DNA from: a virus
DNA length: 31,610 nt
IMG/VR virus record: IMGVR_UViG_3300017746_000074
Span: 1-31,610 of that record
Direction: 5' to 3' (one strand)
The position numbers were made by a program, and so were the translations under genes. Positions 1 through 31,610 of this stretch are shown one piece after another. The notes beneath the pieces were generated by a model. The model saw only the letters and a program-made list of their open reading frames with translations, was not told the DNA's origin and searched no databases. Numbering within the stretch: position 1 is the first letter of the stretch; each line of letters opens with the position of its first letter.

Positions 1-1
1 C

Positions 2-70
2 CCAGGTGCTGTAGTAGAAATACGCAGTATCACATCGCAGTCACTAGCGGGGTTAGGTTGTACGTATTAG
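2..70 (+). CDS. C-terminal end of an upstream gene (partial)
   Basis: One reading frame is open from the window edge and ends in TAG, giving a tail of 22 residues (PGAVVEIRSITSQSLAGLGC, then TY). The other two forward frames are stopped early or do not look coding. The gene is cut by the window start, so its product cannot be named. The strong terminator about 60 bases downstream supports this being the true end of the preceding transcription unit. From context it is probably another virion protein, but nothing in these residues proves it. Confidence 0.5.
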   Translation, partial: PGAVVEIRSITSQSLAGLGCTY

Positions 71-131
71 AATGGTATTCGGGTACGTGCTTGTAGGTGT
101 AACCAAGTCCTACCTATTTTGCTTATTTTTT

Positions 132-156
132 AAAAAGGCACTTCGGTGTCTTTTTT
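132..156 (+). terminator. Rho-independent terminator with UUCG tetraloop
   Basis: A 10-base-pair stem (132-141 with 146-155, one G-T wobble) closes a TTCG loop through a C-G pair, the extra-stable C(UUCG)G arrangement, and runs into six T residues at 151-156. It separates the upstream gene from the late promoter at 188. Confidence 0.88.
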
Positions 157-186
157 CTTGACTAAATTTCCTTAATCTTATTAATT

Positions 187-196
187 GATAAATACT
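187..196 (+). promoter_or_regulatory. T4-type late promoter element
   Basis: GATAAATACT contains ATAAATA at 188-194, matching the late-promoter -10 element of T4-like phages (TATAAATA in T4; related forms in marine relatives). It lies just after a terminator and about 95 bases before the first full gene. The same 7-mer, or CTAAATA, recurs before the later modules. No start site has been measured. Confidence 0.75.
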
Positions 197-290
197 TGTG
201 TCAGATAGTGTGCCGCAAGGCGGACTTATGCTGTACCCACAGCGTAGCTCATAGAACGGGCATTGGACTACTTTTTATAGGAGAAAAAAA
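197..290 (+). promoter_or_regulatory. Folded 5' leader of the 291 gene
   Basis: The leader downstream of the late promoter is visibly structured. One hairpin at 227-246 has 8 pairs (one wobble) around an ACCC loop. A second, at 212-221, is GCC-GCAA-GGC, or alternatively CCGC-AAG-GCGG at 213-223. The 3' end carries a strong ribosome site, ATAGGAG, at about 277-283. It may act as an mRNA stabiliser or a translation control element for a highly expressed structural gene. It matches no riboswitch class I know. Confidence 0.4.
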
Positions 291-752
291 ATGGGAAGAC
301 CACTTAATAAAAAATTGTTTGGTGTAGCAGGCGCAGGCCCTACAGCAGGCGGAAACGAAATCAAAGTAAACTTTCACAATGGCACAGCCGTTAAAGAAGG
401 TTTCATCGTAAAACAAAAAGCAACTAAAAAGTTTGTTGTAGAAGAAATTGGTACAGGTGGTGAATTTACTTGCACACTTGCAACTGGCAAATTACCAGCC
501 GCTTTAACAGCAGGCGAAATGTCAATTTCAGTACAAGGTTCAGATTCAGAAACTTATGGAGTAAGTAAAATTTCAGGGCGCAAAGTAACTTTAGCATCTC
601 CAAGTGCTACTGGGTCAAATGCATTAGCAGGAACATCGTTACAATACGCTCTAACAGGTTCAGCGGCGGCTGGCATTGTTAGAATGGAAGAAGCTGGTGA
701 TGATAACACATTATCAGGTACTGACGACGACGATTTCACAGAAGACGCATAA
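291..752 (+). CDS. Small virion structural protein with MGRPLNKK N-terminus
   Basis: A 153-residue protein starting MGRPLNKKLFG, an N-terminal signature I associate with conserved small structural proteins of T4-like marine phages. The body is rich in Gly, Ala, Thr and Val with alternating hydrophobic residues, suggesting a beta-sandwich. The C-terminus is strongly acidic (DDDDFTEDA at the end). There is no signal peptide or membrane segment. The start is fixed by an AGGAG ribosome site 6-8 bases upstream and by a late promoter with a folded leader, consistent with strong late expression. It heads the unit 291-2639. A head or tail decoration role is possible, but no specific function can be read from the sequence. 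Confidence 0.7.
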   Translation: MGRPLNKKLFGVAGAGPTAGGNEIKVNFHNGTAVKEGFIVKQKATKKFVVEEIGTGGEFTCTLATGKLPAALTAGEMSISVQGSDSETYGVSKISGRKVTLASPSATGSNALAGTSLQYALTGSAAAGIVRMEEAGDDNTLSGTDDDDFTEDA

Positions 753-762
753 TGAATTAATA

Positions 763-791
763 GTGTAGGGGAGCAATCCCCTACATTGTTT
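763..791 (+). terminator. Intergenic hairpin with GCAA loop, weak terminator or mRNA 3' end
   Basis: A perfect 9-bp stem (764-772 with 777-785) closes a GCAA (GNRA) tetraloop and is followed by TTGTTT rather than a clean T run. It lies between the 291 and 807 genes with no promoter element after it. It may reduce read-through, so that the 291 product exceeds the genes behind it, or protect the upstream mRNA end. Confidence 0.45.
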
Positions 792-806
792 GCTAAGGAA
801 ACATAA

Positions 807-1754
807 ATGTCAAAAATTTTAAACGTATCAGATAGTAACTATAAAATAAAAGTAGCAAGTGCTGGAACTATTACACTTGATACTGGTGCCACACTTGGTA
901 CAGTTATTCTAACAGGTAACTTACAAGTAAACGGTACACAAACAACTGTTTCATCTGCGGATTTAAATATTACAGACAATATTATTGTTGTAAACAGCGG
1001 AGAAACTGGAGCCGGTGTTACATTAAATACAGCAGGTATTCAAATTGATAGAGGCACATCAGACGATGCTTTTATGATATTTGACGAAAATACTACACAT
1101 AATGATCCAGTAAGTCAAACTAATAGAGGCGGAACGTTTGTTTTTAAAGACAACAGCAATTCTACAAGAGGCATTAAAACAAATTCAATCACAACGGGTG
1201 GTACCGACTTATATCTAATTAATGCTGGAAACAATGTTGTTAGTGTTAGTGGAACAAATGATTACGAAAATCAAGTTACTGACGATGATGATTTACCTAA
1301 TAAAAAATATGTAGACGATGCTATTACAACTGGTATTCAAACTATTACAATCCAAAGTATTCAGCGTGGAGACTCAGCTCTAAACTTATTAGATAGTAGT
1401 CTTGATGGCGGAGTAAGTGAATTTAAAGTTACAATTGACGGAGCAGTAGTAAGTTCGTTTAAATCAGATCAAATTACACTAGAGAGTGTAAAATTTCAAG
1501 ATAGCACAATTACTACAACAGCAGGAAACTTAACGCTATCAAGTGTTGGTAGTGCTTTTGTTGAATTAGATGGCATATTAAGAATGCCTTTACAAGACGA
1601 TAGTTCGGCTATTGCTAGTGATCCTAGTAAGATAGCATTATACGGCAAAGACCCAGACGTCGGAAATACAGGCGTTTGGTATAAAAATAAATATGACTAC
1701 GAAGATGAATTGATAAGTACTAATAGATCATTAATGTTCAGTATGTTATTTTAA
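807..1754 (+). CDS. Tail fibre-like structural protein (315 aa)
   Basis: A beta-rich 315-residue protein. Near residues 30-75 it has the phage fibre motif GNLQVNGTQTTVSSADLNIT followed by DNIIVVNSGE. After this come a GIQIDRG stretch, a DLPNKKYVDDAI segment (around residues 155-170) resembling the x-x-KxYVD motif that often precedes fibre trimer regions, and beta repeats of the form GNLTLSS. No enzyme motifs are seen. A ribosome site AAGGA at 795-799 supports the ATG. It lies 54 bases after the 291 gene, with a GNRA hairpin between, and 12 bases before the next gene. I infer a minor tail fibre or fibre-base component. The motif is widespread in fibres, so the exact position in the virion is unknown. 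Confidence 0.65.
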   Translation: MSKILNVSDSNYKIKVASAGTITLDTGATLGTVILTGNLQVNGTQTTVSSADLNITDNIIVVNSGETGAGVTLNTAGIQIDRGTSDDAFMIFDENTTHNDPVSQTNRGGTFVFKDNSNSTRGIKTNSITTGGTDLYLINAGNNVVSVSGTNDYENQVTDDDDLPNKKYVDDAITTGIQTITIQSIQRGDSALNLLDSSLDGGVSEFKVTIDGAVVSSFKSDQITLESVKFQDSTITTTAGNLTLSSVGSAFVELDGILRMPLQDDSSAIASDPSKIALYGKDPDVGNTGVWYKNKYDYEDELISTNRSLMFSMLF

Positions 1755-1766
1755 GGAAAGAAGCAA

Positions 1767-2111
1767 ATGGCAATAGTAAACAAGAAAATACAAACTTCAG
1801 ATACAACACTTTTAACAGTGCCAGGCGGTAAAAGATATGCTATTACAGCGTTAATGGTATGTAACACACAGCCTGAAGATACTGGTGGTAGTAATGATTC
1901 AATGTTTGATATGCACTTTGTACCAGCAGGACAAACAAGAGGTACAGACGATCCTAACGCTAACCAAATTGTTAATAATTTAAAAGTAGCGGGAGCAGAC
2001 ACTTTTTCTTTTGATACAGAAAAAGTAGTTTTAGAAGCTGGAGATAAGATTATTTTATCAGGACAAGCACCAACAAACTTAGTTTGTACTGTTAGTTATT
2101 TGGAAGTGTAA
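1767..2111 (+). CDS. Small beta-sandwich structural protein, TVPxG family copy 1
   Basis: A 114-residue protein with no catalytic motifs. It opens with LLTVPGGKRYAITALMVCNT, followed by alternating beta strands and a late LEAGDKIILSG turn. The pattern (T-V-P, then a strand such as ITALMVCN, then L-x-x-G-x-K-I) is shared with the genes at 10904 and 21479, so the three look like diverged paralogues. Each follows a fibre gene directly or within about 30 bases. The ATG has an AAGGA site 9-13 bases upstream and the stop abuts the ATG of the 2112 gene, implying coupled translation. It may be a small capping or connector protein of a fibre; the function is not established. Confidence 0.6.
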   Translation: MAIVNKKIQTSDTTLLTVPGGKRYAITALMVCNTQPEDTGGSNDSMFDMHFVPAGQTRGTDDPNANQIVNNLKVAGADTFSFDTEKVVLEAGDKIILSGQAPTNLVCTVSYLEV

Positions 2112-2639
2112 ATGAGATTTTTAAAAGCACAAACAACATCCAGAGGAGTTAACGCAGATACTAAAGGTGTTAACGTTGATTCTTTAGGATTAATTGATAT
2201 GAACACAACAGGTGCTATGACGATTCCAAAAGGATCACAAGCACAAAGACCTTTTGTTCCAGGTGAAGGCATGTTACGTTATAATAACGATGTGTCAAAC
2301 TTTGAAGTTTATCAAAATGGTGCTTGGAAACCAATTAGATTTAAAGAACCTATTACTATTGTTCAACAAAATTTAGGTAATGGTGACGGAACAGAAACAG
2401 TATTTGGTCCGTTAAATTCAGGAGATAGTTTTTATCCTGTACCAATTTCACAAAATAATGTTCTAGTTACTATTGAGAACGTATTTCAACTAGCAACAAC
2501 AAACTATACAGTTCAACAAAGTTCAGGTGGTAATTTAGCTGGTCCTAATTCACCATACGCAGACGGTTATTACTTAGTATTTGGTAGTGCTGTGCCGACA
2601 GGTAAAGTTGTACAGGTACTACATAACTTCGACAAGTAA
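2112..2639 (+). CDS. Fibre or baseplate-associated protein with AQRP motif
   Basis: A 175-residue protein in two parts. Residues about 35-75 hold the fibre element IPKGSQAQRP, then GMLRYNNDVSNFEVYQNGAW, a hairpin module that recurs in the giant fibres at 2671 and 7181 and in the 21827 protein. Residues about 80-175 start with GNGDGTETVFGPLNS and continue with NNVLVTIENVFQ, resembling the beta module that often ends phage fibre proteins (VxIxxVxQ followed by a YTV strand). The start directly follows the stop of the 1767 gene. It is the last gene before the late promoter at 2639. Likely a small fibre or connector subunit. Confidence 0.62.
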   Translation: MRFLKAQTTSRGVNADTKGVNVDSLGLIDMNTTGAMTIPKGSQAQRPFVPGEGMLRYNNDVSNFEVYQNGAWKPIRFKEPITIVQQNLGNGDGTETVFGPLNSGDSFYPVPISQNNVLVTIENVFQLATTNYTVQQSSGGNLAGPNSPYADGYYLVFGSAVPTGKVVQVLHNFDK

Positions 2640-2645
2640 TAAATA
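2639..2645 (+). promoter_or_regulatory. Late promoter element before the first giant fibre
   Basis: ATAAATA starts on the last base of the stop codon of the preceding gene, within TAATAAATAC. With T4-like spacing the transcript would start about 20 bases before the ATG at 2671, just ahead of the AGGGGAA ribosome site at 2660-2666. Confidence 0.65.
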
Positions 2646-2670
2646 CAAGTAGTAAACTTAGGGGAACTAC

Positions 2671-5600
2671 ATGGCACAAGTCGCTCGTATTAGTGGTCAG
2701 CTACTACAAGATAATCTACAAAGAGAATTAGCGGATCTTAAATTCGACACGGATCTCTTAGTTGTAAAAAGAGATAATACTCTTGGTATTAATACAACCA
2801 CTACTCCTAGAAATTTAACTATTAATGGTACACTACGTACAGCGTCAGGTAATACTGATCCTGACATTATTTTTCGTAATAGTTTAAAAGTTGGCGATTT
2901 TACTATTGCTACAACAGGTATTAGTACCGGTACAGGAGATGTTACACTTAAATCTACACATCCTGGAGGATTTATTACTACAAACGGTATTGGTAGTTAT
3001 AACTTTGCTGTTAAAGGAGATGGATTACAAGCACTAGGAACTAACGATAGTGTAGGTATTAAACCAGAAGTTTACGACGGACAAACAGCAGTTTGGAATT
3101 CACTTGGCAATTACGGAACATACTGGTATCCAGGTCCAATCAATGCTGTTGATTCTCCAGACAACGACTGTACAAGATTAGAAGCAGAAGCAAATGCTAT
3201 TAGATTAAGAGGAAATCCAACAGCATATGAATTAAGTGTTTTTGATTGGGATAGAGACGGTGATATCCAAGCTGATGATGTTTTAAAAACAGGAACACTA
3301 AACACATCATTTGGCGGCGGACAAGCATTTCCAGCATCAAGAACATTAGGAGATCATCCAGCTCCCGAAGTTTTAAAACAACATATAATTGATTACTATC
3401 CTAGAAGTGCTCCTAAAATATTAAGACTACAAACAGGTAGTACACTTACTGTAACAGGTAATGTACATGCTACAGGTAATATTACATATGGCGGAAGTTC
3501 AATTACTATTGGTGATGATAGTACTGACTCAGCAAGTTTCCTAGCAGAATTTAAAAACAATATTGAACCAGACTTAGACAATGTATACCATATAGGTAAA
3601 GATGACGATAGTACAGGTCCAGCAAAAGGATTTAGAATCAACGTTGATACACTTAACGCAGATACTGTAGATGCCAGTGGAATTATTTATAGAGGTATTG
3701 AACTTACAAAAGATGTGGGATTAATATTTGTTAGTAATGGTAACGGTAACGATACAAATGATGGACGTAATGTAGGTGGTCCATTTGCCACCATTACAAA
3801 AGCTCTTAGTGTAGCACAAGACGGAGATCTAATTTACATATATCCTGGATCTTATCAAGAAGAATTTCCAATGACTGTACCTAAAGGAGTAACAATCCAA
3901 GGTGACAGCATTAGAGGTGTTGAAATTTCTCCAACATCAGCTACTCAAAGTAATGATGCTTTTTTATTAAATGTAGATACTACAATCGAAAATCTTACAA
4001 TTAAAGATTTCTTTTATAACAGTGGTAGTGACACAGGTTATGCTTTTAAATTTGCTAACAATTATAACAATATAGTATTTGAACAAGAACCTGGCAGAAG
4101 TCCTTATATTAGAAATATTACTGTAATTACAAAAGGCACAACTACATCAGTCTCAGATCCAAGAGGTTACGATAGTGCTGACGCAGGACGTGGAGCATTA
4201 GTTGACGGAAACGTAGTAGCATCAACGAGTAGATCAGCAAGTATGCTATTTCATAGTGTTACTTTTATTACACCGGGTGTTACAGGCCTAGTACTTAAAA
4301 GCGGTGTACAAGTTGAATGGCTTAATAGTTTTACATACTTTGCTGAAACATCAATTAAACTAGAACAAGGAACTGGTAGAACATTACCAGGTGGCACAAC
4401 AGCATATGGTGCTGAGCTTAGAATGATTGCTAGTGCTAGTGTTTATGGAAACAAAGGCATTGTAGCAGACGGCGCTGATTGTTTAGCCTACGCAATTAAT
4501 CATAACTTTGCGTATATAGGTTCAGGAAAAAATGTTACTAACGATAATACACAGACAATACAAGCAAACGAAATTACAGAAACTAACAACGCAAAAATTT
4601 ACTTTACATCACAAGATCAAAGAGGAAATTTTAGAGTTGGAGATAAATTTTTAGTTGATCTCGAAAATGAAAGAACTAGTTTTGATGTTGAAAGTATTTT
4701 TGCTAGTAATACTAGAGTACAAATTAGAAACAACAATGATGTAGTAACATTAGAACCAGGACAAATATCATTAGCAAATATAGCAATAGCTGGAAATAAT
4801 ATAGAAACTACTGTTTCTAATTTAGATATAAATGCTGTTGGAAATATTAATTTTACAAGTAATGTAGTTGCTCCTCAAGTTGATATTTCTGGAAACTTTA
4901 CAGTAGGAGGATCATTAACAACATTAGGTGATGCGCCTACAGATACAGTAGACTTTGATACAAATGTAAGTCAAGACTTTGAACCAGGAAATAACGATGG
5001 AATACTAAAGTTATACGGTGATAAAAGTGATCCTAATTTTACATATCCAAAAACATATTCGCTTACAGCAAACGGAACCACGTACACATATAACGCAACA
5101 GGTGAAGATGAAAGAAATTACTTTGCAGGAATTGCCGCACTAAACGTTCCTGGACTTACTGTAGGTTGGCACAGCTTAAACGGATTAACAAATGCAATTC
5201 TAATTACGTATATTTCACAAGCAGTCGGAGATCAATTAGTTTTATTAGGTAACGCATCAGATGCTACAAATGGCTGGGTACATTTAGGACATCAACCCGG
5301 TACATATAAAGCAGACGGTTTAGACTTAGGATCATCAACATTAAGATGGAAAAATGTTTACGCTACAACAGCAAACTTTGATAGTGTAGATATTTCAAAT
5401 CAATCTATTGGGACAAATGTTTCTAACGAAAATTTAAATTTAGTTGCTCCTGACAAAATTAGATTTGAAAATTTAGAATTTAAAGATAATAAAATTATTA
5501 GTAAATTTAGTCCTGAAGGTGAATTTATTGTTGGAGATTCAACAAGTGATGGATACCCAGGAATATTTACAGGCTATCTTTCTTTAAGATCTATATTACC

Positions 5601-7041
5601 AAAGTACACTACTATTTTAGGAATTCCTGTACTAGGCACAGCAACAGTAACAGACGAAGCAGTACAACATGCCGCAAGTTTGTTAGGTAGTTACTTAGAT
5701 AATAACTTTGACGGAGTAGCAGATGATGCTACATTGTACGCTGAGTTCTCAGATGGATTAACAGCTATAATTGTATATGCTGACGCTAGTGAAGAATCAA
5801 CACTAGCATCAAGTTTAGGTGCGTTTGCTGTAAACAGATCATTTGCTGTTCATCAAGACGAAATGAATGGCTATCAATTAGACGGCGCAGGATCAAATAG
5901 AAACTTAGTACAAGAAAAGATTTTTAAAGATCTACTTGTACCAAAAATAACAACTATCTATCCAGATTTAAGTAAAACTAGAGTAAGTACACTTACTACT
6001 GCTATGGATGCCGCACGTGGCGGATACCAGGCAGGAGGACAAGCAGGATATAACTATCCTCCATTTGCTTGGTATACTGATGCTACAGGACTTTCTTATG
6101 ATAACTTAGTATATGAATATTTGTATCTAATTACAGCGGCAGTAGCAGGAAGTCTAGCCTGGCGTTCAGCAACTATAACATCATTGTTTGATCATTATAA
6201 TAGTTTGTTATTATCTAATAACGATACGGCAGGTTACGCTATTGCTACAAACGCAACTTATAAATTGCCAATTACTAATCAACCATCAATTGATTACTGG
6301 ACAAGTGTAACAAATAATTTAGGCGGCACAACTAGAGATATTGAATTCGCTCCTACGCATAATTTAGAGATAAGTTCTACAGGAACACTTTCGTTACCTA
6401 CAGGAACATCAGCTCAAAGACCAACTATATCAGGAGCGTTACGGTACAATACAGATTACGGAACATTTGAAGGTGTTGAAACTGCTGGTAGTGTTTCATT
6501 AGGTGGGATTTACGATACTGACAGAGACACATACTTAGACTTATCAAATAATCAGTTTAATTTTGTTACAGCAGGACAAACAAATCATACACTTAACGGA
6601 ACACTTTTAGAATCAAATGGATTTAGTAGTAATCATAAATTTAGTATCGACGGCAATGTAGTTAGTAATGATGTCCCAGGTGGAAACAGTATATTAAGAT
6701 CAAACGGAACTGGTAAAACTATTGTAGATGACGGATTCTTTGATTTTAAAGATAGTAACTTACATAATACAACTAATCAAATCTTTAAGTTTACACTTAC
6801 TAATGCGACTGGAAATGCGCTTCTAAAAATTGATAATGTAAGCGGTATGGTTGTTCCACAAGGTACAACTGCTCAACGTCCTTCATCACCAGAAGTTGGA
6901 CATACTAGATATAATTTAACACTAGAATATCTTGAAACTTGGAACGGATCTAACTGGATTAATGCAGCTGGTGAAGTTGAAAGTATTGCTACTAGTGATG
7001 TTGAAGAATTAGCGTACTTATTCAACCTTATACTAGACTAA
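2671..7041 (+). CDS. Giant tail fibre with beta-helix core and unknown inserted domain
   Basis: A 1456-residue structural protein. Residues 1-50 (ARISGQLLQDNL, FDTDLL) form an N-terminal attachment module shared with the 7181 protein. Residues 192-203 form an EF-hand or dockerin-like calcium loop (DWDRDGDIQADD). From about 350 to 640 is a pectate-lyase-like right-handed beta-helix, opening IFVSNGNGNDTNDG and continuing IYPGSYQEEFPM. The shared signature GNFRVGDKF lies near residue 652. Residues about 972-1210 are a compositionally different, helix-rich insertion with a DNNFDGVADD calcium-type loop at 1010-1019, MDAARGG at 1112-1118 and a FAWYTDATGLSYDN stretch. The C-terminus holds two AQRP hairpin modules (near 1248 and 1401). 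The pectate-lyase-like part may bind or cleave polysaccharide, but no catalytic set is evident. A host-recognition fibre is the best reading. Confidence 0.8.
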   Translation: MAQVARISGQLLQDNLQRELADLKFDTDLLVVKRDNTLGINTTTTPRNLTINGTLRTASGNTDPDIIFRNSLKVGDFTIATTGISTGTGDVTLKSTHPGGFITTNGIGSYNFAVKGDGLQALGTNDSVGIKPEVYDGQTAVWNSLGNYGTYWYPGPINAVDSPDNDCTRLEAEANAIRLRGNPTAYELSVFDWDRDGDIQADDVLKTGTLNTSFGGGQAFPASRTLGDHPAPEVLKQHIIDYYPRSAPKILRLQTGSTLTVTGNVHATGNITYGGSSITIGDDSTDSASFLAEFKNNIEPDLDNVYHIGKDDDSTGPAKGFRINVDTLNADTVDASGIIYRGIELTKDVGLIFVSNGNGNDTNDGRNVGGPFATITKALSVAQDGDLIYIYPGSYQEEFPMTVPKGVTIQGDSIRGVEISPTSATQSNDAFLLNVDTTIENLTIKDFFYNSGSDTGYAFKFANNYNNIVFEQEPGRSPYIRNITVITKGTTTSVSDPRGYDSADAGRGALVDGNVVASTSRSASMLFHSVTFITPGVTGLVLKSGVQVEWLNSFTYFAETSIKLEQGTGRTLPGGTTAYGAELRMIASASVYGNKGIVADGADCLAYAINHNFAYIGSGKNVTNDNTQTIQANEITETNNAKIYFTSQDQRGNFRVGDKFLVDLENERTSFDVESIFASNTRVQIRNNNDVVTLEPGQISLANIAIAGNNIETTVSNLDINAVGNINFTSNVVAPQVDISGNFTVGGSLTTLGDAPTDTVDFDTNVSQDFEPGNNDGILKLYGDKSDPNFTYPKTYSLTANGTTYTYNATGEDERNYFAGIAALNVPGLTVGWHSLNGLTNAILITYISQAVGDQLVLLGNASDATNGWVHLGHQPGTYKADGLDLGSSTLRWKNVYATTANFDSVDISNQSIGTNVSNENLNLVAPDKIRFENLEFKDNKIISKFSPEGEFIVGDSTSDGYPGIFTGYLSLRSILPKYTTILGIPVLGTATVTDEAVQHAASLLGSYLDNNFDGVADDATLYAEFSDGLTAIIVYADASEESTLASSLGAFAVNRSFAVHQDEMNGYQLDGAGSNRNLVQEKIFKDLLVPKITTIYPDLSKTRVSTLTTAMDAARGGYQAGGQAGYNYPPFAWYTDATGLSYDNLVYEYLYLITAAVAGSLAWRSATITSLFDHYNSLLLSNNDTAGYAIATNATYKLPITNQPSIDYWTSVTNNLGGTTRDIEFAPTHNLEISSTGTLSLPTGTSAQRPTISGALRYNTDYGTFEGVETAGSVSLGGIYDTDRDTYLDLSNNQFNFVTAGQTNHTLNGTLLESNGFSSNHKFSIDGNVVSNDVPGGNSILRSNGTGKTIVDDGFFDFKDSNLHNTTNQIFKFTLTNATGNALLKIDNVSGMVVPQGTTAQRPSSPEVGHTRYNLTLEYLETWNGSNWINAAGEVESIATSDVEELAYLFNLILD

Positions 7042-7054
7042 TTTCTCTTTTCAG

Positions 7055-7061
7055 CTAAATA
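7055..7061 (+). promoter_or_regulatory. Late promoter element before the second giant fibre
   Basis: CTAAATA, the variant form of the late -10 element also found at 21453, lies 13 bases after the stop of the 2671 gene and about 120 bases before the next ATG, leaving a long leader. Confidence 0.6.
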
Positions 7062-7180
7062 ATATTAATGCATCAAAGAGGGTCGACCAACCCGATGCTG
7101 GACAAACTGTGGTTAGCCGGCAAAGAACAATATGTTGAAAATTAGGCTAGAGGGACAGGATCCCCGTATTAGGAGAGAAG
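7062..7180 (+). promoter_or_regulatory. Folded 5' leader of the 7181 gene
   Basis: A leader of about 119 bases, noticeably richer in G and C than the coding DNA around it. A bulged hairpin pairs GCATC (7070-7074) with GATGC (7094-7098) and GGGT (7080-7083) with ACCC (7090-7093). TAGCC (7114-7118) can pair with GGCTA (7145-7149), and GGGA with TCCC can form a small hairpin near 7153-7164, close to the AGGAG ribosome site at 7171-7175. Like the leader before 291, it follows a late promoter, but the two show no clear sequence similarity. I recognise no known RNA family. Confidence 0.4.
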
Positions 7181-10100
7181 ATGGCAATTGGTCGCATATC
7201 GGGTCCTCTCTTAAAGGAAAACCTCCTACGTAATGGGACGGATTTAGCCTTTGAGACAGACTTATTATACTTAGATGTAACAAACCGTCGAATCGGTGTA
7301 AAAACCACTAGTCCTCAATACGCACTAGACATTGTTGGTCAAGCTAGAGTTACAGATCTAGAAATAACAAATAACATATTCAATATTGGTAATGTTACTA
7401 TTAACGGTGACACTGCTACTATTTCAACTACAGCACAAGAATTTAGTATAGCAACAGCAGATAATACTATTGTTGGTAACAGAGTTTTGGTTGGCGATTT
7501 AGAAATTAATAATAGTTTCTTAGAAAACACAAATACAAACAGCGACCTCTTTATTAGAGCAAACGGTACTGGTAATGTTAACATCCAAGGTAATACACAA
7601 GTTGATGGTAACTTACATGCAACTGGAAACATTAGTGCTGATGGTAATATTACAATTGGTGATAGTGACACAGATAATATCTTTATTAACGCAGATATTG
7701 CTAGTGATCTTATGCCAGATATCGACAACACTTATAATATTGGTGACGCAAATAAACGTTGGGCAACTGGTTATTTTGCTAACGTTACTACTAATACACT
7801 TACTACAAATGACCTAGACTTTGGTAGTATTGATCTTATTAGTATTCCAGGCAACATTGTCTATGTAGCATCAACAGGTTCAGATTCACAAACAGGAACT
7901 CATCCGCAAGATCCAGTAGCAACTATATCAAAAGCCTTACAACTTGCTGGTATGAATGATACAGTTTACATTTATCCGGGTCAATATCAAGAAGCATTTC
8001 CTTTAGTTGTTCCAGTAGGAGTAACTGTAAAAGGACATAGTTTAAGATCAGTAGAAATTAGTCCAACAAGCGGAACTCAAAGTAATGATGCTTTTCAATT
8101 AAACGGCGACACAACAGTTGAAGACATTACAATTAAAGACTTCTTTTATAATAGCGGTGCTGATACAGGATATGGATTTAGATTTGTAAATAACATGCGT
8201 GTTTACACAAGATCACCTTATATTAGAAATGTAAGTGTAATTACAAAAGGTACAACTACAAGTAACTTAGACCCAAGAGGTTTTGATAGCGGCGATGCTG
8301 GTCGTGGCGCATTGGTTGATGGTGAAGTCGCTGATAGTAATTCAAATGAAGCATCAATGTTGTTTCACAGTGTTACATTTATTACACCGGGTGTTAGTGG
8401 ACTAAAAGTTACTAACGGATCAAGAGTAGAATGGTTAAACTGTTTTACTTACTTTGCTGACAAAGGTATTGAAATACTAGAAGGAACAGCAGGATTAAAA
8501 GGTGACGGTAAGACAAGAATTAAATATAGCGGATTTACAGGTTCAGCTGTTGCGGCAGGACAAACAATTACACTTAACGACGCAGGCGGAACACAACTAG
8601 CACAATCTACTATCGAAAGCGTAGGAACAAACGAAGTTACTATTGACGGTAACGCAACCGGATTTATTACACCTTTAAGTAGAAGTAAAAAAACTGTTAC
8701 AGCAGTAGGAAATGCTCAAATAGCAACAAACATTAAAAAGTTTGGTACAGCGGCAGGGTTGTTCGACGGAGTTGGTGACAGATTTACATTAACAACGGCA
8801 ACTGATTTTGGATTTGGTACAGGTGATTTTAGTATAGAAGGTTGGATTTATATTTCCGACGATACTGGTACAGAAACTAAATTTGATATGAGAGCTGGAT
8901 CTGACACTGATAGTGCGTTACATTTTTACACAGTTGACAGACAACCTAAGGTTGCTATTGGAAATACAAATGTACTAGCGCCAGCTATTACGTTAATTAA
9001 TACTACTTGGTATCATATTATGATATCAAGAAAAGGAACAGCATTAACACTGTTTGTTGACGGAGCAGTACAAGCAACTACAACAAGCGCAGTAGATTTA
9101 GGAACAACTAAGCCATTATCATTAGGAGCAACTTACAGTACTTCACAAGCCTATGACGGAAGAATGGACGATGTTAGAATTAGAAAAGGCATAGGTGAAG
9201 ACACAGCATTTACAAAACCTAGTGCTGAATCAGTAGTTGATCAATATACAGTTTTAAAATTAGATTTTAATGGTGATAACGGATCACAAATTATTACTGA
9301 CGATGACACGTTTATTCAAGACATTATATTCAGTGGCGGCGGTACAGCAACAGCATTAACATTAATTGATACTAGTGATTTCGGCGGAGAAATTAGAAGT
9401 ATTGCTAGTGCTAGTGTTTACGGTAACTACGGAATTCACGGCACAGGTCCAGGATCAGTTGTTTACGCAATTGGAATGAACCTTGCGTATATTGGCACAG
9501 GTAAAGATGTTAGCAATGATCCTACAGCAGTAATTCAAGCAAACGAAGTAGTTGATAATAGTAATGCTAAAATTTATTTTAGTACAGTTGATCACAAAGG
9601 TGATTTTAGAGTAGGTGACTTATTTAGAATTAATCAAGAAACAGGCGAAGTAACATTTACTAACGCAGAGTTTTTGTTTAATAACAACCAAGGTATTACA
9701 TTTACAGACGGAACAAACACAACTATTATCGATGGTACAAAAGTTGAAAGCGGAAACATAAGAATTAGTGGAAACACAATTAGTAGTACAAGCGGTGATG
9801 TAAATATTAACTCTAGTGCTGGAGCAATTAATTTATTAGACAACGTTAACATTACTGGTAATTTAGATGTTACAGGAAATATAACAGTTGGCGGAAATAT
9901 TACATTAGGTGATGAAACTACAGATACTATTAGTATTAACGCAAGAATTGATAGTGATATTATACCTAGCATTGATAACACATATGATTTAGGAACAACT
10001 AGTTTAGCATGGGCTGAAATGAATGTTGGTAAAGCAATCATCGATGACATTGTTATTGATAACAATTCTATTATTACAAATACTAGTAACGGTAGCATTA

Positions 10101-10894
10101 ACTTTACAGCTAATGGTACTGGATCTATTGTAATTGACGACTTATCATTTAACAGCAATATAGTATCAAACAACAGTGGCGATATTAGTTTAGACCCAAG
10201 TAGTCAAAATGTTGTTGTAAATAGTACAGGTGCTATTAAGCTACCAAGAGGTACTACAGCACAAAGACCAGGATCACCAGTTACTGGTATGATTCGTTAC
10301 AATACTGATTCAAACGTATTTGAAGCATACGACGGAAATTGGGTCCAACTAGGCGGTGTGTATGACGATGATCGTGATACATACATTACAGCTGAGAATA
10401 CTCCGGGTGCTGATGATGATACACTAAGATTTTATGCTGGTGGGTCATTAGTAGCGGATGTTACAGCTAATAGGTTTGATATTAACAGACTAGAAGTAGA
10501 TGATATTGCTATTAGTGGCAATACACTAGAAACTATTACTACTAATGAAAACCTAAATTTAAGAGCAAACGGTAGTGGTTTTGTTAGTATTGAAAACTTT
10601 AGTTTCAACGGAAATACGATAACTAATACTGTAGAAGGTGCTGTCACTACATTAAAGCAAGACGGTACTGGTTACTTTAAAGTTGAAGGCAATGGTGGAT
10701 TTGTTATTCCAGTTGGTAATAACGCAAATAGACATCCTAGTCCAGAAACTGGAATGATGAGATATAACAGCGTTGAAGATAGAGTTGAAATTTACGATAT
10801 CTCAAATAACTGGGTATCAGTAGCTGGAGCAACAGGTGCTGTTACGTTTAATGACGCAGAGGAAATTGCTATTAAATTAGCACTGACAATATAG
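7181..10894 (+). CDS. Giant tail fibre with beta-helix core and inserted LamG-like lectin domain
   Basis: A 1237-residue paralogue of the 2671 fibre. Residues 1-50 repeat its attachment module (GRISGPLLKENLL, FETDLLYLD). A beta-helix begins near 225 (VYVASTGSDSQTGTHPQDP, then YIYPGQYQEAFPL). Residues about 437-734 are an insertion absent from the paralogue, which passes from an equivalent EQGTGR to ELRMIASASVYGN. Within it, 515-705 has the LamG/concanavalin-A-like jelly-roll pattern (FSIEGWIYIS, WYHIMISRKG, LTLFVDGAV, GRMDDVRIRKG). The beta-helix then resumes (GGEIRSIASASVYGN), followed by the GDFRVGDLF signature and two AQRP or NANRH hairpin modules near the C-terminus. LamG domains bind glycans, so this is a probable receptor-binding fibre. 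The ATG has a strong AGGAG site and a folded leader. Confidence 0.82.
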   Translation: MAIGRISGPLLKENLLRNGTDLAFETDLLYLDVTNRRIGVKTTSPQYALDIVGQARVTDLEITNNIFNIGNVTINGDTATISTTAQEFSIATADNTIVGNRVLVGDLEINNSFLENTNTNSDLFIRANGTGNVNIQGNTQVDGNLHATGNISADGNITIGDSDTDNIFINADIASDLMPDIDNTYNIGDANKRWATGYFANVTTNTLTTNDLDFGSIDLISIPGNIVYVASTGSDSQTGTHPQDPVATISKALQLAGMNDTVYIYPGQYQEAFPLVVPVGVTVKGHSLRSVEISPTSGTQSNDAFQLNGDTTVEDITIKDFFYNSGADTGYGFRFVNNMRVYTRSPYIRNVSVITKGTTTSNLDPRGFDSGDAGRGALVDGEVADSNSNEASMLFHSVTFITPGVSGLKVTNGSRVEWLNCFTYFADKGIEILEGTAGLKGDGKTRIKYSGFTGSAVAAGQTITLNDAGGTQLAQSTIESVGTNEVTIDGNATGFITPLSRSKKTVTAVGNAQIATNIKKFGTAAGLFDGVGDRFTLTTATDFGFGTGDFSIEGWIYISDDTGTETKFDMRAGSDTDSALHFYTVDRQPKVAIGNTNVLAPAITLINTTWYHIMISRKGTALTLFVDGAVQATTTSAVDLGTTKPLSLGATYSTSQAYDGRMDDVRIRKGIGEDTAFTKPSAESVVDQYTVLKLDFNGDNGSQIITDDDTFIQDIIFSGGGTATALTLIDTSDFGGEIRSIASASVYGNYGIHGTGPGSVVYAIGMNLAYIGTGKDVSNDPTAVIQANEVVDNSNAKIYFSTVDHKGDFRVGDLFRINQETGEVTFTNAEFLFNNNQGITFTDGTNTTIIDGTKVESGNIRISGNTISSTSGDVNINSSAGAINLLDNVNITGNLDVTGNITVGGNITLGDETTDTISINARIDSDIIPSIDNTYDLGTTSLAWAEMNVGKAIIDDIVIDNNSIITNTSNGSINFTANGTGSIVIDDLSFNSNIVSNNSGDISLDPSSQNVVVNSTGAIKLPRGTTAQRPGSPVTGMIRYNTDSNVFEAYDGNWVQLGGVYDDDRDTYITAENTPGADDDTLRFYAGGSLVADVTANRFDINRLEVDDIAISGNTLETITTNENLNLRANGSGFVSIENFSFNGNTITNTVEGAVTTLKQDGTGYFKVEGNGGFVIPVGNNANRHPSPETGMMRYNSVEDRVEIYDISNNWVSVAGATGAVTFNDAEEIAIKLALTI

Positions 10895-10903
10895 GAAAAA
10901 AGA

Positions 10904-11233
10904 ATGGCAACTAATTTTAAAAATATTATAGGTAAACAAATTGGAACAGAAAGAGTTGCTGTATACACAGTACCACCGGCAACAAGTACAACTGTTATAG
11001 GAATGAACGTAGCTAACTTAACTGAAGGTATGGTAGGGTGTACTATTGAAATTGGTGACGAAGCAAGTAGTATTGGAACAATGGTAAAAGGAATGCCAAT
11101 TGCTCCTGGATCAAGTTTAAAACCAATCGGAAAAGGTGAAAAAATTGTTTTGGACGCAACTAACGTATTATACGTTACAGCAGACCAAACTGATTCCTTA
11201 GACGTAATTGTAAGTATAGTGGAGATTGTATAA
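10904..11233 (+). CDS. Small beta-sandwich structural protein, TVPxG family copy 2
   Basis: A 109-residue protein with VYTVPPATSTTVIGMNVANL near its start and PIGKGEKIVLDATNVLYVTA in the second half. This is the same order of strands as in the 1767 and 21479 proteins (T-V-P, a strand with V/I and N, then a G-x-K-I turn). Sequence identity is low, so kinship is inferred from pattern. It starts 9 bases after the 7181 fibre with an AGGAAA site at about 10894-10899, and its stop overlaps the next ATG by one base. It probably belongs to the fibre assembly, but no function is established. Confidence 0.6.
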   Translation: MATNFKNIIGKQIGTERVAVYTVPPATSTTVIGMNVANLTEGMVGCTIEIGDEASSIGTMVKGMPIAPGSSLKPIGKGEKIVLDATNVLYVTADQTDSLDVIVSIVEIV

Positions 11234-11592
11234 TGAGTGATGGTAGTTTAGGACAAAGTGTTGCTGACATGGTCAGCCAAACTGACGCAAGATATTTTTA
11301 TGGATTGCGTAGAACAGACGATGGCGAATTGTACATTGCTAAAATGGATCAATTAAAAACCGGTGATAGTATTACTATTAACAAAGAAGGCGATCCAGCA
11401 CAAAATTATGAAGACTTTGAACAGGGTGAAGACTTTTTTGAAGGTAGAAATGTTAACCATGAAAAAGAATATTTAAATTTAAACTACGAACAATTTAAAT
11501 GGGATAATAGAAACATTAACTATTACGTTGATGATAGCGGTAACTTAGTGGCAAGGATTAACGAAGGTTATACCTACCCAACAGGAGTGTAA
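11233..11592 (+). CDS. Conserved small structural protein of unknown function (119 aa)
   Basis: A 119-residue acidic protein with no recognised domain. Visible features are YFYGLRRTDDGELYIAKMDQ near residue 22, an acidic middle (ENYEDF-like segment with FEQGEDFFEG) and an aromatic, Asn-rich end (NINYYVDDSGNLVARINEG). The YGLRRTDDGELYIAK stretch looks like a conserved block from small structural proteins of marine T4-like phages, but I cannot name it. It begins within the stop codon of the 10904 gene (TAATG), so the two are translationally coupled, and its own stop codon overlaps the next late promoter. Likely a fibre or baseplate accessory protein. Confidence 0.55.
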   Translation: MSDGSLGQSVADMVSQTDARYFYGLRRTDDGELYIAKMDQLKTGDSITINKEGDPAQNYEDFEQGEDFFEGRNVNHEKEYLNLNYEQFKWDNRNINYYVDDSGNLVARINEGYTYPTGV

Positions 11593-11598
11593 TAAATA
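11592..11598 (+). promoter_or_regulatory. Late promoter element overlapping a stop codon
   Basis: ATAAATA begins at the last base of the TAA of the 11233 gene. The ATG it serves is at 11616, so with T4-like spacing the leader would be only about 10 bases and must contain the AAAGG ribosome site at about 11603. Confidence 0.65.
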
Positions 11599-11615
11599 CA
11601 TAAAAGGTTGAAACA

Positions 11616-14600
11616 ATGGCAGAATTTAAACTAAGCAGAATAAGATTTAATTGGAAAGGCTCTTGGGCCGGAGGTACAGATTATGTTGTAGATGACATGA
11701 TTGAGTACCTTGGTTATACATATGTATGTTTACGTCCACACAGCGCAGGATCATTTACTAATGATCTAAACGGTACAGATGTTACACCAGCAAGACCAAA
11801 ATGGAAAAAACAAAGTGAAGGTGTTACTTGGACAGGAATTTGGACAATAAGCACAGCCTACGGTGTAGGTAACATTGTAAAATATGGAGCTAGTATCTAC
11901 CAATGTACTGAAGGACACACTTCTGCCTCTACATTTAGTTCAGGTACAGACGGTCTAGTTGCTGATATTGGAAAATGGAAAATTGTTGCTGTATCATCAG
12001 CAGATTGGAAATACAACTGGACAATTAATACACTTTATAGAATTAACGATCTAGTTAGATATAACGGTAAAGTTTACAAAGCAACAGCACAGCACGTTTC
12101 AGCTGCAAATTCAAATTTAGGACTAGAAGCTAACCAATCAGATTGGGAAGTGTTATCAGATGGTGATACTTGGAAATCAGAATGGGCAATTGGTACACGT
12201 TATCGTGTAAACGATATTGTTAGATATGGTGCTACTGTTTACAGATGTATAACAGGACATACATCTGCAGATAACTTTACACTTGGTCTAGAAGAAGACC
12301 AATCTAAATGGGAACAGCATTATGTTGGAGTTGAGTTTGTTACAAAAACAGATGAAGAGTCTGGCTTAACATCCGGCGAATGGCAAGAGAACTATCGCTA
12401 CAGAGTAAGTGATATTGTTAAACGTGGCGGAAACTTAATGAGATGTATTTTAGGACATACATCAAGTACTGACGCTTCTGGATTTAATACAGATTACAAC
12501 GCAAACAAATGGGAAATATGGTTACCAGGTTCCGAGTATGATCAGGCTTGGGCAGAAGATGTATACTACCAGCCAAATGATTTAGTATTATATGGTGGTT
12601 ATGTTTATAAATCATTAACATTTAACTTTGCTTCAGCACCAGGTTTAAATCAAGGTACAGATTGGAATTTAACATTCGAAGGTTATAATTTTAGATATGA
12701 CTGGAATAATCCTGGAGCAGGCGACGGTAGTACAATTACTCCTTATAAAACAGGTGATGTAGTAAGACTATCCGGTAGCTTATATATTTGTATACAAGAC
12801 AACACAGATTTACAACCAGATAATTGGCCTGCGTATTGGGAAAAAGTTATCGACGGCAGACAATTCAGAAATACTTGGGAAGATAATATTGAATACTACG
12901 AAGGCGATATTGTAGTATGGCAAGGTACATCATATGTATGTACAGCGAATCATTATTCAAGTGAATCTGCTTCAAGACCAGATCAAGATGTAGAACAACC
13001 AGATCAAAATTATTGGAAAATAATGATCCTTGGTACACGTACTAATAAACTAGCAAGACTAGGTGATTTAAAAACTTTTGAAGATCAAGATTCAACAGCA
13101 ATTGATACACAACGTTTAGCAATTGGTACTACTGGACAAGCATTAAGAGCAACTTCAGGATTACCAACTTGGGACAGTTTAGATTTACAAGCAAATGTTT
13201 ATTATGTTTCACGTAACGGAATCGACGAAGCGGCCGCAGGTGGTTCGTTAAACGCTCCATTTAGAACTGTAAGATTTGCTATGAATTATCTTTTACAAGA
13301 TGAACCAAATAGAGTCGGCGCTGGCGCAACTGTTAAAGTTATGGGCGGCGAATTTGCTGAAATACTTCCAATTAGTATTCCTGCTAAAGTAGCATTAGTT
13401 GGCTCAGAATTAAGATCAACAACAATACGTCCGGCTGTACAAGGAACTGATGTTGTATTAGGAGAAAGAATTAACCTACACGGCATCCTTCAACCACAGG
13501 AACCATTAACAGTTCCAAATGATAATGCTAGACTTGATATGTTTAGAGTTAGAAACGGTTGTGGAATTAGAAATTTAACACTTAGAGGTCTACAAGGTGG
13601 TGCGTTATCAGGAGATAACGATTATGGTACACAAAGACCAATTCCAGGAAACTCATTTGTATCACTTGATCCGGGCGCAGGTCCAGATGATCAAAGTGTA
13701 TGGATTAATAATAAATCAACATATGTACAAGGTGTTACTACAATCGGTAACAAATGTGTTGGTATGAAAATCGACGGATCGTTACACAATGGCGGTAATA
13801 GATCAATTGTTGCTAACGACTTCACACAAGTTATTAGTGATGGTATTGGCTATTGGGCTACGAACAGAGGACGTTCAGAGCTAGTTAGTGTGTTTACATA
13901 TTATTGTCACATTGGATACCTAGCTGAAAACGGTGGTATCTTACGTGCTACTAACGGTAACAATTCATATGGTAAATTTGGTAGTGTGTCAGAAGGATTT
14001 GATACTACAGAAACACCACAATCAGCTACAGTAGATAACCAGTCAGGTGAAGCAACAGTAGACGAAGTGTTTGCTGATGGTAATCAAATATTAGCACTAG
14101 CATTTAAAAATACTGGACAAACATATACAGGTGCTACAACATCTATTTCACAGGCATCAGGTACTGATTTAGATATAAGATTTGATGAAATTAGACAGGG
14201 TGCTATTTCAAAAATTGATTTAGCATTACCAGATGGTAGTACAAACGTAGGTGGTAGAGGATTTAAAAGTTTCTCAAACACAGCACAAGGCGGTGATTTG
14301 TCAACTATTATTTTAGCGGCATCAGAAGTAAGAACTACAGCTCAACTAATAGGAATGCGACTTGTAATTAAAGAAGGTGCTGGTACAGGACAATATGGTT
14401 ACATTGCTGGATATAACGAAAGTACAAAAGTAGCAACTATATACAGAGATACTGATGGACAACCTGGATGGGATAATATTGTTCCAGGTAAAGACAACGT
14501 GTTAGTACTAAACGGAACAACAGTTTATGATTACGAGCCAAGAGTTACAGTTGATGCTCCAACATTTACAAAAGCAAATAGAAATATACAATCGGGTGCA

Positions 14601-16556
14601 GCAGACATTGGTTATAGTGAAGCATTAGGAATGTGGTATTATGCTCCAACTGGTACTAACGACTGGTATACTTCGTTAGATACAAGTGTATGGACACAGC
14701 ATGAAACATCATATGCTAGATCATATGTAAGTTTTGCTAAAACAGGATCATTACTATTAGGATTATCAGATGGTTCAGATCAGTTGGTATATTCAAATGA
14801 TGGTTCAACATACGATCATTCAACATTGCCATTAAGTACAACTTGGAAAAAAGTAGCAGTTGGCGGTCCATTAGGAGACACAATTATTTGTCTTGCTACA
14901 GGAAACGGCAATGCTTATGTACAACAAACAGAAACAGCAAGTGATTCTACAGTAATTGCTAGTGATGCTTGGACAGTTGCAGCAACTGGAGCATCTGATA
15001 CTAATTGGGTAGGACTAGCATACGGAGCAGGTAAATGGATAGCAATATCACAAGATGGTACTACAGTTACTTCAACTGATAATGGTCTAAATTGGACAAC
15101 AGGCGCCGCAGTTACTCCACAATCACCAGAAGTGTATAATGATATTGCTTTTGGTAATAATGCTTGGGTAGCTACAATGGCACAATCAGATAGAGTCATA
15201 TACAGTCATAACGGCACAACATGGAGTGATTCACAAGTAGTTGGTGACTCTGGTAGAGAAAATTGGGTAGTTGGTTATACAGGCGGATTATTCCACTTAG
15301 CAAGTTCACAAGGAACAACAGCGTCAAGTGACAACGCAAAATATTGGGTAGTTAGAGAAGCTAACGCAGGGATGACAAGTATTGCTGGTGGTTACTTAAC
15401 TAATAAACCATCATTTGTTACACTAAACGTAGCATCAACCACAGCACACGTTTATACAGGCGGAGCAAGAGCTTGGGCAAGAGCAGAAGTTGCTAATGGC
15501 AAGCTATCATTAATTAAAATTTATGAGCCAGGTAGTGGATATATTATAACACCAACAGTATCAGTTACAGATCCTGAAGCATACGACGAGTCATACTTTG
15601 CTGTAGATATTAACAACGGTGTTTTACCACAACCAATATTCTATAACAGAGGTACTGGATATCAAAGTGCCCTTGTTAAAATTAACGGCGATGGATTTGG
15701 AGAAGAATTACAAATTGGTAATACAATGAAGATTAACGGAATTGGTGTTGTACCAGGACCAGGAGCAAACGTTGTGTTTGCTGGCAATCCTACAGTATAT
15801 AGACTTGTTAAAGTTAATTCACAATCAGGAGTATCACCAAATATTACTATTACATTCCAAATATCACCAACACTAAGTAGATCAACAGCACCATTACATA
15901 ACGTAGGAGTTACTTTACGTGAACGTTATAGTAGTTGTAGACTTACAGGACACGACTTCCTAGACATTGGTACTGGTAACTTTGATGAAACAAATTATCC
16001 AGCACTTTATGTACAAGGACAGACATCTGAAAACGATACAGTACAAGCAAACGAAGTTGTTGAATCAAATGGAGGACGAGTGTTCTACACAAGTACAGAC
16101 CAAGACGGTAACTTTAGAGTTGGAGAACTATTTAGAGTATCACAGGCACAAGGTGGTGTTACATTAAGTGCTGACTTCTTTGACTTAGAAGGACTAGATG
16201 AAATTAGACTAGGTGGTATTAGAGTAGGTGGTACACAAGCTGTTATTAGAGAATTTAGTACTGATAACACTTTTGTTGCTAACTCAGACAATATTATTCC
16301 AACAGAAAGAGCACTGAAGGCATATATCGAGAATAGATTCACAGGTGGTGGATCTAACTTGTTTACCAACAAACTAACAGCAGGTCAGCTTGTATTTGAA
16401 GAAAATACATGGTCAAACACAGCTGGAACAAACAATCCAGATGCAATGGCGTCTGTAGACACTGACTTTACAATTAACGGACCACTAGGCGGTGGCTTAG
16501 CAGGATTGAATTTATTCCTGTCATCCCGAACTGAACGAGATGACTTTAACGGATAA
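11616..16556 (+). CDS. Giant tail fibre with carbohydrate-binding-like repeats, beta-helix and BNR-type propeller
   Basis: A 1646-residue structural protein. Residues 13-470 are about eight repeats of the form W-x3-W, Y, D-x-V-x-Y-x-G, Y-x-C, H-T-S, W, resembling CBM5/12 chitin-binding modules. A beta-helix runs from about 528 to 970 (YYVSRNGIDEAAAGG, then LVGSELRSTTIRP and CVGMKIDGSLHNGG). Residues about 985-1280 are an insertion with Asp-box or BNR-like turns (SNDGSTY, STDNGLNW, SHNGTTW, SSDNAKYW), suggesting a sialidase-type beta-propeller. The scaffold resumes with EPGSGYIITPTVSVTDP, then TGHDFLDIGTGN and the GNFRVGELF signature near 1496. It ends with a FSTDNTFVANSD stretch typical of these fibres. 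Catalytic sialidase residues are not evident. Paralogue of the 16593 protein. Confidence 0.8.
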   Translation: MAEFKLSRIRFNWKGSWAGGTDYVVDDMIEYLGYTYVCLRPHSAGSFTNDLNGTDVTPARPKWKKQSEGVTWTGIWTISTAYGVGNIVKYGASIYQCTEGHTSASTFSSGTDGLVADIGKWKIVAVSSADWKYNWTINTLYRINDLVRYNGKVYKATAQHVSAANSNLGLEANQSDWEVLSDGDTWKSEWAIGTRYRVNDIVRYGATVYRCITGHTSADNFTLGLEEDQSKWEQHYVGVEFVTKTDEESGLTSGEWQENYRYRVSDIVKRGGNLMRCILGHTSSTDASGFNTDYNANKWEIWLPGSEYDQAWAEDVYYQPNDLVLYGGYVYKSLTFNFASAPGLNQGTDWNLTFEGYNFRYDWNNPGAGDGSTITPYKTGDVVRLSGSLYICIQDNTDLQPDNWPAYWEKVIDGRQFRNTWEDNIEYYEGDIVVWQGTSYVCTANHYSSESASRPDQDVEQPDQNYWKIMILGTRTNKLARLGDLKTFEDQDSTAIDTQRLAIGTTGQALRATSGLPTWDSLDLQANVYYVSRNGIDEAAAGGSLNAPFRTVRFAMNYLLQDEPNRVGAGATVKVMGGEFAEILPISIPAKVALVGSELRSTTIRPAVQGTDVVLGERINLHGILQPQEPLTVPNDNARLDMFRVRNGCGIRNLTLRGLQGGALSGDNDYGTQRPIPGNSFVSLDPGAGPDDQSVWINNKSTYVQGVTTIGNKCVGMKIDGSLHNGGNRSIVANDFTQVISDGIGYWATNRGRSELVSVFTYYCHIGYLAENGGILRATNGNNSYGKFGSVSEGFDTTETPQSATVDNQSGEATVDEVFADGNQILALAFKNTGQTYTGATTSISQASGTDLDIRFDEIRQGAISKIDLALPDGSTNVGGRGFKSFSNTAQGGDLSTIILAASEVRTTAQLIGMRLVIKEGAGTGQYGYIAGYNESTKVATIYRDTDGQPGWDNIVPGKDNVLVLNGTTVYDYEPRVTVDAPTFTKANRNIQSGAADIGYSEALGMWYYAPTGTNDWYTSLDTSVWTQHETSYARSYVSFAKTGSLLLGLSDGSDQLVYSNDGSTYDHSTLPLSTTWKKVAVGGPLGDTIICLATGNGNAYVQQTETASDSTVIASDAWTVAATGASDTNWVGLAYGAGKWIAISQDGTTVTSTDNGLNWTTGAAVTPQSPEVYNDIAFGNNAWVATMAQSDRVIYSHNGTTWSDSQVVGDSGRENWVVGYTGGLFHLASSQGTTASSDNAKYWVVREANAGMTSIAGGYLTNKPSFVTLNVASTTAHVYTGGARAWARAEVANGKLSLIKIYEPGSGYIITPTVSVTDPEAYDESYFAVDINNGVLPQPIFYNRGTGYQSALVKINGDGFGEELQIGNTMKINGIGVVPGPGANVVFAGNPTVYRLVKVNSQSGVSPNITITFQISPTLSRSTAPLHNVGVTLRERYSSCRLTGHDFLDIGTGNFDETNYPALYVQGQTSENDTVQANEVVESNGGRVFYTSTDQDGNFRVGELFRVSQAQGGVTLSADFFDLEGLDEIRLGGIRVGGTQAVIREFSTDNTFVANSDNIIPTERALKAYIENRFTGGGSNLFTNKLTAGQLVFEENTWSNTAGTNNPDAMASVDTDFTINGPLGGGLAGLNLFLSSRTERDDFNG
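11652..13025 (+). repeat. Array of about eight carbohydrate-binding-like repeats
   Basis: About eight imperfect protein repeats of 45-60 residues occupy residues 13-470 of the 11616 protein. Each has two Trp near its start, a Y-x-x-(N/G)D-(I/L/V)V-(R/K)Y-G core and usually Cys plus GHTS. Copies 2-4 are the cleanest; copies 6 and 7 have lost the Cys-His part or gained an insertion. The pattern resembles ChtBD3/CBM5/12 modules. Confidence 0.75.
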
Positions 16557-16558
16557 TG

Positions 16559-16565
16559 ATAAATA
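16559..16565 (+). promoter_or_regulatory. Late promoter element before the fourth giant fibre
   Basis: ATAAATA, within GATAATGATAAATATG, lies 2 bases after the stop of the 11616 gene and 34 bases before the ATG at 16593. The same GATAATGATAAATA string occurs at 24830-24843. A CGGAG ribosome site follows at about 16582. Confidence 0.68.
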
Positions 16566-16592
16566 TGTATAATACCAAGAACGGAGCAAAAA

Positions 16593-19500
16593 ATGGCAGA
16601 AATTAAACTCGGTAGAATTAGATTTATTTGGAAAGATGCATGGACAGCATCCGCTGAATATCTAAAAGATGATGTAATTAGATATGGCGGTAGAACCTAT
16701 GTATGTATAACCGGACATACAGCTACTACTAATTTCTATGACGACTTAGTAAACTGGAATAAGTTTAGTGATGGTACAGACTGGAAAGCAGACTGGACAC
16801 AAGCAACTTTTTACAAAATAAATGACATCGTAAGATATGGTGGTATTATTTACATTTGTAATACAGGACATACAGCACAAGCAACACTAGAAGCTGATCA
16901 ATCAAAATGGGATCAGTTTGCTACTTCAATTGACTGGAAAGATAATTGGACAGCTGCAACTGTTTACAAAGCAAATGACTTGGTAAAATATGGTGGTAAC
17001 ATTTACTTGTGTAACACTGGTCACACTGCCGCGGCTAGTAACGCACTTGGACTTGAGCAAGATATTTTAAAATGGGACTTGTTCTCAGAAGGTCAAGATT
17101 GGAAACAAAATTGGGCAATTAACTCACGTTACAAAATCAACGATATGGTTAAGTACGGTGGTACTGTTTACATTTGTAATACAGGACATACATCAGCCGC
17201 TACATTAACATTAGGTTTAGAAGACGATCAATCAAAATGGGATTACTTAAACAAAGGTATTGACTACAAAGGTGAATGGACTAACTCAACACGTTATAAA
17301 GTTAACGATGTTGTATTATTTGGTGCTACACTTTGGATTGTTACAACTGAACACACATCAGTTGCTACTAATCCTGATTCGCAGTTAGGTACACTACAAG
17401 CTGATATTGCTAACTGGGATAAATTTGTTCCAGGAATGGAATTTGAAAACACATGGTCAGGATATGAAAGATATCAACCAGGTGACTTTGTAACTTACGG
17501 TGGTAACCAATATGTTGCTAACGATAACGTTTACGCAGAAGTTCCGTCAAGTAGTGCTAAATGGGATCTAGTTACAACAGGATTTCATCTTAGAGGATCT
17601 TGGGGTGATGACTCTACAAACACAGAATACAAAATTGGTGATGTTGTAAGATTAGGTGGCTACACATATGTTGCTATAGCTGATCATCAAAATCAACGTC
17701 CACCAAACACTACATATTGGGCAAGATTAAACCAAGGTATTGAATGGAAAGATACTTGGTCTAATGCTACACTTTATGACGCAGGAGATGCTGTACGTGA
17801 AGGTTTAATTAGTTATGTTTGTATTCTTGCACATACATCAAGCGGTACTAATAAACCATCAGCAGATTCATTAGGAACATACTGGAATAACGTAGCATCG
17901 GGTGCTGAGGAAAGTGCTTTAACAACTGAAGGTGATATACTTTATTACAGTGGTTCAGGTCCAGCAAGATTACCAATTGGTACAGAAGGTCAAGTATTAA
18001 GTGTTGCTGGTACAGGCGTTCCAGAATGGAAAGACTTCGCAACAACACCAGATGTATATTATGTTGCTACTAACGGTGTAAATAATCCGTATCCAACAAA
18101 CGGCGGAACACTAGATCGTCCTTGGAAATCAATTCGTTACGCATGTGAAGAAATTGAAAAAGGTCCACGTAATCCAAACGCGGTAACATTGTTAGAAGAA
18201 AACAGAATGTTCATAGCATTTGAAACTGCTAAATGGGCTAAAAGACAAATCATTACACAAACATCACCATTCTTTATTGGTTTTGCTTTTGATGAAGCTA
18301 AGTTCCAAAGACTAGCAGGAATTGTACTTGATTACGCTTTAAGAGATCTAAGACAAGGCGGAAATAAACATATCAGAGACTTAGCTACTTTAATTAAAGC
18401 TCAAACAGATGGCGATTACTTTACGTCAGGTTCTGAAACACAAAATACTGCGGCGTTAGACTTTGTAGTTGATCTAGTAGAAGACGTACTAGATAGTGCT
18501 ACACCTCCAGCAGATTATCAAGATTTAGATAGTGTTGCTTCATCTGATAGATACTTACAAATCAAAGACGCTACAAGAGTTGAAGAGCCAAATGCGCTTG
18601 CAGCAATTACAGCATCAGTTGCTATTGCTAAAAGTACTATTTCATTAATGGGTGGTTACACAATCCCAGCATTAGTAAAAACACACAAAGTTGTATTTGT
18701 AAAAACAGGTACATACACTGAAGTACTTCCAATTAGAGTTCCAGAAAGAACAGCAGTTGTAGGTGACGAACTACGTTCAACAAGAGTTGAACCAGCAGGA
18801 AGTGTAACAAACTCAAATGATACAACTTATTCACTAGCTGGTATTTTACATATGAAGAGTATTTTAAGTGCTATTTGTCAAGGTACAGATATTACTGAGC
18901 AATCAGGTAACAACTTAACTCAGAATATATCTAAACCATTAAGTACATCAACAGTGGGTACTATTGTTTCTAATTTAGCACAAGAACTATATGACAAAAT
19001 TGACTATGACATTAACGGAGCATCAGGAGACTCTACAGCACCAGTGTTTAGAGGAACTAATACGTTTGTTGATGATCAAGACAAGTTTGCGGCAATGCGT
19101 TTGTTAAAATTAAACAAATCATATATTGCTAGAGATGTAACAAAATATATTAACGCAAACTATCCTTCATATACATTTGATGAACCAGCATGTGAAGCAG
19201 ATGTAAAACATTACATTGACGCATTTATATATGACTTAGAACAAAGTTATACAGGTGGCGGCACAGAAGGTAGTAACTATGCTACATTAATAGCAGGTCA
19301 AATGTATTCAAATAGTGTTAACGGAAGTACAAAAGAAAATATGTACTTGCTACGTGATGCTACTGGTGTTAGAAATCAATCACTAGGCGGATTAAGCGGA
19401 ACATTAGGTAGTGCAAATGCGTATGGAACTAAGCGTCCAGACACAGGAGCATACTGTGCTCTTGATCCAGGTTGGGGTCCAGATGATGATCGTGTATGGA

Positions 19501-21449
19501 TTAGTACACGTTCTCCATATGTACAAGGTGTATCAAACTTTGGTACAGCGTGTGTTGGACTTAAAGTTGATGGAGATTTACATAACGGTGGTAACGACTC
19601 GATTGTTGCTAACGACTTTACACAAATTTTAAGTGATGGTATTGGTGCGTGGGTAACTAACCTAGGTAGAGCAGAACTTGTTAGTATCTTCTCATACTAC
19701 GGACATATTGGTTACCTAGCTGAAAACGGCGGTAAGATACGTGGTACTAATGGTAACTGTTCATACGGTGATCATGGTGCGGTATCAGAAGGCGTTGACG
19801 CAACAGAGATTCCAATTACAGGAACTGTCAACAACAGAAAACTAGAAGCACAGATTGGTAGAGCATTAACAGACGGTAGTGAAATTATTCACTTTGAATA
19901 CACTAACGCAGGTAATAACTACACAAGCGGAACTTATACAATTAGTGGTAATGGTTACGGTGCTGTTATTGATAATGCTAATGTTGTAAACAATGGTATT
20001 TTTGAAGTAAGATTAAAAAATCCAGATGACGGATCAACATTTAGTGAAACTGATCTTGATGGTGATGGAACATTAAATGACGCAGACACAGTAGGTGGAC
20101 GCGGATATTCAACAAGTTCTAACACAGCACAGGCTGGTAGTACAACTACTATTACATTATCAAACACTGAAACAGCAAACAATACAAAATACGTTGGTAT
20201 GAGAATTGTTATTACAGCTGGTGTTGGCGCTGGACAGTATGGTATTATTACAGCATACAATTCAGGTACTAAAATTGCTAACATTGCTAAAGAATCAGAT
20301 AGTACAGCAGGTTGGGATAACTTCCACCATAGTAACGCTGTAGAATCAACACTTGATGCTACAACAGCATACACTATTGAGCCAAGAGTAAGAATTACAG
20401 GCGGCGGTGGTAGTGGCGCTATTATTAGAGCTAAAGTTGCTACTGGAAGAATTACACAGTTCTTTATTGTTAATCCAGGTAGTGGATATACATCTACTCC
20501 AACATTAACAATTACAGATCCAAGTGAAACACTACTATGTCCAACAGAAGTTAGAGTTGGAAGTGGTGTATTAACTCAACCTACATTTAGTGCTAGAGGT
20601 ACAGACTTTGAAACAGCTGGCGCTACAGTAGTAGGCGATGGGTACGCAGATATCTTCCAATCAGTTAACTTCTTAAATGTTGAAGGATTATCAGATGTAC
20701 CAACAGAAGGTGCTAATTTACAAATTGCTGGCGATAGTAGATACTTTAAAATTGTGTTTGTAAGAGAACTATTAGGAAGCGCAGGCAACTATAGTTGTAA
20801 CTTACAAATATCACCAGACACAGGTATTGAAAGCGCACCAGCACATGGTACATCAGTTACAATGCGCAGACGTTATTCACAAGTACGATTAACAGGACAC
20901 GATTTCCTAGATATTGGTACTGGTAACTTAACAGAAACAAATTATCCAAACACACCAACTTATCCAAATGATCCAAATGATGAAGTTAAAGAATTTGGCG
21001 GAGGCAGAGTGTTCTACACAAGTACTGACCAAGATGGTAACTTTAGAGTTGGACGTTTGTTTAATGTGGAGCAATCAACAGGTAGTGCGAGCTTGAATAC
21101 AAGTGCATTTAGTTTAGCAGGTCTACAAGAACTGTCACTAGGCGCAGTTGGTTTAGGACAAGGTGGCGCTACAATTAACGAATTTAGTACTGATGGAACT
21201 ATGAGTGCTAATAGTGATAACGTTGTACCAACACAAAGAGCAATTATTACATACATCAATTCACAGATTGGTGGAGGTAGTAGCTCTCTTAATGTTAACG
21301 CTGTTACAGCAGGTAAAATAAATATCACTGGAAATACAATTTCAACTACGGATAATTCACCAATTACGGTCACAACAGGTATGAACTTTAATGGCGGTGT
21401 AAGTGGAAGTCCAGTAGCAATGAGTTATTTCTTAACAAGTAAAACTTAA
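16593..21449 (+). CDS. Giant tail fibre with carbohydrate-binding-like repeats, beta-helix and two helical insertions
   Basis: A 1618-residue paralogue of the 11616 protein, starting with the same module (AEIKLGRIRF against AEFKLSRIRF). Residues 13-432 are eight W/Y/G repeats. The beta-helix begins near 486 (VYYVATNGVNNPYPTNGG). Two helix-rich segments (about 530-690 and 742-915) interrupt it at places where the paralogue is continuous. Both contain FDE, then 11 residues, D, 4 residues, DL, then a Gly-rich turn and ATLI (FDE at 566 and 862), so they are copies of one domain. The rest follows the paralogue: CVGLKVDGDLHNGG, NPGSGYTSTPTLTITDP, TGHDFLDIGTGN, GNFRVGRLF near 1482 and FSTDGTMSANSDNVVPTQRA. 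It lacks the propeller. A host-recognition fibre is the most likely role. Confidence 0.8.
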   Translation: MAEIKLGRIRFIWKDAWTASAEYLKDDVIRYGGRTYVCITGHTATTNFYDDLVNWNKFSDGTDWKADWTQATFYKINDIVRYGGIIYICNTGHTAQATLEADQSKWDQFATSIDWKDNWTAATVYKANDLVKYGGNIYLCNTGHTAAASNALGLEQDILKWDLFSEGQDWKQNWAINSRYKINDMVKYGGTVYICNTGHTSAATLTLGLEDDQSKWDYLNKGIDYKGEWTNSTRYKVNDVVLFGATLWIVTTEHTSVATNPDSQLGTLQADIANWDKFVPGMEFENTWSGYERYQPGDFVTYGGNQYVANDNVYAEVPSSSAKWDLVTTGFHLRGSWGDDSTNTEYKIGDVVRLGGYTYVAIADHQNQRPPNTTYWARLNQGIEWKDTWSNATLYDAGDAVREGLISYVCILAHTSSGTNKPSADSLGTYWNNVASGAEESALTTEGDILYYSGSGPARLPIGTEGQVLSVAGTGVPEWKDFATTPDVYYVATNGVNNPYPTNGGTLDRPWKSIRYACEEIEKGPRNPNAVTLLEENRMFIAFETAKWAKRQIITQTSPFFIGFAFDEAKFQRLAGIVLDYALRDLRQGGNKHIRDLATLIKAQTDGDYFTSGSETQNTAALDFVVDLVEDVLDSATPPADYQDLDSVASSDRYLQIKDATRVEEPNALAAITASVAIAKSTISLMGGYTIPALVKTHKVVFVKTGTYTEVLPIRVPERTAVVGDELRSTRVEPAGSVTNSNDTTYSLAGILHMKSILSAICQGTDITEQSGNNLTQNISKPLSTSTVGTIVSNLAQELYDKIDYDINGASGDSTAPVFRGTNTFVDDQDKFAAMRLLKLNKSYIARDVTKYINANYPSYTFDEPACEADVKHYIDAFIYDLEQSYTGGGTEGSNYATLIAGQMYSNSVNGSTKENMYLLRDATGVRNQSLGGLSGTLGSANAYGTKRPDTGAYCALDPGWGPDDDRVWISTRSPYVQGVSNFGTACVGLKVDGDLHNGGNDSIVANDFTQILSDGIGAWVTNLGRAELVSIFSYYGHIGYLAENGGKIRGTNGNCSYGDHGAVSEGVDATEIPITGTVNNRKLEAQIGRALTDGSEIIHFEYTNAGNNYTSGTYTISGNGYGAVIDNANVVNNGIFEVRLKNPDDGSTFSETDLDGDGTLNDADTVGGRGYSTSSNTAQAGSTTTITLSNTETANNTKYVGMRIVITAGVGAGQYGIITAYNSGTKIANIAKESDSTAGWDNFHHSNAVESTLDATTAYTIEPRVRITGGGGSGAIIRAKVATGRITQFFIVNPGSGYTSTPTLTITDPSETLLCPTEVRVGSGVLTQPTFSARGTDFETAGATVVGDGYADIFQSVNFLNVEGLSDVPTEGANLQIAGDSRYFKIVFVRELLGSAGNYSCNLQISPDTGIESAPAHGTSVTMRRRYSQVRLTGHDFLDIGTGNLTETNYPNTPTYPNDPNDEVKEFGGGRVFYTSTDQDGNFRVGRLFNVEQSTGSASLNTSAFSLAGLQELSLGAVGLGQGGATINEFSTDGTMSANSDNVVPTQRAIITYINSQIGGGSSSLNVNAVTAGKINITGNTISTTDNSPITVTTGMNFNGGVSGSPVAMSYFLTSKT
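16629..17888 (+). repeat. Second array of eight carbohydrate-binding-like repeats
   Basis: Eight repeats in residues 13-432 of the 16593 protein. The first four are very regular (DWKxxW, YKxNDxVxYGG, YxCNTGHT, W). Copy 5 lacks the Cys, and copies 6 and 7 are divergent. This array is more uniform than the one at 11652, suggesting more recent duplication or homogenisation. Confidence 0.77.
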
Positions 21450-21452
21450 TGG

Positions 21453-21459
21453 CTAAATA
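21453..21459 (+). promoter_or_regulatory. Late promoter element before the small-protein and adhesin module
   Basis: CTAAATA lies 3 bases after the stop of the 16593 gene. It is followed by an AGGAG site at 21466-21470 and the ATG at 21479. It would drive 21479-24830. Confidence 0.62.
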
Positions 21460-21478
21460 CTATATAGGAGTGTAAAAA

Positions 21479-21805
21479 ATGGCATCAGGAATTTTAGGAT
21501 CAGTAGATCTAGGAGCAAACAGCGATTCAAGCGTATACACTGTTCCTGCCGATACTTACAGCGTTGTTACTGTATCTTTTTGTAATAGAGGATCATCAAC
21601 AGCAAGTGTAAGATTAGCAGTAGCAGGTTCTGCGTCACCAGGAGCAAATGAATATCTCGAGTATGAGACATCAATTGGACCAAACGGTGTACTTGAAAGA
21701 ACAGGTATTGTTGCGCAGGCAAGCAAGATTATTGTTTGTAGATCATCTGCAACATCTGTAACTGCGATGGTTATGGGTATTGAGACAGCCGTACCAGCGG
21801 CATAA
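21479..21805 (+). CDS. Small beta-sandwich structural protein, TVPxG family copy 3
   Basis: A 108-residue protein with SVYTVPADTYSVVTVSFCNR near its start, strands ending in ASKIIVCRSSATSVTAMVMG, and no catalytic motif. The layout matches the 1767 and 10904 proteins; the VYTVP string is identical to the one in 10904. Like copy 1, it follows a fibre gene and precedes a small AQR-motif protein, so the pair 21479/21827 repeats the pair 1767/2112. The ATG has AGGAG 8 bases upstream and a late promoter just before. Probably a small fibre-associated subunit. Confidence 0.62.
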   Translation: MASGILGSVDLGANSDSSVYTVPADTYSVVTVSFCNRGSSTASVRLAVAGSASPGANEYLEYETSIGPNGVLERTGIVAQASKIIVCRSSATSVTAMVMGIETAVPAA

Positions 21806-21826
21806 ACATAAGGATAGGATAAAGAC

Positions 21827-22276
21827 ATGGGTAGAAGAATTTCAATAGGTTCACCAGGCTTAACAGTTCCTTTCGGTAATACAGCACAGCGAACCGCAGA
21901 TGCTGGGCAAGGTGCAATTAGATTCAACACAGAGATTGGTGTTTTAGAATTATATAATGGCACAGCTTGGATACCTGTGGGAGTCCTAAACGGCAGAATG
22001 GTAACAGGTACCACTACTGCTGCATCAGGAGAACAGTTGTTCGTAGACACTAACGGTGGAGGTTATACAATTAATCTTCCAGGTTCACCTACAATGGGTG
22101 ATATTGTAAGATTTTATGACATTCGTAAAACGTTTGATAGTAATAACCTTACAATTGGTAGAAACAGCAAACTTATCCAAGGTGATAGTGCAAATATGAC
22201 AGTTAATACCGAAGGCGCGGCATTTGACCTGGTTTATTCAGGCGACACATACGGTTGGCGTGTATTCACTGTATAA
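21827..22276 (+). CDS. Small tail fibre protein with AQR hairpin and NLPG module
   Basis: A 149-residue protein. Residues 14-45 have the fibre hairpin element (VPFGNTAQRTADAG, IRFNTEIGVLELYNGTAW). Residues about 75-149 form a module with INLPGSPTMGDIVRFYDI, NNLTIGRNSKLIQGD and a final YGWRVFTV, a pattern common at the C-termini of phage fibre proteins. No enzymatic residues are seen. It lies 21 bases after the 21479 gene with an AAGGAT site upstream, and 19 bases before the first cysteine-rich gene. It probably contributes to the same distal structure as those adhesins; this is inferred from location only. Confidence 0.66.
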   Translation: MGRRISIGSPGLTVPFGNTAQRTADAGQGAIRFNTEIGVLELYNGTAWIPVGVLNGRMVTGTTTAASGEQLFVDTNGGGYTINLPGSPTMGDIVRFYDIRKTFDSNNLTIGRNSKLIQGDSANMTVNTEGAAFDLVYSGDTYGWRVFTV

Positions 22277-22295
22277 CGATTGAGGAAACAAGATA

Positions 22296-23135
22296 ATGGC
22301 ATCGTATGCAAGTTATAAAAAAGTCACATCAGATAGTATCCCATCGGGCGCAATAACAGCGGCAAAATTACAAGCCGGTGCTGGAGCGTGTCGTAAGGTA
22401 CAATGGATTTACAACGAACGAGGTTTACGTTGTCACCAGTGTGCTAGAGAGTCAGGCTGTTGTGAACAAGCAAACGGTAAGTGCTGTTATTGGTGTGTTC
22501 CAGACAACGTATATAAAGTAACATTTGAAATTTGGAGTGGCGGCGGCGGAGGCCCAGGTCACACATGTTGTAATTGTTGTTCATTTTCAATTGGTGGATT
22601 CGGCGGTAACTACGCAACTAAAACAATTGATACTAATCCAGGATGTCAGTATAGTGTATGTGCAGGAGGCAGTTGGCCTTGTGGTAAATCACACACATGT
22701 ACAGCAGGTATGGGATGTAGAAGTTATGTAAACGGACATAACCTAAGTAATTATTGTACAGACGGCGGATGTCCAGGTTGGATGTGTAACGGAGATGCGT
22801 GGGGTCAAAGACACGCTGTAACTAGTTGTGCTAACTGTAGAATTTGTGGTATCTTTGGAGCTGATTTTGGCTTTTCAGGAGATGCTGGTATTAAAGCAGG
22901 TACAACAACTTGTAGATGTCATGGACAAACAAGTTGGACAGGATCTGGTGCTGGTATGGGCATGTATATGGCTACTATGACAAACGAAGCATGGTGTGCT
23001 TGTGGATGTCATATTCCGTGGCCAGCAGGCGGAGGTACATCAGGAACATCAAGTTATTGTAATAACTGGGCAAAATGTTGTGCGGGTGGTTCAGGCCAAG
23101 GCGCATCAGGCATAGTAAAGATTACATTTGTATAA
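22296..23135 (+). CDS. Cysteine- and glycine-rich adhesin-like protein, copy 1
   Basis: A 279-residue protein with 31 cysteines (about 11 percent). Residues 1-30 (ASYASYKKVTSDSIPSG, ITAAKL) look like a fibre attachment segment. The core follows the glycine-rich fold pattern of phage tail-tip proteins: VTFEIWSGGGGGPG, GGFGGNYATKTI, CQYSVCAGGSWPC and an ending GQGASGIVKITFV. Onto this are grafted Cys motifs such as CHQC, CCEQANGKCC, CCNCC, CANCRIC and CACGC. Trp is also frequent. There is no signal peptide or membrane segment. The glycine-rich loops suggest receptor recognition; the Cys suggest disulfides or metal binding, which the sequence cannot decide. An AGGAAA site precedes the ATG. First of three tandem paralogues. 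Confidence 0.72.
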   Translation: MASYASYKKVTSDSIPSGAITAAKLQAGAGACRKVQWIYNERGLRCHQCARESGCCEQANGKCCYWCVPDNVYKVTFEIWSGGGGGPGHTCCNCCSFSIGGFGGNYATKTIDTNPGCQYSVCAGGSWPCGKSHTCTAGMGCRSYVNGHNLSNYCTDGGCPGWMCNGDAWGQRHAVTSCANCRICGIFGADFGFSGDAGIKAGTTTCRCHGQTSWTGSGAGMGMYMATMTNEAWCACGCHIPWPAGGGTSGTSSYCNNWAKCCAGGSGQGASGIVKITFV

Positions 23136-23144
23136 GGAAAAAGA

Positions 23145-23981
23145 ATGGCAACGTATTCAAGTTATAAAACATTAACAGCAGACAACTTCGAAGATAATAG
23201 TATTACGGCGGCTAAACTAGGCGCTCAAGCTGGTAACAAATATGACTCATTTTATGTTTATAACGAGCGTGGAATGGCATGTCAACACTGTGCTGATAAC
23301 GGAAACTGTTGCCAACAAGCAAATGGTAAATGTTGTTACTGGACAGCTCCAGCAAATGTTTCTAGAGTAACATTTGAAATTTGGAGTGGCGGTGGAGCAG
23401 GAGCAGGCGGCACATGCTGTAACTGTTGTATGCACTCAGCAGGTGGATCAGGTGGTAACTACGCAGTAAAAAGTATTAGTACGTGTCCTGGCTGTCAATA
23501 TTCAATTTGTGCTGGCGGTACATGGCCATGTTCAAAATCACATACTTGTACAGCAGGTATGGGATGTAAGAGTTATGTAAATGGATATAACCTAAGTAAT
23601 TTTTGTGCTACAGGTGGTTGCCCAGGATGGATGTGTAATGGAGACGCATGGGGTCCTAGACACACACAAACATGTGGTAACTGTAATATATGCGGAATTT
23701 TTGGAGCAGACTTTGGAATTATGGGATCAACCGGAGTAACAGGCGGACACGGTGGATGTCAATGTAAATCAGGAGACTGGGGCATGACAGGATCAGCACC
23801 TTTTGTAGGTAAAAGATTTGCTGGTTCAAACGCAGAAGCATGGTGTAACTGTGCTTGTTATACGAACTGGCCTGCAGGTGGCGGACAAACAGGACAAAGT
23901 TCATATTGTGGTAACTGGGCAAAATGTTGCGCAGGCGGTAATATGGGTGGCTCAGGATTAGTTAAGGTAACATTCGCTTAA
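23145..23981 (+). CDS. Cysteine- and glycine-rich adhesin-like protein, copy 2
   Basis: A 278-residue tandem paralogue of the 22296 protein with 30 cysteines, nearly all at the same alignment positions. The conserved blocks are NERGMACQHC, CCQQANGKCCYW, VTFEIWSGGGAGAGG, CCNCC, CSKSHTCTAGMGCKSY, GGCPGWMCNGDAWGPRH, CGNCNICGIFGADFG and SSYCGNWAKCCAGG. It lacks the Cys after YW and gains STCPGC. The most variable parts are the N-terminal 40 residues and residues about 195-235 (GVTGGHGGCQCKSGDWG onward), which fits a variable recognition loop. It begins 9 bases after copy 1, with an AGGAAA site. Confidence 0.72.
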   Translation: MATYSSYKTLTADNFEDNSITAAKLGAQAGNKYDSFYVYNERGMACQHCADNGNCCQQANGKCCYWTAPANVSRVTFEIWSGGGAGAGGTCCNCCMHSAGGSGGNYAVKSISTCPGCQYSICAGGTWPCSKSHTCTAGMGCKSYVNGYNLSNFCATGGCPGWMCNGDAWGPRHTQTCGNCNICGIFGADFGIMGSTGVTGGHGGCQCKSGDWGMTGSAPFVGKRFAGSNAEAWCNCACYTNWPAGGGQTGQSSYCGNWAKCCAGGNMGGSGLVKVTFA

Positions 23982-23993
23982 GGAAAGATAAAA

Positions 23994-24830
23994 ATGGCAA
24001 CATACGCAAGTTATAAAAAAGTACCAGGTGAATCAATTGTAGACGGTAGTATTACAAGTGATGATATTGCCCACGGTAACGGTAACAACTACGGAGTACA
24101 ATGGATTTACAATTCTCGTGGCATGGTTTGCCATGCTTGTGCTAGACAAAGTGGTTGTTGCGAACAAGCAAATGGTAAATGTTGTTACTGGTGTGTTCCA
24201 AATGGAGCAAGTACAGTAACATTTGAAATTTGGTCAGGTGGAGGCGGCGCTCCAGGCATGACTTGTTGTAACTGTTGTTCTTTCTCAATTGGTGGAGCAG
24301 GTGGTAGTTATGCTACTAAAACAATTAGTACATCTCCAGGATGTCAATACAGTGTATGCGCAGGTGGCTCATGGCCATGTGGTAAAGCACATACTTGTGT
24401 AGCAGGAATGGGTTGTAAATCATACATTAACGGACATAATTTGTCAAACTTCTGTGTAGAAGGTGGCTGTCCGGGTTGGATGTGTAATGGTGATGCTTGG
24501 GGACCAAGACATACACATACATGTTCTAACTGTAGAGTATGTGGAATATTTGGCGCAGATTTTGGAATGATGGGAACAAGTGGTACAGAACCAGGACATG
24601 GTGGCTGTCACTGCTGGTATACTTATTCATTCTCAGGTTCAGCACCGATGATCGGTAAACAGCAAGTAGGCGTTACTAACGTTTCTTGGTGTTCATGTGG
24701 TTGTCATATTGATTGGCCAGCAGGCGGTGGACAATCGGGTGTTAGTTCATATTGTGGAAACTGGGCCAAGTGTTGTGGTGGCGGATCAGGTCAAGGCGGA
24801 TCTGGTGTAGTCAGAATAACATTTATGTAG
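23994..24830 (+). CDS. Cysteine- and glycine-rich adhesin-like protein, copy 3
   Basis: A 278-residue third tandem copy with 30 cysteines. It is closer to copy 1 in the first half (CEQANGKCCYWCVP, CCSFSIGG, QYSVCAGGSWPCG) and closer to copy 2 in part of the second half (GDAWGPRH, SGSAP/TGSAP, GGQSG/GGQTG). This mosaic suggests exchange between copies. The variable region around residues 195-235 differs from both (CHCWYTYSFSGSAPMIGK). It begins 12 bases after copy 2 with an AAGGAAAG site, and its stop is followed at once by the late promoter at 24837. The role is inferred as for copy 1: distal adhesin with a Cys-stabilised or metal-binding glycine-rich fold. Confidence 0.72.
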   Translation: MATYASYKKVPGESIVDGSITSDDIAHGNGNNYGVQWIYNSRGMVCHACARQSGCCEQANGKCCYWCVPNGASTVTFEIWSGGGGAPGMTCCNCCSFSIGGAGGSYATKTISTSPGCQYSVCAGGSWPCGKAHTCVAGMGCKSYINGHNLSNFCVEGGCPGWMCNGDAWGPRHTHTCSNCRVCGIFGADFGMMGTSGTEPGHGGCHCWYTYSFSGSAPMIGKQQVGVTNVSWCSCGCHIDWPAGGGQSGVSSYCGNWAKCCGGGSGQGGSGVVRITFM

Positions 24831-24836
24831 ATAATG

Positions 24837-24843
24837 ATAAATA
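24837..24843 (+). promoter_or_regulatory. Late promoter element before the tail chaperone-like gene
   Basis: ATAAATA lies within GATAATGATAAATAC, 6 bases after the stop of the third cysteine-rich gene. A TAGGAG site and the ATG at 24863 follow. The unit ends at the terminator near 25673. Confidence 0.7.
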
Positions 24844-24862
24844 CTTTTAGGAGTTATATAAA

Positions 24863-25651
24863 ATGAGAATGATTAGTAAAACATTTACTTACCCAGTATG
24901 GGATGCCTGGAGAACAAATAGTTTCGCCGAAGGACGTACAGATACATTTACGTACAACGGTCCGGAATTTTTAACTTTTGAAGTAAGCAATGATCCAAAC
25001 GATCCTGACTACGGAAAAGAAACTGGTTGGTGTTTATGGTTAAAACAAGACCTTGAACGTCCATCAGGCGCTGACGTTACAAGAATAACAGTTGATTGTA
25101 AAGAACAACCTTTACTATGTGAAATTGGTAACGATTGTGGTCGTGATGACATGATCCAAAAACGTAGACAAAGAGAATGGTTAGTACTATGGGACGCTCC
25201 TGAAGGGCACCAAGACGTAGAATACACAAATGACTTAGAACCAAGAGACATTTATAACGATAATGATATCACATATGATTTTGATACAGAAACGTTTAAT
25301 ATTGGCGTAAGAGATTGGGCCGCAACAGGTACAAAAATGGATCTTACATGGCAAGATCTTAGAGATGTAAGAGACCAAGACTTAAATGATACAGATGCTA
25401 AAGTTGGACAAACAGATGCTCCACAAGCAATTCAAGATGCTTGGATAGCTTACAGACAGCGTTTAAGAGATTTGCCAGCATGGGCACAAGCACAAGGTTA
25501 CGAACCATGGCAAGCAGTTCAAATGTGGCCAGTTATGCCAAAAGATATGCGTGATCCAGATGCGGCATCAGATCCAGAAGATCCGTATAGAGATGGAGCC
25601 TTTGCTGTAGACGTAGCAGTTGCTGCACTTAAAGTAGCCGGCAAAAGATAA
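24863..25651 (+). CDS. Probable phage tail assembly chaperone-like protein (262 aa)
   Basis: A 262-residue acidic protein. Residues about 1-110 are beta-like (SKTFTYPVWDAWRTNSFAEG near the start) and include a short Cys group (VDCKEQPLLCEIGNDCG). The C-terminal third has AIQDAWIAYRQRLRDLPAWA, which matches the W-x2-YRQ-x-LRDLP pattern common to phage tail-fibre assembly chaperones and related tail proteins. The ending is helical and Ala-rich. It has its own late promoter and AGGAG site and is followed by a strong terminator, so it is the last gene of the structural block. A chaperone for the preceding fibres or adhesins is plausible from position and motif, but it could equally be a virion component. 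Confidence 0.6.
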   Translation: MRMISKTFTYPVWDAWRTNSFAEGRTDTFTYNGPEFLTFEVSNDPNDPDYGKETGWCLWLKQDLERPSGADVTRITVDCKEQPLLCEIGNDCGRDDMIQKRRQREWLVLWDAPEGHQDVEYTNDLEPRDIYNDNDITYDFDTETFNIGVRDWAATGTKMDLTWQDLRDVRDQDLNDTDAKVGQTDAPQAIQDAWIAYRQRLRDLPAWAQAQGYEPWQAVQMWPVMPKDMRDPDAASDPEDPYRDGAFAVDVAVAALKVAGKR

Positions 25652-25672
25652 ACTTAAAAAAATTTAAATTAT

Positions 25673-25706
25673 AAAAACCCTTACATTAACGTGTAAGGGT
25701 TTTTTC
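25673..25706 (+). terminator. Strong rho-independent terminator
   Basis: A perfect 13-bp stem (25673-25685 with 25692-25704), containing CCCTTACA paired with TGTAAGGG, closes a 6-base loop (TTAACG) and ends in six T residues (25700-25705). It marks the boundary between the structural genes and the enzyme block. The A-rich side gives it some potential in the reverse direction too. Confidence 0.92.
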
Positions 25707-25742
25707 TTATGCCACATATGGCTTTCCTAAAACTTTTCTTGT

Positions 25743-25749
25743 GTAAATA
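25743..25749 (+). promoter_or_regulatory. Possible promoter of the enzyme block
   Basis: GTAAATA (TGTAAATAT) lies between the terminator and the TTG start at 25771, where a promoter is expected. It differs from the usual late element at the first positions, so it may be a weak late promoter or belong to another class. The AGGAG site for 25771 is at 25760-25764. Confidence 0.4.
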
Positions 25750-25770
25750 TTTCTATAATAGGAGAAAACA

Positions 25771-26829
25771 TTGGAACGCAAAAAAGCATATTTTATCAAC
25801 GGTGGAGCAGGCAGGGTTGTCGCAAGTATTCCAGCGTTTGAAAAACTGTACGAAGAAGATCAAGACTTTATTATTGTTTGTGAAGGCGGAATGGACTTTT
25901 ACAAAGGACATCCACAACTACATGAACTAGCATATGACAATTGGCATAAAAATTTATTTAAAGATTATCTTAAAGATAGAGATATTATTTCGCCAGAGCC
26001 GTATAGAGTCTGGGAATATTATAATCAAAAATGTAGTTTAGCACAAGCATTTGATATTGCTATTAATAACAAAGGTGTTAGAAAATTACAAGATCCAACT
26101 ATACATATGAACAAGCATGAACTTGTACAAGGGTATAAAGTTGTTGAAGAAATTAAAGCAGTAACTGGCAAAGACAAAGTAGTAGTGTTCCAACCATTTG
26201 GTCGTACAGCCGAAAATATGGGTGACTTTGTAATTGACGGAACTTCAAGAAGTTTTCACTTAAATGATGTTATACGTGTTTGTAAAGACTTACGTGATGA
26301 TTATGCTGTAATTGTAATGAGTGAATTTCCTGTAACTATTGAAGAAAAGCCAACAGTTCCTATTGCTGTTCCACAAATTCCAGATGTAAGAGTTTGGTCT
26401 AGTGTAATTCAAATTGCTGATCACTTTATTGGATGTGATAGTTTAGGACAACATATGGCAAAAGCATTAGGTACTACATGTACTAGTGTTATTGGTAGTA
26501 CATATCCTATTAATATTTCTTATCCAGACTCACCAGATTTTGATATTATTGATTTAGGTGAAGGCAAACGTAAGTTTAGTCCTATTAGACTTACTATGGA
26601 AGATGAAATCGAAAGATTTAATGACGAAGTTATGGAGTTAAATGATGAAAGTTTTAAAAAGATTATTTCAAGTGCTCGCAAGCGTTTGGGTAAGCCGAGA
26701 AGTTACAGCGGAAACTACAAACCGCAACAAGAGCAAGGGGAGGTCTGCCCAACTCATGGAGTAGTACATTCAGACGGAGTAACACATGCTAAACAACCTG
26801 CTCAAATATTAGGAAGAACAGGAAAATAA
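25771..26829 (+). CDS. GT9-like glycosyltransferase (heptosyltransferase fold)
   Basis: A 352-residue protein. It opens with FINGGAGRVVASIPAFEKL, resembling the N-terminal Gly loop of ADP-heptose transferases (GT9). A second Rossmann half starts near 140 (VVVFQPFGRTAENMG). Residues 211-232 read SVIQIADHFIGCDSLGQHMAKA, resembling the GT9 acceptor/donor element in which a Ser or Gly and His follow GCDS. The last 45 residues are a polar tail with C-P-T-H-G-x-x-H. The start is TTG, with AGGAG 6 bases upstream; the first in-frame ATG is 35 codons in and would delete the Gly loop. It follows a terminator and heads the enzyme block, with 1 base to the next gene. The sugar and acceptor are unknown. 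It may transfer a sugar to a phage or host surface polymer. Confidence 0.65.
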   Translation: MERKKAYFINGGAGRVVASIPAFEKLYEEDQDFIIVCEGGMDFYKGHPQLHELAYDNWHKNLFKDYLKDRDIISPEPYRVWEYYNQKCSLAQAFDIAINNKGVRKLQDPTIHMNKHELVQGYKVVEEIKAVTGKDKVVVFQPFGRTAENMGDFVIDGTSRSFHLNDVIRVCKDLRDDYAVIVMSEFPVTIEEKPTVPIAVPQIPDVRVWSSVIQIADHFIGCDSLGQHMAKALGTTCTSVIGSTYPINISYPDSPDFDIIDLGEGKRKFSPIRLTMEDEIERFNDEVMELNDESFKKIISSARKRLGKPRSYSGNYKPQQEQGEVCPTHGVVHSDGVTHAKQPAQILGRTGK

Positions 26830-26830
26830 A

Positions 26831-27529
26831 TTGGCTGAAGAATTTGATCATAGAGCTTTAGATGCTAGAATGGAACACGAGTGGCAAAAGAATGTTAAGC
26901 CGCAAGTAAAAGCCTCGCAAAGTTTAGAGACTTGGGTCATTACAGATAACTTTTACCCCGGATGGAAAAGGTTTGAAAAGTTATTTGACGATACAATATA
27001 CGATACTAAAAAAGATAAACTTATGCCTTATGTATTTTATACACAAGGTGAAATGAATTACCCAGACACAGTTGATCCTGAACTAGACTTTCAAGAATTT
27101 ATTAAAAAATGTTTACTTCAAAGTAGTTTACCAATTACTATGGGTAAATGTTTAAAAGCATGGGGATTAAAATATCCACCGGGTTCGTACAGTGGTATGC
27201 ATTGTCATCAACCAGGCAAACAATTATCAGTTGTAATGTTTTTAGACGATGTAGAAACAACAGAACTATATCCATTAGCAGGATCACTAGTTACACTACA
27301 GCCGTTTGAACATGACATTAATCACGTTCGTATAAAACCAACGCCGGGTGGTGTTGTTATTATGGACGGAAGAGTATTTCACGGAACATATCCTACATTA
27401 AATGATCGTAGAGTATTTGTTGCTGATTTTGAATACGAAACATTTGAAACATTATCAACTCAAGCAGGTACATCTTTAATGTATCAACAAACAACTTTAC
27501 CTATGCCAAATCAGAACGATCTTGACTGA
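26831..27529 (+). CDS. 2OG-Fe(II) oxygenase-like protein (232 aa)
   Basis: A 232-residue protein with the double-stranded beta-helix layout of 2-oxoglutarate oxygenases. Residues 123-130 read MHCHQPGK, followed by LSVVMFLDDVE. Then come GGVVIMDGRVFHGTYP with a distal His at 184 and NDRR with Arg 193/194, followed by VFVADFEY. The likely metal set is H124-x-H126 with H184, in place of the usual H-x-D, and an Arg after it could bind 2-oxoglutarate. The N-terminal 70 residues (WVITDNFYPGWKRFEKLF) fit the helical start of this fold. The start is TTG one base after the previous stop; ATG at 26870 is an alternative that would drop 13 residues. Likely a hydroxylase. The substrate is unknown; a sugar or protein modified with its neighbours is inferred. 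Confidence 0.65.
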   Translation: MAEEFDHRALDARMEHEWQKNVKPQVKASQSLETWVITDNFYPGWKRFEKLFDDTIYDTKKDKLMPYVFYTQGEMNYPDTVDPELDFQEFIKKCLLQSSLPITMGKCLKAWGLKYPPGSYSGMHCHQPGKQLSVVMFLDDVETTELYPLAGSLVTLQPFEHDINHVRIKPTPGGVVIMDGRVFHGTYPTLNDRRVFVADFEYETFETLSTQAGTSLMYQQTTLPMPNQNDLD

Positions 27530-27575
27530 TTTTATAGGTACATATAGTATAACAACTTATTAAGGAAGAAAACGT

Positions 27576-29402
27576 ATGACACAGTGGATTGGCGCAATCA
27601 CAAGAGGACACAATGGAGGAGCAGTTCTCCTTAAAGATGGCGAAATTGTTTTTGCTATTGAAGAAGAACGCTTAACACGTAAAAAGTATGATGGCGGACC
27701 TCTTGCCGCAATGATCAAATTTTTAGAATATACAGATAAATTAGATTATCTAGTAGTAGCACATACACAACCTTTAGCAGATTCAAGTAGAATTGACTTT
27801 AGTGGCGGAGATATGTACACTGGACTAGCAAGAAAGTTAGGACTTATTGATAGAGCGGAAAATGCTTTTGGTTCAAACTTTGATCATAGACAAGTAATTG
27901 ACCTAAGTCATATACATCACAAGTTACATGCTAGTTGTGCGTTTTATAGATCAGGATTTGAAAGTGCTACAGCAGTAATTGTAGACGGTGCTGGTACATT
28001 TATTCCGATGAATATTAATGCTGGTCAGTTCCAAGAAGAATTTATGACTTGGGAATGTGAAACTATTTTTAATTGTTCATATCCTGATAACTTTAAAACT
28101 GTATTCAAACATCAAGGCGGCAACGGTCCTTTCCCAGGAGCAAAAGTTGATTATATTCCTTCTGAAAGAGAAGGTGAAGAAGGATATCACCAATTAATTT
28201 TAGATGATACTGCTGGCATTGTTAAAGCATACGAAGCAGTAACACAATACTGTGGATTTCAACCAATTGAAGCAGGTAAAACTATGGGATTAGCACCTTA
28301 CGGAAAGCCTAACCCTAATGTACCTCAAATTTATACTAACGGTGGCGGCGGCAAATGGACTAGCAGTGATAGAAATGTAATTGTACCTACATATCCTAAT
28401 GCGGCTGTGGTAAACGAAAGCAAATATGAGTTTTTAGAAACGTCTGAAGACTTACATGACAGTAATGTTGATCTTACAACATTAGAAAATCGAAGAGATT
28501 TAGCATATGCTGTACAAGCAGGATCCCAACAACAAGTTTTAGACTTAATTTTTCAATCTGTAGAAACTACAGGTAATAAAAATGTTGTACTTAGCGGAGG
28601 ATACGCATTAAATTGTGTTGCTAACTATTGGTATTTAGATAAATTGGCTAAAGAAGGTATTAATTTATATGTAGAGCCTGTTTCAAGTGACGCAGGTACA
28701 GCAATTGGTGCCGCTTTGTTAGTTTATCATCAAACAACTAAAGATAAAAAAGTAAGAGATTACGCAGAAACTATTTACGAAGGATTTAGTTATACATATA
28801 CTGACAAAGAGATTAATGATACTGCTGAGAAGTATAATGCTACAGTAGTTGATTGTCCTACTAACGATAAAGTTATAGAACTTATTAAAAACAATACTAT
28901 TGTAACTATGTTTCAAGGACGTTCTGAAAATGGACCAAGAGCATTAGGTAATAGAAGTATTTTATACAATCCAACAGACCCAGACGGAAAAGATCACGTT
29001 AATAAAGTCAAACGTAGAGAATATTTCCGTCCATTTGCCGGCACAATCTTAGCAGAACACGCACATGAATGGTTTGATATGAAAGGACTAGAAGAAAGTC
29101 CGCATATGATGTACGCAATGGATTGTAAAGACGGAGTTGCTGAAAAGATTCCAAGTATTATTCATGTAGACGGTACTTGTAGAATACAAACAGTTACCGA
29201 AAAACAAAATAAACATTACTATGACATTATTAATGCGTTTTATAAAGAAACAGGAGTTCCGATTATTTTTAATACTAGTTTTAATCTAGGCGGCGAACCT
29301 TTAGTAGAAACACTAGATGATGCTGTACGTACACTGTACAATAGTGAAATGGAGTATTGTTATTTGCCAGAATACGGCAAACTAATTGAAATGCGGAACT
29401 AA
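27576..29402 (+). CDS. Carbamoyltransferase, NodU/CmcH/TobZ family
   Basis: A 608-residue, full-length family member. The N-terminal domain is Kae1-like (WIGAITRGHNGGAVLLKDGE; FAIEEERLTRKK). H114 and H118 in HHKLH, D137 in VDGAG and D372 in SSDAGTA match the metal and nucleotide-binding set of TobZ-type enzymes. AGKTMGLAPYGKP and NVVLSGGYALNCVAN are typical family motifs. The C-terminal YrdC-like domain starts near 447 (GRSENGPRALGNRSIL) and has FNTSFNLGGEPLVET near the end. Family members move a carbamoyl group from carbamoyl phosphate, through an adenylate, to a hydroxyl of a sugar or natural product. AAGGA precedes the ATG; the stop overlaps the next ATG by one base. The hydroxyl acceptor may be made by the neighbouring oxygenases or transferase. 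Confidence 0.93.
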   Translation: MTQWIGAITRGHNGGAVLLKDGEIVFAIEEERLTRKKYDGGPLAAMIKFLEYTDKLDYLVVAHTQPLADSSRIDFSGGDMYTGLARKLGLIDRAENAFGSNFDHRQVIDLSHIHHKLHASCAFYRSGFESATAVIVDGAGTFIPMNINAGQFQEEFMTWECETIFNCSYPDNFKTVFKHQGGNGPFPGAKVDYIPSEREGEEGYHQLILDDTAGIVKAYEAVTQYCGFQPIEAGKTMGLAPYGKPNPNVPQIYTNGGGGKWTSSDRNVIVPTYPNAAVVNESKYEFLETSEDLHDSNVDLTTLENRRDLAYAVQAGSQQQVLDLIFQSVETTGNKNVVLSGGYALNCVANYWYLDKLAKEGINLYVEPVSSDAGTAIGAALLVYHQTTKDKKVRDYAETIYEGFSYTYTDKEINDTAEKYNATVVDCPTNDKVIELIKNNTIVTMFQGRSENGPRALGNRSILYNPTDPDGKDHVNKVKRREYFRPFAGTILAEHAHEWFDMKGLEESPHMMYAMDCKDGVAEKIPSIIHVDGTCRIQTVTEKQNKHYYDIINAFYKETGVPIIFNTSFNLGGEPLVETLDDAVRTLYNSEMEYCYLPEYGKLIEMRN

Positions 29403-30001
29403 TGAGCATACATTTATTTGGTATACCAGTATATAAAACGTTATTAAAAGAGCATAGTTTAGTTCAAGAAGACTTTAAAGAAATTCTTAACGATGATTCT
29501 AATTTTGCTAAAGTACCTACTTGGTATAGTAACGTTGATACTACTTACGGAAATAAAAAAGCTAACAAATTACCATTTAAACGATTTATTAGATCAGCTA
29601 TCGAAGGATTAAATGAATATTTAGAAGTATTTGACGTAGATGTTTCGTTAGATTACCAAATTGAATGTTGGGTTAATAGATATAAGCCAGGACAGTTCCA
29701 AGAAGTTCATAATCATGCTGGCCCTGCTCAGATTAGTTGTGCTTACATGCTTAAGACTCCTCCTAGTAGTGGAAATTTTGTGTTTCATAACAATACATAT
29801 GACTATTTTCATCAGTCAGGCTTACCTAGTTTGTCATCTAAAGATTTCAAATACAACAATAGAATAACACCTCCTTGTGAAGAAGGAGATATTATATATT
29901 TTCCAAGTAACCTTGGACATTATGTATCAGACAACCAAAGTAGTAATACCAGAGCAACTATAAGTGCTAATTTTGTTATAAGAGAGAAACACAATGGATA
30001 A
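29402..30001 (+). CDS. Putative 2OG-Fe(II) oxygenase, PF13759-like
   Basis: A 199-residue protein. It begins SIHLFGIPVYKTLL, like the short first strand of PF13759-type oxygenases. W-x-N-R-Y-x-PG-x-F is followed by EVHNHAGPAQISCAYMLKTP, giving H103-x-H105. The downstream GDIIYFPSNLGHYVSDN gives distal H173, and NTRATISANF gives R184 for 2-oxoglutarate. The H-x-H pair is usual in this family. It is coupled to the carbamoyltransferase by TAATG and overlaps the next gene by 8 bases. The family is common in marine T4-like phages, but its substrate is unsettled. Hydroxylation of a phage or cell-surface component is an inference. Confidence 0.85.
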   Translation: MSIHLFGIPVYKTLLKEHSLVQEDFKEILNDDSNFAKVPTWYSNVDTTYGNKKANKLPFKRFIRSAIEGLNEYLEVFDVDVSLDYQIECWVNRYKPGQFQEVHNHAGPAQISCAYMLKTPPSSGNFVFHNNTYDYFHQSGLPSLSSKDFKYNNRITPPCEEGDIIYFPSNLGHYVSDNQSSNTRATISANFVIREKHNG

Positions 30002-30692
30002 AAATGTAATTGATGAGGACGAAGTATTTGCTGTTAATTCTGATTGGTCCATTTCAGTACAAAAATTTAATGATGTTAAAGTAGTTATTGTTGATGACTT
30101 TTACAAAGATCCTTGGGCAGTAAGAAAACTAGCATTAGATATCCCTGCCTCGTATAATAAACGTATCAGAGGTGGCAATCCTGCTTTAAGAGTTAATGCG
30201 TTTTATGAATTATCTAATTTAGGATGGGCTTTCGATCAATTAATTAGTACATACTTTGATGATGTGTACTATGAGCATCCTTTGGGCTGGGTACAAGAAA
30301 GTTTAATGAGAGCTACCTTTATGGTAAATGTAATGCAAACAGACAATCTACCTCCGATTGCTCCACATCAGGATAATCCTAGTAAAATTAATATAGCATC
30401 TACAATATATCTTAATACACCTAACGAATGTGCTGGTGGTACAAGTTTTTATACATACAATGATAAAACAACATATGACGAACCTGGGAATAAAACATTA
30501 GACGTTGCTGGAAAGCATCCTATAACACAATATATTACAGATAGTATTGGTGATTTTAAAATGATCGGTATGGTTCCGATGATATTTAATAGGATGGTTT
30601 TGTATAATCAATCAAAACTACATACAGCATATGTAAAACCAGAAATGTTTACTGGTAATCTTTACAGATTAAACCAACAATTTTTTATATAG
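29994..30692 (+). CDS. DUF6445-like iron oxygenase-fold protein (232 aa)
   Basis: A 232-residue protein. VVIVDDFYKDPWAVRKLALD near residues 30-50 is typical of DUF6445-like proteins. A metal-site pattern H125-Q-D127 (APHQDNPSK) is followed by NIASTIYLNTP, AGGTSFYTYN, then KLHTAYV with distal H210 and R225 in LYRLNQQFF. This gives the full H-x-D...H plus Arg layout of Fe(II)/2-oxoglutarate enzymes. It overlaps the previous gene by 8 bases (ATGGATAA) and lies 9 bases before the next. In bacteria such proteins are, from memory, found near tryptophan-halogenase-like genes, matching the nearby 31270 gene. An enzyme acting with the halogenase is a reasonable guess, but no reaction is proven. Confidence 0.7.
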   Translation: MDKNVIDEDEVFAVNSDWSISVQKFNDVKVVIVDDFYKDPWAVRKLALDIPASYNKRIRGGNPALRVNAFYELSNLGWAFDQLISTYFDDVYYEHPLGWVQESLMRATFMVNVMQTDNLPPIAPHQDNPSKINIASTIYLNTPNECAGGTSFYTYNDKTTYDEPGNKTLDVAGKHPITQYITDSIGDFKMIGMVPMIFNRMVLYNQSKLHTAYVKPEMFTGNLYRLNQQFFI

Positions 30693-30701
30693 GAGAAAAT
30701 A

Positions 30702-31277
30702 ATGGATGGTAATTTTGACGGAGTTGAAGAATACCCAAATGCTTTTCCGATTGACTGGTGTAAGCAAGTTATAAAACGCTTTGAGGAAATGTCAGCTAAT
30801 AATTTAACAAATTTACAAAGTAGTACAAAGAATCAAGACGAACGTGTATACATGGACTGGGCAAATCATAATAGTAGGTATCATGCCGACGATGATCTTT
30901 GCCATTTCTTTTATAGTACCCTTAATAAAATTTATACAGAGAAGTATCGAGGCAAATACGAAAGTTTAGGTAACGTTTTACAACATTCGCCTAAAGGAAT
31001 GAGTATACAAAAGACTAAACCGCACCAAGGATATCATGCTTGGCACTGTGAGAATGCAGATTTAAGTTCATCGTCACGTATACTTGCTTATACTGTCTAC
31101 TTAAACGCTGTTGAAGAAGGCGGCGAAACAGAATTTTTGTATCAAGGTATAAAGTGTAAGCCTGAACCTGGTAAACTTTGTATTTTTCCTACATCTTTTA
31201 CACATCCACATCGAGGTAATCCTATATATAAAGGAGTTAAGTATATTGTAACTGGATGGTACACATTAGATGAATAA
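30702..31277 (+). CDS. 2OG-Fe(II) oxygenase, prolyl 4-hydroxylase-like
   Basis: A 191-residue protein. The first half contains FPIDWCKQVIKRFEEMSA, the N-terminal helix of prolyl-hydroxylase-like folds. The core reads GYHAWHCENAD with H115-x-E117, then ILAYTVYLNAVEEGGETEFL, then PEPGKLCIFPTSFTHPHRGNP with H168 (or H170) and a Lys-containing strand KGVKYIVTGWY. The order EGGETEF, PxxG, FP, H matches PF13640-type oxygenases. The first metal pair is H-x-E in place of H-x-D, an acceptable acidic swap. The start has an AGGAG site at about 30690-30694. The stop overlaps the likely start of the halogenase by 8 bases. The substrate is unknown; protein or glycan hydroxylation is inferred. Confidence 0.82.
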   Translation: MDGNFDGVEEYPNAFPIDWCKQVIKRFEEMSANNLTNLQSSTKNQDERVYMDWANHNSRYHADDDLCHFFYSTLNKIYTEKYRGKYESLGNVLQHSPKGMSIQKTKPHQGYHAWHCENADLSSSSRILAYTVYLNAVEEGGETEFLYQGIKCKPEPGKLCIFPTSFTHPHRGNPIYKGVKYIVTGWYTLDE

Positions 31278-31610
31278 AAGTATGAACATAGCAGTAGTTG
31301 GAGGTGGCACAGCAGGATTTGTGTCAGCACTAATTATAAAAGCAACCTTTCCTAAAATGAAAATTGATATGATCCGATCAAGTAAGATTGGAACTATAGG
31401 TGTTGGCGAAGGATCTACTGAACATTGGTCAAAGTTTATGGACTATGTAGGTATTACTGCTGGCAAACTTATAAAAGAATGTGATTCTACATTTAAAGCA
31501 GGCATTATGTTTGAAGACTGGACTAAAGATCCATATTTACAAAACGTACATGACCCGGTAGTAGCTGATCATATGGGATTTCCTATGGTACTAGCTAAAT
31601 TGATCGGTGA
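31270..31610 (+). CDS. Tryptophan halogenase-family flavoprotein, N-terminal part (cut by window end)
   Basis: The frame is open to the window edge, giving 113 codons. It has the FAD-binding Gly motif G11-x-G13-x-x-G16 (MNIAVVGGGTAGF, then VSALIIK) and the family element IGVGEGSTEHW at 43-53, typical of flavin-dependent tryptophan halogenases and their relatives. Downstream, FKAGIMFEDW matches the family segment after that element. The start is ATG at 31270, overlapping the previous stop by 8 bases as at 29994; ATG at 31282 is an alternative. The catalytic Lys and W-x-W-x-I-P lie further on and are not seen. FADH2 from a separate reductase would be needed for halogenation. Marine T4-like phages carry relatives, and the substrate is unknown. 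Confidence 0.88.
   Translation, partial: MNKSMNIAVVGGGTAGFVSALIIKATFPKMKIDMIRSSKIGTIGVGEGSTEHWSKFMDYVGITAGKLIKECDSTFKAGIMFEDWTKDPYLQNVHDPVVADHMGFPMVLAKLIG

Follow-up and report, generated by a model that had tools for sequence, protein, structure and literature searches.

A late-type gene island behind the adhesin genes of a T4-like phage lineage: a candidate ADP-heptose-type glycosylation and tailoring pathway

Introduction

What might a phage decorate with a run of sugar-modifying, oxidizing and halogenating enzymes encoded immediately behind its adhesin genes? The question is raised by a 31,610-nucleotide stretch of viral DNA (IMG/VR record IMGVR_UViG_3300017746_000074; hereafter the window), in which a sequence-only reading had recognized such a block and described it as looking like a small-molecule or glycan tailoring pathway, with no phage pathway of this full set known to that reader. 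Gene clusters of a related kind were noted as "LPS gene clusters" in the T4-like cyanophages S-SSM7, P-SSM2 and S-SM2 by Sullivan et al. 2010 (PMC3037559), a paper whose accessible text leaves their function open. A literature search (mostly non-subscription papers, among the matches listed) returned no later function for these clusters beyond "LPS genes" or possible filler DNA, and no account of an order-conserved set, late-type control or adhesin linkage. The claim of novelty is only partly right, for the S-SSM7 cluster had been published under the name of LPS genes.

Results

Layout of the block

Positions 25771 to 31608 contain seven open reading frames, all on the plus strand (Table 1), with 119 nt ahead of the glycosyltransferase (GT) gene and gaps of 1, 46, -1, -8, 9 and -8 nt thereafter. 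Because a terminator-type hairpin closes the upstream unit, the block opens a new unit behind the adhesin and chaperone-like genes, and the tightly coupled run after a terminator that had been read from the sequence is borne out. The set extends beyond the window, where the contig end cuts the halogenase gene: in another, near-identical contig, which agrees with it at 99.9% for 14 kb, the full halogenase (493 amino acids, L090:11277-12758) is followed by an unassigned protein, a GmhB-like heptose phosphatase and tail genes. Relatives have, on the other side of the tail genes, a second island that encodes HldE-like and ADP-heptose-epimerase-like enzymes, mostly together with two further halogenases; these genes occur in relatives with a carbamoyltransferase identity of at most 84% and were not seen in contigs of the window itself.

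Table 1. Features of the block and of the adhesin unit upstream of it
Feature	Position	Strand	Remarks
Gly/Cys/Trp-rich adhesin-like protein 1	22296..23135	+	phrog_4205 (without function in PHROGs)
Gly/Cys/Trp-rich adhesin-like protein 2	23145..23981	+	phrog_4205
Gly/Cys/Trp-rich adhesin-like protein 3, candidate acceptor	23994..24830	+	phrog_4205
Tail-fibre-assembly/chaperone-like protein	24863..25651	+	Phage_tail_APC, slightly under Pfam cut-off
Terminator-type hairpin with T run, end of adhesin unit	25673..25704	+	-16.9 kcal/mol, z -5.8 (folding)
Late-promoter-like motif GTAAATA	25743..25749	+	1 mismatch to ATAAATA
GT9-fold glycosyltransferase P0001	25771..26829	+	phrog_8954; TTG start
OGa, 2OG-oxygenase-like P0002	26831..27529	+	phrog_81; TTG start
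O-carbamoyltransferase, NodU/TobZ class	27576..29402	+	
OGb, 2OG-oxygenase-like P0004	29402..30001	+	2OG-FeII_Oxy_5
DUF6445 protein P0005, predicted 2OG-oxygenase fold	29994..30692	+	invariant H125, D127, H210, R225
OGc, 2OG-oxygenase P0006	30702..31277	+	2OG-FeII_Oxy_3
Flavin-dependent (Trp-)halogenase family P0007	31270..31608	+	N-terminal 113 codons; contig end cuts gene

Enzyme families

The GT matched PF01075 with an E value of 0.24 (11.1 bits, under the cut-off of 22), and weak matches (E ≤ 1) were found in 13 of 31 members of its family, the best at 0.0046. A PDB sequence search with the first GT profile gave one unrelated match (E = 0.24), and so the assignment was settled by fold comparison. 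For an AlphaFold model with a pLDDT of 83, eight of the 11 top rows were GT9 or heptosyltransferase entries (Z 17.7-22.0), among them a Veillonella GT9 protein (22.0), heptosyltransferase II (19.7), WaaC (18.2) and TibC (17.9); the other three were chains of the plant NDH-PSI supercomplex (17.6-18.2), and the next row stood at 11.9. The enzyme is of the GT-B fold, GT9 type, an assignment that is strong by predicted fold and weak by sequence. It is 58% identical to its counterparts in S-SSM7 and Sf-FS3, and the carbamoyltransferase is 65-67% identical to theirs. A scan of a genome collection found eight GT loci, all in contigs titled MAG, and among these eight no cellular source; seven have an adhesin label beside the GT/carbamoyltransferase pair and the eighth a chaperone-like label only, and all are probably misbinned phage.

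The carbamoyltransferase contains both Pfam domains of its class (PF02543, E = 6.2e-26; PF16861, E = 2.7e-59), and its HH...H and SxDxG residues are invariant across six phage homologues. Its solved relatives include TobZ (E = 7e-60), GdmN and a novobiocin enzyme.

OGb and OGc matched 2OG-oxygenase families of Pfam clearly (E = 6.6e-16 and 5e-13), whereas OGa did so weakly (E = 0.01, under the cut-off) and was clear in PHROGs (E = 9.6e-12). In OGc, H115, E117 and H168/H170 are near-invariant in 37 sequences and fit the pattern of an HxD/E...H triad. OGa and OGb have HxH at 124/126 and 103/105, where a 2OG oxygenase is expected to have HxD/E, with later histidines at 184 and 173. P0005 belongs to DUF6445 (E = 3e-18), and its predicted fold, which resembles lysyl hydroxylase LH3 (Z 13.4) and OGFOD1 (Z 13.3), is that of an Fe(II)/2OG oxygenase; the four residues of its HxD...H plus distal Arg pattern (Table 1) are invariant in 30 sequences. 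Thus the families first listed for the block are present, but its three 2OG proteins become four. The PHROG labels "minor coat protein" for P0005 and "DNA endonuclease" for P0006 were dropped in favor of the predicted fold and the Pfam match, respectively, and PADLOC reported a generic 2OG family alone, for four of nine proteins.

The 113-codon halogenase fragment matched Trp_halogenase with an E value of 3.4e-21 and the full-length near-identical copy matched PF04820 at 2.6e-91, with GxGxxG and a catalytic-type lysine present. This residue, Lys76, is invariant in 20 sequences and, by its position in the motif, would correspond to Lys79 of PrnA and VirX1. The second signature of the family, WxWxIP, is replaced by WMFRIP in the window type and by W[ML]FRIP in all 90 close-clade copies longer than 430 amino acids (redundant loci); according to the accessible part of a review, WxWxIP or its variants are missing from a number of flavin-dependent halogenases (PMC8407142). 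We also asked whether the tryptophan content of the adhesins is tied to the halogenase. When loci were sorted by whether a halogenase occurs among the eight genes to each side, it was 3.57% with and 2.91% without one, hardly any difference, and the idea was set aside.

Heptose-pathway genes

The GmhB-like and ADP-heptose epimerase proteins matched their NCBIfam models at E = 1.6e-38 and 4.9e-62, and the two HldE domains of P-SSM2 at 1.3e-30 and 3.3e-43, all under the curated cut-offs. Kinase and nucleotidyltransferase domains of HldE lie in a single frame in eight of nine relative records. The sedoheptulose-7-phosphate isomerase family SIS_2 was found in none of 12 records, while its control gave matches in 9 of 14, and hence the isomerase step must come from elsewhere. 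The P-SSM2 annotation "GmhA/phosphoheptose isomerase" was rejected, the protein being HAD-phosphatase-like (TIGR01689, E = 1e-8, under the cut-off), and this label does not enter the heptose count below. It is the linked heptose genes, and these alone, that suggest ADP-heptose as the donor of the GT.

Gene order, adhesin linkage and selection

We compared 72 carbamoyltransferase clusters, including the window's own, drawn from the best 80 of 528 GT matches, the best 80 of 472 carbamoyltransferase matches, 10 of 10 DUF6445 matches and five isolates; the phages are related, so these are non-independent events. Genes were labelled by their best BLAST match to seed proteins, and loci short on one side were excluded, 15 of the 72 from the GT count and 20 of the 72 each from the adhesin and the downstream counts. 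Among the matches listed, the GT lay upstream of the carbamoyltransferase in all 57 clusters that extend far enough (and in each of the 47 loci, not deduplicated, retrieved by the carbamoyltransferase query), Gly/Cys-rich adhesins lay upstream in 52 of 52 testable clusters, a gene labelled HldE, GmhB or epimerase lay downstream in 50 of 52, and verified 2OG genes lay downstream in 42 of 52. A looser 2OG count of 48 of 52 took in some unverified labels. The two clusters without a heptose gene, L167 and L041, have none within 8.2 kb downstream.

Again among the matches listed, the order is fixed in 20 of 22 close loci, whereas the oxygenase, DUF6445 and halogenase genes of distant relatives are reshuffled and the window's full order recurs in none of 30. 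The block is thus real in that its order recurs in many contigs, more than chance would give. The expectation that the set stays together across phages holds for the close clade and for the GT/carbamoyltransferase pair, for which independent assortment is refuted, but fails for the tailoring genes of distant relatives: the island consists of a fixed GT-carbamoyltransferase core and a swappable downstream tailoring toolbox. That the set tracks particular adhesins was likewise upheld. Of 50,697 phage records, 16 matched the adhesin and every one of these also had the GT, a linkage that could instead reflect co-inheritance of neighbors.

The block genes are under purifying selection. For eight genes in five pairs, dN was much smaller than dS in 38 of the 40 comparisons; in the remaining two dS was not computable and pS exceeded pN.

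A late-promoter-like motif at the head of the block

Among the matches listed, exact ATAAATA precedes the GT gene in 23 of 25 close loci and stands before none of the 243 internal genes (OGa, 33; carbamoyltransferase, 32; OGb, 34; DUF6445, 32; OGc, 30; halogenase, 30; SGNH, 26; GmhB, 26). In distant relatives, within the same scope, it precedes the GT in 17 of 38 cases and an extra first gene, S119, in none of 21, and so the unit there may start elsewhere. For the second island, just two of eight stretches (L170 and L173) have the exact motif ahead of the first structural gene. ATAAATANNT is not in excess in the whole window (5 sites against 5.5 in shuffles); the argument rests on position and on strand in relatives, where forward sites outnumber reverse ones by 261 to 28 in 1.18 Mb. 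A scan for sigma-70 promoters gave 24, no more than the 28.8 expected. The terminator rules of that scan omit the hairpin that folding shows. The block has the layout of a single transcription unit headed by a late-promoter-like motif, and the island is apparently switched on late.

Discussion

Conserved order, one-unit layout, families and folds, purifying selection and tight adhesin linkage together favor, with middling confidence, the view that the island is a late ADP-heptose-type pathway in which the GT9 enzyme attaches the sugar to a tail protein (probably the adjacent adhesins), with carbamoyl, oxidative and halogen tailoring to follow; donor and acceptor are what we infer. The genes do look like one glycan-tailoring unit, as the sequence-only reading had it. 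From a heptose phosphate precursor, which would be supplied by the host, an HldE-like kinase/nucleotidyltransferase, a GmhB-like phosphatase and an HldD-like epimerase, taken from the continuation contig and from the second island of relatives, would make an ADP-heptose-type donor. The GT9 enzyme would place this heptose on a virion protein produced concurrently, most likely the upstream Gly/Cys-rich adhesins, much as TibC does with autotransporters. The carbamoyltransferase would carbamoylate a hydroxyl of the sugar, and the 2OG oxygenases and halogenase would carry out additional tailoring on the sugar or on side chains of the adhesin, yielding a chemically decorated tail tip that could tune or shield receptor binding.

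GT9 enzymes build LPS too. A first alternative, somewhat improbable in our judgment, is that the enzymes alter the LPS or capsule on the surface of the infected cell late in infection, for instance so as to block re-adsorption of progeny to debris or to exclude other phages. GT9, HldE, GmhB and HldD are classical LPS-core enzymes, late timing fits as well, and "LPS genes" is the published name of such clusters (PMC3037559). Yet the LPS of marine Synechococcus WH8102 is described, in the accessible text, as free of heptose (PMC4515613), while the GT and heptose-type genes occur in Sf-FS3, a phage isolated with this strain as host; moreover, the GT/carbamoyltransferase pair is locked to adhesins. 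The WH8102 argument stops short of the window's own clade. As to the photosynthesis genes of the psbA/psbD family, six of seven metagenomic records (possibly fragments) gave no match.

It is less probable still that the product is a diffusible halogenated, carbamoylated small molecule. Halogenases, carbamoyltransferases and 2OG oxygenases are typical tailoring enzymes of natural products, but no scaffold-building enzyme was recognized in the block (a 286-amino-acid protein and an inserted gene, c18, have no Pfam family), and the unit is linked both with adhesins and with a late-type motif.

Hypermodification of phage DNA, by hydroxylation, glycosylation and carbamoylation of bases, is disfavored and seems very unlikely. 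A related phage carbamoyltransferase does act on 5-hydroxymethylcytosine (PMC8670742); in the cyanophage S-RIM44 a carbamoyltransferase match of a more distant kind overlaps or adjoins a gene with the annotation thymidylate synthase, and an annotated "td" is found about 7.5 kb behind the carbamoyltransferase of P-SSM2. However, no match to PF00303 (thymidylate synthase/hydroxymethylase) was found in the 12 records, P-SSM2 among them (control, 9 of 14; the window genome is a fragment), nor to the C5-methylase family PF00145 (control, 10 of 14), the GT has a GT9 fold, and carbamoyltransferases of unmodified contigs adjoin genes such as glycosyltransferases, in the accessible text of that study (PMC8670742). 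A TET/JBP search was silent in the 12 records, and in its control as well. Finally, that the island is unselected filler for headful packaging, without joint function, as raised by Sullivan et al. 2010 for the cyanophage clusters (PMC3037559), is clearly opposed by dN below dS, by the fixed order of close loci and by a motif found only at the head of the block, and we consider it hardly credible.

Returning to glycosylation of the tail, we tentatively entertain a more specific version: a marine T4-like lineage may place an ADP-heptose-type sugar of its own, late, on its extraordinarily Cys/Gly/Trp-rich tail adhesins, where it is then carbamoylated, hydroxylated and halogenated. If true, the receptor-binding tip would be modified post-translationally by a pathway that the virus itself encodes, and viral halogenases such as VirX1 would gain a native context. 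Late-type control, selection and adhesin linkage make it a testable claim that these phages decorate their receptor-binding proteins, and DUF6445 is placed among the 2OG oxygenases.

How does the island compare with known systems? TibC, a bacterial autotransporter heptosyltransferase, shares the GT9-type fold with the phage GT at an identity of about 10-13% and modifies a surface adhesin (PMC4358343), ADP-heptose as donor of the phage GT being our proposal; TibC has an autotransporter partner, whereas the phage GT has phage tail-type genes and no autotransporter as neighbors. The O-carbamoyltransferases TobZ and NodU have domains and catalytic-type residues in common with the phage enzyme, whose genetic partner, in contrast, is a GT9-type enzyme and whose carbamoylation of a sugar is putative. 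The 5-hydroxymethylcytosine carbamoyltransferase (PMC8670742) is of the same family, but the 12 records of the island lack a PF00303 or PF00145 match. VirX1, the halogenase of cyanophage Syn10 (6qgm; PMC8407142), belongs to the same phage-encoded flavin-dependent family (E = 2.7e-44), whereas the halogenase described here lies inside a conserved island and has Phe in place of the second Trp of WxWxIP. A further comparison is with the cyanophage "LPS" clusters, in which a related GT (T4-GC 302) and carbamoyltransferase (GC 303) lie behind tail-fibre genes and are followed by heptose-type genes (GC 304-308) (PMC3037559). At the equivalent position S-SSM7 encodes the GT and the carbamoyltransferase together with a halogenase and heptose-type enzymes, and the window locus displays the marks of such a cluster: the GT/carbamoyltransferase pair by homology, adhesins upstream and, in the near-identical contig, a GmhB-like gene. 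What sets the window's clade apart is the fixed downstream order of OGb, DUF6445, OGc, halogenase, unassigned protein and GmhB and, in its relatives, the second island across the tail genes.

Gene content of the block

The window spans 31,610 bases and is a virus record of the IMG/VR type. Proteins resembling a baseplate wedge and long tail fibres are encoded in its left part, followed by three glycine- and cysteine-rich proteins of one family (phrog_4205, without a PHROG function) and a tail-assembly-chaperone-like protein. We call the three proteins adhesins, a name based on genome place and composition. Beyond a hairpin lie seven genes in the same direction with gaps near zero, which encode a GT9-fold glycosyltransferase (GT), the 2OG-oxygenase-type protein OGa, a carbamoyltransferase, OGb, a DUF6445 protein, OGc and a halogenase, of which the window has only the start. 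PHROG names two of the 2OG-oxygenase-type proteins otherwise, OGc as "DNA endonuclease (V)" and the DUF6445 protein as "minor coat protein"; both labels are likely to be carried-over misannotation.

In searches with the predicted model of GT (pLDDT 83), GT9 enzymes and three chains of plant NDH-PSI supercomplexes stood far above the other listed matches, and the model of the DUF6445 protein (pLDDT 94) matched lysyl hydroxylases and other 2OG oxygenases. Among solved structures, the carbamoyltransferase comes closest to 7xb6, a novobiocin enzyme, TobZ and GdmN. VirX1 from cyanophage Syn10 belongs to the halogenase's family. Because OGa and OGb have HxH in place of HxD/E, and the halogenase has WMFRIP in place of WxWxIP, we assign only a putative family chemistry to these three.

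Coordinates of features in the window and in loci of related contigs (L numbers)
Feature	Record	Position	Remark
Adhesins	window	22296-24830	
Hairpin	window	25673-25704	ends adhesin/chaperone unit
GT	window	25771-26829	
2OG-oxygenase-type proteins with PHROG labels	window	30702-31277, 29994-30692	
Second island	L168	8753-14224	between giant tail fibre and structural genes; likewise L169, L170, L171, L172, L174, L175
Sulfotransferase gene	L011	4968-5540	PF17784, E 7.5e-31
Radical-SAM-like protein	L167	15508-16380	weak NCBIfam matches
"Phosphoheptose isomerase" of P-SSM2	L004	16024-16368	
Second halogenase of S-SSM7	GU071098.1	168252-169244	

A fixed core with a variable shell

Clustering 161 full-length carbamoyltransferase ORFs at 95% identity gave 72 clusters. 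GT lay upstream of the carbamoyltransferase in all 57 clusters with sufficient sequence, and the adhesins did so in 52 of 52 testable clusters; 49 of 52 had the chaperone-like gene there. Since 80 loci were retrieved with GT itself as query, the fairer figure for linkage is 47 of 47 among the carbamoyltransferase-retrieved loci (not deduplicated). Within 8.2 kb downstream, 50 of 52 clusters had a heptose-pathway gene, 42 a verified 2OG family, 40 a DUF6445 gene and 37 a halogenase. The complete downstream set was present at 20 of 22 close-clade loci (at least 75% identity) versus none of 30 distant relatives, in which genes of like kinds occur in reshuffled order. The island is therefore a fixed core with a variable shell.

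Several loci show further variation. A sulfotransferase gene is inserted into the block in one cluster (four ORFs; L011 and L115 are one contig), and in a sister lineage a radical-SAM-like protein is encoded downstream of the carbamoyltransferase. The P-SSM2 "phosphoheptose isomerase" resembles, by its sequence, an HAD phosphatase of the EcbF type rather than an isomerase. Two contigs of a single Neomarinimicrobiota MAG (L178 and L181) have tail-type genes and the same order around GT and the carbamoyltransferase, and are probably phage sequence binned into that MAG.

In 38 of 40 pairwise comparisons (eight genes, five pairs) dN was far below dS, which was often saturated; in the other two dS was not computable and pS exceeded pN. 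GT, the carbamoyltransferase and GmhB change slowly, OGb, the DUF6445 protein, the halogenase and a 286-aa protein change fast, and the rate of OGc is variable.

Continuation of the block and a second island

A contig 99.9% identical to the window across 14,035 bases (IMGVR_UViG_3300017783_000060) continues past the window's edge with the complete halogenase (493 aa), the 286-aa protein (no match in Pfam or NCBIfam) and a 191-aa GmhB-like heptose-bisphosphate phosphatase, after which tail-type genes resume. In eight stretches from relatives, two of them nearly identical (L168 and L174), a convergent second enzyme unit lies about 15 kb downstream, past a tail-fibre-like gene of 1,975-2,255 aa. 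All eight encode a cupin, an HldD-like epimerase and an HldE-like enzyme; its kinase and nucleotidyltransferase parts are joined in a single frame in eight of nine records. Seven have two halogenase frames (one cut off at the stretch end in L172 and L175) and L173 has none. Three relatives (G001, G002 and G003) carry three halogenases each, all within the two islands; the sole DUF6445 gene of each of these and of G004 is in the first. From these relatives we infer that the window's phage, whose own contigs end short of the region, would also carry a second island. The second halogenase of S-SSM7 is a short, 367-aa open frame with a family match in two pieces and a profile gap between them.

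Late-type control and the link to adhesins

The motif ATAAATA resembles the T4 late promoter TATAAATA. Across all 72 loci its forward-strand copies outnumber those on the reverse strand nine to one. In close relatives it lies near the start of GT in 23 of 25 cases, near those of the chaperone-like gene and of the tail-type gene that comes next in every case counted (21 and 25, respectively), and before none of 243 internal block genes; GTAAATA stands at the GT position in the window's copy (at 25743) and one other locus. Thus, in the window's clade, the block looks like a single late unit. In distant relatives the motif stands before 17 of 38 GT genes, 29 of 34 chaperone-like genes and none of 21 copies of an extra first gene, S119.

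Adhesins were matched in 16 of 50,697 phage records (E 1e-5), all among the 23 with GT coverage of at least 80% in the matches listed (40 of 55 GT records), although these are few phages by species and include several duplicate records. Of the seven such GT records outside the adhesin set, four belong to S-CAM3 and three are fragments from single cells. The window's baseplate-type protein had matches in 407 records, and restriction to GT carriers is therefore not general to its tail genes. Longer matches to the long tail fibre were nearly as confined to GT carriers (60 of 82 matches listed); Mosig EXVC030M and S-BM3 carry the fibre and are absent from the GT matches listed (40 of 55). In Pelagibacter phage Mosig EXVC030M (L184) both flanks of the tail-fibre genes have annotated 2OG oxygenases, MoaA-like enzymes, aminotransferases and a carbamoyltransferase, and genes for tailoring enzymes may commonly accumulate at this genome position. 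The adhesins average about 10.7% Cys, 19% Gly and 3.5% Trp (62 close-clade copies), which is odd for a tail protein with cytoplasmic assembly; metal binding or a Cys-linked modification is conceivable.

Proposed function

The joint occurrence of ADP-heptose-type enzymes and a GT9 fold points to heptose transfer, in which GT would use a donor made by those enzymes, and the strict position behind the adhesins together with late-type control points to a virion protein as the putative target of glycan tailoring. TibC, an autotransporter heptosyltransferase described in PMC4358343 as heptosylating a surface adhesin, is a model for the proposed role of GT. This reading is weakest at the isomerase step, for which no SIS_2 protein was found in 12 records (control, 9 of 14), at the putative acceptor and at the host of the window's phage.

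The island might instead serve to remodel host LPS. Phage Sf-FS3, isolated on marine Synechococcus WH8102, carries GT and heptose-type genes, and the LPS of that host is described in PMC4515613 as lacking heptose; this speaks against mere LPS remodelling for that phage. Hypermodification of phage DNA is disfavoured, as PF00303 and PF00145 were unmatched in 12 records with working controls (a TET/JBP search, its control silent, carries no weight either way).

For the "LPS" genes of S-SSM7, P-SSM2 and S-SM2, Sullivan et al. 2010 (PMC3037559) tabulates the carbamoyltransferase and prnA of these phages, and leaves undecided whether such clusters are a functional unit or "stuffer DNA." The island of the window's clade is of the same kind as these cyanophage clusters, in a form that is new here.
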